64,000 nucleotides of DNA from Streptococcus mitis (GTDB lineage: Bacteria; Bacillota; Bacilli; Lactobacillales; Streptococcaceae). Under the pieces are notes generated by a model. The model was not told the origin of the DNA. It saw only the letters and a program-made list of their open reading frames with translations, and ran no database searches. Positions 1 through 64,000 of this stretch are shown one piece after another; positions within the stretch are counted from its first letter, which is position 1, and each line of letters opens with the position of its first letter. The position numbers and the translations under genes were made by a program. The DNA is taken from positions 1,781,501-1,845,500 of the forward strand of contig NZ_CABEHV010000004.1 in the NCBI RefSeq assembly GCF_901542415.1, given 5' to 3'.

Positions 1-71
1 CTATTTTTCTCTCATTTCACAAACATTTCATATTTGAGTTTTATAATAAGATATAGCTTTCCAGTTTTTAC

Positions 72-100
72 TATACTTTGACATTCAAACATGTTATACT
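72..100 (+). promoter_or_regulatory. Probable promoter of the pneumolysin operon (extended -10)
   Basis: TGTTATACT at 92-100 is an extended -10 box, about 35 bp upstream of the first AUG. A TTGACA at 78-83 is only 11 bp from it, too close to be its -35; the 17-bp-spaced hexamer (TATACT, 72-77) is poor, so the extended -10 probably carries the promoter. Inference from sequence only. Confidence 0.45.
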
Positions 101-149
101 ATGACTATCAAAGTAAATGAAAGGGGTTACGAACATGACGCCGGAATAA

Positions 150-593
150 ATGTACTTGACAGATCGATTGGACGTACAGATAGCTCATTTTTTAAAGAAA
201 AGCGTTCAACATCGTAGACGCTATAAGGTATTAAAAATAACAGAAATCGTGGCAGGTTTTCTCATAGCTGTCTTTTGTGCTATTCCTATGCCAGGTGATC
301 GCTACCGTTTGATTTCGGTTGCCTTGTCCAGTCTAGGCTTGCTGTGTGAGGGGATTCTCAATTTGTATAATGCCAAGGAACACTGGATTTCTTACCAAAA
401 GACTGCGCAACTCCTGGAGAGAGAAAAATTCCTCTATCAATGTCAAACAGAGAAATATGCAGGAAAAACCAAGGCTTTTGCCCTATTTGTCAAGACATGC
501 GAAGGTCTTATCTCAGAGGAAATTAACCAGTGGGAAAGTATCCAGTCAAAAGAAGTGGCAGCTAGTGCAGATGCTCCAGAGAAAAAAGAATAG
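150..593 (+). CDS. DUF4231 (SLATT-type) two-helix membrane protein, 5' end broken by a stop codon
   Basis: 147 codons from the ATG at 150. Two adjacent hydrophobic segments (roughly residues 29-45 and 51-70) follow a basic N-terminus and precede a long amphipathic C-terminal tail, the layout of DUF4231/SLATT proteins; the tail ends in a charged stretch. SLATT proteins are predicted membrane effectors of conflict systems, but the role here is unknown. It is first in a tight operon with the two following genes and pneumolysin. An ATG at 135 with the better ribosome site (AAGGGG, 121-126) opens the same frame but meets TAA at 147, directly before ATG 150. The native start was probably 135 with a Gln codon mutated to stop; the product may now depend on reinitiation. 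Confidence 0.7.
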   Translation: MYLTDRLDVQIAHFLKKSVQHRRRYKVLKITEIVAGFLIAVFCAIPMPGDRYRLISVALSSLGLLCEGILNLYNAKEHWISYQKTAQLLEREKFLYQCQTEKYAGKTKAFALFVKTCEGLISEEINQWESIQSKEVAASADAPEKKE

Positions 594-605
594 GAGGTGG
601 AGGAA

Positions 606-1214
606 ATGTCTCAATCCAGCTACCTGTCGCCCTTGCTCTGGTTGAAAAAAGAAGCCGATAAAGAAGAGATGAGCGCAACTCAGTGCCAGATATTTTTCTT
701 TTACTATCAAATGTTTGAACTCTTATTTGCTAGAGAAAGCGACTTGAGAGACTTGTGTCTGGGAAGGCAAGGTTTTTATTTCTCGCAGTTAGAGAAAGAT
801 TTGTTTTCTGGAGTTTCCCACTTTTTAAAAAACTTGGAGGGCAAGGGGACTCTCAAGGCTAATCAAGAAGTATCAGCTCGCAAAGCCCTTTTTCTAGCCT
901 TGACAACTAGCCAGTCAGATTGGCAGGAGTTAGCTCCTGTTTTTGATTTTTATCAGGCTGTCGGGAGGCTTGAAACGCCCTTACTCTTGAGTTTTCAAGA
1001 CAGACAAGATCTGATGTGGATTTACCAGTCAGCTTTGGAGAAGGATTATAGTGTCAAGGTAATTGGCGACAAGCATTTTGTATTGAAGAGACAAGATGTT
1101 ACTAAATTGACAGGGCGCCAAACTCAAACTTTGGAAGCACTGAGTCAATTAGAAGACTTGGTCAATCCTGTCTATGTTACATTAGGAGAAAAGGGGGTGC
1201 TCTTGCTTGATTAA
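606..1214 (+). CDS. Hypothetical protein of the pneumolysin operon
   Basis: 202 codons from ATG 606, chosen because AGGAGG at 592-597 sits 8 bp upstream; the in-frame GTG at 597 overlaps that ribosome site and is unlikely. The protein is soluble, rich in Leu, Gln and Phe, with no signal peptide or membrane segment, and I recognise no catalytic motif. It starts 12 bp after the upstream stop and overlaps the next gene by 8 bp, so the genes are translationally linked. Being paired with a PemK/MazF-like gene it could be an antitoxin-like partner, but it has no ribbon-helix-helix or AbrB signature that I can see. Function not assigned. Confidence 0.7.
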   Translation: MSQSSYLSPLLWLKKEADKEEMSATQCQIFFFYYQMFELLFARESDLRDLCLGRQGFYFSQLEKDLFSGVSHFLKNLEGKGTLKANQEVSARKALFLALTTSQSDWQELAPVFDFYQAVGRLETPLLLSFQDRQDLMWIYQSALEKDYSVKVIGDKHFVLKRQDVTKLTGRQTQTLEALSQLEDLVNPVYVTLGEKGVLLLD

Positions 1215-1617
1215 GAGAGGAGATGTTGTGGCTCTTTATTTGCCTTTTCCAAGTATTAGTAGCGATTTGGCTGTGAAGAATCATATGTATATCTGTATCG
1301 ACAACAGCATGACTAAAAACAAAGAGTTGGTTAAAAATCAGACCTTCAAACCAGCTCTCTTGACCAGACGTTTGGTCAAGAACTTTATGATAGAAGAGCC
1401 GGATCTAGCTCGTAATCCTTTTACAAGACCAACCTTGATTGACTTAGATAAGGTATTTATGTTGGATAATACGGTCATTCCGACTTCTTATCTAGCCAGA
1501 CGGCGACGCAATGTCTCAGAAGAATTGTACGAGGAAATTTTGGATCACTTAGTCCAACCACGGCTGATTTCGCTGAACAAGTCTGAGTTTATGCAACTCA
1601 ATCCAGGAACTTATTAG
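1207..1617 (+). CDS. PemK/MazF-like small protein (putative), TTG start
   Basis: 136 codons. The N-terminus (KRGDVVALYLPFPS, then KNHMYICI) resembles the first strands of the PemK/MazF fold, in which R-G-D-I/V begins the toxin barrel; the remainder is too divergent to assign. The start is a TTG overlapping the previous gene's stop, with GGGGG at 1193-1197 as ribosome site; the next in-frame ATG lies at residue 27. An RNase toxin, or a non-toxic relative, is one possibility; the family call is tentative. Its place 10 bp before pneumolysin implies co-transcription. Confidence 0.55.
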   Translation: MIKRGDVVALYLPFPSISSDLAVKNHMYICIDNSMTKNKELVKNQTFKPALLTRRLVKNFMIEEPDLARNPFTRPTLIDLDKVFMLDNTVIPTSYLARRRRNVSEELYEEILDHLVQPRLISLNKSEFMQLNPGTY

Positions 1618-1627
1618 GAGGTAGAAG

Positions 1628-3043
1628 ATGACAAATAAAGCAGTAAATGACTTTATACTAGCTATGGATTACGATAAAAAGAAACTTTTGACCCATCAGG
1701 GAGAGAGTATTGAAAATCGTTTCATCAAAGAGGGGAATCAGTTACCCGATGAGTTTGTTGTTATCGAAAGAAAGAAGCGGAGCCTGTCGACAAACACAAG
1801 TGATATTTCCGTGACGGCTACCAACGATAGTCGCCTCTATCCTGGAGCCCTTCTCGTAGTGGATGAGACCTTGTTAGAGAATAATCCCACTCTTCTTGCG
1901 GTCGATCGTGCTCCGATGACTTATAGTATTGATTTGCCTGGTTTGGCAAGTAGTGATAGCTTTCTCCAAGTAGAAGACCCCAGCAATTCAAGTGTTCGCG
2001 GAGCAGTAAACGATTTGTTGGCCAAGTGGCATCAAGATTATGGTCAGGTCAATAATGTCCCAGCTAGAATGCAGTATGAAAAAATCACGGCTCATAGCAT
2101 GGAACAACTCAAGGTCAAGTTTGGTTCTGACTTTGAAAAGACAGGGAATTCTCTTGATATTGATTTTAACTCCGTCCATTCGGGCGAAAAGCAGATTCAG
2201 ATTGTTAATTTTAAGCAGATTTATTATACAGTCAGCGTAGATGCTGTTAAAAATCCAGGAGATGTGTTTCAAGATACTGTAACGGTAGAGGGTTTAAGGC
2301 AGAGAGGAATTTCTGCCGATCGTCCTTTGGTCTATATTTCGAGTGTTGCTTATGGGCGCCAAGTCTATCTCAAGTTGGAGACCACGAGTAAGAGTGATGA
2401 AGTAGAGGCTGCTTTTGAAGCTTTGATAAAAGGAGTCAAGGTAGCTCCTCAGACAGAGTGGAAACAGATTTTGGACAATACAGAAGTGAAGGCGGTTATT
2501 TTAGGAGGGGATCCGAGTTCGGGTGCCCGAGTTGTAACAGGCAAGGTGGATATGGTAGAGGACTTGATTCAAGAAGGCAGTCGCTTTACAGCCAATCATC
2601 CAGGCTTGCCGATTTCTTATACAACTTCTTTTTTACGGGACAATGTAGTTGCGACCTTTCAAAACAGTACAGACTATGTTGAGACTAAGGTGACAGCTTA
2701 CAGAAACGGAGATTTACTCTTGGATCATAGTGGTGCCTATGTTGCCCAATATTACATTACTTGGGATGAATTATCCTATGATTATCAAGGTAAGGAAGTC
2801 TTGACTCCTAAGTCTTGGAACAGAAATGGGCAGGATTTGACGGCTCATTTTACCACTAGTATTCCTTTGAAAGGGAATGTTCGCAATCTCTCTGTCAAAA
2901 TTAGAGAGTGTACCGGACTTGCCTGGGAATGGTGGCGTACGATTTATGAAAAAACCGACTTGCCACTAGTGCGTAAGCGGACGATTTCTATTTGGGGAAC
3001 GACTCTTTATCCTCAGGTAGAGGATAAGGTAGAAAATGATTAG
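1628..3043 (+). CDS. ply: Pneumolysin/mitilysin, thiol-activated cholesterol-dependent cytolysin
   Basis: 471 codons, the exact length of pneumolysin, starting at an ATG behind AGGAGG (1617-1622). The protein oligomerises on cholesterol membranes and forms large beta-barrel pores. Seen here: no signal peptide (N-terminus MTNKAVNDF), as in pneumolysin, so release needs lysis or non-classical export. The undecapeptide ECTGLAWEWWR is intact near residues 427-437, and the cholesterol-recognition Thr-Leu pair (GTTLYP) near 459-460. Against the pneumococcal sequence recalled from memory there are about ten substitutions (for example Thr2, Asp14, and VEGLRQ for VEDLKQ), none in the undecapeptide. 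It is last in a four-gene operon; terminator at 3182-3236. Could equally be labelled mitilysin or pseudopneumolysin. Confidence 0.98.
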   Translation: MTNKAVNDFILAMDYDKKKLLTHQGESIENRFIKEGNQLPDEFVVIERKKRSLSTNTSDISVTATNDSRLYPGALLVVDETLLENNPTLLAVDRAPMTYSIDLPGLASSDSFLQVEDPSNSSVRGAVNDLLAKWHQDYGQVNNVPARMQYEKITAHSMEQLKVKFGSDFEKTGNSLDIDFNSVHSGEKQIQIVNFKQIYYTVSVDAVKNPGDVFQDTVTVEGLRQRGISADRPLVYISSVAYGRQVYLKLETTSKSDEVEAAFEALIKGVKVAPQTEWKQILDNTEVKAVILGGDPSSGARVVTGKVDMVEDLIQEGSRFTANHPGLPISYTTSFLRDNVVATFQNSTDYVETKVTAYRNGDLLLDHSGAYVAQYYITWDELSYDYQGKEVLTPKSWNRNGQDLTAHFTTSIPLKGNVRNLSVKIRECTGLAWEWWRTIYEKTDLPLVRKRTISIWGTTLYPQVEDKVEND

Positions 3044-3181
3044 GAGAGAAGAATGTTTGCGACAAAAAGAGGCGATGATCTCTCTGCGAATATCTGAAAG
3101 TTTATCTCTTGCCTAGCGATTTCCATTGGAGTATGCTCGTGATGTTAAAATAAGTCTATCAAACAGGATGTGTAAAAAAGT

Positions 3182-3236
3182 AAAAAGGGTAGTGAAACTC
3201 CTTGCTATACAGGGGATTAGCTACCTTTTGCTTGTT
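3182..3236 (+). terminator. Probable terminator of the pneumolysin operon
   Basis: AAAAGGGTAG at 3183-3192 can pair with CTACCTTTT at 3221-3229 across a 28-nt loop, with one bulged G, and is followed by a T-rich tract. The 138 bases between the ply stop and this stem hold only a 14-codon ORF at 3054 with a fair ribosome site, not convincing as a gene. Confidence 0.5.
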
Positions 3237-3711
3237 TTAGAAGTGCCAGTGTACTAGTCTAATTTCAGTATCATGTGAAATCAAAAAGAACATAAATTTC
3301 TGTTTCGGGAACATATAAATTATGGTTTTGTTTAGAAACTCTTCTATTGATTTCTTAGAATACAATAGCACCTATAAGAACTGTTGAATTTCAAAGTATT
3401 TACTTGAACTATGATACGTCTGGAGTAGACTGTCAACAAAAGGTGCAGTATAATGGTTTTTGTCGCTTATATCTACAACCTCAAAACAGTAGCTTGAGCG
3501 GACTTTGTCAAACTTGGCTGAAACTTTCTATTTGCAGATATGGTCTAGTTTGTTTTTTGAATGTTGATAAGGATAGAAAGGCAAGACCATCTTGGCAACA
3601 AAAGTGTCATCCTAGCTTGATTTACTGAATAAAATCTATTTCCTTTAGTGAAAATCGAAAAAACTTGTGTTATAATAAGAAAGATTAAAATGTGAAAAAA
3701 GGAGATTCCTA
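3237..3711. other. Gene-free spacer with a fragment of BOX-type repeat
   Basis: 475 bp with no credible gene. Positions 3467-3500 hold a short stretch resembling the middle (boxB) module of the BOX repeats found elsewhere in the window (ATCTACAACCTCAAAACAGT, then TTGAGC); flanking A and C modules are missing or degenerate, so this is a repeat relic. A TATAAT at about 3671 probably belongs to the promoter of the next gene. Confidence 0.4.
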
Positions 3712-4428
3712 ATGGGACGTAAATGGGCCAATATCGTAGCCAAGAAAACGGCTAAAGATGGAGCTAACTCTAAAGTATATGCAAAATTTGGTGTAGAAAT
3801 CTATGTAGCAGCTAAAAAAGGTGATCCAGACCCAGAATCAAACACTGCTTTGAAATTCGTTATCGACCGTGCTAAACAAGCCCAAGTGCCAAAACACGTT
3901 ATCGATAAAGCGATTGATAAAGCAAAAGGAAACACAGACGAAACCTTTACAGAAGGACGTTACGAAGGTTTTGGACCAAATGGTTCTATGCTGATCGTTG
4001 ATACTTTGACTTCAAACGTCAACCGTACAGCAGCTAATGTCCGTGCAGCTTTTGGTAAAAACGGCGGAAACATGGGTGCTTCAGGTTCTGTTTCTTACCT
4101 CTTTGACAACAAGGGTGTTATCGTATTTGCTGGTGAAGATGCGGACGCGGTCTTTGAGCAATTGCTTGAAGCAGATGTGGATGTGGACGATGTAGAAGCA
4201 GAAGAAGGAACAATCACGGTTTACACAGCTCCAACAGACCTTCACAAGGCTATCGTTGCCCTTCGTGAGTCAGGTATTGAAGAATTCCAAGTGACTGAAC
4301 TGGAAATGATTCCTCAGTCAGAGGTGGAATTGTCAGGCGATGACCTTGAAACTTTTGAAAAACTTTACAGCGTCCTTGAAGACGACGAAGACGTACAAAA
4401 AATTTACACAAACGTAGACGGCTTCTAA
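3712..4428 (+). CDS. yebC: YebC/PmpR (TACO1) family protein
   Basis: 238 codons behind AAAAGGAG. The N-terminal [24 protein letters not shown], the central [27 protein letters not shown] and the acidic C-terminal domain are typical of YebC-family proteins. Members have been described as DNA-binding regulators and more recently as factors aiding translation of difficult proline motifs; which applies here cannot be told. Monocistronic by context: own upstream TATAAT and a strong terminator at 4448-4477. Ordinary length and motifs. Confidence 0.93.
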
Positions 4429-4447
4429 TTTAACCTAGAAAACATAA

Positions 4448-4477
4448 TCCTAAGTGAGAAAATCACTTGGGATTTTT
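4448..4477 (+). terminator. Rho-independent terminator after yebC
   Basis: CCTAAGTGA pairs with TCACTTGGG over a GAAAA loop, followed by a run of T. Confidence 0.85.
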
Positions 4478-4491
4478 TTAATCAAGAAAAT

Positions 4492-4581
4492 AGTTCTTAT
4501 GGAAACTTTTATCTTGACATCTCTTTTCAAAGTGGTAAAATAGTTCTCATGAAAACTTATTTAGTTCTCAGAAGAACTAAA
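4492..4581 (+). promoter_or_regulatory. MarR-type promoter with three related operators
   Basis: TTGACA (4514-4519), 16 bp, TAAAAT (4536-4541) is a clear promoter. Three related inverted repeats surround it: AGTTCTTATGGAAACT (4492-4507) upstream of the -35, AGTTCTCATGAAAACT (4542-4557) directly after the -10, and a perfect 9-bp-arm palindrome (TTTAGTTCT / AGAACTAAA, 4560-4581). They probably bind the MarR protein encoded next, giving autorepression. Confidence 0.75.
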
Positions 4582-4605
4582 TGCGATAGTTAGAAAGGAG
4601 TTAGT

Positions 4606-5076
4606 ATGGATAAACCGATGTTGGTTTTAAAACGTTTTGGGCGCCAGGCGCATCTGATGGTACAAAAGGAAGCCAAACGTTGTGGCATTGAATTTATGGG
4701 TGGACCGCAAGGTCATGTGGTGTTTTTTTTGGATATCCGTGAGGAAAATCAAGACTTGGTCTTGATTAAGGATATCGAGCAGGAACTCAATATTACCAAG
4801 TCTGTTGCTAGTAACTTGGTCAAGCGTATGGTGCAAAACGGTTTGGTGGAATTGGAGGCGAGTCCTGTCGATAAGCGAGCCAAGTTTGTACGTTTGACGG
4901 ACAAATCGCGTTCTCAAATGAAGCAGGTTAAAGCCTTCTTTGAACGCATTGATCAGAGTCTGCTGGATGGTGTTTCAAAGTCAGACTTGGCAATCTTTGA
5001 AAAGGTCCTCGGTCAGTTGCAAGAAAATGTTGAGAAGATAGGAGGAGAGAATGAAGAAATTAGCAAAACGAATTAG
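4606..5076 (+). CDS. MarR-family transcriptional regulator
   Basis: 156 codons with AAAGGAG upstream. The central segment (DIEQELNITKSVASNLVKRMVQNGLVELEASPVDKRAKFVRLTD) is a MarR winged helix: recognition helix around residues 60-78 and the D-x-R wing near 86-91. It overlaps the first ABC gene by 26 bp, so it is co-transcribed with the exporter, and three inverted repeats cover its promoter. Inferred role: a ligand-responsive repressor of its own operon and of the downstream multidrug-type exporter. The inducing ligand is unknown. Confidence 0.92.
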   Translation: MDKPMLVLKRFGRQAHLMVQKEAKRCGIEFMGGPQGHVVFFLDIREENQDLVLIKDIEQELNITKSVASNLVKRMVQNGLVELEASPVDKRAKFVRLTDKSRSQMKQVKAFFERIDQSLLDGVSKSDLAIFEKVLGQLQENVEKIGGENEEISKTN

Positions 5077-6820
5077 TGGAAAAGAATGGGGGATGATTTT
5101 ACTAGCCATTCTCTTTACCTGCTTTTCGATTTATCTAGAGTTGGAAGTGCCGACCTATATCTCTAAAATCACGGATTTGCTGGGAACTCAGGGAACCAAC
5201 TTAGATGAGTTATGGCAACCAGCAGGTATGATGGTAGGAATGTCCTTTCTGGCCTTCTTGTCCGCAGTTGCAGTTGGATTTTTTGCATCCAGAGTGGCAG
5301 CTTCTTATACTAGTAGGCTAAGAAGTGATATTTTTAACCGAGTTTTAGACTACTCACAGACAGAGATTAAGAAATTCTCTATTCCAAGTCTTTTAACTCG
5401 TACCACCAATGATATTACTCAGGTTCAGATGTTGATTACCATGGGCTTGCAAGTGGTGACGCGTGGTCCGATTATGGCTATCTGGGCCATTGGGAAGATT
5501 TTAGGCCATTCAGAATACTGGCTCTGGGCCGTTCTGGTGGCAGTGATTGTCAACGTTTTGATGACGATCGTTTTGGTGACGCTAGCCTTTCCAAAACAGT
5601 CCTTGATTCAAAGTCTGACAGATAAACTGAACAGTATCACTCGGGAGAGTTTAACAGGTATTCGAGTCGTTCGTGCCTACAATGCAGAGGATTACCAAAA
5701 TGAAAAATTTGCAGCAGCAAATGATGAATTGACACGCTTGAATTTGTTTGTCAACCGTCTTATGGCTATTTTGAATCCTATCATGATGGGCATTTCAAGT
5801 GGTTTGAGTGTGGCGATATACTGGATTGGAGCCTATGTGATTAACGACGCTGCTCCGACAGCGCGTCTGCCTCTCTTTAGTGACATGGTTGTTTTCATGT
5901 CTTATGCCATGCAGGTTGTTATGGGCTTCCTTCTCATGGGAGCGCTCTTCATCGTTCTTCCTCGAACTATGGTCTCTGCCAAGCGGATTAATCAGGTTTT
6001 AGATTTGCATTCTTCTATCCAAAATCCTGCTCAAGTGCAGCTGGCTGATGAAAATCTCAACGGTCAGGTCGAGTTTAAGGATGTGACCTTCCGCTATGCT
6101 GCAAATTCGGAGGCAGTTATCGAGCATGTTAGCTTTAGAGCAGAAGCTGGCCAAACAGTTGCCTTTATCGGCTCAACTGGTTCTGGTAAGTCAACTCTAG
6201 TCAATCTGATTCCACGTTTCTATGACGTATCAGCAGGAGAAATTCTAGTGGACGGAGTTAATGTTCAAGATTACGGTTTGGAAGATTTGCGCAACAAGGT
6301 TGGTTATATTCCACAAAAAGCTGTGCTCTTTTCTGGAGATGTCAAGGGCAATCTAGACTTTGGACGCAGCCAAGAAACACCACTTAGTGAGGAGGCTATG
6401 TGGCAGGCCTTGGAATTGGCCCAGTCTAAGAACTTTATCGAAGACAAGGAAGCGGGCTTAGAGTCAGAAGTAGCCCAAGGAGGAACCAACTTCTCAGGTG
6501 GACAAAGACAACGTTTGGCCATTGCGCGTGCCTTGGCTCGGAAGCCAGAAATCCTCATCTTTGATGACTCCTTCTCAGCCTTGGATTACAAGACAGATCG
6601 TGTCCTACGCCAAGAGCTAGCAGAGAAAACAAAATCTATGACCAAGCTCATCGTAGCACAGCGTATTTCAACCATTATGGATGCAGATTTGATTTTGGTC
6701 TTGGATCAAGGAAAAGTCGTGGGACAAGGCACCCACAAGGAACTTCTAGCTACCAACGAAGTTTACCAAGAAATTGCCTATTCACAATTATCGAAGGAGG
6801 AATTGGAACATGGAAAATAA
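5051..6820 (+). CDS. ABC exporter half-transporter 1 (heterodimer subunit)
   Basis: 589 codons: six-helix membrane domain (about 1-310) then an ATPase domain with Walker A (GSTGSGKST, near residue 374), signature SGGQRQR (near 482) and Walker B ILIFDDSF. The residue after the Walker B Asp, normally the catalytic Glu, is Asp here. Together with the altered signature of its partner this marks an asymmetric heterodimeric exporter with one degenerate ATP site, as in LmrCD/BmrCD-type multidrug exporters. The start overlaps marR; the end overlaps the partner gene by 11 bp. Substrate unknown; drug or lipid export is inferred. Confidence 0.93.
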   Translation: MKKLAKRISGKEWGMILLAILFTCFSIYLELEVPTYISKITDLLGTQGTNLDELWQPAGMMVGMSFLAFLSAVAVGFFASRVAASYTSRLRSDIFNRVLDYSQTEIKKFSIPSLLTRTTNDITQVQMLITMGLQVVTRGPIMAIWAIGKILGHSEYWLWAVLVAVIVNVLMTIVLVTLAFPKQSLIQSLTDKLNSITRESLTGIRVVRAYNAEDYQNEKFAAANDELTRLNLFVNRLMAILNPIMMGISSGLSVAIYWIGAYVINDAAPTARLPLFSDMVVFMSYAMQVVMGFLLMGALFIVLPRTMVSAKRINQVLDLHSSIQNPAQVQLADENLNGQVEFKDVTFRYAANSEAVIEHVSFRAEAGQTVAFIGSTGSGKSTLVNLIPRFYDVSAGEILVDGVNVQDYGLEDLRNKVGYIPQKAVLFSGDVKGNLDFGRSQETPLSEEAMWQALELAQSKNFIEDKEAGLESEVAQGGTNFSGGQRQRLAIARALARKPEILIFDDSFSALDYKTDRVLRQELAEKTKSMTKLIVAQRISTIMDADLILVLDQGKVVGQGTHKELLATNEVYQEIAYSQLSKEELEHGK

Positions 6821-8567
6821 AAAAATGTCGCTCTGGAAACAGAGTAAACCCTATCTTGCAGGTCTCCAGTTTGCCCTTCTGATAGCCTTTCTAGCAACAA
6901 TCCTATCCAATATCATTACTGTATATGGTCCAACCCGTATCAAGGAAATGACCAATATCATTGCCAGTGGACTAGAAACAAGTGTAGATGTCGCGGCGGT
7001 TGCAGCTATTGGTGGTTTTTTGGCCGTCATCTATGTGATTGGGCTTCTATCAAATTATTTGCAAGCCTTTCTGTTTACAACAGCCATTCAACGTTTTTCA
7101 GAGCGCTTGAGAACAGCGATTGCAGAGAAAATTAATCGTCTTCCATTAGGATATTTTGATGGACATTCTCAAGGAGATACCTTGTCTCGTGTGACCAATG
7201 ACGTTGACATTGCAGCCCAATCCCTCAATCAAAGTCTGGGAACAGTTCTTTCATCAACTTTACTGGTCGTGGCAGTCTTAGTAACTATGTTTGGAATGAA
7301 CTGGATTTTGGCCTTGGTGACGGTTGTTTCAACTCTTATCGGTTTTGCTTTCGTGTCCGTCTTTATGGGCAAATCGCAGGGCTTCTTTAAGAGTCAGCAA
7401 CAGGATTTGGCAGCTGTAAATGGTTATGTGGAGGAAATGTACTCTGGCCATAATGTGGTGACCAGTTACAATGCTATTGAGAGTACCAAAGAAGAATTTG
7501 CGACCTTAAATCATCGTCTGTATGACAGCATCTGGAAATCTCAGTTTATTTCAGGGATTATGATGCCGATTATGATGTTTATTGGTAACTTTAGCTATGC
7601 CTTAGTGATTATCGTCGGTGCAGCCTTGGCCTTGAATGGGCAGATTAGTATTGGGATTATCGTTGCCTTTATGGCCTACGTTCGTATCTTTTCTCAGCCT
7701 CTTTCACAAATTGCCCAAGGGATTACTAGTTTGCAGCAGGCTAGTGCAGCCATGGGACGTGTTTTCGAATTCCTAGCTGAAGAGGAAATGGAGGATGAAT
7801 CCCATAAAGAAAGACAATTGAGCGACATGAAAGGTCAAGTGGTCTTTGATCGAGTTTCCTTTGGTTACACACCAGAGCGAACCATTATTCATGACTTTTC
7901 TGCGACCGCTCATGCAGGTCAAAAGGTTGCCATTGTCGGACCGACTGGAGCTGGGAAGACAACCATTGTCAATCTTTTGATGAAGTTCTATGAGATTGAT
8001 AAGGGAAGTATCCATATCGATGGTGTGGATACCAAAGAGATGAAGCGTTCGGAAGTGCACGATTCCTTTTCAATGGTCTTGCAGGATACTTGGCTCTTTG
8101 AAGGAACCATTCGCGACAATCTTATCTATAACCAAAAGGGGATTAGTGATGAGCGCGTGATTGAAGCCAGCAAGGCTGTAGGGATTCACCACTTTATTAT
8201 GACCCTACCAGATGGTTACGATACCGTCTTGGATGATACAGTGACCTTGTCTGTCGGACAAAAACAACTCTTGACCATTGCTCGTGCTTTGCTGAAAGAT
8301 GCGCCACTCTTGATTTTGGATGAGGCGACCTCTTCTGTTGATACACGGACGGAGGAGTTGATTCAGAAAGCCATGGATCATTTGATGGAAGGCAGAACGT
8401 CCTTTGTCATCGCCCACCGCTTGTCAACCATCCGTAATGCTGATTTGATTCTTGTTATGAAGGATGGTAATATCATCGAGCAAGGCAATCATGATGAGCT
8501 GATGGCGCAAGCTGGTTTCTACGCTGACCTCTACAACAGTCAATTTACAGAAGACGAAGCAGAATAA
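6810..8567 (+). CDS. ABC exporter half-transporter 2 (heterodimer subunit)
   Basis: 585 codons from ATG 6810, chosen because AAGGAGG (6794-6800) precedes it; longer in-frame starts lie inside the upstream gene. A membrane domain with six helices is followed by an ATPase with Walker A GPTGAGKTT (near 376), Walker B LLILDEATSSVD with the catalytic Glu present, and an altered signature LSVGQKQL instead of LSGGQ. So this subunit supplies the catalytic Glu and a noncanonical signature, complementary to its partner. Cytoplasmic-membrane exporter; substrate unknown. Confidence 0.93.
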   Translation: MENKKMSLWKQSKPYLAGLQFALLIAFLATILSNIITVYGPTRIKEMTNIIASGLETSVDVAAVAAIGGFLAVIYVIGLLSNYLQAFLFTTAIQRFSERLRTAIAEKINRLPLGYFDGHSQGDTLSRVTNDVDIAAQSLNQSLGTVLSSTLLVVAVLVTMFGMNWILALVTVVSTLIGFAFVSVFMGKSQGFFKSQQQDLAAVNGYVEEMYSGHNVVTSYNAIESTKEEFATLNHRLYDSIWKSQFISGIMMPIMMFIGNFSYALVIIVGAALALNGQISIGIIVAFMAYVRIFSQPLSQIAQGITSLQQASAAMGRVFEFLAEEEMEDESHKERQLSDMKGQVVFDRVSFGYTPERTIIHDFSATAHAGQKVAIVGPTGAGKTTIVNLLMKFYEIDKGSIHIDGVDTKEMKRSEVHDSFSMVLQDTWLFEGTIRDNLIYNQKGISDERVIEASKAVGIHHFIMTLPDGYDTVLDDTVTLSVGQKQLLTIARALLKDAPLLILDEATSSVDTRTEELIQKAMDHLMEGRTSFVIAHRLSTIRNADLILVMKDGNIIEQGNHDELMAQAGFYADLYNSQFTEDEAE

Positions 8568-8574
8568 TAAATCG

Positions 8575-8603
8575 AAAGAAGGCTTGACGGCCTTCTTTTT
8601 CTG
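8575..8603 (+). terminator. Terminator of the MarR-ABC operon
   Basis: GAAGGC and GGCCTTC form a stem over TTGAC, followed by TTTTTC. Confidence 0.8.
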
Positions 8604-8653
8604 CACTATACTAGAAGACAAGTGCTTCCCTATAAGCAAAATTTGAATAAGTG

Positions 8654-9169
8654 ATGAGAAAATATATGAAAAATTATCAAGAATGGTATGACCACGTTGC
8701 TGGTAAGATTGAAAATAGACCTATCTTTCTGAGATTGTTAAGAACTTTCAATCGGTTCATGACGGTAGTTATGCCTATGATTTATCTAACCTTGTTAGCT
8801 ACTACCTATCTCCAAGAAGGACTTGGGAAACAAGTCTTGATCTATGTGTTTATCCCTGCATCAGGTTTTGTGATTTTGTCCTTTCTTCGTAAGAAAATCA
8901 ATGCCCCTAGGCCTTATGAGGAATGGGATATTAAACCCTTGCTTGACAGAGATAGTCCTGGTCAGTCTATGCCCAGTCGTCATGTCTTTTCAGCAACCAT
9001 TATCTCCATGGCTTGCTTACATGCTAGTTTATCTGTAGGGGTTATCTTGTTGGTCTTGTCAGCCCTCCTCGGTCTAGTGAGAGTCTTGGGTGGAGTGCAT
9101 TTTCCCAAGGATGTAGTGGTTGGCTATATTTGTGCTCTTGTGTGGGGTGTGATTTTCTTTCTATGTTGA
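8654..9169 (+). CDS. PAP2-family membrane phosphatase
   Basis: About 171 codons; GTG at 8651 and ATG at 8654 are adjacent and neither has a good ribosome site, so the start is uncertain. Phosphatase motifs are in order: KKINAPRP, MPSRHVFSA, and VRVLGGVHFPKD with the catalytic His and Asp. Several membrane helices surround them. Family members dephosphorylate lipid phosphates such as undecaprenyl pyrophosphate or phosphatidylglycerol phosphate on the outer membrane face. Substrate here not assignable. A second PAP2 gene of different sequence lies at 40223. Confidence 0.88.
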   Translation: MRKYMKNYQEWYDHVAGKIENRPIFLRLLRTFNRFMTVVMPMIYLTLLATTYLQEGLGKQVLIYVFIPASGFVILSFLRKKINAPRPYEEWDIKPLLDRDSPGQSMPSRHVFSATIISMACLHASLSVGVILLVLSALLGLVRVLGGVHFPKDVVVGYICALVWGVIFFLC

Positions 9170-9192
9170 CCTGTAAGTTAAGGTGGTCCTAC

Positions 9193-9262
9193 AACCACTT
9201 ACGGGTCTAAAGTAACCACTTGCTTTTTTGCTCTTGTTTTCTTATTTTAGCTTTGATATAGT
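9193..9262 (+). promoter_or_regulatory. LytTR-type direct repeats and promoter
   Basis: AACCACTT occurs twice, at 9193-9200 and 9214-9221, start-to-start 21 bp (two helical turns), as expected for LytTR-domain regulators. TATAGT at 9257-9262 is a likely -10, the second repeat lying about where the -35 would be. This suggests activation of the operon by its own first gene product. Confidence 0.6.
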
Positions 9263-9282
9263 AGAGTCAGAAAGGAGATGGA

Positions 9283-9729
9283 ATGAAGTTACGAATCGAA
9301 ATTGACAGCAATTTAGAGGAAACTGAAATTGTCATCAAGGCAGCGGCTTTGACAGATGAGATTGCGGATTTACAGCGGCTCTTGCAAGAGTCCAAGTCTC
9401 CTCGGTTGATTTTTTACAAGGGAACGGGTGAATATTATCTGGATTTGTCGGAAATTCTCTTCTTTGAGACGGAGGGTAGCAAGATTTATGCCCATACCCA
9501 GAAAGATGCCAACGAAGTTCGGCTTAAACTCTATGAGTTAGAAGCTATCCTTCCTCGCTATTTCAGTCGGGTATCCAAGTCAACTATTGCTAATATTCGG
9601 CAAATCTATTCGGTGGATAAGTCCTTTTCAGGAACGGGGACCATTTCCTTTTATCAGACCCACAAGGAGGTTCATGTCTCACGGCATTACCAATCCCTCC
9701 TAAAAGAAAATCTAAGAAACATGAGGTAA
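9283..9729 (+). CDS. LytTR-domain DNA-binding regulator
   Basis: 148 codons with AAAGGAG upstream. Residues ~50-147 form a LytTR domain (LDLSEILFFETEGSKIYAHT, then LPRYFSRVSKSTIANIRQIYSV). There is no receiver domain, so it is not a classic response regulator. It is followed 4 bp later by a membrane-protein gene, the arrangement of streptococcal LytTR regulatory systems (HdrRM/BrsRM type) in which the membrane partner holds the regulator inactive. Assignment to that class is inference from layout; the regulon is unknown. Confidence 0.88.
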   Translation: MKLRIEIDSNLEETEIVIKAAALTDEIADLQRLLQESKSPRLIFYKGTGEYYLDLSEILFFETEGSKIYAHTQKDANEVRLKLYELEAILPRYFSRVSKSTIANIRQIYSVDKSFSGTGTISFYQTHKEVHVSRHYQSLLKENLRNMR

Positions 9730-9733
9730 TAAG

Positions 9734-10408
9734 ATGAAAAAGAAAGCATTTGGTATTGTATTGCTTGTTTTGGCGGCTTTAGTATTATTGCAGGGGAATT
9801 TTGGAATCCCTTCTCTGGGGGGGCAAATTTGGCCCTTGATTGGTATTGCTTTTTTTGCCTACCAATCAGTCGGAGCTTTGTTGCGTCGCCACTTAACTTC
9901 AGCCTCTTTTACAGCTCTAGTAGCCTTAATGATTGCTAACCACTTTTATAATATTTTACCGATTCCAAATCAGTCACTATTCTGGGCTAGTATTTTAATC
10001 GTACTGGGTGTCAACGCACTTACTCATTCTAACAGAACTTGGAATGGGAAAAAATGGTGGTATGATGGTAAAAAGACCATTCTGACAGATAAGGAGGTCG
10101 CTTTTGGGACTGGGACTTTCTACAAGCAAAACCAAGAATTGGTAGAAGACCAAGTAGAAGTTGGTTTTGGCAATGCTAAGATATATTATGACAATGCAGA
10201 GATTTTAGGAGATATTGCAACCCTGAAAGTAGAAGTTGGTTTTGGCAATGCAGTTATCTATGTTCCCCAACATTGGCGAGTGGATTTGAAGGTGGAAACT
10301 TTCTGTGGTGTAGCCAAGGCAGACACTTCTCTAGCTCCAACCAGTAAAACTTTGATTATCCGTGGAGATGTGGCTTTTGGTAAACTTGGTGTTGTCTACG
10401 TCAAATAA
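9734..10408 (+). CDS. LiaF-like membrane protein, partner of the LytTR regulator
   Basis: 224 codons. Four hydrophobic segments fill the first half (about 1-105), then a soluble beta-rich domain in which VEVGFGNA occurs twice, resembling the C-terminal domain of LiaF/YvqF proteins (cell-wall-antibiotic response family). Coupled to the LytTR gene (gap 4 bp), it is a candidate membrane sensor or inhibitor of that regulator. The stop codon lies inside the 13-bp duplication made by the following IS insertion, so the gene is complete but its native 3' flank and terminator were displaced. Confidence 0.8.
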   Translation: MKKKAFGIVLLVLAALVLLQGNFGIPSLGGQIWPLIGIAFFAYQSVGALLRRHLTSASFTALVALMIANHFYNILPIPNQSLFWASILIVLGVNALTHSNRTWNGKKWWYDGKKTILTDKEVAFGTGTFYKQNQELVEDQVEVGFGNAKIYYDNAEILGDIATLKVEVGFGNAVIYVPQHWRVDLKVETFCGVAKADTSLAPTSKTLIIRGDVAFGKLGVVYVK

Positions 10409-10415
10409 AAAAATC

Positions 10416-11946
10416 GGTAAATTCGCAAACTAAGTTCCACCGCTAGTAGAAGTGGAAGTTAGTCTGATAAAAATCCTAAAAACCAGTGGAAATCCGTGTC
10501 AGGGTAAGTTCCACTGGTTTTACTAATGCTTGATTTCATCGCTTTTGTAACCAAAAGGAATCGAAAAAAAGAGCGCACAAAATCCCCTCATCTGAAAGCG
10601 TTTCAGATTAAGTTCCGCTATGGTGGAAGTTAGTGTGAGACGTTTGAATGCGGTTAAAGGTTAGTTTTTAGAACTTATGTTGGAGTAATTTCGAAGACTG
10701 ACAGACGTCTTCTGCAGGTATTTTAGAAATACCTAGAAGCTTAGGAATCTCTTCTCCATAGGTAAAGGCAAAGAGCTCATAGGCTGACTTTCCATTCAAA
10801 GCAGCACGTTTGACACTGTTGACATGAGAGCAGACGAGATTGATGTCCTCTTGAGTTAAGTTGTCAAAAGCAGTTCCCTTAGGTAGAATGTCTCGAATCA
10901 GTGTGTGGTTTTTCTCAATTCTCCCTTTCTGGTCAGAGCGATTAGGGTCACAAAAGAAGAGTTTACTCTCTCCTCGCACATCCATTTCGATATCATCAAC
11001 CCTGGCAAACTCTCCACCATTATCGGTAAGAATGACAGGAAAGAGTTGGAAGAAATCTTTATCAGCTTCATGAAGAGTGTTCTTGATGGTATAGAGGTGT
11101 TTGGTAACCTCAAGGGCAGTTTTATTATCCAGAAGCCTAGCGAAGATAAAGTTACAGAAAGACAGGTTGAAGGTAAGTAGGACTTTACCTCCCATCCTCC
11201 CCAGAACTGTGTCCATTTCCAGCCAAGAGTCTAGTTGATTAAGGACTAAATAGTTTTGGAAATCCTCATAGGAACGGCCTTTTTTAGCTTCTTTAGGGAT
11301 GGAAGGTAGTTTCCTTTTCCGTCTTTCTTTGAATTTAACGGCTCTGGCTAGGTCAATATGAGCGATAGATAGGTATCCTTTTCGGATGTGTCGATAGACG
11401 GTTGAGGAACTGACATCAAGGTTATGAGTTTTGAGGATATGATAGATGTGTTGTCCCTTTTTAACACCATCAGAAATGACTTTGTCCATGTCCCAGAAGG
11501 CCTTGGAATTAAGGGGAGTTCCTTCACGAGCTTCGACAAGAGTTTGTTCGTACTGTTTTTGAGCTTGTTTAGCAAGGTAGAAGATTTTTTTAAATCCACA
11601 ATTTTGTCTTCTTTTAGGGCATCCATTACAGACAAAGGGAGCCTTATCGAGTAAAGGGCAAGGAAGGTTATCGCATGTAGACTCTCGGACTTGTCTGTTT
11701 CGTTTGACTTCTTTGGAAACAGTAGTTGGGTCTTTTAGAATGGATTGTCCGATAGCTTTGAAGGTTTCACCGCGCTCTAAGCCTAATTGGATATCATTAC
11801 GGTCTGAAAGGGTAAGGTGTTTATGTTTTGTCATAGTAGACCTCATTTCTAACTCAAACGTCTCACACTTAATTCCACCATAAAAATCCGTTTTAGACTA
11901 ATTTCCACTTTGGTTGGGCAAGTGGAAGTTACTTTGAGAAATTAGC
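10416..11946 (-). mobile_element. IS30-family insertion sequence, copy 1 (1,531 bp)
   Basis: Ends are set by a 13-bp target duplication (AAATAAAAAAATC at 10403-10415 and 11947-11959) and by imperfect 25-bp outer inverted repeats (10416-10440 and 11922-11946, 20 of 25 matching). One transposase gene lies on the minus strand. Inside, a 28-bp inverted repeat pair at 10620-10647 and 11854-11881 bounds a 1,262-bp core of normal IS30 size. The first 204 bp are non-coding and hold TTCCAC/GTGGAA hairpins (10431-10461, 10479-10521). It appears identical to the copy at 12322-13852. Confidence 0.93.
10668..11834 (-). CDS. IS30-family transposase, copy 1
   Basis: 388 codons from the ATG at 11834, preceded by GAGGT; an ATG four codons upstream (11846) is possible. 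N-terminal helix-turn-helix (LTLSDRNDIQLGLERGETFKAIGQSI...TVSKEVKRN), a Cys-rich segment with CPLLDKAPFVCNGC (a possible zinc knuckle), then a DDE integrase core: WLEMDTVLG (first Asp), ILTDNGGEF (second Asp), DPNRSDQKGRIEKNH (Glu). All catalytic residues are present and there is no frameshift, so it is probably active. Confidence 0.95.
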   Translation of the reverse strand: MTKHKHLTLSDRNDIQLGLERGETFKAIGQSILKDPTTVSKEVKRNRQVRESTCDNLPCPLLDKAPFVCNGCPKRRQNCGFKKIFYLAKQAQKQYEQTLVEAREGTPLNSKAFWDMDKVISDGVKKGQHIYHILKTHNLDVSSSTVYRHIRKGYLSIAHIDLARAVKFKERRKRKLPSIPKEAKKGRSYEDFQNYLVLNQLDSWLEMDTVLGRMGGKVLLTFNLSFCNFIFARLLDNKTALEVTKHLYTIKNTLHEADKDFFQLFPVILTDNGGEFARVDDIEMDVRGESKLFFCDPNRSDQKGRIEKNHTLIRDILPKGTAFDNLTQEDINLVCSHVNSVKRAALNGKSAYELFAFTYGEEIPKLLGISKIPAEDVCQSSKLLQHKF

Positions 11947-11970
11947 AAATAAAAAAATCTTCCAATTCCC

Positions 11971-12057
11971 TTGCAAAAAAGAAGAAAGTGTGATAACATA
12001 GTACGGTATGTGGTGCTAGCACATCCGCTATATTAGATCTAATAGGAGGAAAACACA
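11971..12057 (+). promoter_or_regulatory. rpmB promoter and leader
   Basis: TTGCAA (11971-11976), 17 bp, TAACAT (11994-11999). The promoter starts only 12 bp beyond the IS target duplication, so the insertion left it intact. The leader contains the palindrome GTGCTAGCAC with flanking pairing and AGGAGG before the ATG; an autoregulatory L28 structure is possible but not shown. Confidence 0.65.
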
Positions 12058-12246
12058 ATGGCTAAAGTATGTTACTTTACAGGTCGTAAGACTGTATCAG
12101 GAAACAACCGTTCACACGCGATGAACCAAACAAAACGTGCCGTAAAACCAAACCTTCAAAAAGTTACTGTTCTTATCGATGGTAAACCTAAAAAAGTTTG
12201 GGCTTCAGCTCGTGCTTTGAAATCAGGTAAAGTTGAACGCGTTTAA
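12058..12246 (+). CDS. rpmB: 50S ribosomal protein L28
   Basis: 62 codons beginning [23 protein letters not shown], the standard L28 start, with the basic C-terminus [17 protein letters not shown]. Strong AGGAGG ribosome site, own promoter at 11971 and terminator at 12259-12280. The gene sits alone in a 375-bp island between two identical IS copies in direct orientation; recombination between them would delete it. Confidence 0.97.
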
Positions 12247-12258
12247 TAATAAAAGTAA

Positions 12259-12280
12259 GGAGACCTTAGGGTCTTTTTTC
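12259..12280 (+). terminator. rpmB terminator
   Basis: AGACC and GGTCT form a short stem over TTAG, followed by TTTTTT. Confidence 0.75.
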
Positions 12281-12321
12281 TTTTACTATAGATATAAAAT
12301 CATTTGAAAAATAGAGTAAAT

Positions 12322-13852
12322 GGTAAATTCGCAAACTAAGTTCCACCGCTAGTAGAAGTGGAAGTTAGTCTGATAAAAATCCTAAAAACCAGTGGAAATC
12401 CGTGTCAGGGTAAGTTCCACTGGTTTTACTAATGCTTGATTTCATCGCTTTTGTAACCAAAAGGAATCGAAAAAAAGAGCGCACAAAATCCCCTCATCTG
12501 AAAGCGTTTCAGATTAAGTTCCGCTATGGTGGAAGTTAGTGTGAGACGTTTGAATGCGGTTAAAGGTTAGTTTTTAGAACTTATGTTGGAGTAATTTCGA
12601 AGACTGACAGACGTCTTCTGCAGGTATTTTAGAAATACCTAGAAGCTTAGGAATCTCTTCTCCATAGGTAAAGGCAAAGAGCTCATAGGCTGACTTTCCA
12701 TTCAAAGCAGCACGTTTGACACTGTTGACATGAGAGCAGACGAGATTGATGTCCTCTTGAGTTAAGTTGTCAAAAGCAGTTCCCTTAGGTAGAATGTCTC
12801 GAATCAGTGTGTGGTTTTTCTCAATTCTCCCTTTCTGGTCAGAGCGATTAGGGTCACAAAAGAAGAGTTTACTCTCTCCTCGCACATCCATTTCGATATC
12901 ATCAACCCTGGCAAACTCTCCACCATTATCGGTAAGAATGACAGGAAAGAGTTGGAAGAAATCTTTATCAGCTTCATGAAGAGTGTTCTTGATGGTATAG
13001 AGGTGTTTGGTAACCTCAAGGGCAGTTTTATTATCCAGAAGCCTAGCGAAGATAAAGTTACAGAAAGACAGGTTGAAGGTAAGTAGGACTTTACCTCCCA
13101 TCCTCCCCAGAACTGTGTCCATTTCCAGCCAAGAGTCTAGTTGATTAAGGACTAAATAGTTTTGGAAATCCTCATAGGAACGGCCTTTTTTAGCTTCTTT
13201 AGGGATGGAAGGTAGTTTCCTTTTCCGTCTTTCTTTGAATTTAACGGCTCTGGCTAGGTCAATATGAGCGATAGATAGGTATCCTTTTCGGATGTGTCGA
13301 TAGACGGTTGAGGAACTGACATCAAGGTTATGAGTTTTGAGGATATGATAGATGTGTTGTCCCTTTTTAACACCATCAGAAATGACTTTGTCCATGTCCC
13401 AGAAGGCCTTGGAATTAAGGGGAGTTCCTTCACGAGCTTCGACAAGAGTTTGTTCGTACTGTTTTTGAGCTTGTTTAGCAAGGTAGAAGATTTTTTTAAA
13501 TCCACAATTTTGTCTTCTTTTAGGGCATCCATTACAGACAAAGGGAGCCTTATCGAGTAAAGGGCAAGGAAGGTTATCGCATGTAGACTCTCGGACTTGT
13601 CTGTTTCGTTTGACTTCTTTGGAAACAGTAGTTGGGTCTTTTAGAATGGATTGTCCGATAGCTTTGAAGGTTTCACCGCGCTCTAAGCCTAATTGGATAT
13701 CATTACGGTCTGAAAGGGTAAGGTGTTTATGTTTTGTCATAGTAGACCTCATTTCTAACTCAAACGTCTCACACTTAATTCCACCATAAAAATCCGTTTT
13801 AGACTAATTTCCACTTTGGTTGGGCAAGTGGAAGTTACTTTGAGAAATTAGC
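12322..13852 (-). mobile_element. IS30-family insertion sequence, copy 2 (1,531 bp)
   Basis: Same length, orientation and, as far as read, same sequence as copy 1. It has a different 13-bp target duplication (AAATAGAGTAAAT at 12309-12321 and 13853-13865), so this is an independent insertion. It lies between the rpmB terminator and the promoter of the Gls24-like gene and breaks no gene. Confidence 0.93.
12574..13740 (-). CDS. IS30-family transposase, copy 2
   Basis: Translated product identical to copy 1 (388 codons from ATG 13740; alternative ATG 13752). The DDE residues (MDTVLG, TDNGGEF, KGRIEKNH) are intact. Identity between copies means recent transposition or gene conversion. Confidence 0.95.
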   Translation of the reverse strand: MTKHKHLTLSDRNDIQLGLERGETFKAIGQSILKDPTTVSKEVKRNRQVRESTCDNLPCPLLDKAPFVCNGCPKRRQNCGFKKIFYLAKQAQKQYEQTLVEAREGTPLNSKAFWDMDKVISDGVKKGQHIYHILKTHNLDVSSSTVYRHIRKGYLSIAHIDLARAVKFKERRKRKLPSIPKEAKKGRSYEDFQNYLVLNQLDSWLEMDTVLGRMGGKVLLTFNLSFCNFIFARLLDNKTALEVTKHLYTIKNTLHEADKDFFQLFPVILTDNGGEFARVDDIEMDVRGESKLFFCDPNRSDQKGRIEKNHTLIRDILPKGTAFDNLTQEDINLVCSHVNSVKRAALNGKSAYELFAFTYGEEIPKLLGISKIPAEDVCQSSKLLQHKF

Positions 13853-13888
13853 AAATAGAGTAAATATCCGCTGATACAGTATTCTGCT

Positions 13889-13917
13889 TTTACACTTGGG
13901 CTGAAATATGATAAAAT
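13889..13917 (+). promoter_or_regulatory. Promoter of the gls24-like/fakA-like operon
   Basis: TTTACA (13889-13894), 17 bp, TAAAAT (13912-13917), starting 24 bp beyond the IS target duplication, so it survived the insertion. Confidence 0.6.
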
Positions 13918-13945
13918 AGAGTATCAACTAGTTGAGGTAAAAAGG

Positions 13946-14311
13946 ATGACTGTAAAAATTAATACAAAAGATGGTCAAATCGAACTAACAGATGAAGTGA
14001 TTGCAACCGTCGTAGGTGGAGCAGCAACTGAGATTTTTGGTGTGGTCGGTATGGCTAGTAAAAATGCCCTCAAAGATAATTTCCAAGCCCTTCTAGGTAA
14101 AGAAAATTATTCCAAAGGTGTCGTCGTAAAGGCAGCCGAAGATGGCAGTATTGCAGTTGATGTATATACCGTGTTGAGCTACGGAACAAAGATTAGCGAA
14201 GTGTCAAAAAACATTCAAGAGCGTGTTCGTTTTAGTTTGGAAAACCAACTTGGAATTACCGCTCAGACTGTAAATGTCTACATTCAAAATATCAAAGTTG
14301 TAGGAGAATAA
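13946..14311 (+). CDS. Asp23/Gls24 family envelope stress protein (YloU-like)
   Basis: 121 codons spanning the whole Asp23 domain (IELTDEVIATVVGGAATEIFGVVGMAS; VDVYTVLSYGTKISEVSKNIQERVRFSLENQLG; VNVYIQNIKVV). YloU-type proteins are commonly encoded next to the YloV/FakA kinase, as here with a 2-bp gap, and are associated with the cell envelope. The precise role is unclear. Co-transcribed with the kinase gene. Confidence 0.92.
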   Translation: MTVKINTKDGQIELTDEVIATVVGGAATEIFGVVGMASKNALKDNFQALLGKENYSKGVVVKAAEDGSIAVDVYTVLSYGTKISEVSKNIQERVRFSLENQLGITAQTVNVYIQNIKVVGE

Positions 14312-14313
14312 CC

Positions 14314-15981
14314 GTGTCAAAAATTACTACTAGCTTATTTCAAGAAATGGTGCAGGCTGCATCAACTCGTTTGAATAAGCAAGCTGAATATGTCAATTCA
14401 TTAAACGTCTTTCCAGTTCCAGATGGAGATACTGGAACAAACATGGGAATGACCATTGAAAATGGTGCTAAGGAAGTTGCAGACAAACCAGCTTCTACAG
14501 TTGGAGAGGTAGCGAGCATTCTTGCCAAAGGTCTTTTGATGGGCGCGCGTGGGAACTCAGGAGTTATTACGTCTCAGCTTTTCCGTGGATTTTCACAAGC
14601 CATCAAGGATAAAGACGAGTTAACAGGTCAAGACTTGGCCCTTGCCTTCCAATCAGGTGTGGAAGTTGCCTATAAGGCAGTTATGAAACCAGTTGAAGGA
14701 ACGATTTTAACAGTTTCTCGTGGGGCTGCTATCGGTGCTAAGAAAAAAGCTGAGCAAACAGATGACGCTGTTGAAGTCATGCGCGCAGCCTTGGAAGGTG
14801 CTAAAACAGCTCTAGCTAAAACACCAGACATGCTTCCAGTATTGAAAGAAGTTGGTGTTGTGGACTCAGGTGGTCAAGGATTGGTCTTTATCTACGAAGG
14901 TTTCCTTTCAGCTCTTACTGGCGAATATATTGCATCTGAGGACTTTGTAGCCACTCCTGCTAACATGAGTGAAATGATCAATGCAGAGCACCACAAGTCT
15001 GTAGCTGGTCATGTAGCGACTGAGGATATCACCTTTGGTTACTGTACTGAAATCATGGTAGCTCTTAAGCAAGGCCCAACCTATGCCAAAGATTTTGACT
15101 ACGATGAATTCCGTAACTACTTGAATGAGCTTGGAGACTCTCTCCTCGTTGTTAACGATGATGAAATTGTCAAAGTCCATGTCCATACAGAAGATCCAGG
15201 ACTTGTTATGCAAGAAGGTCTCAAATATGGTAGCTTGGTCAAGGTAAAAGTTGACAATATGCGTAACCAACACGAAGCACAGGTTGAAAAAGAAGCTGCT
15301 CAAGTTAGCAAACCAGCTGAAGAAAAAGAGTATGCTTTGATTGCTGTGGTGGCTGGTAAAGGTCTAGCAGATATCTTCCGTTCTCAAGGTGTGGATTATG
15401 TTATCGAGGGCGGTCAAACCATGAACCCTTCAACAGAAGACTTTATCAAGGCTGTTGAACAGGTTAACGCTCGTAACATCATCTTCCTGCCAAACAACAA
15501 AAACATCTTCATGGCAGCTCAATCTGCAGCAGAAGTTTTGGAACAACCAGCAGTAGTGGTGGAAGCTCGTACTTTGCCACAAGGTTTGACAAGTCTTCTC
15601 GCCTTTGATCCAAGTAAGTCCATAGAAGAAAACCAAGAGCGTATGACTGCTGCTCTTAGCGATGTCGTTAGTGGAAGCGTCACAACAGCTGTGCGTGATA
15701 CAACCATTGATGGCTTAGAAATCCATGAAAACGATAATCTAGGTATGGTGGATGGGAAAATCCTCGTGTCAAACCCTGATATGCACCAAACCTTGATAGA
15801 AACCTTGAAACATATGTTGGATGAAGATAGTGAAATTGTAACCTTCTATGTCGGTGAAGACGGAAGCGAAGAACTTGCCAATGAAATTGCCCAAGAAATC
15901 ACAGAAGAATTCGAAGATGTTGAAGTCGAGATTCATCAAGGTCAACAACCTGTTTACCCATACCTATTCAGTGTGGAATAA
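14314..15981 (+). CDS. DAK2-domain fatty acid kinase subunit (FakA/YloV-like)
   Basis: 555 codons with a GTG start. N-terminal DAK2 (DhaL-like) nucleotide-binding domain with NVFPVPDGDTGTNMGMT (metal-binding Asp residues about 33-40) and LLMGARGNSGVI; middle domain; C-terminal DegV/EDD-like fold. In Gram-positives this protein phosphorylates exogenous fatty acids held by a FakB partner, feeding phospholipid synthesis. No fakB gene lies in this window, which is normal. Terminator follows at 15989-16015. Confidence 0.9.
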   Translation: MSKITTSLFQEMVQAASTRLNKQAEYVNSLNVFPVPDGDTGTNMGMTIENGAKEVADKPASTVGEVASILAKGLLMGARGNSGVITSQLFRGFSQAIKDKDELTGQDLALAFQSGVEVAYKAVMKPVEGTILTVSRGAAIGAKKKAEQTDDAVEVMRAALEGAKTALAKTPDMLPVLKEVGVVDSGGQGLVFIYEGFLSALTGEYIASEDFVATPANMSEMINAEHHKSVAGHVATEDITFGYCTEIMVALKQGPTYAKDFDYDEFRNYLNELGDSLLVVNDDEIVKVHVHTEDPGLVMQEGLKYGSLVKVKVDNMRNQHEAQVEKEAAQVSKPAEEKEYALIAVVAGKGLADIFRSQGVDYVIEGGQTMNPSTEDFIKAVEQVNARNIIFLPNNKNIFMAAQSAAEVLEQPAVVVEARTLPQGLTSLLAFDPSKSIEENQERMTAALSDVVSGSVTTAVRDTTIDGLEIHENDNLGMVDGKILVSNPDMHQTLIETLKHMLDEDSEIVTFYVGEDGSEELANEIAQEITEEFEDVEVEIHQGQQPVYPYLFSVE

Positions 15982-15988
15982 GATTAAT

Positions 15989-16015
15989 GAAGAACTGAGA
16001 AATCAGTTCTTTTTT
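15989..16015 (+). terminator. Terminator after the fakA-like gene
   Basis: AAGAACTGA and TCAGTTCTT pair over a GAAA loop, then T-rich. Confidence 0.8.
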
Positions 16016-16088
16016 CTTTTTTAGTAAATGAAATCGGTATCTTTTTAATAAAAACAAAAATAACATTCATAAATAAACGTTAAAATAG

Positions 16089-16143
16089 AAAATTCAGAAA
16101 ATTTCTTCTTTTCTCTTGAAAAATTTTGAAAAAATGGTATGAT
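16089..16143 (+). promoter_or_regulatory. ilv promoter with CodY boxes
   Basis: AAAATTCAGAAAATT at 16089-16103 matches the CodY box AATTTTCWGAAAATT at 13 of 15 positions; a second weaker match (12 of 15) overlaps the promoter at about 16122-16136. TTGAAA (16116-16121), 16 bp, TATGAT (16138-16143) is the promoter. Expected effect: repression by CodY when branched-chain amino acids are plentiful. Confidence 0.7.
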
Positions 16144-16181
16144 AGTAACAAGTTATTTTTAAGAGAAGAGAAAGGGGAACA

Positions 16182-17882
16182 ATGGAGAAAATCAGTTTAG
16201 AATCTCCTAAGACGGGGTCGGACCTAGTTTTGGAAACACTTCGTGATTTAGGAATTGATACCATCTTTGGTTATCCTGGTGGTGCAGTCTTGCCTTTTTA
16301 TGATGCGATATATAATTTTAAAGGCATTCGCCACATTCTAGGACGCCATGAGCAAGGTTGTCTGCATGAAGCTGAAGGTTATGCCAAATCAACTGGAAAG
16401 TTGGGTGTTGCCGTCGTCACTAGCGGACCGGGAGCAACAAATGCCATTACAGGGATTGCGGATGCCATGAGCGACAGTGTTCCCCTTTTGGTCTTTACAG
16501 GACAGGTTGCGCGAGCAGGGATTGGGAAGGATGCCTTTCAGGAGGCAGACATCGTGGGAATTACCATGCCAATCACTAAGTACAATTACCAAGTTCGTGA
16601 GACGGCAGATATTCCGCGTATCATTACGGAAGCTGTCCATATCGCAACTACAGGTCGACCAGGGCCAGTCGTAATTGACCTACCTAAAGACGTATCTGCT
16701 TTGGAAACAGATTTCATTTATTCACCAGAAGTGAACCTACCAAGCTATCAGCCGACTCTTGAGCCGAATGATATGCAAATCAAGAAAATCTTGAAGCAAT
16801 TATCCAAGGCTAAAAAGCCAGTCTTGCTAGCTGGTGGTGGAATTAGTTATGCTGAAGCTGCTGCAGAATTAAATGAATTTGCAGAGCGCTATCAAATTCC
16901 AGTGGTAACCAGTCTTTTGGGGCAAGGTACGATTGCAACGACTCATCCACTCTTCCTTGGAATGGGAGGTATGCACGGATCTTTCGCAGCTAATATTGCC
17001 ATGACGGAAGCTGACTTTATGATTAGTATTGGTTGCCGTTTCGATGACCGCTTGACAGGAAATCCTAAGACCTTCGCTAAGAATGCCAAGGTTGCTCACA
17101 TTGATATTGACCCAGCTGAGATTGGCAAGATTATCAGTGCAGATATTCCTGTAGTTGGAGATGCTAAGAAAGCCTTGCAAATGTTACTAGCAGAACCGAC
17201 AGTTCATAACAATACTGAGAAATGGATTGAGAAAGTTACTAAAGACAAGAACCGTGTTCGTTCTTATGACAAGAAAGAGCGTGTGGTTCAACCGCAAGCC
17301 GTTATTGAACGCATTGGTGAATTGACGAATGGAGATGCCATTGTGGTAACAGACGTTGGTCAACACCAAATGTGGACAGCCCAGTATTATCCCTACCAAA
17401 ATGAACGTCAGTTAGTGACTTCAGGTGGTTTGGGAACCATGGGATTTGGAATTCCAGCAGCAATTGGAGCTAAAATTGCTAACCCAGATAAGGAAGTAGT
17501 CTTGTTTGTTGGGGATGGTGGTTTCCAAATGACTAACCAGGAATTGGCTATTTTGAACATTTACAAGGTGCCAATCAAGGTGGTTATGCTGAACAACCAC
17601 TCACTTGGAATGGTTCGCCAATGGCAGGAATCCTTCTATGAAGGTAGAACGTCAGAGTCAGTCTTTGATACCCTTCCTGATTTCCAATTGATGGCACAAG
17701 CTTATGGCATTAAAAACTATAAGTTTGACAATCCTGAGACCTTGGCTCAAGACCTTGAAGTCATCACTGAGAATGTTCCTATGCTAATCGAGGTAGATAT
17801 TTCTCGTAAGGAACAGGTGTTACCAATGGTACCAGCTGGTAAGAGTAATCATGAGATGTTGGGGGTGAAGTTCCATGCGTAG
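16182..17882 (+). CDS. ilvB: Acetolactate synthase, large (catalytic) subunit
   Basis: 566 codons, ThDP- and FAD-dependent condensation of pyruvate in valine, leucine and isoleucine synthesis. Seen: GYPGGAVLPFYDAIYNF and HEQG (catalytic Glu), the ThDP motif GDGGFQMTNQELA and the partner loop LNNHSLGMVRQWQ. Start behind AAAGGGG. Overlaps ilvN by 8 bp, so the subunits are translationally coupled. Unlike many ilv operons there is no T-box; control appears to be by CodY. Standard length. Confidence 0.97.
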   Translation: MEKISLESPKTGSDLVLETLRDLGIDTIFGYPGGAVLPFYDAIYNFKGIRHILGRHEQGCLHEAEGYAKSTGKLGVAVVTSGPGATNAITGIADAMSDSVPLLVFTGQVARAGIGKDAFQEADIVGITMPITKYNYQVRETADIPRIITEAVHIATTGRPGPVVIDLPKDVSALETDFIYSPEVNLPSYQPTLEPNDMQIKKILKQLSKAKKPVLLAGGGISYAEAAAELNEFAERYQIPVVTSLLGQGTIATTHPLFLGMGGMHGSFAANIAMTEADFMISIGCRFDDRLTGNPKTFAKNAKVAHIDIDPAEIGKIISADIPVVGDAKKALQMLLAEPTVHNNTEKWIEKVTKDKNRVRSYDKKERVVQPQAVIERIGELTNGDAIVVTDVGQHQMWTAQYYPYQNERQLVTSGGLGTMGFGIPAAIGAKIANPDKEVVLFVGDGGFQMTNQELAILNIYKVPIKVVMLNNHSLGMVRQWQESFYEGRTSESVFDTLPDFQLMAQAYGIKNYKFDNPETLAQDLEVITENVPMLIEVDISRKEQVLPMVPAGKSNHEMLGVKFHA

Positions 17883-18351
17883 AATGTTAACAGCAAAACT
17901 ACAAAATCGTTCAGGAGTCCTCAATCGCTTTACCGGTGTCCTGTCTCGTCGTCAGGTTAATATCGAAAGCATCTCTGTTGGAGCAACAGAAGATCCGAAT
18001 GTATCGCGGATCACCATTATTATTGATGTAGCTTCACATGATGAAGTGGAGCAAATTATCAAGCAACTCAATCGTCAGATTGATGTGATTCGCATTCGTG
18101 ATATCACAGACAAGCCTCATTTGGAGCGCGAGGTGATTTTGGTTAAGATGTCAGCGCCAGCTGAGAAGCGAGCTGAGATTCTAGCAATTATTCAACCTTT
18201 CCGTGCAACAGTGGTAGACGTAGCGCCAAGCTCGATTACCATTCAAATGACTGGAAATGCTGAAAAGAGTGAAGCTCTATTGCGAGTCATTCGACCGTAC
18301 GGTATTCGCAATATTGCTCGAACGGGTGCCACTGGATTTACCCGCGATTAA
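17875..18351 (+). CDS. ilvN: Acetolactate synthase, small regulatory subunit
   Basis: 158 codons: N-terminal ACT domain (MRRMLTAKLQNRSGVLNRFTGVLSRR, valine-binding) and a C-terminal ACT-like domain. Confers valine feedback control and full activity on IlvB. Its stop codon abuts a BOX repeat (18351-18454) that separates it from ilvC. Confidence 0.96.
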   Translation: MRRMLTAKLQNRSGVLNRFTGVLSRRQVNIESISVGATEDPNVSRITIIIDVASHDEVEQIIKQLNRQIDVIRIRDITDKPHLEREVILVKMSAPAEKRAEILAIIQPFRATVVDVAPSSITIQMTGNAEKSEALLRVIRPYGIRNIARTGATGFTRD

Positions 18352-18454
18352 TACTCTTCGAAAATCTCTTCAAATCACGTCAGCTTTGCCTTGCCGTACT
18401 CAAGTACAGCCTGCGGCTAGCTTCCTAATTTGCTCTTTGATTTTCATTGAGTAT
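18351..18454 (+). repeat. BOX element, A-C type, inside the ilv operon
   Basis: Begins ATACTCTTCGAAAATCTCTT at the ilvN stop and ends with the boxC sequence CTTTGATTTTCATTGAGTAT. BoxA carries the GCCTTGCCGTA core; no boxB is present. It lies in the ilvN-ilvC spacer and would be transcribed, possibly altering processing or readthrough to ilvC. Confidence 0.85.
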
Positions 18455-18486
18455 AAAAATATTTTAAATTTGTTAAACCAGCCTAA

Positions 18487-19542
<1,056 letters not shown>

Positions 19543-19563
19543 TTGATAGAAATTAAGGTGAAG

Positions 19564-19590
19564 GCGAGTTGGGGGACTAACTCGCTTTTA
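19564..19590 (+). terminator. Terminator between ilvC and ilvA
   Basis: GCGAGTT and AACTCGC form a stem over GGGGGACT, followed by TTTTA. It implies ilvA is at least partly transcribed separately. Confidence 0.7.
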
Positions 19591-19651
19591 TAATCAATTC
19601 ATCTCTTTTTAAAAGATGTATTACGATAAGTTTGAAATAGTCTAGGAGAAA

Positions 19652-20905
19652 ATGATGTTAAGTTCAAAAGATATAATCAAGGCTCATAAAGTCTTGAACG
19701 GTGTGGTTGTGAATACCCCACTGGATTACGACCATTATTTATCGGAGAAGTATGGTGCTAAGATTTATTTGAAAAAGGAAAATGCTCAACGTGTTCGTTC
19801 TTTTAAGATCCGTGGTGCCTATTATGCTATTTCTCAGCTCAGCAAGGAAGAACGTGAGCGTGGGGTAGTCTGTGCCTCTGCGGGGAATCATGCTCAGGGA
19901 GTTGCCTATACTTGTAATGAAATGAAAATTCCTGCTACTATCTTTATGCCCATTACTACTCCGCAACAAAAGATTGGTCAAGTTCGCTTTTTTGGTGGGG
20001 ACTTCGTGACTATTAAATTAGTTGGAGATACTTTTGATGCCTCAGCCAAAGCAGCTCAAGAATTTACAGTTTCTGAAAATCGTACTTTTATTGATCCATT
20101 TGATGATGCCCATGTTCAAGCTGGTCAAGGGACAGTTGCTTATGAGATTTTAGAAGAGGCTCGAAAAGAATCGATTGATTTTGATGCTGTTTTAGTCCCT
20201 GTTGGCGGGGGTGGTCTCATTGCTGGGGTTTCTACCTATATCAAGGAAACAAGTCCAGAGATTGAAGTCATTGGGGTAGAGGCTAATGGAGCACGTTCCA
20301 TGAAGGCTGCCTTTGAAGCTGGTGGACCAGTTAAGCTCAAGGAAATTGACAAATTTGCGGATGGAATTGCTGTGCAAAAGGTAGGGCAGTTGACCTATGA
20401 AGCAACTCGTCAACATGTTCAAACTTTGGTAGGTGTCGATGAGGGATTGATTTCTGAAACCTTGATTGACCTTTATTCTAAGCAAGGGATAGTCGCAGAG
20501 CCTGCTGGAGCAGCTAGTATCGCCTCTCTAGAGGTTTTAGCTGAATATATCAAGGGGAAAACCATTTGTTGTATCATTTCTGGAGGAAATAATGATATCA
20601 ACCGTATGCCAGAAATGGAAGAGCGCGCCTTGATTTATGATGGGATCAAGCATTACTTTGTGGTCAATTTTCCACAGCGTCCAGGGGCTTTGCGTGAGTT
20701 TGTAAATGATATCCTGGGGCCAAATGATGATATCACACGTTTTGAGTATATCAAGCGAGCTAGCAAGGGTACAGGGCCTGTACTGATTGGGATTGCCTTG
20801 GCAGATAAGCATGATTATGCAGGCTTGATTCGTCGAATGGAAGGTTTTGATCCATCTTATATTAACTTAAATGGTAATGAAACGCTCTATAATATGCTTG
20901 TCTGA
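19652..20905 (+). CDS. ilvA: Threonine deaminase (biosynthetic)
   Basis: 417 codons. PLP-binding lysine in RSFKIRGAYYAI (about residue 51), SAGNHAQGVAY and the glycine-rich phosphate loop VPVGGGGLIAG. The C-terminal ACT-like domain (residues about 330-417) is a single one, as in the short Gram-positive form. Converts threonine to 2-oxobutyrate for isoleucine synthesis. ATG preceded by AGGAGAAA. Confidence 0.96.
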   Translation: MMLSSKDIIKAHKVLNGVVVNTPLDYDHYLSEKYGAKIYLKKENAQRVRSFKIRGAYYAISQLSKEERERGVVCASAGNHAQGVAYTCNEMKIPATIFMPITTPQQKIGQVRFFGGDFVTIKLVGDTFDASAKAAQEFTVSENRTFIDPFDDAHVQAGQGTVAYEILEEARKESIDFDAVLVPVGGGGLIAGVSTYIKETSPEIEVIGVEANGARSMKAAFEAGGPVKLKEIDKFADGIAVQKVGQLTYEATRQHVQTLVGVDEGLISETLIDLYSKQGIVAEPAGAASIASLEVLAEYIKGKTICCIISGGNNDINRMPEMEERALIYDGIKHYFVVNFPQRPGALREFVNDILGPNDDITRFEYIKRASKGTGPVLIGIALADKHDYAGLIRRMEGFDPSYINLNGNETLYNMLV

Positions 20906-21678
20906 GGACAAATAAAAAAATATCATATTATTTGCACAACTGATGTATAGGTGCTATAATGAGGGTGAAGAAAGGGGGCGATTCCTATGGACTTAGGAAA
21001 TCGATTACGCTATTTCTATCACAAGTCATTATAGTACCTATTATTTTTTGATTCAGTTTATAGTAAGGGAGTAAAATTACTTGTTATATATAAGGAGTAT
21101 TTTTAGAATCCACTATTTTATATATAGCTAATATGAAATTTGGTTAAATATAATAGGAATTAGAAAAAATAATCAATACTAATGAGAAGCCTTATACTGA
21201 GATGGCTGAGAAGAGTGATGGGGTACGAAAAGCAGTAGAAAATGTTGAAAGATAGGATACAACTGTTTCCTGACTACTCATTTTTTAATGAGGTAGGAGA
21301 AACAAAAGGAATCTTGATAAAGTAAATAAATAGTACCAGTTGAGCAAGTGAAAAAGTGCTTATACAGACAGGAAGAAAGTCGAAGAAGGAGAAGAAAAAG
21401 AATAGTTAGTAATAGTGTGGAGAGAAAGCTTTCCGCTATTAGGAATGTCCTTTTAAAGTTGGATAAATAGAATAAAGCTGAAGATAAAACCTGTCTAACC
21501 TATCAAGAACTGGTATTTGAGAATATGAATATTCTTACAAATAAAAGAGTTAATAATGCAATTATTTTAAAGGTATTTACTAATGGTTTATAGCAAGCAA
21601 AAACCTATATATTATCGGCTTTAATAAGGTAGTAATAGAAATATAAGTCATTAATTTTATTGAATATATGTTTTTTTA
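20906..21678. other. Gene-poor degenerate region with a promoter and a mini-ORF
   Basis: 773 bp without a credible gene. A consensus-like promoter (TTGCAC, 17 bp, TATAAT at 20955-20960) precedes AAGGGGG and a 15-codon ORF (20987-21034, MDLGNRLRYFYHKSL). The ORF is bracketed by an inverted repeat (ATAGGTGCTATAATG near 20948-20962; CATTATAGTACCTAT near 21028-21042, 14 of 15). The rest is AT-rich with many stops in all frames, possibly a decayed gene; I cannot name it. Confidence 0.5.
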
Positions 21679-21707
21679 TTGACAAAAGACATAAAAACGT
21701 ATACAAT
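21679..21707 (+). promoter_or_regulatory. Promoter of the small conserved gene
   Basis: TTGACA (21679-21684), 17 bp, TACAAT (21702-21707); near-consensus, 34 bp before the ATG. Confidence 0.8.
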
Positions 21708-21740
21708 TAAATATCGTAAAGAAGAAAATAGGAGAAGGAC

Positions 21741-21956
21741 ATGGCTAAGTCAAACTTTGAAAAAGTAGAATCAGTTGTTGGCTGGGTTCGTGATAAGAAG
21801 ATCACAGGCTACCGTATCTCTAAAGAAACGAATGCGCGTGAAATGTCTATCATTGCTCTAGCGCAGGGGCGTGCAAAAGTAAAAAATATTTCGTTTGAAA
21901 CGGCTCTAGGTTTAATTGATTTCTATGATAAAAATCATGAAAAATTTGAAGATTAA
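21741..21956 (+). CDS. Small protein, 71 aa, possible helix-turn-helix
   Basis: 71 codons behind AGGAGAAGG and a near-consensus promoter. The sequence (GWVRDKKITGYRISKETNAREMSIIALAQGR) reads like a compact DNA-binding helix-turn-helix, followed by an acidic tail. No family assigned from memory. A BOX repeat lies just downstream. It is single-gene by context. Strong expression signals argue that it is real. Confidence 0.7.
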   Translation: MAKSNFEKVESVVGWVRDKKITGYRISKETNAREMSIIALAQGRAKVKNISFETALGLIDFYDKNHEKFED

Positions 21957-22004
21957 TCTTTGGATAATGGCGGATTCTTGAATAGGGTCTGCCTTTTCAT
22001 TTTG

Positions 22005-22156
22005 ATACTCAATGAAAATCAAAGAGCAAACTAGGAAGCTAGCCGTAGGCTGCTCAAAGCACTGCTTTGAGGTTGTAAATAAGATTGACAGAGTCAGTAA
22101 CATATACCTACGGCAAGTCGAAGCTGACGTGGTTTGAAGAGATTTTCGAAGAGTAT
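22005..22156 (-). repeat. BOX element, full A-B-C, reversed
   Basis: Runs from the boxC complement (ACTCAATGAAAATCAAAGAG) through a boxB hairpin (CTCAAAGCACTGCTTTGAG) to boxA, containing CTACGGCAAGTCGAAGCTGACG, close to the classical BOXA typing sequence. Confidence 0.88.
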
Positions 22157-22167
22157 GAGGACAGCAA

Positions 22168-22201
22168 AAAGACTGCACGGTTGATGCAGTCTTTTCTTTT
22201 T
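22168..22201 (-). terminator. Bidirectional terminator
   Basis: AAAAGACTGCA and TGCAGTCTTTT form a strong stem over CGGTTGA, with T runs on both strands; it serves the leftward ABC operon and may also stop rightward readthrough. Confidence 0.8.
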
Positions 22202-22940
22202 ATTTGAGATAGCGTTGAAGGAACTCTTTTGTACGGTCTTCTTTAGGATTGGTAAAGAGGTCTTCAGGTTTGCCTTCCTCAGCAATTACTCCCTTATCCA
22301 TAAAGATAACACGGTGAGAGACATCACGGGCGAATTCCATCTCGTGGGTTACGACAATCATGGTCAAGCCTTCCTGAGCTAAATCCTGCATGATTTTGAG
22401 GACTTCTCCAACCATTTCTGGATCGAGAGCTGAAGTTGGTTCATCAAAGAGAATAGCGTCAGGATTCATTGAAAGGGCACGAGCGATAGCCACACGTTGT
22501 TTTTGACCACCTGAGAGTTGTTTTGGCTTCGCTTGCCAGTAGCGTTCTCCCATGCCGACTTTTTCTAAGTTTTCTTTGGCAATTTTTTCAGCTTCTGTAC
22601 GTTCGCGTTTAAGGACAGTCGTCTGAGCGACGATTGTGTTTTCAAGAACGTTGAGATTTTCAAAGAGGTTAAAGGATTGGAACACCATTCCTAACTTTTC
22701 ACGGTATTGTGTGAGATCATAGCCTTTTTCGAGGACGTTTTGTCCATGATAAAGGATTTGTCCATCAGTTGGTGTTTCAAGTAGGTTAATGGAGCGTAGG
22801 AAGGTCGATTTCCCGCTTCCTGAGCTTCCGATGATAGAGATAACCTCTCCCTTGTGGACAGTGAGAGAAATGTCTTTTAGCACTTCGTTTTGACCATAGG
22901 ATTTTTTGAGGTGTTTAATTTCAAGGATTGCTTGTGTCAT
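22200..22940 (-). CDS. Polar amino acid ABC transporter ATPase (GlnQ-like)
   Basis: 246 codons. Walker [20 protein letters not shown], signature [15 protein letters not shown], Walker [18 protein letters not shown]-loop [19 protein letters not shown]. Typical of the GlnQ/HisP family for glutamine, glutamate or other polar amino acids. It is second in a leftward two-gene operon, its ATG overlapping the upstream stop by one base. Confidence 0.93.
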
Positions 22941-24505
22941 TATTTCAAATCCTCCGTTTGCATTTGGTTAGCACCTGTAGTATAGGTATCCATGTCCATT
23001 TGGCGCTCGATGAAGCGTAGGATACGTGTTACGGTGAAGGTGAGGACAAAGTAAATCACGGCGATGATTGTAAATGTCTGGAAGTATTGATAGGTCTGAG
23101 TTGCCACGGTATTTCCTGAGAAATAAAGCTCAACAACAGAAATAACGTTCAATACAGATGTATCTTTGATATTGATGACAAATTCATTACCAGTTGCTGG
23201 TAGGATGTTACGGACTACTTGAGGTAGGACAATCTTACGCATTGTTTGGTTATGAGTCATACCAAGAGCAGTAGCGGCTTCAAATTGTCCCTTGTCAACT
23301 GCTAGGATACCACCACGAACGATTTCAGTCATGTAGGCACCAGTGTTGATTGAAACGATGAAGATAGCAGCCAGTGTGCGGTCAAGGTTGATCCCGAAAG
23401 CTTGAGCAGTTCCATAGTAGATAACCATCGATTGAACAATCATAGGTGTACCACGGAAAATTTCAATGTAGACATTGAGGATCCAGCCGACTAGTTTTTG
23501 TAGGCCGTAAATGGCTTTGTTTTCAGAGAGAGGAGCAGTACGGAAAACACCAATAGCAAGACCGATAATGAGACCTATGATGGTTCCGACGATAGAGATT
23601 AAAAGAGTGATACCAGCACCACGCAAGAGTTGTTGCCAGTTTTCAGAAAGAATTTTAGCGACTTGGTTAAAGAAACTACTGCTAGTCTCTTCAGTTGTTG
23701 TTGCTTCGGCAGGTTGTTCCTTGATCATACGATCCATTAGGGCAACTTGGTCATCTTTTGAAATGGTTTCAATGCTGGCATTGATTTGGCTAATACGAGT
23801 GTCATCTTTACGAAGTCCAATGGCAATAGCTGTATCTTCTTCTCCAGTTTTGAAACCTGGTTCTACTTGAATCATCTTAAACTTAGAGTTAGCTGCTTCG
23901 GCAGTCAGAGCTTCTGGGCGTTCAGAAACATAGGCATCAATGACACCAGCCTCAAGAGCTTGGCGCATTTGAGCGAAGTCTCCCATGGCAGTTTCTTTTT
24001 TAGCACCTGGGATTTGACCAATCAAGTCGTAGAGGTAGACACCTTGTTGAGAAGTGATTTTTGCACCATTAAAGTCATCCAAAGATTTGGCATTTGCATA
24101 GGCAGAATCTTTTTTGACAAGTAGGACAGGCTCGCTAGTGTAGTAGCTGCTTGAAAAGGCGACTTCTTGTTTACGTTCAGCAGTAGGGCTCATACCTGCG
24201 ATAATCATATCAATCTTACCAGAAGTAAGGGCAGGGACCAGACCTTCCCACTTGGTTTTAACAACCAAAGGTTCTTTACCTAAGTCCTTAGCAATTTTCT
24301 TGGCAATCTGGACATCGTATCCATTGGCGTACTGGTTGGTTCCATCGATTTTGACAGCTCCATTGCTATCATCATCCTGAGTCCAGTTAAAGGGGGCATA
24401 TGCTGCTTCCATCCCGATGCGTAAATATTCATCAGCTTGAGCAACATTGACAAGTCCTAGCATCAGCAAGAGACTTGTGAAAATAGATAAGTATATTTTT
24501 CTCAT
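22940..24505 (-). CDS. Fused amino-acid binding protein-permease (GlnP-like)
   Basis: 521 codons. Cleavable signal peptide ([21 protein letters not shown]), one periplasmic-type amino-acid binding domain (about 27-265), then a permease domain (about 285-505) with the EAA-type loop [21 protein letters not shown]. Such fusions are typical of streptococci and lactococci: receptor and channel are one polypeptide. It works with the ATPase encoded downstream. The exact amino acid is not deducible. Confidence 0.93.
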
Positions 24506-24643
24506 GATTTCTCCTATTTCTAATCTATTAAAAAATAACTGTCTCCTATTTTATCGAAAAAAACTCTATTTTTCAATACGGGTAAGCCCTTACTTGAGAA
24601 AAAATGATATAATGATAGCAAAGATAAAAAGGGGGCTTGTTTG

Positions 24644-26533
24644 ATGAAAAAAACTTTTTTCTTACTGGTGTTAGGCTTGTTTTGCCTTCTGCCACTCTCA
24701 GTTTTTGCCATTGATTTTAAGATAAACTCTTATCAAGGGGATTTGTATATTCATGCAGACAATACGGCAGAATTTAGACAGAAGATAGTTTATCAGTTTG
24801 AGGAGGACTTTAAGGGCCAAATCGTGGGACTTGGACGTGCTGGCAAGATGCCTAGCGGATTTGACATTGACCCTCATCCAAAGGTTCAGGCATCGAAAAA
24901 TGGTGCTGAACTAGCAGACGTTACTAGCGAAGTGATAGAAGGCGCAGATGGTTATACTGTTAAAGTTTATAATCCAGGTCAGGAAGGTGACACAGTTGAA
25001 GTTGACCTTGTCTGGAATTTAAAGAACTTGCTTTTTCTTTATGAAGATATCGCTGAATTAAATTGGCAACCTTTAACAGACAGTTCAGGGGCTATTGGAA
25101 AGTTTGAATTTCATGTAAGGGGAGAAAAGGGGGCTGAAAAACTCTTTTTCCACACAGGAAAACTTTTTAAAGAAGGAACGGTTGAAAAGAGTAACCTTGA
25201 TTATACGATTCGTTTAGACAATCTTCCTCCTAAGCGTGGAGTTGAATTGCATGCCTACTGGCCTCGAACTGATTTTGCTAGCGCTAGAGATCAGGGCTTG
25301 AAAGGGAATCGTTTAGAAGAGTTTAATAAGATAGAAGACTCGATTGTTAGAGAAAAGGACCAGAGTAAACAACTCGTCACTTGGGTCTTTCCTTCGATAC
25401 TTTCCATCTCTTTGTTATTGAGCGTCTGCTTCTATTTTATCTATAGAAGAAAGACCACTCCTTCAGTCAAATATGCTAAAAATCATCGTCTCTATGAACC
25501 ACCAATGGAATTAGAGCCTATGGTTTTATCGGAGGCTGTTTACTCGACCTCCTTGGAGGAAGTGAGTCCCTTAGTCAAGGGTGCTGGCAAATTCACCTTT
25601 GATCAACTTATTCAAGCTACCTTGCTAGATGTGATAGACCGTGGGTATGTCTCTATCATTTCAGAAGGAGATGCAGTTGGCTTGAGGCTGGTAAGAGAAG
25701 ATGGTTTGTCAAGCTTTGAGAAAGACTGTCTAAATCTGGCTTTTTCAGGCAAAAAAGAAGAAACTCTTTCCAATTTGTTTGCGGATTACAAGGTATCTGA
25801 TAGTCTTTATCGTAGAGCTAAAGCTGCTGATGAAAAACGGATTCAAGCAAAGGGGCGTCAGCTCAAATCTTCTTTTGAAGAAGTATTGAAACAGATGCAA
25901 GAAGGAGTGAGAAATCGAGTTTCCTTCTGGGGGCTCCCAGATTACTATCGTTCTTTAACTGGTTTGGAAAAAGCCTTGCAAGTGGGGATGGGACTCTCTA
26001 CTATCTTGCCCTTATTTATTGGATTTGGTTTGTTCTTGTACAGTTTAGACGTTCATGGCTATCTTTACCTCCCCTTGCCTATACTTGGTTTTCTAGGTTT
26101 GGTTTTGGCTGTTTTCTATTATTGGAAGCTTCGACTAGATAATCGTGATGGTGTTCTGAATGAAGCGGGAGCAGAGGTCTACTATCTCTGGACCAGTTTT
26201 GAAAATATGTTGCGTGAGATTGCACGATTGGATCAGGCTGAATTGGAAAGTATTGTGGTCTGGAATCGCCTCTTGGTCTATGCGACCTTATTTGGCTATG
26301 CGGACAAGGTCAGCCATTTGATGAAGGTTCATCAGATTAAAGTGGGAAATCCAGATATCAACCTCTATGTAGCTTATGGCTGGCACGGTATGTTTTATCA
26401 TTCAAGCGCGCAAATGAGCCATTATGCCAGCATCGCAAACACAGCAAGTACCTATTCCGTATCTTCTGGGAGTGGCAGTTCTGGCGGTGGCTTCTCTGGA
26501 GGCGGCGGCGGTGGCAGTATCGGTGCCTTTTAA
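24644..26533 (+). CDS. DUF2207 membrane protein with Gly-rich tail
   Basis: 629 codons; ATG 24644 (GGGGG 9 bp upstream) preferred to TTG 24641. Signal peptide (FFLLVLGLFCLLPLSVFA), extracytoplasmic N-terminal domain (about 25-250), one membrane helix (~253-270), a cytoplasmic domain, two further helices (~450-500), and a C-terminal tail SSGGGFSGGGGGGSIGAF, which is characteristic of DUF2207. Function unknown. Confidence 0.85.
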   Translation: MKKTFFLLVLGLFCLLPLSVFAIDFKINSYQGDLYIHADNTAEFRQKIVYQFEEDFKGQIVGLGRAGKMPSGFDIDPHPKVQASKNGAELADVTSEVIEGADGYTVKVYNPGQEGDTVEVDLVWNLKNLLFLYEDIAELNWQPLTDSSGAIGKFEFHVRGEKGAEKLFFHTGKLFKEGTVEKSNLDYTIRLDNLPPKRGVELHAYWPRTDFASARDQGLKGNRLEEFNKIEDSIVREKDQSKQLVTWVFPSILSISLLLSVCFYFIYRRKTTPSVKYAKNHRLYEPPMELEPMVLSEAVYSTSLEEVSPLVKGAGKFTFDQLIQATLLDVIDRGYVSIISEGDAVGLRLVREDGLSSFEKDCLNLAFSGKKEETLSNLFADYKVSDSLYRRAKAADEKRIQAKGRQLKSSFEEVLKQMQEGVRNRVSFWGLPDYYRSLTGLEKALQVGMGLSTILPLFIGFGLFLYSLDVHGYLYLPLPILGFLGLVLAVFYYWKLRLDNRDGVLNEAGAEVYYLWTSFENMLREIARLDQAELESIVVWNRLLVYATLFGYADKVSHLMKVHQIKVGNPDINLYVAYGWHGMFYHSSAQMSHYASIANTASTYSVSSGSGSSGGGFSGGGGGGSIGAF

Positions 26534-26594
26534 AGAGAGCTGTCACAGACTGAAAAAATATGCTATAATGGAAGATAGAAAAAAGGAGTAATCT

Positions 26595-27440
26595 ATGTAT
26601 CTTATTGAAATTTTAAAATCTATCTTCTTCGGGATTGTTGAAGGAATTACGGAATGGTTGCCCATTTCCAGTACAGGTCACTTGATTTTAGCAGAGGAAT
26701 TTATCCAATATCAAAATCAAAATGAAGCTTTTATGTCCATGTTTAATGTCGTGATTCAGCTTGGTGCTATTTTAGCAGTTATGGTGATTTACTTTAATAA
26801 GCTCAATCCTTTTAAACCGACTAAGGACAAACAGGAAGTTCGTCAAACTTGGCAATTGTGGTCGAAAGTTCTTGTAGCTACTTTGCCTTTACTTGTCGTC
26901 TTTAAATTTGATGATTGGTTTGATACCCACTTCCATAACATGGTTTCTGTTGCTCTCATGTTGATTATCTATGGGGTTGCCTTTATCTATTTGGAAAAGC
27001 GCAATAAAGCGCGTGCTATCGAACCAAGTGTGACAGAGTTGGACAAGCTTCCTTATACGACAGCCTTCTATATCGGTCTCTTCCAAGTTCTTGCCCTTTT
27101 ACCAGGAACTAGCCGCTCTGGGGCAACGATTGTCGGTGGTTTGTTAAATGGAACCAGTCGTTCAGTTGTGACAGAATTTACCTTCTATCTTGGGATTCCT
27201 GTTATGTTTGGAGCCAGTGCCTTAAAGATTTTCAAATTTGTGAAAGCAGGACAGCTCTTAAGTTTTGGGCAATTGTTCTTGCTCTTGGTTGCGATGGGAG
27301 TCGCCTTTGCAGTCAGCATGGTCGCTATTCGTTTCTTGACAAGCTATGTGAAAAAACACGACTTCACCCTTTTTGGTAAATACCGTATCGTGCTTGGTAT
27401 TGTCTTGCTATTGTATAGCTTTGTCCGTTTATTTGTATAA
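26595..27440 (+). CDS. uppP: Undecaprenyl-diphosphatase (BacA/UppP)
   Basis: 281 codons, polytopic. Motifs: [20 protein letters not shown] (catalytic Glu region) and [17 protein letters not shown]. Recycles undecaprenyl diphosphate for cell-wall synthesis and gives low-level bacitracin resistance. AAAGGAG ribosome site, own promoter upstream, terminator at 27443-27475. Confidence 0.97.
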
Positions 27441-27442
27441 GA

Positions 27443-27475
27443 AAAACCTTGAAGGGGTAACTCTTCAAGGTTTTA
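27443..27475 (+). terminator. Terminator after uppP
   Basis: AAAACCTTGAAG and CTTCAAGGTTTT form a 12-bp stem. Confidence 0.8.
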
Positions 27476-27586
27476 TACTCTTCGAAAATCTCTTCAAACT
27501 GCATCAGCTATATCTGCAACCTCAAAACAGTGTTTTGAGCAGCCTGCGGCTAGCTTTCTAGTTTGCTCTTTGATTTTCATTGAGCG
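27475..27586 (+). repeat. BOX element, A-B-C (short)
   Basis: ATACTCTTCGAAAATCTCTT at the left, a boxB-like stem AACCTCAAAACAGTGTTTTG, and boxC ending TTTGATTTTCATTGAG. It fills the whole gap between the uppP terminator and the dinB stop codon, between convergent genes. Confidence 0.85.
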
Positions 27587-28648
27587 TTAAAATCCAGTTA
27601 CGGTAATCCCCAGCAGGCGGACACCTTTTTCTTTCTCGTCCAACTCTTCATAGAGTTGCCGGGCTATTTGGCTGATCTGACTAGCATCCTGCGTTTTTTG
27701 ATCCAGACTTTTTCGTTTAGTCAGAGTTGAAAAGTCTTCGTAGCGGATTTTTAGAATGACAATTTTTCCAGCTTTTTCTTGTTGATTGAGATTGAGAGCG
27801 ACTCTTTCTGATAGGAGAGTCAGCTCTTTTTTGATGTCTTCCTCGGCACGGAGAATTTTTCCATAGGTTTTCTCTTTCCCGATTGATTTACGGATACGAT
27901 TGGACTTGACCGGGGAATTGTGGATACCACGAGCCTTTCGATACAGGTCATAGCCCAGTCTACCAAAACGGTCTATTAGGATCACTTCAGGAACTTCAAG
28001 TAGATCAGCGCCAGTAAAAACTCCCATTTGATGAAGTCTTTCCACCGTCTTTTTTCCTACTCCATGAAACTTGGAAATATCCATTTGTTTGAGGAAATCC
28101 TCAGCCTGGTCAGGTAGAATCACTGTTAGACCATGTGGCTTTTGATAATCGCTGGCCATTTTAGCTAAGAATTTGTTGTAGGAAACGCCTGCAGAAGCAG
28201 TCAAATGGAGTTCTTGCCAGATATCCTCTTGAATGAGGCGAGCGATTTTGACCGCTGACTTGATACCGAGTTTATTTTCTGTCACATCCAAATAGGCTTC
28301 GTCAATACTCATAGGCTCAATCAAATCTGTATAGCGCTTAAAAATAGCTCGAATCTGGAGCCCCACAGATTTGTATTTCTCATAATTCCCTGAGATAAAG
28401 ACAGCCTGAGGACAACGTTCATAGGCTTCCTTGGAACTCATGGCAGAATGGACACCAAAAGCTCGTGCCTCATAGCTACAAGTGGAAACGACACCACGCC
28501 CACCTGTTTGCCGAGGGTCACTGCCGATAATGACAGGTTTTCCTCTGAGTTTAGGATTATCTCTGATTTCCACTGCAGCAAAAAAGGCATCCATGTCAAT
28601 ATGGATGATTTTCCTTGACAAATCATTTAATAAAGGAAAAATCAACAT
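27587..28648 (-). CDS. dinB: DNA polymerase IV (Y family)
   Basis: 353 codons. Catalytic motifs [15 protein letters not shown] and [14 protein letters not shown] are intact; helix-hairpin-helix region [11 protein letters not shown]-terminal little-finger domain. Error-prone translesion polymerase. Transcribed towards uppP. Full length for the family. A broken relative of another Y-family polymerase (UmuC type) lies at 53294. Confidence 0.96.
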
Positions 28649-28804
28649 GTCTAGCCCCCCCTTTTTTACCGCTTATTTTCTTTTATTATACCCTTTTTTC
28701 TGAAAAAAAGAAAAAAGGACTTTATTTTTTCAAAAATATAATACAGTTTGGGGTAAAATATAGACTGTTTTAGAAAAGAAAGTGTAAAAATAGGGATTTT
28801 CCAC

Positions 28805-28834
28805 TTGTTGAAATCGGTTACTGTGTGTTATACT
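28805..28834 (+). promoter_or_regulatory. pflB promoter with a consensus cre site
   Basis: TTGAAATCGGTTACT at 28808-28822 fits the CcpA cre consensus WTGNAANCGNWNNCW at every defined position. It overlaps the -35 (TTGTTG, 28805-28810; 18-bp spacer; TATACT 28829-28834). CcpA would therefore compete with polymerase or modulate it according to sugar supply. Confidence 0.75.
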
Positions 28835-28889
28835 TGTCTCATGAATGTAACAGATGGTTGTTACTAGAAAGAAAAAAGAGGACATTAAC

Positions 28890-31214
28890 ATGGTTGTTAA
28901 GACAGTTGTTGAAGCACAAGATATTTTTGACAAAGCTTGGGAAGGCTTCAAAGGCGTAGATTGGAAAGAAAAAGCAAGTGTATCACGCTTCGTACAAGCT
29001 AACTACACACCTTATGATGGAGATGAAAGCTTCCTTGCAGGACCAACAGAACGTTCACTTCACATCAAAAAAATTGTAGAAGAAACTAAAGCACACTACG
29101 AAGAAACTCGTTTCCCAATGGACACTCGTCCAACATCTATTGCTGACATTCCAGCAGGATTTATCGATAAAGAAAACGAAGTTATCTTCGGTATCCAAAA
29201 CGATGAACTCTTCAAATTGAACTTCATGCCAAAAGGTGGTATCCGTATGGCTGAAACTACTTTGAAAGAAAATGGATACGAACCAGATCCAGCTGTTCAC
29301 GAAATCTTTACTAAATACGTAACAACAGTTAACGACGGTATCTTCCGTGCTTACACTTCAAACATCCGTCGCGCTCGTCACGCTCACACTGTAACTGGTC
29401 TTCCAGATGCATACTCACGCGGACGTATCATCGGTGTTTACGCACGTCTTGCTCTTTACGGTGCAGACTACTTGATGCAAGAAAAAGTAAACGACTGGAA
29501 TGCAATCGAAGAAATCGATGAAGAAACAATCCGTCTTCGTGAAGAAGTCAACCTTCAATACCAAGCATTGCAACAAGTTGTTCGCTTGGGTGACCTTTAC
29601 GGAGTTGATGTTCGCAAACCAGCTATGAACGTTAAAGAAGCTATCCAATGGGTTAACATCGCCTTCATGTCTGTCTGCCGTGTTATCAACGGGGCTGCTA
29701 CATCTCTAGGTCGTGTGCCAATCGTATTGGACATCTTTGCAGAACGTGACCTTGCTCGTGGTACATTTACTGAATCAGAAATCCAAGAATTCGTTGATGA
29801 TTTCGTTATGAAACTTCGTACAGTTAAATTTGCTCGTACAAAAGCTTACGACCAATTGTACTCAGGTGACCCAACTTTCATCACAACTTCTATGGCTGGT
29901 ATGGGTAACGACGGTCGTCACCGTGTTACTAAGATGGACTACCGTTTCTTGAACACTCTTGACAACATCGGTAACTCTCCAGAACCAAACTTGACAGTTC
30001 TTTGGACTGATAAATTGCCATACAACTTCCGTCGCTACTGTATGCACATGAGCCACAAACACTCTTCTATCCAATACGAAGGTGTAACAACAATGGCTAA
30101 AGACGGATATGGTGAAATGAGCTGTATCTCATGCTGTGTGTCTCCACTTGACCCAGAAAATGAAGAGCAACGCCACAACATCCAGTACTTCGGTGCGCGT
30201 GTAAACGTATTGAAAGCCCTTCTTACTGGTTTGAACGGTGGTTACGACGATGTTCACAAAGACTACAAAGTATTTGACATCGAACCAATCCGTGATGAAG
30301 TTCTTGAATTTGAATCAGTTAAAGCTAACTTTGAAAAATCTCTTGACTGGTTGACTGACACTTACGTAGATGCTTTGAATATCATCCACTACATGACTGA
30401 TAAGTACAACTACGAAGCTGTTCAAATGGCCTTCTTGCCAACTAAACAACGTGCTAACATGGGATTTGGTATCTGTGGATTTGCTAACACTGTTGATACA
30501 TTGTCAGCTATTAAATACGCTACAGTTAAACCAATCCGTGACGAAAATGGCTACATCTACGATTACGAAACAATCGGTGAATACCCACGTTGGGGTGAAG
30601 ATGACCCACGTTCAAACGAATTGGCAGAATGGTTGATCGAAGCTTACACAACTCGTCTACGTAGCCACAAACTTTACAAAGACGCAGAAGCTACAGTTTC
30701 ACTTTTGACAATCACATCTAACGTTGCTTACTCTAAACAAACTGGTAACTCACCAGTTCACAAAGGTGTGTACCTCAACGAAGATGGTTCTGTGAACTTG
30801 TCTAAACTTGAATTCTTCTCACCAGGTGCTAACCCATCTAACAAAGCTAAAGGTGGATGGTTGCAAAACTTGAACTCACTTTCTAGCCTTGACTTTAGTT
30901 ATGCAGCTGATGGTATCTCATTGACTACACAAGTATCACCTCGCGCTCTTGGTAAGACTCGTGACGAACAAGTTGATAACTTGGTAACAATCCTTGATGG
31001 TTACTTCGAAAATGGTGGACAACACGTTAACTTGAACGTTATGGACTTGAACGATGTTTACGAAAAGATCATGTCAGGTGAAGATGTTATCGTACGTATC
31101 TCTGGATACTGTGTAAACACTAAATACCTCACTCCAGAACAAAAAACTGAATTGACACAACGTGTCTTCCACGAAGTTCTTTCAATGGATGATGCCTTGG
31201 ATGCGTTGAGCTAA
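28890..31214 (+). CDS. pflB: Pyruvate formate-lyase
   Basis: 774 codons from ATG 28890 (GAGG 9 bp upstream; an earlier in-frame ATG at 28854 lacks a ribosome site). Catalytic Cys pair in SCISCCVSP and the glycyl-radical loop VRISGYCVN near the C-terminus. Converts pyruvate and CoA to acetyl-CoA and formate under anaerobiosis, after activation by PflA (not in the window). Strongly biased codons. Terminator at 31242-31275. Confidence 0.98.
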
Positions 31215-31241
31215 TCAAGTTCTTGAATAATGAAATAAGGA

Positions 31242-31275
31242 ACCCTCGGTCAGTTGACTGAGGGTTGTTTTTGGG
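31242..31275 (+). terminator. pflB terminator
   Basis: AACCCTCGGTCA and TGACTGAGGGTT form a long stem over a short loop, followed by GTTTTTG. Confidence 0.85.
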
Positions 31276-31291
31276 GATATTAAATTCCTTA

Positions 31292-31428
31292 ATACTCTTC
31301 GAACCACGTCAGCTTTATCTGCAACCTCAAAGCACCGCTTTGAGGTTGTAGATAAGACTGACAAAGTCAGTCACACATATACGGCAAGGCGAAGCTGACG
31401 TGGTTTGAATTTTATTTTCGAAGAGTAC
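31292..31428. repeat. BOX element of unusual A-B-A' type (palindromic)
   Basis: Both ends are boxA in opposite orientation: ATACTCTTCGAACCACGTCA at the left and GCTGACGTGGTTTGAA ... TTCGAAGAGTA at the right; no boxC. The centre is a long stem (AACCTCAAAGC / GCTTTGAGGTT). The whole unit can fold on itself. It lies between the pflB terminator and the trkH stop, in a convergent gap. Confidence 0.75.
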
Positions 31429-31476
31429 TAAAATAAAAATACCACACTTTGTAGGTTTACAAGGTATGGTTGTATT

Positions 31477-32916
31477 TTATCTCTTAGACCAAGTCCTCTT
31501 CATAAAGAGAAGTAGGATTGGGTATATCTCCAAGCGCCCTGCAATCATTGCAAAGGAGAGGAGAATTTTTGAGATAGGACTAAAGATTGAGAAACTAGAA
31601 GTGGTTCCTAGGATAGGCCCAATATTATTGAAACAGCTAAAGACAGCGCTGGTCACAACCAGAAAATCATTGCTATCTAGGCTGACAATAAAGATAAGCG
31701 CTAGCAAAATCATAGAATAGATGACAAAGTACTTGAGAATCTTATGCTGGGTATCTTTGTCAATCACCGTTTTATTCACATGGAGGGTCAAAACACGGTG
31801 GGGCGATAGGATTGACAAAATCTGATTTTTAGCAATTTTTGAAAGGATGAGGCCTCGAATAACCTTGAGTCCACCTGCGGTTGAACCAGCAGAACCACCG
31901 ATTCCCATAAGGAAGAGAAGGATAAACTGGGAGAAGAGGGGCCAGTTGGTAATATCTCCGTAACCAAAACCAGTCGTCGTAATGATATTGGAAACCTGGA
32001 AGAAGGCCATTTCAAAACTCTTTGAAAATCCTGGATAGAGATAGAGGGTATTGAGGCTAATCAAGCCTGTAGAAACCAGTACAATGACCAAGTAAGCTCG
32101 AAGTTCTTCATCTCCAAAGAAGGCTTTGACACGACGGAGCATAAGGTAGTAGTAGAGATTGAAATTTACCCCAAAAACCAAAACTCCTATACTAACCAGA
32201 TAGGTAATCAGTGAGCTACCATAGTGGGCGATTCCATCGTTATAGACGGTAAAGCCTCCTGTACCTGCTGTCCCCATGGCAATGACAAAACTATCAAATA
32301 GGGGCATGCCAGCCAGATAATAGATGATGACAAAGAGGGAGAAGAGAGCTAGATAAAGGAGATAGAGAATCTGGGCAGTATTTTTGAGTTTGGATACAAC
32401 CTTACCAAAGACGGGTCCAGGAACCTCAGCCTTCATCACTTCTAGGTGACTATTCTTGGCATTATCCATAATAGCAAGTGCAAAAACAAGCACTCCCATC
32501 CCTCCAATCAAGTGGGTAAAACTTCGCCAGAAGAGGAGGGAACGACTGAGGACCGAAACGTCGTTCAGAATAGTTGCTCCAGTAGTTGTAAAGCCAGAAC
32601 TGATTTCAAAAAAGGCATCGATAACGCTGGGAATTTGCCCAGCAAAGACAAAGGGGAGACCGCCAAAGAAAGACCAGAGAATCCAACAGAGGGCAACAAT
32701 TAAGATTCCCTCCTTGGCATAAATCCGTTGATTTTTTGGCTTCTGCAAGCTCCCTGAACCGCCTAACAATACGAGAATCCCTATGGTTGAAAAGAGGGCT
32801 GTAAAGACTTGGCTCGATTCATGGTAATAGATAGCGACAGACACAGGAACCAAAAGAAGAACAGCTTCAATCAAAAGTAATTTTGAAAGGAGGTAACGAA
32901 TCATACTTTTATTCAT
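31477..32916 (-). CDS. trkH: TrkH/KtrB-type potassium transporter membrane subunit
   Basis: 479 codons, about ten or more membrane segments. Selectivity-filter loops of the four M1-P-M2 repeats are visible: SGFTTTGATIL, GTAGTGGFTVY, ITTTGFGYGD, and the last near FNNIGPIL. Works with the TrkA protein encoded immediately upstream (gap 3 bp). Imports K+ coupled to cation gradients. Confidence 0.93.
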   Translation of the reverse strand: MNKSMIRYLLSKLLLIEAVLLLVPVSVAIYYHESSQVFTALFSTIGILVLLGGSGSLQKPKNQRIYAKEGILIVALCWILWSFFGGLPFVFAGQIPSVIDAFFEISSGFTTTGATILNDVSVLSRSLLFWRSFTHLIGGMGVLVFALAIMDNAKNSHLEVMKAEVPGPVFGKVVSKLKNTAQILYLLYLALFSLFVIIYYLAGMPLFDSFVIAMGTAGTGGFTVYNDGIAHYGSSLITYLVSIGVLVFGVNFNLYYYLMLRRVKAFFGDEELRAYLVIVLVSTGLISLNTLYLYPGFSKSFEMAFFQVSNIITTTGFGYGDITNWPLFSQFILLFLMGIGGSAGSTAGGLKVIRGLILSKIAKNQILSILSPHRVLTLHVNKTVIDKDTQHKILKYFVIYSMILLALIFIVSLDSNDFLVVTSAVFSCFNNIGPILGTTSSFSIFSPISKILLSFAMIAGRLEIYPILLLFMKRTWSKR

Positions 32917-32919
32917 TTC

Positions 32920-34269
32920 TTACCTCGCGATCAAGTCATAAATTTTAGTGATGTTTGGCAACAAAGTTGTTACTAGGAGCTTGTCTCCAACTTCCAACAT
33001 ATCCTCCCCAGTAGGGAAAATAGTTTTTCCCTTTCGAATGATGGCTGCAATAAGAACCCCTTTTTTCAATTTCAGTTGAGAAAGAGGTTTGGCAGTCATT
33101 TTATTGGCTTCCTTGATATGGAATTGCAGAGTCTCGATTTGACCATTGGCTAGATGGTGCATGGCTTGAAGGTCTGAATACTGGGCATTAACCCGACCAC
33201 GAATAAAGTGCATAATCGTATCTACAGCAATGCTTTTAGGTGTGATGATACTTGAAAAATCAGGTGCATTGATAATCTCGAGGAGACTGGTACGATTGAC
33301 CTTGGTGATATTTTTTTGTACACCTACGCTGTCAAGGAACATAGAGGTAATCAGATTTTCCTCATCGACCCCTGTCAGTGTTGCAACGGCATCATAGTTT
33401 TGAGCACTTTCTTCCAGTAGGATATCTTTTGCGGTACCATCTCCTTGAACAATGTAGAGATTTGGAAATTTCTCGCTAAAGAAGCTGGCGATTTCGGGAT
33501 TGATTTCAATGACTTTGGTATCGATACGACTGTCTTTGAGAATGCCTAGTAGATAATAGGCAATTCTACCTGCACCAACGATGAGAAGGCTCTTCACGGC
33601 ACGTGATTTGAAATAATTATGGAAGAGCATCATATCAACACGGTTACCAGTGACAAAGATTCTATCTTTATCCTGTACAGTCATGTCACCGCTTGGAATG
33701 ATAATTTGATGATCCCTCTCTATCGCACATACAATGACATTGCCAAATTTTTTCCGAAAATCAGAAATGGGCATTTGGCAAAGACCACTGGAGGATTTAA
33801 CAGTGAATTCCATCAAGCTGACCCGTCCCCCAAAGAAACGTTCGACAGATAGGGCGTTGGGGAAGTCAATGATATTCGCGATAGCGCGGGCAGCCAAGAG
33901 CTCAGGGTTAACGATAAGAGAAAAACCGAGAATATTCTTTTCCTTGAAATAAGAGTTAGAATATTCAGGGTTCCGCACCCGAACGATGGTCTCTTTAGCT
34001 CCCATTTTTTTGGCTAGAACGGCTGCAATCATGTTCACTTCATCGTATTCAGTCAGGGCGATAAAGATATCACAATCCTGGACACTGGCTTGCTCAAGGA
34101 TGGTAAAATCGGCCCCGTTACCAAGGATACCCATGATATCAAAGCGATTAACAATATGATTGAGGACAGCTTCGTCTTGCTCAATCAGCAAAACATCATG
34201 CTTTTCTGCAACCAAAGAGCGACAGAGGGCAGAACCAACTTTTCCCCCTCCGACAAGGATAATTTTCAT
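32920..34269 (-). CDS. trkA: Trk potassium uptake regulatory protein TrkA
   Basis: 449 codons with two RCK (Rossmann + C) units: MKIILVGGGKVGSALCRSLV at the start and SLLIVGAGRIAYYLLGILK in the middle, each with a downstream acidic residue for NAD binding and a TrkA-C domain. Cytoplasmic gating subunit of the TrkH channel. First gene of the leftward trkA-trkH operon. Confidence 0.95.
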   Translation of the reverse strand: MKIILVGGGKVGSALCRSLVAEKHDVLLIEQDEAVLNHIVNRFDIMGILGNGADFTILEQASVQDCDIFIALTEYDEVNMIAAVLAKKMGAKETIVRVRNPEYSNSYFKEKNILGFSLIVNPELLAARAIANIIDFPNALSVERFFGGRVSLMEFTVKSSSGLCQMPISDFRKKFGNVIVCAIERDHQIIIPSGDMTVQDKDRIFVTGNRVDMMLFHNYFKSRAVKSLLIVGAGRIAYYLLGILKDSRIDTKVIEINPEIASFFSEKFPNLYIVQGDGTAKDILLEESAQNYDAVATLTGVDEENLITSMFLDSVGVQKNITKVNRTSLLEIINAPDFSSIITPKSIAVDTIMHFIRGRVNAQYSDLQAMHHLANGQIETLQFHIKEANKMTAKPLSQLKLKKGVLIAAIIRKGKTIFPTGEDMLEVGDKLLVTTLLPNITKIYDLIAR

Positions 34270-34457
34270 AATAAAACCTACTTTTTCATGATGTAACTAT
34301 CATACCTTTTTTCAAGAAAAAATGCACCTACTAGCTAATCACCAGAGTTTTTAGTAGGAAATTTGCTATAAGGTAAAACTATACCCTAAGCAATTGAAAT
34401 AGCTATTAGCGACTTTCTCTGAAATATGGTATGATAAAGGGTGTATAAGGAGATAAA

Positions 34458-35306
34458 ATGAATAATAATTTACTGGTATTACAATCAGACTTTGGTCTGG
34501 TAGATGGTGCGGTATCGGCTATGATTGGAGTGGCTTTAGAAGAATCTCCAACCTTAAAAATTCATCACTTGACGCACGATATTACGCCTTATAATATTTT
34601 TGAGGGGAGTTATCGTCTCTTTCAGACGGTGGATTACTGGCCTGAGGGAACGACTTTTGTATCGGTTGTCGATCCAGGTGTCGGCTCGAAACGTAAGAGT
34701 GTAGTTGCCAAGACTGCAAAAAATCAATACATTGTCACGCCAGATAATGGGACGCTTTCTTTTATCAAGAAACACGTTGGCATTGTAGCTATTCGTGAGA
34801 TTTCTGAAGTGGCCAATAGACGTCAAAATACAGAGCATTCTTATACCTTCCACGGTCGTGATGTCTATGCCTATACTGGTGCTAAACTGGCCAGTGGTCA
34901 CATTTCTTTTGAGGAAGTGGGACCAGAGCTCAGTGTGGATCAGATTGTGGAGCTTCCAGTCGTAGAGACCATCATTGAAGACCATTTGGTGAAGGGAGCT
35001 ATTGATATTCTGGATGTGCGTTTCGGCTCGCTTTGGACCTCTATCACACGAGAAGAGTTTTACAAGCTGGGACCAGCATTCGGTGACCGTTTTGAGGTGA
35101 CTATCTATCATGCAGATATGCTGGTCTATCAAAATCAGGTTGTTTATGGCAAATCATTTGCAGATGTGAGAATTGGGCAACCCATCCTTTACATCAACTC
35201 TCTCTATCGTTTAGGTCTGGCTATCAACCAAGGTTCCTTTGCCAAGGCCTATAATGTGGGTGTCGGTTCATCTTGGACCATTGAAATAAAGAAAATAGAA
35301 TCATAA
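34458..35306 (+). CDS. SAM hydroxide adenosyltransferase (DUF62 family)
   Basis: 282 codons. DUF62/fluorinase-like features: N-terminal LQSDFGLVDGAVSAMIGVAL, VVDPGVGS and the TFHGRDVYAYTGAKLASG stretch. Members hydrolyse S-adenosylmethionine to adenosine and methionine. It is 15 bp upstream of an ECF transporter S-component gene; the functional tie is not obvious. AAGGAG ribosome site. Confidence 0.9.
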   Translation: MNNNLLVLQSDFGLVDGAVSAMIGVALEESPTLKIHHLTHDITPYNIFEGSYRLFQTVDYWPEGTTFVSVVDPGVGSKRKSVVAKTAKNQYIVTPDNGTLSFIKKHVGIVAIREISEVANRRQNTEHSYTFHGRDVYAYTGAKLASGHISFEEVGPELSVDQIVELPVVETIIEDHLVKGAIDILDVRFGSLWTSITREEFYKLGPAFGDRFEVTIYHADMLVYQNQVVYGKSFADVRIGQPILYINSLYRLGLAINQGSFAKAYNVGVGSSWTIEIKKIES

Positions 35307-35321
35307 AATAGGAGAATATAG

Positions 35322-35867
35322 ATGAAAAATCAATCAATTAAACAAGTTGTTGCTATCGGTGTTGGAGCTGCGCTCTTTGTTGTCATCGGGATGATCAGTA
35401 TTCCAACGCCTGTTCCAAATACAAGCATCCAGCTTCAGTATGCGGTACAGAGCCTCTTGTCTATTATTTTTGGCCCTCTAGTGGGACTACTTGTTGGTTT
35501 AATTGGGCATGCGGTGAAGGACTCTCTTGCTGGCTACGGTCTATGGTGGACTTGGATTATTGCTAGTGGTCTCTTTGGTCTAGCTGTAGGTCTCTTTAGA
35601 AAATACATTCGAGTAACACAGGGTGTTTTTGAGTTGAAGGATATTGTCTTCTTTAACCTCATTCAGATTGTTGCAAATGCTCTTGTTTGGGGTGTCTGGG
35701 CACCACTTGGAGATGTTGTGATTTATCAAGAAGCGGCAGAAAAAGTATTTGCCCAAGGGATTGTTGCGGGAATTGCTAATGCTGTAACTGTAGCTATCGC
35801 AGGTACCCTTCTCTTGCTAGCTTATTCACGTACGCAGACTCGTTCAGGAAGTTTGAAAAAGGATTAA
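35322..35867 (+). CDS. ECF transporter S-component, UPF0397 family
   Basis: 181 codons, five to six membrane helices, with [30 protein letters not shown] typical of UPF0397 proteins. Substrate-binding subunit of an energy-coupling-factor importer. The ATPase and T subunits are encoded directly downstream, so this is a dedicated (group I-like) system. Substrate unknown; a vitamin or its precursor is likely. Confidence 0.88.
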
Positions 35868-36035
35868 CATAAAGGAAAAGGCTGGGCAACCGGTCTTTTT
35901 CGATGTTTATAGACTAGTCGGGTAAGCAATTTAGGCTAGGAATCTTGTTGGCGCTAAGTTTTTAATAGAAGAGTCTGCAAGAAGGGTTCGATTTATGATA
36001 AAATAGAAGTCTAAGAAGCGAATGAAGAGAGTAAG

Positions 36036-37718
36036 ATGAAAGAAGCTATAATTGAGTGGAAGGATTTCTCTTTCCAGTATGAAACGCAACAAGAACCAAC
36101 CTTGCAAGGGGTGGATTTGACTATTTATAAGGGAGAGAAAGTCTTAATTGTTGGGCCATCTGGCTCAGGCAAGTCTACCTTGGGTCAGTGTTTGAATGGA
36201 ATTATTCCCAATATTTACAAGGGTCAGATGTCTGGAGAATTTTTGATCAAGGGGCAAGCGGCCTTTGATATGAGTATCTATGATAAATCTCATCTGGTTA
36301 GCACGGTTTTGCAGGATACAGATGGGCAGTTTATCGGCTTATCTGTGGCAGAGGATTTGGCTTTTGCTCTAGAAAATGATGTAACAAGTCTAGAAGAGAT
36401 GAAAAGCCGTGTTCATAAATGGGCTGAAAAGCTGGACCTTCTCCCTTTATTGGCTCAGCGGCCTCAGGATTTGTCAGGTGGACAAAAGCAGCGAGTCAGT
36501 CTGGCTGGTGTCTTGATTGATGAGAGTCCGATTCTCTTGTTTGATGAGCCACTCGCCAATCTGGATCCCAAGTCAGGTCAGGATATTATCGAATTGATTG
36601 ATCAAATTCATACGGAAGAGGAAACTACGACACTGATTATTGAGCACCGTTTGGAGGATGTTCTACATCGCCCTGTGGATCGGATTGTCTTGATAAACGA
36701 TGGTCGTATCCTCTTTAATGGTATCCCTGACCAACTACTGGCGACTGATTTATTGACACAAAATGGAATTCGGGAACCCCTTTATCTAACCACTCTCCGT
36801 CAATTAGGTGTGGATTTAGACAAGGAAGAACAGTTAGCAAATTTGGACAACTTGTCTATCTCAAAAGGCCAGGTTCAGTTGCAGACTGAATTGGTAAAAG
36901 AAACCGTAGAATTGCAGTCACTCTTTAAATTAGAGGACGTGTCCTTTTCTTATGATGATAGACCGATTTTAAAATCTCTTCATCTGGATATTAAAAAGGG
37001 TGAAAAGATTGCCATTGTCGGAAAAAATGGAGCAGGGAAATCAACCCTAGCCAAGGCCTTAAGTAGCTTTATTCAGACTGAAGGCCGCTATCTTTGGGAA
37101 GAGCAGGATATAAAAGGAGATTCGGTAGCAGAACGGGCGGAACGAGTAGGCTATGTGCTGCAAAATCCTAATCAAATGATTTCAACCAATATGATTTTTG
37201 ATGAGGTGGCTCTGGGACTTCGTTTGCGAGGTGTGGACGAGCAGGAAATTGAAACGAGAGTCTATGAAACTTTGAAAATCTGTGGTCTCTATGAATTCCG
37301 TAATTGGCCTATTTCTGCCCTGTCATTTGGTCAGAAAAAACGTGTGGCTATTGCATCGATTTTGGTCTTAGGAGCTGAAATTATCCTCTTAGATGAACCG
37401 ACAGCGGGTCAAGACCAGAAGAATTATACTGAGATTATGGAATTTCTCGAAGAGTTGCATCAAAAAGGGCATACTATTGTCATGATTACCCATGATATGC
37501 AATTGATGCTGGATTATTCAGACCGGGCCCTTGTCATGGTGGATGGGGAATTGATTGCCGATACTGATCCAGCTAGTCTGTTGAGCAATCCTGAGCTGTT
37601 AGTAAAAGCCAACCTAAAAGAAACTTCAATCTTCAACTTGGCCAAGAAACTAGATGTGGATCCACTTGCTTTAACGGCATTTTACAAAGAAAGGAGAGAA
37701 GGATGCAAGCTAAATTAA
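36036..37718 (+). CDS. ECF transporter duplicated ATPase (EcfA-type fusion)
   Basis: 560 codons containing two ABC ATPase domains in tandem: Walker [14 protein letters not shown] and [13 protein letters not shown]; signatures [13 protein letters not shown] and [13 protein letters not shown] (altered second residue); Walker [13 protein letters not shown] and [12 protein letters not shown]. It replaces the usual pair of separate ATPases. The end overlaps the T-component gene by 16 bp. Confidence 0.93.
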
Positions 37719-38533
37719 TCGGTTACCAGCATAGAGATACTGTGATTCATCGCTTGTCAGGAGCTGGGAAACTCCTCTTTTTCATACTCGTGTCATTGGC
37801 GGCTATGATTAGCTATGATACCAGACTGCTTGTTCTGATTGCCATCTTTTCGGTCTTTCTCCTCTATTTGTCAGAAATCCGTTTTAAAGATGTTTCCTTT
37901 GTAGCCGTTTTTGCGACGGTATTTGCCGTTTTAAACGTTTTGATGGTCTATCTCTTTTCTCCCGAGTATGGGGTTGGACTTTACGGAGAGAGAAGTGTGA
38001 TTTGGCAGGGAATCGGTGCATACACTCTGACCAGTCAAGAGCTCTTTTATCTGCTAAATTTGGCTATTAAGTACCTTTGCACCATTCCTCTGGCTATTAT
38101 CTTTTTGATGACAACCCACCCTAGTCAGTTTGCTTCCAGTTTAAATCAAATTGGTGTGCCCTATAAGATTGCCTATTCTGTCAGCCTGACCTTGCGCTAT
38201 ATTCCAGATTTGCAGGAAGAATTCTTTACTATCAAGATGTCTCAGGAGGCGCGTGGGATGGAATTATCCAAGAAAGCTTCTCTTATGCAACGAATCAAAG
38301 GCAATCTGCGCATTATCACTCCCTTGATTTTTAGCTCGCTAGAACGCATTGATACCATTGCGACCGCCATGGAACTTCGCCGCTTTGGGAAAGAGAGAAA
38401 ACGCACTTGGTATAGTTATCAGGCCTTGAAAAAAGGAGATTATATTACCTTGCTCTTGGCAGCTGTATTTTTAGTAGCTAGTTTACTACTTATCTTGCAG
38501 AATCACGGACGATTTTACAACCCTTGGAAATAG
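37703..38533 (+). CDS. ECF transporter T-component (EcfT)
   Basis: 276 codons, five or six helices, with the coupling-helix motifs SQEARGMEL and [14 protein letters not shown] (Ala-Arg-Gly type) that dock on the two ATPase domains. Scaffold of the importer formed with the two upstream gene products. Confidence 0.93.
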
Positions 38534-38566
38534 CTTGAAAAAATTGAAAAAATCAAGTCGTTTCTA

Positions 38567-38702
38567 TTGACAATGATTCTGAAAGTGTTATACTAAGAAA
38601 GTAGTTTCGCTGATTTACTTCAAACCTGTTGTGAGGTAAGTTAACGATGCCTTAACCACGCTGTTTGCTGAGCTTGACTCCGGGCAGTGTGGCTATTTTT
38701 TT
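38567..38702 (+). ncRNA. Terminated leader or small RNA upstream of trmL
   Basis: TTGACA (38567-38572), 16 bp, TATACT (38589-38594) would start an RNA near 38601. About 100 nt later CCACGCTG (38656-38663) pairs with CAGTGTGG (38685-38692), followed by TATTTTTTT: a Rho-independent terminator only 24 bp before the trmL ATG. An upstream GGTAAG/CTTAACC pairing could compete with it. Either a small RNA or an attenuator; class not recognised. Confidence 0.6.
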
Positions 38703-38725
38703 GCAATGGTGAAAGGAAGCAAGTC

Positions 38726-39229
38726 ATGACAAATCACATTGTATTATTTGAACCTCAAATTCCACAAAATACAGGCAATATTGCGCGTACTTGCGCTGCG
38801 ACCAATTCTCCCCTCCACATCATCAAGCCCATGGGCTTTCCTATTGACGACCGCAAGATGAAGCGAGCTGGATTGGATTATTGGGATAAGCTAGAGATTT
38901 ATTTTTACGAGAGTTTAGAGGATTTTATGTCTCAGATGAAGGGAAAACTTTATCTGATTTCGAAATTTGCGGAAAAAGCCTATTCTGATGTGGATTTATC
39001 GACTGATGAGGACCATTATTTTCTCTTTGGACGTGAAGACAAGGGCTTGCCTGAGGACTTTATGCGAGAACATCCTGAGAAAGCTCTCCGTATTCCTATG
39101 AATGATGAACATGTCCGCAGTCTCAATGTGTCTAATACCGTCTGCATGATTGTCTATGAGGCTCTTCGCCAGCAGAACTTTGCAGGTCTTGAGCTTGTTC
39201 ATACCTATGAAGTGGATAAATTGAAATAA
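38726..39229 (+). CDS. trmL: tRNA (cytidine/uridine-34 2'-O)-methyltransferase TrmL (SPOUT)
   Basis: 167 codons from ATG 38726 (AAAGGAAG upstream; a longer in-frame start would begin inside the terminator stem). SPOUT knot motifs: [24 protein letters not shown] and [23 protein letters not shown]. Methylates the wobble ribose of leucine tRNAs in E. coli. Terminator stem directly after, at 39256-39279. Confidence 0.92.
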
Positions 39230-39255
39230 AAAATGAAAATGAAAATGAACAAAAT

Positions 39256-39286
39256 GCTTGCGCTTGCAAGCGTTTTTTGTTATGAT
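39256..39286 (+). promoter_or_regulatory. trmL terminator overlapping the ribU promoter
   Basis: The palindrome CGCTTGCAAGCG followed by TTTTTT is a short terminator. TTGCGC (39258-39263), 17 bp, TATGAT (39281-39286) is superimposed on it and would drive the riboswitch RNA. Confidence 0.6.
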
Positions 39287-39292
39287 AAAAGA

Positions 39293-39502
39293 GTCTTCAG
39301 GGCAGGGTGTGATTCCCGACCGGCGGTGACTTTAACTAGCTATTTTGGCTTACTCTTCGTTGTCTTGTCTGGATATACTCAAGTATTATCTTCGACTGCG
39401 ACGCCTAGATTAATCCAAAATATCTTAGTTAAAGAAGTCCGCGAGCGCAAGCTGATGTGGTGAGATTCCACAACCGACAGTATAGTCTGGATGGGAGAAG
39501 AC
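39293..39502 (+). promoter_or_regulatory. FMN (RFN) riboswitch with an enlarged arm
   Basis: RFN core blocks are in order: AGGGCAGGGTG, ATTCCCGACCGGCGGTGA, GTCCGCGAGCG, GGTGAGATTCCACAACCGAC and AGTATAGTCTGGATGGGAGA. Helix P1 is GTCTTC/GAAGAC (39293-39298, 39497-39502). Between GGTGA and GTCCGC an ~18-bp stem (39331-39348 with 39415-39433) carries a 66-nt loop, making the element about 210 nt. It lies before ribU; control of translation or transcription is likely. Confidence 0.95.
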
Positions 39503-39669
39503 GAAAGAATAGCTTTGTCTGTTCGGATAGATTTATAGCTAGATTGTAACCGCTTGCTTGAATTTCCTTAATAGAGTGAGAGGGAACTTTTGGGATATAA
39601 AAAGTGAGAATAGATAGAGGAATCCTTTCTAACTTCTTCTGATTTTATAGAAAATTGGAGGAACCTGTT

Positions 39670-40233
39670 ATGACAAACACACGTCGACTTTCGACCATTG
39701 CAATTCTATCAGCCATCTCATTTGTGCTGATGTACTTTGACTTTCCGCTTTTACCAGCGGCATCCTTCCTTAAGATCGAATTTAGTATCTTGCCAGTCCT
39801 TGTGGGTCTGGTGGTCATGGATTTGCCTGCTGCTCTAGGAGTGCTCTTGCTTCGCTCACTCTTGAAATTACTTCTTAATAGTCAGGGAGTGAATACTTAC
39901 ATTGGTTTGCCAATGAATATCGTAGCTTTGGGAGTTTTTGTCATCGTATTTGCTTTGATTTGGAAAAAGGAACGGACAACCCTTCGTTTCTTACTAGGAT
40001 CTCTAGCTGGAACTATTGGCTTGACCGTGGCAATGTTGGTTCTCAACTATGTTTACGCTGTTCCTTTGTACGCTAAGTTTGCTAACTTTGATATTGGAAA
40101 AATTTTGGGACTTTCCAACTACCTAATGACCATGGTATTACCTTTTAACTTGATTGAGGGTATTATCTTTGCTGTTTCATTCTGGTTGTTGTATGTTCTC
40201 TTGAAACCAACCTTAAAACATTATGAGAGATAA
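39670..40233 (+). CDS. ribU: Riboflavin ECF transporter S-component RibU
   Basis: 187 codons from ATG 39670 with GGAGG 8 bp upstream (a TTG at 39655 is inside that site). Six helices; N-terminal TRRLSTIAILSAISFVLMYFDFPLLPAASFLKIEFSILPVLVG is typical of RibU. Identity is supported by the FMN riboswitch upstream. It needs the shared EcfA/A'/T module encoded elsewhere. Overlaps the next gene by 11 bp. Confidence 0.93.
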   Translation: MTNTRRLSTIAILSAISFVLMYFDFPLLPAASFLKIEFSILPVLVGLVVMDLPAALGVLLLRSLLKLLLNSQGVNTYIGLPMNIVALGVFVIVFALIWKKERTTLRFLLGSLAGTIGLTVAMLVLNYVYAVPLYAKFANFDIGKILGLSNYLMTMVLPFNLIEGIIFAVSFWLLYVLLKPTLKHYER

Positions 40234-40873
40234 ACAAACATTTTTAATGAAGGGCAGTTTTGCCCTTTTACTTTTCGTTATTCTTGGCTACATGGTCAAA
40301 TTTTACCCTGAAACGCTGGTCGGCTTTGATCAACCGATACAGACTGCCGTTCGAGGAGACTTGCCAGGTTACTTGACGATTCTTTTCCGAGCCATCACAC
40401 GCTTGATTGATATCCCAGTGATTATCACTTGGGTTATGCTGGTAGCTTTTGTTTTTTATCGTAAGCGGTGGAAGATTGAAAGCCTACTTATGCTGGGAAA
40501 TCTGGCTTTGGCAAGTATTTTAATCGTGACCTTTAAAAATATCTACCAGCGTCCACGACCAGCTATTTTACACTTGGTTGAGGAGAAGGGATTTTCCTTT
40601 CCAAGTGGCCATTCTCTGGCTGTGACGCTGATGGTAGGGATTTTGATTGTTATTCTTAGTCAGCGGATTAAAGATCCAGTCTGGAGAAAAATCGTGCAAA
40701 TCGTGCTAGGTCTCTACCTAGTCAGTGTGTTGGTATCAAGGGTCTATCTGGGGGTTCATTACCCATCAGATGTACTTGCCAGTCTCTGTGTCGGCTTGGG
40801 AGTCTTGTTTATCGAGTTTCCCTTCTATGATAAGCTCCGCTTCCAATGGCGATTTAAAGGCAAACAGAAGTGA
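40223..40873 (+). CDS. PAP2-family membrane phosphatase
   Basis: 216 codons, six helices. Phosphatase motifs: KNIYQRPRP, FPSGHSLAVTL and SRVYLGVHYPSDV. Start overlaps ribU, so co-expressed under FMN control. Family enzymes dephosphorylate lipid phosphates (undecaprenyl pyrophosphate or phosphatidylglycerol phosphate). Substrate undetermined. Confidence 0.9.
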   Translation: MRDKQTFLMKGSFALLLFVILGYMVKFYPETLVGFDQPIQTAVRGDLPGYLTILFRAITRLIDIPVIITWVMLVAFVFYRKRWKIESLLMLGNLALASILIVTFKNIYQRPRPAILHLVEEKGFSFPSGHSLAVTLMVGILIVILSQRIKDPVWRKIVQIVLGLYLVSVLVSRVYLGVHYPSDVLASLCVGLGVLFIEFPFYDKLRFQWRFKGKQK

Positions 40874-40900
40874 GTATTGAATTCCCTTGAGGAGAAAGAA

Positions 40901-41320
40901 ATGAAAGTCAACATAAAAGATCTTCATCCAACTCAACTATACTTATCAGAAAAGAAACTAGAAGGCATCCAGGCACTTTACCAGTCGGCAGAAACAATCC
41001 AAGTCGATCCAATCAGTATTCATGCCTTTGGAGATTACTTGCTGATTACAGACGGGCATCACAGGGCTTATCAGGCTTTATTGGTAGGTCAAGATACGAT
41101 TTCTGCTGAGTTTGATAGAGACGGCGGTGATGAACTATATCATCTCTATGCGCAAGCTTGTGAGGAAAGAAAGATTTACTCTGTTCTGGATTTAAAAAAT
41201 CATATCTTACCTCAAGATGAGTATGAAGCAAAATGGTATAACTGGTGTGAGGGTTTTAATCAAGCAGCAACTCTCTTATTGAAAAGGAAAGCAGATGAAA
41301 CAGACCCTACAAATAGATAA
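40901..41320 (+). CDS. ParB/sulfiredoxin-fold domain protein
   Basis: 139 codons from ATG 40901 (GGAGAAAG upstream). Residues about 1-65 show the ParB-like nuclease/ATPase fold motif VDPISIHAFGDYLLITDGHHRAYQALLVG, including the DGHHR signature. No DNA-binding HTH is attached, so chromosome partitioning is unlikely; such stand-alone domains are often nucleotide-dependent kinases or modifiers. Overlaps the next gene by 26 bp. Function unknown. Confidence 0.75.
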   Translation: MKVNIKDLHPTQLYLSEKKLEGIQALYQSAETIQVDPISIHAFGDYLLITDGHHRAYQALLVGQDTISAEFDRDGGDELYHLYAQACEERKIYSVLDLKNHILPQDEYEAKWYNWCEGFNQAATLLLKRKADETDPTNR

Positions 41321-41774
41321 TGCACTGCGTCTTGTTCCTTATTATAAGGTCAATCATTGTGAGGAAGCTTTTGCTTGGTATCAGGACGTGAACTTGGTTT
41401 ACCTCGTAGATGGTGTGAAGAGACCTTACAGTCCAGCGGCCTTGGAAGCTATGTATTCCTATTTGGATCAGCATGGTGAGCTTTTTTGGATTGAAGTCAA
41501 GGACAAGGGAGAATGGTTTTCAATTGGGGATGTTACTCTATCTCAGGATAATCTCCCCATTGTGATTGGGAATCCCGCTTACCAACATCGAGGGCTTGGG
41601 AAAAAGGTTCTAAGTACTTTGATTGAATTGGCTCGAGTAAAAGGATGGAAAGAATTGAAAGTCAAGGAAATCTACACCTACAATCATGCTTCTAGGAGGT
41701 GTTTCAAGTCGCTTGGATTTGTGGAAGATAGAGCAACAGAAAAAGGAACGAGTTTTATAATGAAATTAGTCTAA
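41295..41774 (+). CDS. GNAT-family N-acetyltransferase
   Basis: 159 codons with acetyl-CoA motif A (VIGNPAYQHRGLGKKVLSTLIELARVKGW) and motif B (NHASRRCFKSLGFVEDRATEKGT). Substrate unknown. Co-transcribed with the ParB-fold gene (overlapping starts). The Phe T-box promoter lies immediately after it. Confidence 0.88.
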   Translation: MKQTLQIDNALRLVPYYKVNHCEEAFAWYQDVNLVYLVDGVKRPYSPAALEAMYSYLDQHGELFWIEVKDKGEWFSIGDVTLSQDNLPIVIGNPAYQHRGLGKKVLSTLIELARVKGWKELKVKEIYTYNHASRRCFKSLGFVEDRATEKGTSFIMKLV

Positions 41775-41780
41775 TCGAAC

Positions 41781-42005
41781 TTGTTTTTTAACTAAAAATC
41801 TGATAAACTAAGTAGTAATTGAATAGGAATCCGCAAGACTAGTAACTCAAGGGAAGTATATCAGGGAGGAGAGCCGTGACTGCAAGCTCTCTATATGAAA
41901 GCTGGGTGAATTCACTTGCGCATGGGTTTAGAAATGAAGGTCTGACTTGTCAGATGAAAACGGATGGTACCGCGTGTCAACGCTCCGAGTGGAGTTTTTG
42001 GCATG
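41781..42005 (+). promoter_or_regulatory. T-box leader, phenylalanine (UUC specifier), for pheS-pheT
   Basis: Promoter TTGTTT (41781-41786), 17 bp, TAAACT (41804-41809). Stem I carries GTGAATTCAC, giving a UUC specifier. The T-box core GGATGGTACCGCGTG lies at about 41961-41975 and the terminator CTCCGAGTGGAG plus TTTTT at 41981-42001. Uncharged tRNA-Phe would prevent termination. Confidence 0.93.
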
Positions 42006-42044
42006 TGGTTTTCTTTTTATCTACGAGCGACTGATGGAGGAATT

Positions 42045-43091
42045 ATGTCAACTATTGAAGAACAATTAAAAGCGCTTCGAGAAGAAACGCTGGCTAGCTT
42101 GAAGCAGATTACTGCTGAAAATGAAAAAGAGATGCAAGAATTGCGTGTCTCTGTCCTTGGTAAAAAAGGTTCGCTTACTGAAATCCTCAAAGGGATGAAA
42201 GATGTCTCTGCTGAAATGCGTCCAATCATCGGAAAACACGTCAATGAAGCTCGTGATGTCTTGACAGCTGCTTTTGAAGAAACAGCTAAGCTCTTGGAAG
42301 AAAAGAAAGTCGCGGCTCAACTGGCTAGCGAGAGTATCGATGTGACGCTTCCAGGTCGTCCAGTTGCGACTGGTCACCGTCACGTTTTGACACAAACCAG
42401 TGAAGAAATCGAAGATATTTTCATTGGGATGGGGTACCAAGTTGTGGATGGTTTTGAAGTGGAGCAAGACTACTACAACTTTGAGCGTATGAATCTTCCT
42501 AAAGACCACCCAGCTCGTGATATGCAGGACACTTTCTACATCACAGAAGAAATCTTGCTTCGTACTCACACGTCTCCAGTTCAGGCGCGTGCAATGGATG
42601 CTCATGATTTTTCTAAAGGTCCTTTGAAGATGATCTCGCCAGGGCGTGTGTTCCGCCGTGATACGGACGATGCGACCCACAGTCACCAATTCCATCAAAT
42701 CGAAGGTTTGGTTGTTGGGAAAAATATCTCTATGGCAGACCTTCAAGGAACGCTTCAGTTGATTGTCCAAAAAATGTTCGGTGAAGAGCGTCAGATTCGT
42801 CTGCGTCCATCTTATTTCCCATTCACAGAGCCATCTGTTGAGGTGGATGTTTCTTGCTTCAAGTGTGGTGGAGAAGGCTGTAACGTATGTAAGAAAACAG
42901 GTTGGATCGAAATTATGGGTGCCGGTATGGTTCACCCACGTGTTCTTGAAATGAGTGGTATCGATGCGACTGTTTACTCTGGCTTTGCCTTTGGTCTTGG
43001 ACAAGAGCGTGTAGCCATGCTCCGTTACGGAATTAATGATATCCGTGGATTCTACCAAGGAGATGTCCGCTTCTCAGAACAGTTTAAATAA
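42045..43091 (+). CDS. pheS: Phenylalanyl-tRNA synthetase alpha subunit
   Basis: 348 codons from ATG 42045, behind GGAGG; the longer in-frame ORF begins inside the T-box terminator. N-terminal coiled coil (1-85), class II motif 2 [23 protein letters not shown] and motif 3 [15 protein letters not shown]. Forms an alpha2-beta2 enzyme with PheT. A Cys cluster [12 protein letters not shown] is seen near residue 270, as common in Firmicutes. Confidence 0.97.
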
Positions 43092-43219
43092 GATTGAAAC
43101 CTGAAACACAGTCCTATACAGTTCTAGTCATTTTCTCTAGTTGAGAACGGAAAGGACTGACTCGAAGAAAAAGAAAGGAATTGAAAAGATCACACTTGGT
43201 GGGTCTTACAATCAGAATT

Positions 43220-45625
43220 ATGCTTGTATCTTATAAATGGTTAAAAGAATTGGTGGACATTGATGTGCCATCACAAGAGTTGGCTGAAAAAATGTCAACT
43301 ACAGGGATCGAGGTAGAGGGTGTCGAATCACCAGCTGCTGGTCTCTCAAAAATTGTCGTCGGTGAGGTCTTGTCTTGCGAAGATGTGCCAGAAACTCACC
43401 TCCATATCTGTCAGGTGAATGTTGGCGAAGAAGAAGCCCGTCAAATCGTCTGTGGGGCACCAAATGTGCGTGCTGGGATCAAGGTTATGGTGGCACTTCC
43501 GGGAGCTCGTATCGCTGACAACTACAAAATCAAAAAAGGAAAAATCCGTGGCTTGGAGTCACTTGGGATGATCTGTTCACTTGGTGAATTGGGAATTTCT
43601 GACTCAGTTGTACCCAAGGAATTCGCAGATGGCATTCAAATATTGCCAGAAAATGCCGTTCCTGGGGATGAAGTTTTCTCTTACCTAGACTTGGATGATG
43701 AAATTATCGAACTTTCTATCACACCAAACCGTGCGGATGCCCTTTCTATGCGTGGAGTGGCTCACGAAGTGGCAGCCATCTATGACAAGACAGTCAACTT
43801 TAAAGAATTCACTCTTTCAGAAACGGACCAAGCTGCAGCAGATGCTCTTTCTGTGGGCATTGAGACAGACAAGGCGCCTTACTATGCGGCTCGTATCTTG
43901 GACAATGTGACCATCGCACCAAGTCCACAATGGTTGCAAAATCTCCTCATGAACGAAGGGATCCGTCCAATCAATAATGTAGTGGACGTGACAAACTACA
44001 TCCTACTCTACTTTGGTCAGCCTATGCATGCCTTTGACTTGGATACCTTTGAAGGAACTGACATCCGTGTGCGTGAAGCGCGTGCTGGTGAAAAATTGGT
44101 GACCTTGGATGGTGAAGAACGTGATTTGGACGTGAATGACTTAGTCATCACTGTCGCAGACAAGCCAGTAGCTCTTGCAGGTGTTATGGGTGGTCAAGCA
44201 ACAGAAATCTCTGAAAAATCTAGTCGTGTTGTCCTTGAAGCTGCAGTTTTCAATGGCAAATCAATTCGTAAGACTAGCGGTCGCTTGAATCTTCGTTCGG
44301 AGTCATCTTCTCGCTTTGAAAAAGGCATCAATGTGGCAACTGTTAATGAAGCCCTTGATGCGGCAGCAAGCATGATTGCTGAACTTGCAGGTGCGACAGT
44401 GCGTAAGGGCATCGTTTCAGCAGGTGAGCTTGATACTTCTGATGTGGAAGTTTCTTCTACCCTTGCAGATGTTAACCGTGTCCTTGGAACTCAGCTTTCA
44501 TATGCTGATGTCGAAGATGTCTTCCGTCGTCTTGGTTTTGGCCTTTCTGGAAATGCAGATAGCTTTACAGTCAGCGTACCCCGTCGTCGTTGGGATATCA
44601 CCATTGAAGCAGACCTCTTTGAAGAAATCGCTCGTATCTATGGATATGACCGCTTGCCAACTAGTCTTCCAAAAGACGATGGAACAGCTGGTGAATTGAC
44701 TGCGACACAAAAACTTCGCCGTCAAGTTCGTACGATTGCTGAAGGAGCAGGTTTGACAGAAATCATTACCTACGCTCTGACAACGCCTGAAAAAGCAGTT
44801 GAGTTCACAGCTCAACCAAGTAACCTTACAGAACTCATGTGGCCAATGACCGTGGATCGTTCAGTTCTCCGTCAAAATATGATTTCTGGTATCCTAGATA
44901 CAGTTGCCTACAATGTGGCTCGTAAGAACAAAAACTTGGCCCTTTATGAGATTGGAAAAGTCTTTGAACAAACAGGTAATCCAAAAGAAGAACTTCCAAA
45001 TGAGATTAACAGCTTTGCCTTTGCCTTGACAGGCTTGGTTGCTGAAAAAGATTTCCAAACAGCAGCAGTTCCAGTTGATTTCTTCTATGCTAAGGGAATC
45101 CTAGAAGCGCTCTTTACTCGCTTAGGACTAGAAGTGACCTATACAGCTACAGCTGAAATTGCAAGTCTCCACCCAGGTCGTACAGCTATGATTTCCCTCG
45201 GTGACCAAGTTCTTGGTTTCCTTGGACAAGTGCATCCAGTCACTGCTAAGGCTTACGATATTCCAGAAACGTATGTAGCGGAACTTAACCTTTCAGCCAT
45301 CGAAGCTGCCCTTCAGCCAGCGGCTCCATTTGTGGAAATTACTAAATTCCCAGCAGTCAGCCGTGACGTTGCCCTTCTTCTCAAAGCAGAAGTGACTCAC
45401 CAAGAAGTTGTGGATGCTATCCAAGCTGCAGGTGTGAAACGTTTGACAGATATCAAACTCTTTGACGTCTTCTCAGGCGAAAAATTGGGACTTGGTATGA
45501 AGTCAATGGCTTATAGCTTGACCTTCCAAAATCCAGAAGACAGCTTAACGGACGAAGAAGTCGCACGCTACATGGAAAAAATCCAAGCATCACTTGAAGA
45601 AAAAGTCAATGCAGAAGTGCGTTAA
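43220..45625 (+). CDS. pheT: Phenylalanyl-tRNA synthetase beta subunit
   Basis: 801 codons from ATG 43220 ([14 protein letters not shown]); the upstream 13 codons are open but not typical, and the ribosome site is weak. Domains in order: EMAP-II-like tRNA-binding (40-150), B3/4 editing, B5 (about 400-480), core class II-like, and C-terminal anticodon-binding FDX-ACB (about 705-800). The 128-bp pheS-pheT gap holds no gene; in pneumococcus I recall an acetyltransferase gene at this place. Confidence 0.96.
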
Positions 45626-45629
45626 CTCA

Positions 45630-45656
45630 TCAATCCATCCTCCGGGGTGGATTTTT
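45630..45656 (+). terminator. pheT terminator
   Basis: AATCCATCC and GGGTGGATT form a stem over TCC, followed by TTTTGC. Confidence 0.8.
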
Positions 45657-45807
45657 GCTTTTCAAATAACAATTCAGGATCAAAAATAGACAGTTGAGGA
45701 GCGGAGGTGAGAAATTGGGGTTTGCTACTGTATAATGGATTTATCACTAAAAACGCTCCAGGCCATATTTTACATAGCAATAGTCTTCTAAAAATGGACA
45801 GAAATCA

Positions 45808-45836
45808 TTGTAAAGGCTATCAAAAAGGAGTATAAT
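45808..45836 (+). promoter_or_regulatory. Promoter of the ABC-2 exporter operon
   Basis: TTGTAA (45808-45813), 17 bp, TATAAT (45831-45836), 28 bp before the ATG. Confidence 0.7.
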
Positions 45837-45863
45837 GAGTGCAAGACATTTCGGAGGTGAAAG

Positions 45864-46757
45864 ATGCTAGAAGTAAGAAGTCTAGAGAAAAGTTTTGGAT
45901 CCAAGCAAGTTTTGTTTGGTATTGACTTTCAAGCACGACCAGGTCGTATTTTGGGACTAGTCGGGAAAAATGGTGCTGGGAAGACAACGATTTTCCACAG
46001 TATTTTGAAATTTTTAGAATACCAAGGGGACATCAGTCTGGATGGGCAGGATATTCGTCAGGAGACCTATGATCGGATTGGATATCTACCTGAAGAACGC
46101 AGTCTCATGCCTAAATTGACAGTCCTTGAGCAAGTTCGTTACTTGGCGACTCTAAAAGGTATGGATGCTAAGGAAATCAAGGAAAAACTCCCTCAATGGA
46201 TGAAGAAGTTGGAAGTGAAAGGGAAGCTGACTGATAAAATCAAGAGTCTGTCAAAAGGAAATCAGCAGAAGATTCAGCTCATTATTACTCTGATTCATGA
46301 GCCAGACTTGATTATTTTGGATGAGCCTTTCAGTGGATTGGACCCAGTCAATACAGAATTGCTCAAGCAAGTCATTTTTCAAGAAAAAGAACGTGGGGCA
46401 ACTATTATCTTTTCTGACCATGTCATGACTAACGTCGAGGAACTTTGTGACGATATTCTCATGATTCGAGATGGTCGTGTGGTCTTGCATGGACCAGTTC
46501 AGGATGTCCGCAATCAATACGGGAAAACGCGTCTCTTTGTTTCAAGTGAACGAAGCAAGGAAGAATTGGAAAATCTTCCTCATGTCAAGCAGGTGAGCTT
46601 GACCAAACAAGGCAGTTGGAAATTGATCTTAGATGATGAGAGTGCTGGAAGAGAACTCTTCCCAATCTTGACTCAAGGGCAATATATCGCAACCTTTGAC
46701 CAGCAAGCGCCAACAATCGATGAAATCTTTAAACTAGAATCAGGGGTGGAAGTATGA
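45864..46757 (+). CDS. ABC-2 type exporter ATPase
   Basis: 297 codons. Walker [16 protein letters not shown], signature SLSKGNQQKIQL (Lys-Gly-Asn variant usual in ABC-2 exporters), Walker B LIILDEPFSGLDPVNTE, H-loop FSDHVMTNVEELCDD, plus a C-terminal accessory domain. Pairs with the NatB-like permease whose gene overlaps by 4 bp. Substrate unknown (sodium, peptide or lipid export are options). Confidence 0.93.
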   Translation: MLEVRSLEKSFGSKQVLFGIDFQARPGRILGLVGKNGAGKTTIFHSILKFLEYQGDISLDGQDIRQETYDRIGYLPEERSLMPKLTVLEQVRYLATLKGMDAKEIKEKLPQWMKKLEVKGKLTDKIKSLSKGNQQKIQLIITLIHEPDLIILDEPFSGLDPVNTELLKQVIFQEKERGATIIFSDHVMTNVEELCDDILMIRDGRVVLHGPVQDVRNQYGKTRLFVSSERSKEELENLPHVKQVSLTKQGSWKLILDDESAGRELFPILTQGQYIATFDQQAPTIDEIFKLESGVEV

Positions 46758-47953
46758 GAAATATGTGGGTTGTAATGAAAGAAACCTATCTTCGACACAT
46801 CAAGTCGTGGAGTTTCTTCTTTATGGTGATTTCACCATTCTTGTTTATCGGTCTCTCTGGGGGAATTGGCTATCTTCAAGGCTCTTCTATGGCTCAGAGT
46901 GGCAAGATAGCAGTAGTCAGCACTGTTCCAGCTGTGACAGACAGTCTTAAATCTACCAATGGTCTCAATTTTGATTATCAGGATGAAGCAAGTGCTCAAG
47001 CTGCTATCAAGGATGAAAAATTAAAAGGCTATCTGACCATTGACCAAGAGGATAGTGTCTTGAAGGCAGTTTATCACGGTGAAACTTCCCTTGAGATTGC
47101 TATTAAGCTAGGAGTAACGAGTAAGTTAAATGATCTTCAAGGTCAACTCAATCGTTCGGCAGCTAATTTGTCACAAGAGCAGGAAAAACGCTTGGAGCAA
47201 ACAGTTAACTTTACGGAGAAAATTGATGAATCCAAGGAAAATAAAAAAATGATTCAAACAATCGCGGCTACAGCGGTTGGTGGCTTTCTCTATATGATTT
47301 TAATTACTTATGCTAGTGTCACTGCTCAGGAAGTGGCTAGTGAGAAAGGTACTAAAATCATGGAGGTGGTCTTCTCCAGCATTCGAGCCAGTCATTATTT
47401 CTATGCTCGTATGCTTGCCTTGTTGCTTGTGATTTTGACTCATATCGGCATCTATGTCGTGGGTGGTCTCGCTGCCATTTTGCTCTTTAAAGATTTGCCA
47501 TTATTAGCTCAGTTGGGTATTCTGGACCATTTGGGAGATGCTTTCTCTCTAAATACCTTGCTCTTTATTTTAGTCAGTCTCTTTATGTATGTAGTTTTAG
47601 CAGCCTTTCTAGGTTCTATGGTTTCTCGTCCTGAGGATGCAGGAAAAGCCTTGTCACCTTTGATGATTATAATTGTGGTAGGCTTTGTGGGAGTTACTGC
47701 TTTAGGTTCTGCAGGGGATAATTTGATCTTGAAAATCGGTTCTTATATTCCCTTTATTTCGACTTTCTTCATGCCATTTAGAGCTATTAATGGTTATGCA
47801 AATGGGTTAGAAGCTTGGATTTCACTTGCTATTACGATTGCTTTTGCAGTAACGGCAACAGTCTTTATCGGACGTATGTATGCTAGCCTCGTTCTGCAAA
47901 CAGATGATTTAGGTCCTTGGAAAACCTTTAAACGTGCCTTATCTTATAAATAG
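46754..47953 (+). CDS. ABC-2 type permease (NatB/YhaP-like)
   Basis: 399 codons. One N-terminal helix (about 19-38), a long extracytoplasmic domain (about 40-170), then five or six C-terminal helices with SEKGTKIMEVVFSSIRASHYFYARM, the typical NatB-family motif. Membrane half of the exporter with the preceding ATPase. Terminator follows at 47955-47982. Confidence 0.92.
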   Translation: MRNMWVVMKETYLRHIKSWSFFFMVISPFLFIGLSGGIGYLQGSSMAQSGKIAVVSTVPAVTDSLKSTNGLNFDYQDEASAQAAIKDEKLKGYLTIDQEDSVLKAVYHGETSLEIAIKLGVTSKLNDLQGQLNRSAANLSQEQEKRLEQTVNFTEKIDESKENKKMIQTIAATAVGGFLYMILITYASVTAQEVASEKGTKIMEVVFSSIRASHYFYARMLALLLVILTHIGIYVVGGLAAILLFKDLPLLAQLGILDHLGDAFSLNTLLFILVSLFMYVVLAAFLGSMVSRPEDAGKALSPLMIIIVVGFVGVTALGSAGDNLILKIGSYIPFISTFFMPFRAINGYANGLEAWISLAITIAFAVTATVFIGRMYASLVLQTDDLGPWKTFKRALSYK

Positions 47954-47954
47954 A

Positions 47955-47982
47955 AGAGCCTCGCGAAAGCGAGGTTTTTTAG
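47955..47982 (+). terminator. Terminator of the ABC-2 operon
   Basis: GCCTCGC and GCGAGGT form a stem over GAAA, then TTTTT. Confidence 0.85.
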
Positions 47983-48024
47983 AGATAAAAAGAGTGGAAT
48001 TCAGAAAAATATTTTTCATATCTA

Positions 48025-48142
48025 TTGACTTTTAGAGGTGAAATTTGGTATTATAGTAGGCGGTATTGTTTACCCCATTTGAAAGGCCCCGGAACCTTCC
48101 AAATACTTTTCGATGGGAAGGAACACCCATCACCGTAAACAA
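48025..48142 (+). promoter_or_regulatory. rplM-rpsI promoter and L13-type leader
   Basis: TTGACT (48025-48030), 18 bp, TATTAT (48049-48054). The leader is closed by TTGTTTAC/GTAAACAA (48066-48073 with 48135-48142) and contains internal GGAACCTTCC/GGGAAGGAAC elements, the plan of the Firmicute L13 ribosomal-protein leader. Autoregulation by L13 is inferred. Confidence 0.7.
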
Positions 48143-48168
48143 AAATCGAACTATATATAGGAGAAATC

Positions 48169-48615
48169 ATGAACAAAACAACATTTATGGCTAAACCAGG
48201 CCAAGTTGAACGTAAATGGTACGTAGTTGACGCAACTGATGTACCACTTGGACGTCTTTCTGCAGTAGTTGCTAGCGTACTTCGCGGAAAAAACAAACCA
48301 ACATTTACACCACACACTGATACAGGTGACTTTGTGATTGTTATCAATGCTGAAAAAGTTAAATTGACTGGTAAAAAAGCAACTGATAAAATCTACTACA
48401 CTCACTCAAACCACCCAGGTGGATTGAAACAAATCTCTGCAGGTGAACTTCGTTCTAAAAATGCAGTACGTTTGATCGAGAAATCAGTTAAAGGTATGCT
48501 TCCACACAATACTCTTGGACGCGCTCAAGGTATGAAGTTGAAAGTATTTGTTGGAGCTGAGTACACTCACGCTGCACAACAACCAGAAGTTCTTGATATT
48601 TCAGGACTTATCTAA
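48169..48615 (+). CDS. rplM: 50S ribosomal protein L13
   Basis: 148 codons: [45 protein letters not shown], and the conserved [16 protein letters not shown] ribosome site. First gene of the rplM-rpsI operon. Confidence 0.98.
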
Positions 48616-48633
48616 GGAAAGGAACAATAAAGT

Positions 48634-49026
48634 ATGTCACAAGCACAATATGCAGGTACTGGACGTCGTAAAAACGCTGTTGCACGCGTTCGCCTTGTTC
48701 CAGGAACTGGTAAAATCACTGTTAACAAAAAAGATGTTGAAGAGTACATCCCACACGCTGACCTTCGTCTTGTAATCAACCAACCATTCGCAGTTACTTC
48801 AACTGCAGGTTCATACGACGTTTTCGTTAACGTTGTAGGTGGTGGATACGCTGGTCAATCAGGAGCTATCCGTCACGGTATCGCTCGTGCCCTTCTTCAA
48901 GTAGACCCAGACTTCCGCGATTCATTGAAACGCGCAGGACTTCTTACACGTGACTCACGTAAAGTTGAACGTAAGAAACCAGGTCTTAAGAAAGCTCGTA
49001 AAGCTAGCCAGTTCTCAAAACGTTAA
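48634..49026 (+). CDS. rpsI: 30S ribosomal protein S9 (integration target)
   Basis: 130 codons from the ATG after [35 protein letters not shown] at the start and the basic tail [17 protein letters not shown] that reaches the P-site tRNA. Two further copies of its 3' end lie downstream (57490 and 63837): integrative elements enter this 3' end and restore the reading frame. The last codons here use different synonymous bases from those copies, as expected if an element supplied them. Confidence 0.97.
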
Positions 49027-49053
49027 GAACCAGCTACAATACAGCATTTACAG

Positions 49054-49090
49054 CACTTCATGGTTCACACCATGGAGTGTTTTTTTTTGA
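49054..49090 (+). terminator. Terminator after rpsI
   Basis: CACTTCATGG and CCATGGAGTG form a stem over TTCACA, followed by nine T. Position directly beyond the integration point shows that it belongs to the incoming element. Confidence 0.8.
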
Positions 49091-49105
49091 TGATTTTTAG
49101 CAAAA

Positions 49106-49139
49106 TTCACACCATTTTTCACACCAAATTCACACCATT
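49106..49139 (+). repeat. TTCACACCA repeats, likely integrase arm sites
   Basis: TTCACACCA occurs three times within 34 bp (about 49106, 49118, 49130), between the att site and the integrase fragment. Short direct repeats at this place usually bind the integrase N-terminal domain. Confidence 0.6.
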
Positions 49140-49285
49140 ACTTTTTAAGATTGCGATAAGCAATCTCTCCAACAGCCATTGGAATGACATTTGAAGTGTT
49201 GACATAAGTCTTAGTTGTAATAGTATCACTATGGGTTAGAGCTTTATAGATTCCATAGTTTAATCCAGTTTTAGCTATTTTATTT
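49138..49285 (-). pseudogene. Tyrosine integrase C-terminal fragment
   Basis: The minus-strand frame ending at the stop 49138 reads KIAKTGLNYGIYKALTHSD, then TITTKTYVNTSNVIPMAVG, ending EIAYRNLKK. This is the end of a tyrosine recombinase around the nucleophile Tyr (KTYVN). The frame is open only from about 49290 (stop upstream), so the Arg/His box parts and N-terminus are gone. It shows that the left part of element 1 was once integrase-driven. Confidence 0.7.
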
Positions 49286-49399
49286 TCTCCTTTATTTTGT
49301 TATTTTTTGAGTACTAGCTTCTCAGTAAAAACATTGAGAGCAGGTACCACAGAATTTCCATTCAGCGAAGTGTCCGATAAGAAAATAGGATTAACTGCT

Positions 49400-49549
49400 T
49401 CAACAAGAGCATCTTCTGGAAATACTGTTGTAGAAGCTGTTGTAATAACTGTTGTAATAACTGTTGTAATAGCGTGGTGCATTCCCCAATTTTTCGTAGT
49501 AAGTAGTGCCGATAAATTTTGGTAGCATGACAAGTGTTTCTGGGATCAT
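49400..49549 (-). CDS. Small protein with Tyr-Tyr-Asn-Ser repeats
   Basis: 49 codons from the ATG at 49549 with AAAGGAAG upstream (minus strand). The protein starts [20 protein letters not shown] and has four tandem Y-Y/F-N-S units ([17 protein letters not shown]) from a DNA repeat GTTGTAATAACT. The last residues (RRCSC) may be a frameshift product: another frame stays open for 60 further codons. Unrecognised; possibly a degenerate phage-type gene. Longer ORFs on both strands overlap it, so the frame is chosen on the ribosome site alone. Confidence 0.4.
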
Positions 49550-49588
49550 AAGAGCTTCCTTTCTGAGTGTAAAATAAAAAGAGTTAAG

Positions 49589-49820
49589 CTAGTTGCTTCT
49601 CTCTTGAGTAATAGTGATTAAAAATTTTGCGTTTATACATGCGACTATAGAATTGAATACCACCATGAGCATAGCCATTCCTACGAGCATCTTGAGTAGA
49701 TCTATTTGAGCCTGAGCATAGAGTTTGGCCTGTAGTTTATCAGACTTACTAAACATACCATAGGTGAATTCATAGTTATCATAGAGTCGTTTACATTGTA
49801 GTGCGAAAAAAGTTTGTCAT
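49589..49820 (-). pseudogene. Small membrane protein gene, frameshifted
   Basis: ATG 49820 follows AAAGGAG but the frame stops after nine codons. Skipping one base in the T/C run after codon 5 gives a continuous ~76-residue protein: acidic/basic N-terminus (LYDNYEFTYGMFSKSDKLQ), one hydrophobic helix (LLKMLVGMAMLMVVFNSIVA) and a short tail. Terminator of the upstream RNA lies at 49846-49882. No family recognised. Confidence 0.5.
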
Positions 49821-49845
49821 ATCATTCTCCTTTATTGCAAGACGT

Positions 49846-50326
49846 AAAAAAGCTACTAAGAAAAAAGAAGACTTAGTAGCTTGAGAGTGAGTCTATCAAG
49901 GTAGATAGACAGCAGTAAAGAGAAGTTATTTGGTTGAAGGATTCCTCCTTCACGGTGGCAACGTTTAGCAAGGTGCATTGCATGAATTACCCTCTCTTTC
50001 CCAGCCAACCTCAATAGGTAGTCATTATCATACCCATGGGATTCTCTTACACCCTTTGGCGAAGCCAGTTCACTTTACTATTCGGAAAAGTGCGAAAGTC
50101 CGAAATGCGTGGAAGCCCACAAAATGTTTTAAATCTTCACTTCAACCATCAAACAGACTTGACTTTTCTTTCCAAAACGTTTACAATAAAGGTACGAAGT
50201 TTAGTGTAGTTTTGGCAATCAGTCCTTTGGTTGTCAGACGCACTTTTTATTTAATTTTCAAAGATCGTGATTTAGCCTTGAAGATAAGGTTATTATTTTC
50301 AATCGCCATACAACTATAAGTTGTTA
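49846..50326 (-). ncRNA. Candidate structured non-coding transcript, about 480 nt
   Basis: Leftward promoter (TTGACA 50361-50356, 17 bp, TACAAT 50338-50333) and a Rho-independent terminator (AAGCTACTAAG / CTTAGTAGCTT plus T run, 49882-49846) bound 480 nt with no ORF above 36 codons. In minus orientation it folds locally: GAAGGA-GGAA-TCCTTC (GNRA-type loop), GTCTATC/GATAGAC, TTCGGA/TCCGAA, TGGC/GCCA, and a long-range AAAAGTGCG/CGCACTTTT helix. A 20-codon ORF (MAIENNNLIFKAKSRSLKIK) starts at 50310 without a ribosome site. RNA class not recognised. Confidence 0.55.
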
Positions 50327-50361
50327 AATCCATTGTACAACCAACAGTTGTAATTGTCAAG
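50311..50361 (-). promoter_or_regulatory. Leftward promoter with two operators
   Basis: TTGACA-17-TACAAT on the minus strand (50361-50333). Two palindromes with the same arms, ACAAC-N5-GTTGT, lie at 50338-50352 (inside the spacer) and 50311-50325 (at about +1), centres 27 bp apart. Binding would block initiation. The XRE gene immediately to the right is the obvious repressor; its own rightward promoter (TTGTCA at 50355) adjoins the first operator. Confidence 0.75.
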
Positions 50362-50404
50362 CATTTTTTGAAAAATTTAAAAATATTTTTTAAGGGGAAT
50401 TATA

Positions 50405-50746
50405 ATGGATCTTGCGGAACACCTTAAGACCTTGAGAAAACAGGCTAAAATGACCCAAGCCCAAGTCGCAAAAGCTATCGAAATTTCGCAACAAGGATAC
50501 GCTTATTGGGAACAAGGAAAAAAACGTCCAAGTTACGATAATCTCGTGAAGATTGCTAAACTCTTTAATATATCTGTCGATACCTTGGTATCAAATGAAA
50601 CAAATGATGATATTGACTTATCAGAAGTAGAATTGCTCTTCAGAACTACATCAGATGGTATGAGCAATGAAGAAAAAGAAGTCTTCAAACAAGAGTTGCT
50701 TCAGTTTATGAAGGAGCGGAGGAAGGTTTTTGAGGAGGAAAAATAA
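50405..50746 (+). CDS. XRE-family repressor
   Basis: 113 codons. HTH_3 domain at residues 4-58 (LKTLRKQAKMTQAQVAKAIEISQQGYAYWEQGKKRPSYDNLVKIAKLFNISVDTLV), then an acidic linker and a charged C-terminal helix. Ribosome site AAGGGG. Divergent from the operator-bearing leftward promoter, so it probably represses it. Followed 3 bp later by a membrane-protein gene. Confidence 0.88.
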   Translation: MDLAEHLKTLRKQAKMTQAQVAKAIEISQQGYAYWEQGKKRPSYDNLVKIAKLFNISVDTLVSNETNDDIDLSEVELLFRTTSDGMSNEEKEVFKQELLQFMKERRKVFEEEK

Positions 50747-50749
50747 ACA

Positions 50750-51637
50750 ATGGGAAATTATACTATAAGCGAAGAGAGAATGCTTTCTCGTATAAAAAGT
50801 TTTGCGAGTAAAAGAGGGGGGTATTTACTACTATTGTTTGATTTTTTATTACTAATTATTTCTCTTCTTCTTATACCTATAATCCTTGTAATTGATTTCT
50901 TTCTTGGCTGGTTTATCGGATGGAAAACAGTACTATTCGATTTGTTGATACTTGGCTCTCTTCCCTTTCTGGCTCTACTTCTCATTGTTAGATTTTATTT
51001 TTGTGAAATTGGAAAGATTGAAACTAGAATAGAAAGATTGTTATTGTCAATTTTTAATGCTGTAAACATTGTAGTCTCGTTTTGTATTTTTTCTATAATT
51101 TATAGTTTGTTTACTGAAGAAAATTCTATTTATGTAATTGATTCAAACTCATTGATTGCAGATGCTGTGTTTTTTCTAATTGTATTGATAATACTACATA
51201 CAATAATTTCTTTGTTTATGAATACTTCATTTGAAGCCTTTAGCATATTGTATTTACTACTTGTTTCTATGATGAAGATTCTAGAATCTGTGGTAAATAC
51301 TAACTGGCAAGTCATTATGATTTTATATACTTTAACAATACTGGTATTACATGAGGATAATATCAATCTTTTTGCAAAAAAGAAGATTGATGCTGAGAAA
51401 AAAGAAGAGATAAAAGCATTTATAAGTTACTTGAAAGTCTACGTAGGTATAATTCCACTATCGCTATATGGAGGAGTGTCTATTTCTAATTTGTATCCAA
51501 TAAAGATACTTTCAAGTATAGGTGATCAATATAACGAGTTGATCAGTGGAGCGATTTATACTATCTCTATATTTACAGTTTCTCTGTCTATGATTCAGAT
51601 TGTATTGATGTTTCTTAGAAAAAAATTACGAGATTAG
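50750..51637 (+). CDS. Multispanning membrane protein, unknown
   Basis: 295 codons, AT-rich, with seven or more hydrophobic segments (roughly 25-50, 60-83, 100-122, 135-155, 160-180, 185-200, 230-250, 265-290) and short charged loops; no signal peptide, no known domain. Coupled to the XRE repressor gene (gap 3 bp). An accessory membrane protein of a mobile element; superinfection immunity or exclusion is possible but unsupported. Confidence 0.75.
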   Translation: MGNYTISEERMLSRIKSFASKRGGYLLLLFDFLLLIISLLLIPIILVIDFFLGWFIGWKTVLFDLLILGSLPFLALLLIVRFYFCEIGKIETRIERLLLSIFNAVNIVVSFCIFSIIYSLFTEENSIYVIDSNSLIADAVFFLIVLIILHTIISLFMNTSFEAFSILYLLLVSMMKILESVVNTNWQVIMILYTLTILVLHEDNINLFAKKKIDAEKKEEIKAFISYLKVYVGIIPLSLYGGVSISNLYPIKILSSIGDQYNELISGAIYTISIFTVSLSMIQIVLMFLRKKLRD

Positions 51638-51676
51638 ATTACATTTTCATTTACTGAACACATATTCTATTTTTCT

Positions 51677-51707
51677 AGTGGACAATCGTCCACTTTTTCT
51701 ATATAAT
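51677..51707 (+). promoter_or_regulatory. Promoter and CI-type operator of the immA-repressor operon
   Basis: TGGACA (51679-51684), 17 bp, TATAAT (51702-51707). The palindrome AGTGGACAATCGTCCACT (51677-51694, 7-bp arms) covers the -35. Probable autoregulation by the S24-type repressor encoded second in the operon. Confidence 0.75.
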
Positions 51708-51749
51708 TATTGTTAGTTTATAAAACAACAAGGACTTCAAGGAGGTATT

Positions 51750-52616
51750 ATGGATACACGATACAGCCAAATTAAGGAAGTTGCAAATCGTTATATTTAC
51801 AAGTATATCAAGGAGAATGACTCTTCTCTTCTAGGTTATAACTTTGAAGGATTTTTCAACCATGTGGTTGAGAGTCACAATATCAAGGTTATGGAGCATC
51901 ATTTTTCTAGTAGAAAGATTGAGGGACTGACCTTGATTGATGAGAGTGGTATTTCTTTCTCCTATGAAAAGGAAAATCCGCAAGTAAAACAGAACTTTAC
52001 GAAGTGCCATGAGTTGGGGCATTTTCTGCTACAGCATACTGGCTCTTTCTTTACAGAGCTAAAGGATGAATCTGACTCTATCTTTGAGAGCGAAGCAAAT
52101 CTCTTTTCTGCATTTGTGCTTATGCCAAGCATTGTTTTGCTGTCAAAGATATTTTATAGGCATGATAGTTTTGCACGAGTGATGAAAGACTTAAAGGTTT
52201 CAGCTGAAGCCTTGGTCTATCGCTTGAGATACTTATTCAGTAATGAAACGACTCATTCATTAGATAAGGTTAATCATGCAATTCAAGACTATAAAAATGG
52301 TCAATTAGATAGAATTGTGGATATGTTTAGTTTGTTGAAGTCTTCTATTATCGCAGAGTACCAGCAAGTCATCATAGATATGTTGGCCAAAGTTTATCAT
52401 TTGCTAACTAGAGACGGCTATCTGTCAGACCGACAAATCTTTGAATTGAAGGACAAAGCGTTTAGACAGACCTTGGAAGATGAAAAATCAGATATTTCTT
52501 GTGGTCAACTTTTTGATTATGGTAAAGTCATTTACTTTGCCTGGGAAAAGGATAGATTAACAGAGAGACAAGCTATTAGTAACGCAAAGACACAGTTATT
52601 GTTAGAAAGGACATGA
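51750..52616 (+). CDS. ImmA/IrrE-family metallopeptidase
   Basis: 288 codons. Zinc-protease motif KCHELGHFLLQHTG (about residues 85-98) followed by FESEANLFSAFVLMP with the third zinc ligand Glu. Family members cut a partner repressor to switch on mobile elements after DNA damage. The partner is most likely the S24/XRE protein encoded 1 bp downstream. The C-terminal half (about 150-288) is helical and unrecognised. AAGGAGG ribosome site. Confidence 0.88.
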   Translation: MDTRYSQIKEVANRYIYKYIKENDSSLLGYNFEGFFNHVVESHNIKVMEHHFSSRKIEGLTLIDESGISFSYEKENPQVKQNFTKCHELGHFLLQHTGSFFTELKDESDSIFESEANLFSAFVLMPSIVLLSKIFYRHDSFARVMKDLKVSAEALVYRLRYLFSNETTHSLDKVNHAIQDYKNGQLDRIVDMFSLLKSSIIAEYQQVIIDMLAKVYHLLTRDGYLSDRQIFELKDKAFRQTLEDEKSDISCGQLFDYGKVIYFAWEKDRLTERQAISNAKTQLLLERT

Positions 52617-52617
52617 G

Positions 52618-53292
52618 ATGTTCAATTGTACAAAATTAAAACAAAAACGTGAAGAGTTGGGGATGAAACAAAGCGAGATTGCACGACTTCTTGACATTAA
52701 TCGCTCTTCTTATTTCTCTTGGGAAAATAGCAGGGCGGTCCCAAACAAAGCCAATTTGAAAAAGATTGCTGAGATTTTAGGAGTGACTGAGGAGTTCTTC
52801 TATGAGGAAGAAATTGCTATGCTTTATAAGCAACTAAATTCTATCAATCAGACCAAGGCTATGAATTATGTTAAAGACTTAGTAGATAAGCAAGCTAATA
52901 TTATTGCTATGCATACCTTCCCTTATCGTGTCTACGAGAGTCTATCAGCTGGTAGTGGTGCCACAGTCTATGATGATAAGAGTTTTGATACGGTTTGCTT
53001 TGATAAGGAACTAGCTCATGATTTTGCTTCCTGGATTTCAGGGGATTCCATGGAGCCTACCTATCATAACGGATCCGTTGCCCTTATCCGAGAGACTGGT
53101 TTTGATTATGATGGGGCAGTCTATGCGGTAGTGTGGAACTCTCAGACCTTTATTAAGAAAGTTTACCGTGAGGAAGAAGGGTTACGCCTAGTTTCCATTA
53201 ACAAGGATTATAAGGACATCCATATTCCCTACGATGAAAATCCTCGTATTGTGGGCAAAATCGTAGGAGCCTTTACACCTTTGGAGGGCTGA
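52618..53292 (+). CDS. CI-like repressor with XRE and S24 (LexA-type) domains
   Basis: 224 codons. N-terminal helix-turn-helix (LKQKREELGMKQSEIARLLDINRSSYFSWENSRAVPNKANLKKIAEILGV) and C-terminal S24 self-cleaving domain with Ser in SGDSMEPTYHNGS (about residue 142) and Lys in FIKKVY (about 180). An SOS-sensitive repressor. Encoded with an ImmA-type protease and, originally, upstream of a UmuC-like gene now reduced to a fragment, so it resembles the UmuD/UmuC-type cassettes of Tn5252-like elements. Confidence 0.9.
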   Translation: MFNCTKLKQKREELGMKQSEIARLLDINRSSYFSWENSRAVPNKANLKKIAEILGVTEEFFYEEEIAMLYKQLNSINQTKAMNYVKDLVDKQANIIAMHTFPYRVYESLSAGSGATVYDDKSFDTVCFDKELAHDFASWISGDSMEPTYHNGSVALIRETGFDYDGAVYAVVWNSQTFIKKVYREEEGLRLVSINKDYKDIHIPYDENPRIVGKIVGAFTPLEG

Positions 53293-53293
53293 T

Positions 53294-53386
53294 ATCGATT
53301 ATTTTGACTATTCACGAGAGACAAAGTCTGATATTGTCTTTGTGGATATGAAATTCTTATATATCAGTGTGGAGCGCAGAAAATAG
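53294..53386 (+). pseudogene. UmuC-like (Y-family polymerase) 5' fragment
   Basis: Directly after the repressor stop a frame reads DYFDYSRETKSDIVFVDMKF, then LYISVERRK and a stop. This matches the beginning of UmuC/UvrX-like polymerases (Y-F-D-Y-S-R-E, D-M-K, S-V-E). No ATG precedes it and the rest of the gene is missing. It was probably lost when the R-M cassette entered. Confidence 0.65.
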
Positions 53387-53508
53387 ATTGGTGGGCGTCC
53401 AACTGGTGTATTAGATGGACTAAAATTATCGACAGCATATATTTCCCTTTCCAGTCAGCAAGGGAACACCAGGACCGTGGCATGATGAAATTGAACCTAA
53501 ATTATGTT

Positions 53509-53527
53509 ATACTTTTAGTTAAAGTAT
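53509..53527 (+). promoter_or_regulatory. Palindrome before the methyltransferase gene
   Basis: ATACTTT and AAAGTAT, 7-bp arms around TAGTT, 37 bp before the ATG. It could be an operator for R-M expression control; no separate C-protein gene is present. Confidence 0.4.
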
Positions 53528-53563
53528 TTGGCGAGTAATCTTATATCTCAAGAAAGGGAATAA

Positions 53564-55489
53564 ATGAAACAAACCACCTTATTTTCATTTGAAGAAGAGT
53601 ATGATACTATTGATAGTATCGCTAAAAAAATGGATTTTAATATAGAGACACCAGGTTGGCCTGATAAGTTCGGTCAAAAATTAAGGAAATGGACTCAGGA
53701 AAATACGAAAGATAAAATTAGAACCCTGAGTTTATTTTCTGGAGCGGGGGGGCTTGACATAGGCTTTAATGATGCAGGTTTTGAAATAGTTGAATCGGTA
53801 GAAGTAGAAAAAGAATTTTGCAAGACTCTTGAGATAAATAGTGGATCATCAAAGACTTTTCCTGAGGCTAAAGTGAATTGTATTGATATTAGAAAATTTA
53901 CAGGAGATAACTTAGGAAAAATTGATTTCATTATTGGAGGTCCTCCATGTCAAACGTTTAGTGCTGCTGGAAGAAGGGCCAGCGGAGTGTTGGGTACGAC
54001 TGATGAAAGAGGTACATTATTTGAAGAATATGTCAGATTGTTAAAAAAGCTTTCTCCAAAAGGTTTTTTATTTGAAAACGTCTATGGAATTATAGGTGCC
54101 AGAGGTGGTGAGGATTGGAAAGGAATACAAAAGGCGTTTTCTGATGTTGGATATCACCTTTATTTTCGTATCTTGGATGCGGCTGATTATGGAGTTCCTC
54201 AACATAGAGAGCGTTTAATTATTATTGGATTAAAAGAGGGGGAGTTTAGTTTCCCTCGCCCAACTCATGGACCTGACTCAATAGAAGGAAGAGAGTTTTA
54301 CAATGCTTCAACTGCAATAAGGGGCGTAAAAAGTAATGAGAATATTGTAGAGAATCAGCTTGGCGGAAAATATGGCTATCTTTTAAATGATATCCCGCCA
54401 GGATTAAATTACAGTTTCTATACTGAAGAGATGGGACATCCTAATCCAATTTTTGCTTGGAGATCTAAGTTCTCTGATTTTCTATATAAAGCTGATCCAA
54501 TGACACCAACCAGAACAATAAAAGCTTCTGGTGGTGCATATACAGGACCATTGCATTGGGAAAATAGGTTTTTCTTTTACGAAGAGTATAAAAGATTACA
54601 AACGTTTCCTGATGATTATGAAATAAGTGGTAGTAAGAAAATTGCAGTTAAACAAATAGGAAATTCGGTCCCACCGCAGTTAGCTAGAATGTTAGCAATT
54701 GCCGTTAGAGAGCAGGTTTTTGGAACTTCATTTCCTTTTAAACTTAGTACTTTGGATAGAAATGAAACATTAAATTTTAGAAAACGGAAAAGGCAACTTA
54801 CCCGAATATACAAAGAAAAAGCAAGGGCCGCTATTGAATCTTTAGATAAATCAATAGTGATAAAGCCAGAATCACGTTCTTACTATGCTTCGATTAATAA
54901 TGTGTTTGATTTTAAAGAATGTGAAGAAGAAGCTCTTTTTCATATTGAAGTAATCTGGGAAGATAAGTTAATTTTTATCATAACAGAAGTTAAAAAGAAA
55001 AATTCTGAAAAAATTATTGAAATAGAAGTTAGTTCCGAAAAAGTTGGTTGGAATAAAAATATTGGAGGGATTGTTCTAGATATTAGGTCATCAGATCCAA
55101 TGGCATATACAGTTGCTTGGAAAGCTTTTGAGGCTGAATTAATCAAGAATTCAATAAAGGCTGACTTGGTTCAATTGAATGGCTATTATCAATATCGTCC
55201 CAAGCTTTCATTTGACGTAAAGTTACATAGCAAAAGTAAACTGCTAAATATTATTCAAAGTGTCTTAGTTGGAGAATATACATCAAAAAATATTACAACA
55301 GATGTTCTGGCAGAGGCTTGGAATATTCGAAAAGATGAGGTTAGAAAATACGCAGAACTTTTAAAAGAGATTGGATACGAGATTAGAAATAGTAATACCA
55401 ACCCACAAATAAAACAGGATGAATGGCTGATTCCGTATTCATTTCCGACATTAACTCCACTTAGTGTACAATTATGGAAAAAATTATAG
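53564..55489 (+). CDS. DNA cytosine-5 methyltransferase (type II R-M), enlarged
   Basis: 641 codons, AAAGGG ribosome site. C5-methylase motifs in order: I LSLFSGAGGLDIGF (about 55-68), IV GGPPCQTFSAAG with catalytic Cys129, VI FENVYG, VIII QHRERLIIIGL, and X KQIGNSVPPQLARML (about 360-375). The catalytic domain ends near 380; about 260 further residues are unusual for this family and contain a possible winged helix (TTDVLAEAWNIRKDEVRKYAELL). Endonuclease gene follows 9 bp later. Codon and base use are far more AT-rich than the core genes: acquired. Confidence 0.95.
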   Translation: MKQTTLFSFEEEYDTIDSIAKKMDFNIETPGWPDKFGQKLRKWTQENTKDKIRTLSLFSGAGGLDIGFNDAGFEIVESVEVEKEFCKTLEINSGSSKTFPEAKVNCIDIRKFTGDNLGKIDFIIGGPPCQTFSAAGRRASGVLGTTDERGTLFEEYVRLLKKLSPKGFLFENVYGIIGARGGEDWKGIQKAFSDVGYHLYFRILDAADYGVPQHRERLIIIGLKEGEFSFPRPTHGPDSIEGREFYNASTAIRGVKSNENIVENQLGGKYGYLLNDIPPGLNYSFYTEEMGHPNPIFAWRSKFSDFLYKADPMTPTRTIKASGGAYTGPLHWENRFFFYEEYKRLQTFPDDYEISGSKKIAVKQIGNSVPPQLARMLAIAVREQVFGTSFPFKLSTLDRNETLNFRKRKRQLTRIYKEKARAAIESLDKSIVIKPESRSYYASINNVFDFKECEEEALFHIEVIWEDKLIFIITEVKKKNSEKIIEIEVSSEKVGWNKNIGGIVLDIRSSDPMAYTVAWKAFEAELIKNSIKADLVQLNGYYQYRPKLSFDVKLHSKSKLLNIIQSVLVGEYTSKNITTDVLAEAWNIRKDEVRKYAELLKEIGYEIRNSNTNPQIKQDEWLIPYSFPTLTPLSVQLWKKL

Positions 55490-55498
55490 AGGTTAAAT

Positions 55499-56785
55499 AT
55501 GGCGCATAAAAATGAAACACATATTGATATTTTTAATAATAGATATGAGTTTTATCCAAAATCTTCAACAAAAATTACGTTTAAGCAAGGAAAGCAAAGC
55601 AAAGAAGCTAGGTTACGGTTTAAAGAAATTTCAGATACACTAAAAGCAGATTATCTTAAAAATCGACTATCCAGAATCAATTTAGAAAATTTTTCAAAAT
55701 TAGAGGATAGTGAAAAAAATGCCTTAACTCAATTAGTTGACGGAATTACAAGCGAGGTAGGTAGAGCGCTAGTAGGACTGACTTTTTTGCAATTAACAAT
55801 TAAAAGTATTAAGCCTATTCAAAATATCAGATTACACAAGGGTAATAATCGAAAAGACAGTTTTTCATGGGAAGAAGGAATCTCTATGAGAACCCTGGAT
55901 AAAAATTTTACTACTCCGTTCTTAAGAGAAATGGGTTTTCTAAATTTGAACCGAGATGGAGTTTTTATGACAAGAAGTTTGTCTGAAAATTACCCTTATA
56001 CTCCTCTTTATAAAGCACAAATGAAGGGCCCGTTTAAAGAGTGGATTACGATTGTAAATTTTATTGAAGAAAAACCCGAAAAATCATCTGTTGCTTTAGA
56101 TTATCTGATGAGTTTACTGTCGAATAGGTCTGTAAAGTATAATGAACTAGTTGAAAAAACTTGTCAACTAGCAGAAAATTTTAAGGATAGAACATTCGAA
56201 GATTATAAGGAGTTTTTAGAAAAATTTTTTAATCAAACAAATTATTCGGCGAGAGCTTTTGAAGTAGTTCTTCATGCTTTATATCAGGTACTGGATTCAA
56301 ACAATTTTCTTTCTGATCTGGATTTAAAACCGATGACGCAGATGAGGTCAGCAAATAAAAAACATGGTAATGTCGGTGATATAGAATTAGCTGAAAACGA
56401 GGAAATAATTGAGGCTTGGGATGCTAAGTTTGGGAAGCCGTATCTAAGAGATGAGTTAGAAGAATTAAATGATAAGCTAAATGAAAATAATTCAGTTAAG
56501 ATTGCTGGATTTGTGTCAAATGTTGAGTTAGAATTGAGAGATGTTGAATCAAGACGGTCTGAGATTGAATTTAATAGCGATACGAAGATTTATTTATATA
56601 CTTTTGAAGAGTGGGTACAATATGTCATCAAGGATCCGCTGGAAGAATTACCAAGAATAGGATATGAGTGGGTAAATGCAGTTGTAGAAACATTTTCCAG
56701 AAAACGAATTGGCATTGCACCAATCGATGAGCCATGTTTAGATTGGTTAGAAGATTTGGCTAAAAGACTAGAAGAGGCTAGCTAA
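55499..56785 (+). CDS. Type II restriction endonuclease (putative)
   Basis: 428 codons, directly downstream of the methyltransferase. A PD-(D/E)xK-type site is likely at GDIEL ... EAWDAKFGK (about residues 293-312). No known specificity family recognised; assignment rests mainly on gene context and this motif. It should cut DNA not methylated by the partner. Followed by a small third gene whose start is unclear. Confidence 0.75.
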   Translation: MAHKNETHIDIFNNRYEFYPKSSTKITFKQGKQSKEARLRFKEISDTLKADYLKNRLSRINLENFSKLEDSEKNALTQLVDGITSEVGRALVGLTFLQLTIKSIKPIQNIRLHKGNNRKDSFSWEEGISMRTLDKNFTTPFLREMGFLNLNRDGVFMTRSLSENYPYTPLYKAQMKGPFKEWITIVNFIEEKPEKSSVALDYLMSLLSNRSVKYNELVEKTCQLAENFKDRTFEDYKEFLEKFFNQTNYSARAFEVVLHALYQVLDSNNFLSDLDLKPMTQMRSANKKHGNVGDIELAENEEIIEAWDAKFGKPYLRDELEELNDKLNENNSVKIAGFVSNVELELRDVESRRSEIEFNSDTKIYLYTFEEWVQYVIKDPLEELPRIGYEWVNAVVETFSRKRIGIAPIDEPCLDWLEDLAKRLEEAS

Positions 56786-57240
56786 TTGATAGATTTTCGA
56801 AAAAGAATTATTTTGAGGTAACAACCTATAGTGGAGGTCTCTTAGATAATCTGCCTGAATTTGATTTAGAAGAACTTGTCATCTCATACCTTCAAATTAA
56901 GGAAAACTATTATGTCCTTTCTAATTCAATTGCAAAGAAGTCAACAACAATAAAAATTGAATGTGAAATGATTTCAAGAGAAATTGATAACCTTAGAAAA
57001 GCAGTAGTTCAAGTGAAAGGCAAAAAGGCAAAGGAACTTGACGCTATAGAATTTAAACAATATGTAGATGAAGGTTATCTAGTATATTTATATGCTCCGA
57101 GAGTAATAAATTTAGATAAGATAGAAAATATATTTAGGATAGGGAACGACGATTTAGTAGATTTCTATGAGAAGTATAAGTTAATCCTACCAGCATCTAT
57201 CACTCAGTGGGAAGATTTATTTACTAGTGTGAGTGATTAA
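56785..57240 (+). CDS. Hypothetical third gene of the R-M cassette, start codon unclear
   Basis: The frame is open from 56782 to the stop at 57240 (about 151 codons, IDRFSKKNYFEVTTYSGG...), but it contains no ATG, GTG or TTG before the ATG at 56968 (90 codons). The codon at the natural position, overlapping the endonuclease stop, is ATT (56785). Either ATT is used, the start mutated from ATG, or only the short form is made. The protein is mixed helical and charged, with no known family. Expression probably by coupling to the endonuclease gene. Confidence 0.5.
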   Translation: MDRFSKKNYFEVTTYSGGLLDNLPEFDLEELVISYLQIKENYYVLSNSIAKKSTTIKIECEMISREIDNLRKAVVQVKGKKAKELDAIEFKQYVDEGYLVYLYAPRVINLDKIENIFRIGNDDLVDFYEKYKLILPASITQWEDLFTSVSD

Positions 57241-57489
57241 AATATAGTGATAGCAACTGTGATTGCTGAATTTATCCTATTATTTTAGTCTCTACCTTTT
57301 TTTCGCAGGCAGTTATAAAGTCTATCAGAATAAGCTTTGTAAGAGTATAAGTTAATTTTTACAGAACTAAATTATTCCCCTATTTAGAATCTATTAATTC
57401 ATATTTTATGAAATTAATTAATAGATATTGTTCTTAAAATCCTTGATATTGTGCTGTTTTTAACCCAACTGAAATCTATACTTTCCAAA
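57241..57489. other. Gene-free AT-rich end of element 1
   Basis: 249 bp with stops in all frames and no clear gene. It contains the self-complementary TTAATTCATATTTTATGAAATTAA near 57395-57420, a possible terminator or binding site. Confidence 0.4.
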
Positions 57490-57538
57490 CCAGGTCTTAA
57501 GAAAGCTCGTAAAGCATCACAATTTAGTAAACGTTAAT
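57490..57538 (+). repeat. Second rpsI 3' end: att site shared by elements 1 and 2
   Basis: 48 bp encoding [15 protein letters not shown] and a stop, identical in protein to the end of rpsI; the last 18 bp (AATTTAGTAAACGTTAAT, 57521-57538) recur exactly at 63837-63854. It is therefore the right end of element 1 and the left att of element 2. Confidence 0.9.
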
Positions 57539-57593
57539 CAATACCTTATTATACCAACGTTTGTGGCACCTTTTTGGTGTCAGTTGGTGTTAA

Positions 57594-58643
57594 TTATATT
57601 GATAAGTCGTTTAAGAGATTTAAAGCATCAGCATCTTGCTGGTGCTTTTTTTCTGGCATCAGTTCAAGATAATAGTTCTGTGTAGTCAGAATTGAATTGT
57701 GTCCGAGTCTGCGAGAAATATAATCTAGGCTAATATCTTTTGAAAAAAGGAAAGAAGCGTGAGTGTCACGCAAACCATGAAAAGTTGTTTTGCTCAGGTC
57801 TAGTTTCTTCAAAAGTTTTTGGAGTTGGCTTGCTTGTCTGAATCCGTTCCAGTCGAAGATATAGTTCTCTTTTTTATTTGCTAGAGACATTAGAGCGAAG
57901 TAGATATCTTGGTTGATAGAAATATCCCGTTTTGAGTGTTTTGTTTTTAGTTGAGTATCATCGCTAATAGGACTGATTGACCTGCGTATATTGATACCAT
58001 ACTCAAAAATATCTTCTTTCTTCAATCCAAGTAGTTCACCTCGCCTTGCACCAGTTTCTAAGGCAAGAAGTACAAGAATATTGAACTCGTCCTCTTCTTG
58101 GTGGTCGAGGCAATATTTTCTTAGTTCCCTAAACTCAGTTACTGATAGAGGGACATTACGCTTAGGTTGCTCTTGACCTCTTGCTTTTAAGAGTGAACCA
58201 AAGTCATTTGCAATCAATCCTTTAGCGTATGCGTATTTGAGTGAACCTCTGATTTTTAAAACAAGTTCTTTGGTTGTCTTTTTGGAGTGAGTTTCAGCGT
58301 ATTTATCAAGTTTTTTCTGCATGACTAAATCATCCAAGTGTTTTAGTCGCATTCCCTCAAACAGTTCGTCCACGATTACAAGAGTTCGCTTATAATTGAC
58401 GAAAGTAGCTTCACGAACCTCATTCTGTTTTACAGAGTTAACCCAGTTACGATAAAAGTCAGTAAATAGGGTAGAGCGTTCAGCAATATCTTTCCCTCGT
58501 CCTTTGTCGAGTTCCATTTCAAGAGCCCATAATTCAGCGTCTTGTTTGTTAGAAAATGTTTTGGTTTCTCGTTTGTATTGTCCTTTCTTGTAGAGTGATA
58601 CAGTTGCACGGAAAGAATTTCCACGTTTCGTAATAGTTGCCAT
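57594..58643 (-). CDS. int: Tyrosine integrase of element 2
   Basis: 349 codons. AP2-like arm-binding domain (ITKRGNSFRATVSLYKKGQYKRETKTF), SAM-like core-binding domain (about 60-150), and catalytic domain with Arg in ETGARRGELLGL, the H-x-x-R box HGLRDTHASFL, the second His in RRLGHNSILTTQNYY, and the Tyr nucleophile. The stop lies 55 bp from the att core, inside the arm repeats. Catalyses site-specific insertion in rpsI. Confidence 0.95.
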   Translation of the reverse strand: MATITKRGNSFRATVSLYKKGQYKRETKTFSNKQDAELWALEMELDKGRGKDIAERSTLFTDFYRNWVNSVKQNEVREATFVNYKRTLVIVDELFEGMRLKHLDDLVMQKKLDKYAETHSKKTTKELVLKIRGSLKYAYAKGLIANDFGSLLKARGQEQPKRNVPLSVTEFRELRKYCLDHQEEDEFNILVLLALETGARRGELLGLKKEDIFEYGINIRRSISPISDDTQLKTKHSKRDISINQDIYFALMSLANKKENYIFDWNGFRQASQLQKLLKKLDLSKTTFHGLRDTHASFLFSKDISLDYISRRLGHNSILTTQNYYLELMPEKKHQQDADALNLLNDLSI

Positions 58644-58735
58644 CTTATCAGCCTTTCTATATGAAAAATGATTGATAAAATAGACTAGTCACATATAGTG
58701 TATATGAAAAATCTCATTTTATCAATCGTTATCCG

Positions 58736-58915
58736 TTAATCACAGTGCTCTTCAATGAATCTTATAAGTTTGGATTTCAGGTAGCGTTCCTGCTTACCAA
58801 TCATAAAACATTGAAAATCAGGGTGATTTCTGATGTACTTGTCAAAAGATTTTGGGTCAATGCCAAGTAGTTCAGAAGCTTGTTGTCTTGTTAATAGTAA
58901 TGGCTGATTAATCAT
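58736..58915 (-). CDS. Excisionase-like helix-turn-helix protein
   Basis: 59 codons, ATG at 58915 behind GAGGTAAAT. MINQPLLLTRQQASELLGID followed by PKSFDKYIRNHPDF is an excisionase/MerR-like winged helix with the usual L-T-R-x-x-A start. Placed between initiator and integrase genes, the common xis position. Acts in element excision (inferred). Confidence 0.8.
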   Translation of the reverse strand: MINQPLLLTRQQASELLGIDPKSFDKYIRNHPDFQCFMIGKQERYLKSKLIRFIEEHCD

Positions 58916-58948
58916 AATTTACCTCTTTCTATGATATAATGAGAGGTA

Positions 58949-59593
58949 TCAGGAGATACCATCTTCTGTGCTATCCTCATCAGACATGCTCGGTAAAGTT
59001 TGCTCTGGTGAGGTTTTTGCTTTGTTTTGGGGATTGTGACGTCTTGAGTCTAAAAATTTTGTGAAAAAATAAGTCCGCTCAATGATTAGACCGAGTAGAG
59101 AATTATCATTAAATCTAGCATACCGTACTAAATCTTCAAACTCTGTAAAACCATTTTCAGTAATAACATCAATAACTGTTTCTAAAAATAGACCCGAATT
59201 GTGCTCAATCAGAAATTTATCCAATTCAAAGCCACAACCACTTTCTATTTCTTCGATATTATAAAGTGTCTTATCAGGATTTTCTGCGTGTGTGAAATAA
59301 TCATACATACCCTTTGGGGACATGACTATTTCAACGTGAGCAGGTGTATTCAACTTTTTTGTTAGGAGTTCGGAAACTTGAGAATAGCTTTTAAGTGATT
59401 CAAAAAACAATGCTCCGTGCTTATGAGCCTTTTTGAACTCTCCAGTTTCCTTGTCGATATCTTTATCATGCCAAGGGCTCAAGACAAATGGGATGTGCAT
59501 TTCTTCAAGAATATCAAGATAGTTTTCAGGAGCACTATCTTGATAAAGCAAGAATGCCCACTTATTTGAACGTTTCTCTTTAGATTTTGCCAT
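58949..59593 (-). CDS. rep: pMV158-type rolling-circle initiator (Rep_2 family), probable relaxase
   Basis: 214 codons. WAFLLYQDSAPENYLDILEE, LSPWHDKDIDK, the metal-binding His pair in KAHKHGALFF and the catalytic Tyr region KGMYDYFTHAENPDKTLY match RepB-type initiators of pMV158 plasmids. It would nick the TACTACG/AC hairpin about 50 bp upstream of its own start. In streptococcal elements such initiators also act as mobilisation relaxases. The C-terminal third is Ser/Glu-rich. Confidence 0.92.
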   Translation of the reverse strand: MAKSKEKRSNKWAFLLYQDSAPENYLDILEEMHIPFVLSPWHDKDIDKETGEFKKAHKHGALFFESLKSYSQVSELLTKKLNTPAHVEIVMSPKGMYDYFTHAENPDKTLYNIEEIESGCGFELDKFLIEHNSGLFLETVIDVITENGFTEFEDLVRYARFNDNSLLGLIIERTYFFTKFLDSRRHNPQNKAKTSPEQTLPSMSDEDSTEDGIS

Positions 59594-59610
59594 TTCAGCT
59601 TCTTCCTTTT

Positions 59611-59658
59611 TTGATTATTGATTATTGATTCATTGGGGGTCGTAGTAACCCCAATGAA
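59611..59658 (-). other. Double-strand origin / oriT: iterons and nick hairpin
   Basis: Minus-strand reading: 10-bp arms TTCATTGGGG (59658-59649) and CCCCAATGAA (59638-59629) expose the loop TTACTACGAC. It carries the pMV158-family nick sequence TACTACG/AC, cut expected between 59641 and 59640. Next to it are three 7-bp direct repeats (TTGATTA, TTGATTA, TTGATTC on the plus strand, 59611-59631), likely initiator-binding iterons. Confidence 0.9.
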
Positions 59659-59667
59659 TCTTCTCTA

Positions 59668-59831
59668 TGGGGCTTTGCCCCAAACCCTAGCCTCTCCTGC
59701 CCGATGATAGCACACACTAAGAACGCTTGAGGACTGGCAAGGGACGGGGTAGTATTTTTCGGCTTCGTTACGCTTTCGCTTTAGGCTTTGCTACACTACG
59801 CTGAAAAATCTCCACCCCTCAAAGCCCTTGC
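59668..59831. other. Second structured origin region (sso or transfer region candidate)
   Basis: A tight hairpin (TGGGGC/GCCCCA, 59668-59682) and a large imperfect inverted repeat: GCAAGGG, GGGGT, ATTTTTCGGC on the left (59737-59763) with GCTGAAAAAT, ACCCC, CCCTTGC on the right (59800-59831). The 338-bp interval holds no gene. It resembles the single-strand origins of rolling-circle plasmids in plan; no conserved motif was proven. Confidence 0.55.
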
Positions 59832-59931
59832 AAGACCTCATTTTCCTACTGATTGGTAAGCGCCGACACTATACCGATGAGATAGCTCAAAAAGGGCTAC
59901 TGTCGTCAAAACAAGCATAGCAGGAAAACCG

Positions 59932-60654
59932 CTATTCATACCTCGAGAAAAGCTCTTGAATTCGTTGTTCCAATATTTGCCGATTCTTAATTGGGATAGT
60001 TCGAAATATTTTTACAGGCTCCCCCTCTATTTGAAAATATCCATATCCTCTAGGTTTGATGATAACCTCATCTTTTTCCATATCGGGGAAAAGTAATTGT
60101 CTATTGTTGGTCGCATTCAAGAAGCTAGTTGATAAACTAATGACACAATTAAAGTTATATCGACCAGGTAAGTCTGCCATTAAAAAACGTTGACTGGATA
60201 AGATTAACCTAAAACCTAGACTTCTTCCCATGCTATTCATCATCAACATTTTAGACAATATTTCTTTATGTTTTTTCTTGTCAGTTTGTTCAAGATAGGC
60301 TAGAAATGCCTGCCATTCATCAAAAATGAGATATAGATTGCGGTCGTTTGCTTCTGCTTTACGCAATCTGTCTTCAAAGCGTTTATAAATGCTTTCGAAC
60401 ATATCAAGACATTCAAAGCCACGTGCTACATGATTTCCTGTCATAGTGAACAAATCATCATCAGCCTTAAAATCCATAAAACAAGCTTCAGCAGTCTTAT
60501 CGTGGGTTGCAATAAGACCTAATAATCTATGTAGAAAGGTAGATTTCCCTGAACCTGATGGACCTGCAATTATCCAAGCAAAATATCGGTTAATGTCAAT
60601 AGAGAAGGGGGTTGGTTGCCCCCTATTATTGACTTCCCAAACATTATGAATCAC
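59932..60654 (-). CDS. FtsK/TcpA-type DNA-translocating ATPase (coupling protein)
   Basis: 240 codons. Walker [14 protein letters not shown] (about 31-43), Walker B LYLIFDEWQAFL and a sensor ILSSQR. FtsK/HerA superfamily, as in TcpA-type coupling proteins that deliver the relaxase-DNA complex to a mating pore. Short: no N-terminal membrane helices. The upstream gene (gap 3 bp) encodes a two-helix membrane protein, which could supply the anchor. Confidence 0.85.
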   Translation of the reverse strand: MIHNVWEVNNRGQPTPFSIDINRYFAWIIAGPSGSGKSTFLHRLLGLIATHDKTAEACFMDFKADDDLFTMTGNHVARGFECLDMFESIYKRFEDRLRKAEANDRNLYLIFDEWQAFLAYLEQTDKKKHKEILSKMLMMNSMGRSLGFRLILSSQRFLMADLPGRYNFNCVISLSTSFLNATNNRQLLFPDMEKDEVIIKPRGYGYFQIEGEPVKIFRTIPIKNRQILEQRIQELFSRYE

Positions 60655-60657
60655 GTT

Positions 60658-61209
60658 CTAAAAGTCCTCCTCCGTATGCTGGTTTTGACTTAGCATTTCA
60701 TTAGCAGAAATCAACCGAACTTTAATAGCAAGGAACGGGTCGTGTTTTGCAATACTAACAACACAATCAACGGAGCCGTTAGACATCATTTTGACAGTTT
60801 GCCTTGCTTTTATTTCGAAATCTGCTAGTTCTTGAGCGCTAACTGATTTTTCAAGATGAATGTAGAAGATACCTTGAGTAATATCAGGGAATTCTACACC
60901 TTGAGTAAATTGAAGGGTAGCGATTGGAAGTTCGTTAACACCTATTTCAGTTAGCCAATGATAGATGTTAGCATACAGAGGGTTTGCAGGTACTCGCTTG
61001 CTCTGTTTATAGCTATTCCACATCATAGAGAATGCTTCTCCCTCTGTAAATACCCCGATTAACAGTAACCCACCTAAGATAAAAGGTAAAATCCAAGATA
61101 GTAGCTTATAAAGGGCAAATACAGATACTATAATAGCTAAAGCGATAAGTAGTTGGCAGTACCATTTTAGAGAAGTGATTTTTTCTAGTATTTGTTTAAT
61201 TTGTTTCAT
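60658..61209 (-). CDS. Membrane-anchored accessory protein of the transfer module
   Basis: 183 codons. Two adjacent hydrophobic segments (CQLLIALAIIVSVFALYKLL and WILPFILGGLLLIGVF, about 17-55), then a soluble domain of about 120 residues. Coupled to the ATPase gene. It looks like the membrane half normally fused to TcpA; otherwise unrecognised. AAGGGGAAAC ribosome site. Confidence 0.7.
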   Translation of the reverse strand: MKQIKQILEKITSLKWYCQLLIALAIIVSVFALYKLLSWILPFILGGLLLIGVFTEGEAFSMMWNSYKQSKRVPANPLYANIYHWLTEIGVNELPIATLQFTQGVEFPDITQGIFYIHLEKSVSAQELADFEIKARQTVKMMSNGSVDCVVSIAKHDPFLAIKVRLISANEMLSQNQHTEEDF

Positions 61210-61219
61210 AAGTTTCCCC

Positions 61220-61600
61220 TTAAATTACTGAAATATCTGATAGTTCGAGGACAAGTGACAAACCGATAGGTTGCTTGAACTTGTCGAAGACAAAGGCAAC
61301 CTCATACTCTGAGAAGGTAAGTTCTTTACCGATTAGAGGAGTTAAGTCTTCTCCTCTATATCCCTTTAATTTGACCTTAAAGGTTGGGCAATAATGTTCT
61401 TGTCCGATACTTTCGAACTTTTGGAACAGTGTAGGGTCAACAGCTGTTAAACTTGCGTAAGGGAATTCATTTTCTTTTCCCTCATTTATTACACCAATTG
61501 TATAGTCAACTGTTTGAATGGATTTAGGAACAGTTGTTTCCCTCGTGATTTGTTTAGCGAAATCTTTAGAAGAATCGCTGACTCCGATTGATAATGCCAT
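61220..61600 (-). CDS. DUF961-like conjugation-associated protein
   Basis: 126 codons, soluble. The pattern GVINEGKENEFPYASLTAVDPTLFQKFESIGQEH ... GLSLVLELSDISVI is reminiscent of DUF961 proteins encoded at the start of Tn916-like transfer modules. First gene of the leftward transfer operon (61600 to 59932). Function unknown; family call moderate. Confidence 0.55.
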   Translation of the reverse strand: MALSIGVSDSSKDFAKQITRETTVPKSIQTVDYTIGVINEGKENEFPYASLTAVDPTLFQKFESIGQEHYCPTFKVKLKGYRGEDLTPLIGKELTFSEYEVAFVFDKFKQPIGLSLVLELSDISVI

Positions 61601-61770
61601 TTGGTTTTACCTTTGCCTTTCTGAGGAGATTTCCGCCTAATCGTTACCTCAAACATATGTAATAGGACGGTCTATGTATCTTTATGAATTTATTATCTCA
61701 AAATAAGTAAGTCAAAAAATCACACTTCAAAAAAATAAAATAAAAAAAGACAGATTTTTTTCTGTCTCTA
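61601..61770 (-). promoter_or_regulatory. Spacer with terminator and probable promoter of the transfer operon
   Basis: AGACAGA/TCTGTCT (61748-61767) followed on the minus strand by a T run is a terminator for the gene at 61771. The remaining 130 bp should hold the promoter for the transfer operon; no clear consensus was found. Confidence 0.55.
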
Positions 61771-62373
61771 TTATCTTATTGGCTTTGCAATCTTTAAAGC
61801 TTCTTTATAAAATTTTTCTTTAAAATCCTTTTTAGTTATTGATTTACCCGAATTGTAATATGCCAAATTAATTACTGAATTCATAAAGTGACTCTGCAAC
61901 TTCTTATTATTATAGCCTAAGTCAGATTTAATAGAGTCAATTAAAATTTTTAAGAATTTTTCACTTGTGACTGTATTATAGACAAATTCATCATTGATTT
62001 TATCTAAAGATAAGAGCTTTTCAATAAAACTACTAGAATAGGTTGTTCCATTTTTCTTTCTTGGAAAACCTATTGAATCTTTATCAAAATCTGAGAGTGT
62101 TTTATATATATTTTCATCTAATAGTTTTCTCTTTTTTCTTGACATACTTTTTTCTTGCTCATAATGTAAGTAATTGGAAAATTCATAATTGCTAATATAG
62201 AGCAACACTCTCCGAATTTTGTGCAAGTCCGATAAATATTGAAATTCAGATTGACTCAATGGATTGTTTACCATATATTTCTTATTATCAACCTCGATAA
62301 TTATACCAGACATAGTAAAATATGAAGAAAGTAGTTTACGTTTTGTAGAGTATAAACTGTTATATTTTTTCAT
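61771..62373 (-). CDS. Hypothetical cargo protein, 200 aa
   Basis: 200 codons, very Lys/Tyr/Ser-rich, predicted soluble and mostly helical; ATG at 62373 behind AGGAGG. No domain recognised. Flanked by terminators on both sides (61748-61767 and 62450-62478), so monocistronic. Its AT-rich coding differs from the transfer genes, consistent with exchangeable cargo. Defence, toxin or immunity function is possible but there is no motif to support it. Confidence 0.65.
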   Translation of the reverse strand: MKKYNSLYSTKRKLLSSYFTMSGIIIEVDNKKYMVNNPLSQSEFQYLSDLHKIRRVLLYISNYEFSNYLHYEQEKSMSRKKRKLLDENIYKTLSDFDKDSIGFPRKKNGTTYSSSFIEKLLSLDKINDEFVYNTVTSEKFLKILIDSIKSDLGYNNKKLQSHFMNSVINLAYYNSGKSITKKDFKEKFYKEALKIAKPIR

Positions 62374-62449
62374 ATAAAAATCCTCCTAAAGGTATAATAT
62401 CAAAAAATTTCTTTGAATAACTCACACTTTTAAATAAAAAATATAAAAA

Positions 62450-62478
62450 AGCAACTCTATAAATTAGAATTGCTATAA
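62450..62478 (-). terminator. Terminator after the 62.5-63.2 kb gene pair
   Basis: AGCAATTCT and AGAGTTGCT (minus strand) pair over AATTTAT, followed by TTTTTTATATTTTTTA. Confidence 0.7.
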
Positions 62479-62919
62479 TTAATGAGCTATTTTTATAACT
62501 TTGCCATCAAAATCAGCTACTACATTAAGAAACATATTTTTATAGGAGTTGCTCCATTTTTCTTCTGGTGTACCTTTTTCTATTTTACGATACCTATCAA
62601 GATAAATGTAATCTGTAAAATCGTTATAATAGGTTTCAAAATATTCATAGGTATTTCCTTTATATTCTATTGTGTTTTTAAAATCTTTTCTGGTTAACTC
62701 TTCTAATATATGGTTGCCATTTTTATCATCCAAAGTAATGGATTCTTTGTATTCGAAATCTACATTGTGTAGAGTCACTATCTCTCCTTTTTTGTAAGTA
62801 TGATTTTTTGAAAAGAAACCGCTATTACTTAATAAAATTATTACTAACAGGAGAGTGGTAAGGATAGCTCCTAAAATTATACCGATGGGGAAAAGTGGCT
62901 TTTCTCTAATTATTATCAT
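62479..62919 (-). CDS. Membrane-anchored protein, unknown
   Basis: 146 codons. One N-terminal helix (PIGIILGAILTTLLLVIILL, about 11-30), then an extracytoplasmic domain rich in Lys, Tyr and Asp with no Cys. Overlaps the preceding gene by 14 bp, so co-expressed with it under the XRE-controlled promoter. No family recognised. Confidence 0.65.
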   Translation of the reverse strand: MIIIREKPLFPIGIILGAILTTLLLVIILLSNSGFFSKNHTYKKGEIVTLHNVDFEYKESITLDDKNGNHILEELTRKDFKNTIEYKGNTYEYFETYYNDFTDYIYLDRYRKIEKGTPEEKWSNSYKNMFLNVVADFDGKVIKIAH

Positions 62920-63166
62920 GGTTTTTCTGCTCTCTATTTTTTAGAAACTCTATTAGGTATTTTATAAGATAGAAACCTAGAGTTGCAACTAGGACAAATC
63001 CAAGCAACCATAGGGCGATTGTGAGTAATCCTGATAATAACGATATAATACCACTTATAATCGAATCTCTGAATAAGTAGACTATTACTAGTGGGACTAT
63101 AACTGCAAAACATCCACAACCAGCACATCCTGGGTCATCTGCGACTTCTTGAATAATTAAAGCCAT
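62906..63166 (-). CDS. Small membrane protein with Cys-Gly cluster
   Basis: 86 codons. Begins MALIIQEVADDPGCAGCGCF, a Cys-rich leader, followed by three hydrophobic segments (about 19-33, 36-45 and 48-72) and a charged tail. First gene of the leftward pair behind a promoter with an operator-like repeat. The CAGCGC cluster is unusual; metal binding or lantibiotic-like modification is speculation. No family recognised. Confidence 0.65.
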   Translation of the reverse strand: MALIIQEVADDPGCAGCGCFAVIVPLVIVYLFRDSIISGIISLLSGLLTIALWLLGFVLVATLGFYLIKYLIEFLKNREQKNHDNN

Positions 63167-63190
63167 CTAAATTACACCTCCTTTTTTAAT

Positions 63191-63244
63191 ATTTTATCAC
63201 GAAATTATTATATTGTAAACATTATATTTAAAATGAATACAATA
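63191..63244. promoter_or_regulatory. Divergent promoter region with operator
   Basis: Leftward promoter on the minus strand: TTTACA (63219-63214), 17 bp, TAAAAT (63196-63191). An inverted repeat TATTGTA (63211-63217) and TACAATA (63238-63244), extended by CATT/AATG inside, overlaps its -35. Probably bound by the XRE protein encoded at 63303. Confidence 0.65.
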
Positions 63245-63302
63245 AAGAATATATCTTTTTGATAATTATTTATACAATAGTTAAAAGAAAAGGAAATCTT
63301 TT

Positions 63303-63626
63303 ATGATGAAAAAAATATCTATCGGGTTACAAATTAAAAGTTATCGTATGAAAATGAAACTCACTCAACAGGAGCTTGCTGAAAGAAGCGAATTGAGCCT
63401 TCCCTTTATTAATCTTGTTGAAAATGATAAACGAAATTTATCTGTTGAGACTTTGATAAAAATACTTAATGCTTTAAAGATTTCACCTTCAGAATTTTTC
63501 CTCCCCTTTTCTGAAGAATTTAGCCCAGATTTATCAGAATTAGTATTTCATATACAGTCTAACAGGTATCCAGATAAGTTTATTAATTTATTTAAAGAAA
63601 TTCTAGAATTATCGGATTTAGATTAG
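63303..63626 (+). CDS. XRE-family regulator of element 2
   Basis: 107 codons, AAAGGAAATC ribosome site. HTH_3 domain at residues 7-62 (LQIKSYRMKMKLTQQELAERSELSLPFINLVENDKRNLSVETLIKILNALKISPSEFF), then a short helical tail. Divergent from the cargo gene pair; likely represses it and itself through the inverted repeat between them. Confidence 0.88.
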   Translation: MMKKISIGLQIKSYRMKMKLTQQELAERSELSLPFINLVENDKRNLSVETLIKILNALKISPSEFFLPFSEEFSPDLSELVFHIQSNRYPDKFINLFKEILELSDLD

Positions 63627-63836
63627 TTTGGTTTAGCTTCTAAAATTTTTAGGTATGACAATAAAATAATCTACCTCAAGATGTGAGATAGATGACTAGT
63701 CTATTTTTGGGTGTTAATTGGTGTCAATTTTATCCAAATGAATGGGTTGTAGTACAATTTCATGGGAGTTTCAAATCGTAAGATGTTGATATAAAGGGAT
63801 TTGTAAGGATTTAGTATTATTAGTTTTTAATAGGAA

Positions 63837-63854
63837 AATTTAGTAAACGTTAAT
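63837..63854 (+). repeat. Right att site of element 2 (third rpsI 3' end)
   Basis: AATTTAGTAAACGTTAAT, identical to 57521-57538. Only the last five rpsI codons (FSKR, stop) remain here, followed by flanking DNA. Confidence 0.9.
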
Positions 63855-63876
63855 TCGAAAGAATTACTATACTTAC

Positions 63877-63906
63877 AAAGAGCACCTTTCGGGGTGTTCT
63901 TTTTTG
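63877..63906 (+). terminator. Terminator beyond the last att site
   Basis: GAGCACC and GGGTGTTC pair over TTTCG, followed by TTTTTTG. It may be the original rpsI terminator, displaced by 15 kb of insertions. The last ~95 bases of the window hold no recognisable gene. Confidence 0.6.
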
Positions 63907-64000
63907 TACTTTCTTGCTAAATTGGTGCAATTGATACAGTTGTTGCGACTTTAGTCGCTTGCAAATATGACTGCAACCGGACAAGGCCAGTTGGCTCAAA

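Follow-up and report, generated by a model that had tools for sequence, protein, structure and literature searches.

A conserved boxA-bearing leader RNA of streptococcal conjugation operons, orphaned in a decayed element at rpsI

Results

The locus and its decayed element

In the window (the whole 64,000-nt stretch of Streptococcus mitis DNA that was analysed), a 51-nt attachment repeat at the 3' end of rpsI (48976..49026, plus strand) recurs with 82% identity at 57487..57537 (plus strand), and its presence at both borders identifies the 8.5 kb in between as a decayed element. Searching 14 proteins of the intact-element region against the window gave matches to rpsI (with its 3' end repeated at 57487), the 37 C-terminal residues of the integrase (amino acids 369-405; 49141..49251, minus strand), two pieces of a 98-aa operon gene (49303..49549, minus strand) and the HTH repressors. 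What survives of the element is the pair of attachment sites, the regulatory genes, the leader described below and a gene for a cytosine methyltransferase; decayed elements of this sort have been called CIMEs. At 53564-56785 a Cytosine-5 DNA methyltransferase is followed by a 428-aa protein with no Pfam match, probably a restriction-modification pair of this element. A second element abuts at 57538-64000, with an integrase (57594-58643), a Rep_OBD protein (58949-59593) and an ATPase (59932-60654), all on the minus strand, and represents tandem accretion at the rpsI site.

The leader RNA, about 480 nt long, occupies 49846..50325 on the minus strand, its start being set 7 nt past the -10 box. 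Its promoter, TTGACA-17-TACAAT (50332..50360, minus strand), matches the consensus at 11 of 12 positions and lies where the mapped Pcr promoter of ICESt1 has its counterpart (PMC3234194). Two operators of the form ACAAC-N5-GTTGT are present, operator 1 (ACAACTGTTGGTTGT; 50337..50351, minus strand) in the promoter spacer and operator 2 (ACAACTTATAGTTGT; 50310..50324, minus strand) at +1, just as the first-pass annotation of this DNA had described. The repressor gene that it placed back to back with the transcript encodes, by domain search, an HTH_3 protein resembling arp2/ImmR (50405..50746, plus strand). It is followed by a 295-aa protein, a Peptidase_M78 protein resembling orfQ/ImmA (51750..52616, plus strand) and a cI-type, arp1-like repressor with a Peptidase_S24 domain (52618..53292, plus strand). 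An arp2-like repressor, an M78 protease and an S24 cI beside the leader are the regulatory set expected of ICESt1/ICESt3-type elements.

An intrinsic terminator (49846..49881, minus strand) separates the leader from the operon position, with stem arms at 49881-49872 and 49860-49851 and a U tract running to 49846, in keeping with the strong terminator proposed at the end of the transcript. Its loop exceeds the limit of 8 in our pattern scan, which left it unlisted; the same scan listed the homologous terminator of an intact element. Among 30 close relatives, a terminator closes the leader in 27 by pattern and in two more by eye.

Beyond the terminator lies a degraded copy of the first small operon ORF (49600..49820, end approximate, minus strand), with its ATG at 49820 and a run of six T at 49811-49806. 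This first gene has a good ribosome-binding site and ATG both in the window (49820-49806, minus strand) and in L001-L020 and L050, and the T run (T6 in 19 of these 21 loci, T7 in two) puts a conserved frame of about 80 aa out of phase; the T6 form meets a stop nine codons past the ATG. Homologues in L025, L031, L032 and L034 lack a long T run and encode a protein of this kind in phase. The run is a candidate for programmed transcriptional slippage or frameshifting.

Relatives and distribution

When the leader was searched by blastn against 197 Streptococcus genomes, matches were found in 62 of them, of which 36 places in 35 genomes scored at least 120 bits, the others being short. A divergent HTH repressor adjoins the leader in all 25 close loci (L001-L025). 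Within the 1.5-kb flank, the 98-aa operon gene is present in 21 of these loci (all but L001, L003, L012 and L021) and a gene of 150-156 aa in 19 (L006 and L008 also lack it); neither the 98-aa nor the 151-aa protein has a Pfam match. The intact element L173 reads, from rpsI, integrase (Phage_integrase), an HTH_17 gene, an AAA_10 protein, a Rep_trans relaxase, an FtsK protein, small genes, terminator, leader and repressor, with further genes on either side of the AAA_10 protein; we take the AAA_10 protein to be VirB4-like and the HTH_17 gene to be excisionase-like. In the intact relatives this RNA forms the 5' leader of an ICESt1/ICESt3-type conjugation operon, and it precedes a terminator that fronts conjugation genes on the same strand. 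These genes are deleted in the window, where the copy is an orphan promoter-leader-terminator relic. The first-pass reading of a regulatory RNA of a mobile element was right about the RNA and missed that it is a conjugation-operon leader, orphaned here by loss of the operon.

Operator type tracks the recognition helix of the adjoining repressor across relatives. Of 49 loci compared, the promoter palindrome and the repressor helix could both be read by script in 33. In these, SQQxY is paired with the half-site ACAAC (8/8), KQPNY with ATACT (4/4), (G/V)QSSY with ATCGC (4/4), (S/T)QQSY with ACATC (3/3), SQPAY with ATAAC (9/13) and SQPSY with ATAGT (one locus). The SQPAY exceptions are L008, L009 and L012, where the script picked another or a shifted palindrome, and L046, which reads ATAAG; in L006 and L029 the palindrome scored is operator 2. 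Mutual information between half-site and helix is 1.58, a value reached in 0 of 5000 shuffles and one to which shared ancestry contributes.

A covariance model, R1, built from 20 leaders also detects leaders beyond the training set: L040 (E 1.1e-11), L036, L038 and L044-L048 (E 8e-10 to 9e-7), L139 (E 2e-8) and L109 (E 6e-8). The genes downstream of divergent leaders vary, those of L037 and L043 being small and conserved as in the close family and those of L038 and L044-L047 being other than the close-family ones. A core pattern returned 45 records, 38 from Streptococcus and seven from elsewhere; of these seven only L127, a Dorea MAG, scores well with R1 (208 bits), and since its contig is only 4.4 kb long misbinning is possible. 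An order-wide R1 search with stricter filters matched 13 of 295 genomes, all of them Streptococcus (one of 74 genera), which speaks against a wide taxonomic spread. A plasmid or phage RNA is likewise rejected, because blastn of the leader matched none of 72,556 plasmid and 50,697 phage records and the one viral contig with the core pattern has no R1 match.

A conserved structure absent from Rfam

The leader strand folds at -119.1 kcal/mol (z -2.42), and 0 of 100 dinucleotide shuffles were as stable. Open reading frames of at least 80 aa overlap the leader on the opposite strand in 12 of the 25 close loci, too few to count as conserved. With no conserved ORF in these 25 loci a protein gene is ruled out; the stretch had been described as lacking real ORFs, and an intact protein gene in its homologues, named as grounds for abandoning the RNA interpretation, was looked for there and not found. 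The class of the RNA had gone unrecognised, and a comparison with Rfam, including ROOL and GOLLD, had been proposed. In our covariance-model search no Rfam family reached its gathering cut-off, which rules out these classes and the other Rfam ones; at E 5 nothing matched on the leader strand, and the best sub-threshold match was Chlorobi-RRM on the opposite strand (E 0.07).

For the analysis of covariation we used an alignment, A1, of 27 of the 30 close leaders (from L001-L025, L031-L034 and L050). It omits L009, L021 and L024, in which the terminator pattern failed; the truncated L026-L030 and the degraded L035 lie outside the set. On A1, a structure of 88 pairs has 97.4% of its cells able to pair, and two-sided changes occur at 26 pairs, compared with 9.9 +/- 2.0 in shuffles (0 of 500 as many), a control that overstates significance for related sequences. 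The safer control, in which the structure is slid along the alignment, gave at most 14 such pairs, although it flatters the structure because this was partly derived by RNAalifold from the same alignment. The compensatory changes that the first-pass annotation had made decisive are thus present in 27 leaders, and it was right in describing a structured RNA that belongs to a mobile element and is under repressor control. We conclude that the RNA is real, conserved and absent from Rfam, and that it is a leader and not a free-standing gene.

The structural elements, all on the minus strand, begin with two helices, P1 (GUGCGU at 50238..50243 with ACGCAU at 50105..50110) and P2 (CAACCA at 50228..50233 with UGGUUG at 50143..50148). 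They are followed by an H-type pseudoknot (50071..50104) and then AACUGG; helix 1 of the pseudoknot is UUCGGA/UCCGAA (50104-50099 / 50086-50081) and helix 2 is CACUUU/AAAGUG (50092-50087 / 50076-50071). A hairpin at 50046..50064 shows compensatory changes, with G-U in the window where other aligned leaders have G-C, and the hairpin AAGGAGGAAUCCUU (49937..49950) has two-sided changes in all four aligned pairs. Elsewhere, too, a G-U pair in some leaders is a G-C pair in others (for example in 20 and 7 of 27 leaders at columns 291-381). In the window copy, two substitutions (A1 columns 297 and 300) break pairs of the helix 296-340 that the other 26 leaders keep, which fits a relic no longer under selection.

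The pseudoknot is also present in divergent leaders, built from different sequences: CCAGCU/AGCUGG with CCUUGUG/CACAAGG or CAUAAGG, UCGGCU/AGCCGG with CCUAAUG/CAUUGGG, AGGUU/AACCU with CUAGUU/AACUAG, and AGGU/ACCU with CUUCUUU/AAAGAAG. Scoring covered 14 of 16 chosen leaders (L047 and L048 were left out): in 12 of them no more than 18 of 300 shuffles equalled the real sequence, while L038 (31/300) and L042 (62/300) are weak. The scoring favours real sequences, in that the best anchor was taken where a leader offered two or three, against one per shuffle, and the anchor of L038 was set by hand. The P1 strand ACGCAY adjoins the pseudoknot in divergent leaders L037, L041, L042 and L043; the 6-nt test does not discriminate in the other eight. 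In L036, L040 and L048, several hundred extra bases apparently lie between boxA/P2 and the pseudoknot region.

A 9-bp long-range helix, AAAAGUGCG/CGCACUUUU (A1 columns 25-34 with 195-203), had also been proposed. It is present and invariant in the 27 relatives, and because of this invariance it is neither supported nor refuted within A1. It competes with P1 (GUGCGU/ACGCAY) and the H-type pseudoknot, both of them invariant or nearly so in A1. Its full complement was found in 0 of 12 divergent leaders, so that it is ruled out as the general fold, being excluded there by the recurring pseudoknot.

A ribosomal-type boxA

Conservation of the leader starts at a boxA, GATCTTTGAAAATTAAATA (50248..50266, minus strand): among 24 leaders, mean pairwise identity is 0.53 from operator to boxA, 0.87 in boxA and 0.86 beyond. 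In the same genome the rRNA leaders carry GACCTTTGAAAACTGAACA and the 16S-23S spacers GCACATTGAAAATTGAATA, and the window boxA is an exact match to the joint pattern, CWTTGAAAAYTRAAYA, that it forms with this host rRNA boxA. The joint pattern has 11 matches in the 2.16-Mb genome and none when reversed, with 0.03 expected by chance per window. The 11 sites are four rRNA leaders, four rRNA spacers, the canT region of a Tn916-type element (where boxA lies 5' of xis), the window leader and one site beside a RepA_N gene. This last boxA (C4:907991; L073, 1500-1520, minus strand) lies between the RepA_N gene and a 104-aa ORF, and R1 scores only the boxA there; the site may belong to a boxA leader of a third kind.

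Part of the family carries only a loose form of the motif. Among the 30 close leaders, CWTTGAAAAYTRAAYA is matched exactly in six, with one mismatch in 17 (ten of which read TTGACAATTAAATA), with two in four and with four or five in L032-L034; among 12 divergent leaders the figures are four exact, four with one mismatch, one with two and three with three. Counted at places found with a motif of boxA plus GTGCGTC, 23 of 30 close and 8 of 12 divergent leaders are within one mismatch, a level reached by 0.2% and 0% of the respective shuffled leaders; about 1% reach two mismatches. The window copy is among the better matches in the family.

Across the 197 genomes of the genus, TTGAAAAYTRAATAAAA has 47 matches and none reversed. 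Thirty of these sites were inspected; 22 lie beside a Tn916-type xis, one in an rRNA leader and seven in leaders of the window family (five recognised by profile and two by R1, six of the seven places being already in the blastn set). A longer form of boxA had 23 matches in 295 genomes of the order, all 23 with Tn916 sequence after boxA and 21 with xis in the fetched stretch.

In rRNA antitermination boxA binds NusB-S10, and its complex is best known to act against Rho-dependent and not intrinsic termination (PMC5725501, PMC12691694). The published consensus, GYTCTTTAANA (PMC5725501), is gammaproteobacterial; in our alignment its freely varying position is apparently the A-or-C position of the streptococcal motif. 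Our literature search found no paper linking boxA to integrative and conjugative elements, and none linking boxA to Tn916 among the matches listed. As read from the sequence, what is new here is that the conserved part of a conjugation-operon leader opens with a ribosomal-type boxA.

Comparison with known leaders and antiterminators

The closest analogue is canT of Tn916, a cis-acting, orientation-specific, processive antiterminator RNA of about 450 nt (PMC11658703). Like the leader, canT is a non-coding RNA of about this length that lies promoter-proximal to conjugation genes and is separated from them by a terminator, and in our analysis it also begins at a boxA, GTTCTTTGAAAACTGAATAAAAG; the word "boxA" has no occurrences in the searched text of that paper. 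The bodies of the two RNAs differ. Nhmmer of the leader body against canT gave E 0.6 or worse, and R1 matched only 38-54 nt round the canT boxA (E 0.003-0.03, little better than the E 0.08 of an rRNA leader locus). Since neither the profile nor the covariance model gives a significant match beyond boxA, homology of the bodies is not detectable. A likeness between the S3 mutation site of canT, TGATAATGATACTCC, and TATGATAATGACTACC of the leader was discarded as well, since by our estimate it is about what chance gives for two 450-nt RNAs and it is missing in L031, L032 and L034. The canT region contains the Rfam pemK RNA, which the window leader does not. In the Tn916-type element of the same genome (L064, 1770-1870, minus strand) the canT region overlaps a pemK RNA lying before xis (55 bits, cut-off 34.8), and the pemK motif may be part of the antiterminator. 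Published coordinates place the start of the active 452-bp fragment of canT 6 nt inside boxA, so that canT may do without a complete boxA. Finally, canT sits between orf8 and xis and has the transfer genes in front of it only once the element has excised (PMC11658703), whereas the window-type leader stands directly before its operon under repressor control. Similar to canT in location, size and boxA but built on a different body, the leader is best read as an analogue and not a member of the canT family.

Compared through its published description, the Pcr leader of ICESt1/ICESt3 (arp2/orfN region) resembles the window in place, promoter type and regulatory trio. A single 14.6-kb mRNA that starts at Pcr covers the conjugation and recombination genes of these elements, and 5' ends were mapped in ICESt3 about 100 nt inside the leader (PMC3234194). 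What that paper describes in its account of the region is one stem-loop and not a conserved structured RNA; S. infantis ATCC 700779, a relative that it lists, holds a window-type leader (L122). Depletion of ImmR strongly induces the TnSmu1 region between SMU_217c and immR, whose product the authors could not identify (PMC10233336); this 217-218 transcript, induced on loss of ImmR, lies like the leader between repressor gene and transfer genes, in its case immR and those of TnSmu1. The oriT of TnSmu1 occurs letter for letter in one of 284 genomes, where a leader of this superfamily lies about 6 kb upstream beside an HTH repressor. From this other genome with the identical oriT, we infer that the TnSmu1 intergenic transcript is a leader of this kind.

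The leader boxA is like that of ribosomal RNA in sequence and unlike it in standing in a repressed mobile-element operon with a pseudoknotted body attached. The antiterminator RNAs EAR (eps) and HK022 put are functional analogies only, the leader strand having no Rfam match at E 5.

Discussion

We think it fairly probable that the RNA is a cis-acting antitermination leader of the ICESt1/ICESt3-type conjugation and excision operon that recruits host Nus factors. This reading builds on the position of the leader, its terminator, the conserved structure, the boxA-like motif and the match of operator to repressor; Nus recruitment, antitermination and processivity are proposed by analogy. The adjacent HTH repressor, bound to both operators, would keep the leader silent. 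Once repression is lifted (by DNA damage in ICESt3 and TnSmu1, as published), RNA polymerase would make the leader, and boxA at about +60 to +78 would recruit NusB-S10 and other Nus factors as in rRNA operons. The pseudoknotted body would then fix a terminator-resistant elongation complex in cis, able to read through the terminator after the leader and along the long transfer operon. Transcripts without the leader would stop at the terminator, leaving the element insulated. The 14.6-kb Pcr mRNA argues for such a step, since something must carry polymerase past the terminator that closes the leader. Processivity would have little to act on, however, as no second strong terminator was seen on the operon strand of the one intact element scanned (16 terminator-like sites, 14.2 in shuffles). 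Also against antitermination are the strict boxA in only six of 30 close leaders and the looseness of the motif in part of the family; boxA complexes, moreover, appear chiefly to resist Rho, and the body seems to lack homology with canT.

The same terminator, directly downstream, and two folds that draw on common strands and are mutually exclusive, in the window as in the close family, could instead make the leader a conditional attenuator, in which a signal shifting the balance between the 9-bp helix and P1 with the pseudoknot would open or close the terminator and leave polymerase without lasting change. The divergent leaders, none of which has the full 9-bp complement, argue that a switch between these folds is not general, and the consensus fold, the only one considered in this respect, shows no second partner for the terminator stem. 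We consider an attenuator rather unlikely.

An RNA bounded by a terminator might also be a free small RNA, acting in trans on host mRNAs or a co-resident element, with downstream expression as leakage. The 5' ends inside the leader of ICESt1/3 (PMC3234194), which in ICESt3 could reflect processing into a separate RNA, and the strong induction of the TnSmu1 intergenic region (PMC10233336) are consistent with this, as is the survival of the leader in the decayed element. The operon genes that accompany it in 21 of the 25 close loci speak for a role in cis, and the two pair-breaking substitutions in the operon-free window copy are those expected of a relic, so that a trans-acting RNA seems improbable.

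An ordinary long 5' UTR serving stability or ribosome access, with boxA there by chance, would account for the rarity of strict boxA matches among close leaders. The start codon lies past a terminator, though, and chance is hard to reconcile with the expectation per window, the 11 genomic matches against none reversed, and the excess over shuffles of close leaders within one mismatch; we hold this very improbable. We give almost no weight to a single-strand DNA structure such as a single-strand origin: such origins are folded non-coding DNA and these elements replicate by rolling circle (Rep_trans relaxase), but a promoter, a terminator and a boxA are meaningful only if RNA is the product, and the alternation of G-U and G-C pairs also favours RNA.

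If the antitermination reading is true, it explains what the strongly induced, ImmR-controlled intergenic region of TnSmu1 produces, and how a 14.6-kb transfer mRNA passes a terminator at its own start. The leader adds to the known RNAs a family absent from Rfam, and boxA, unnamed in the searched text of the canT paper (PMC11658703), is a feature that it has in common with canT, which suggests a testable NusB/S10 route for antitermination in conjugative elements. More tentatively, and at somewhat less than an even chance, unrelated conjugative families (Tn916, ICESt3/TnSmu1 and perhaps RepA_N-bearing elements) may each have adopted the host ribosomal boxA as the entry to an antitermination RNA, the streptococcal body being a new pseudoknotted RNA family. 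Transfer operons would then run on an rRNA-type, Nus-modified polymerase, and conjugation would depend on a supply of Nus factors that is itself linked to growth. A boxA-bearing leader suggests that these elements borrow the rRNA antitermination machinery of their host to switch on their transfer genes.
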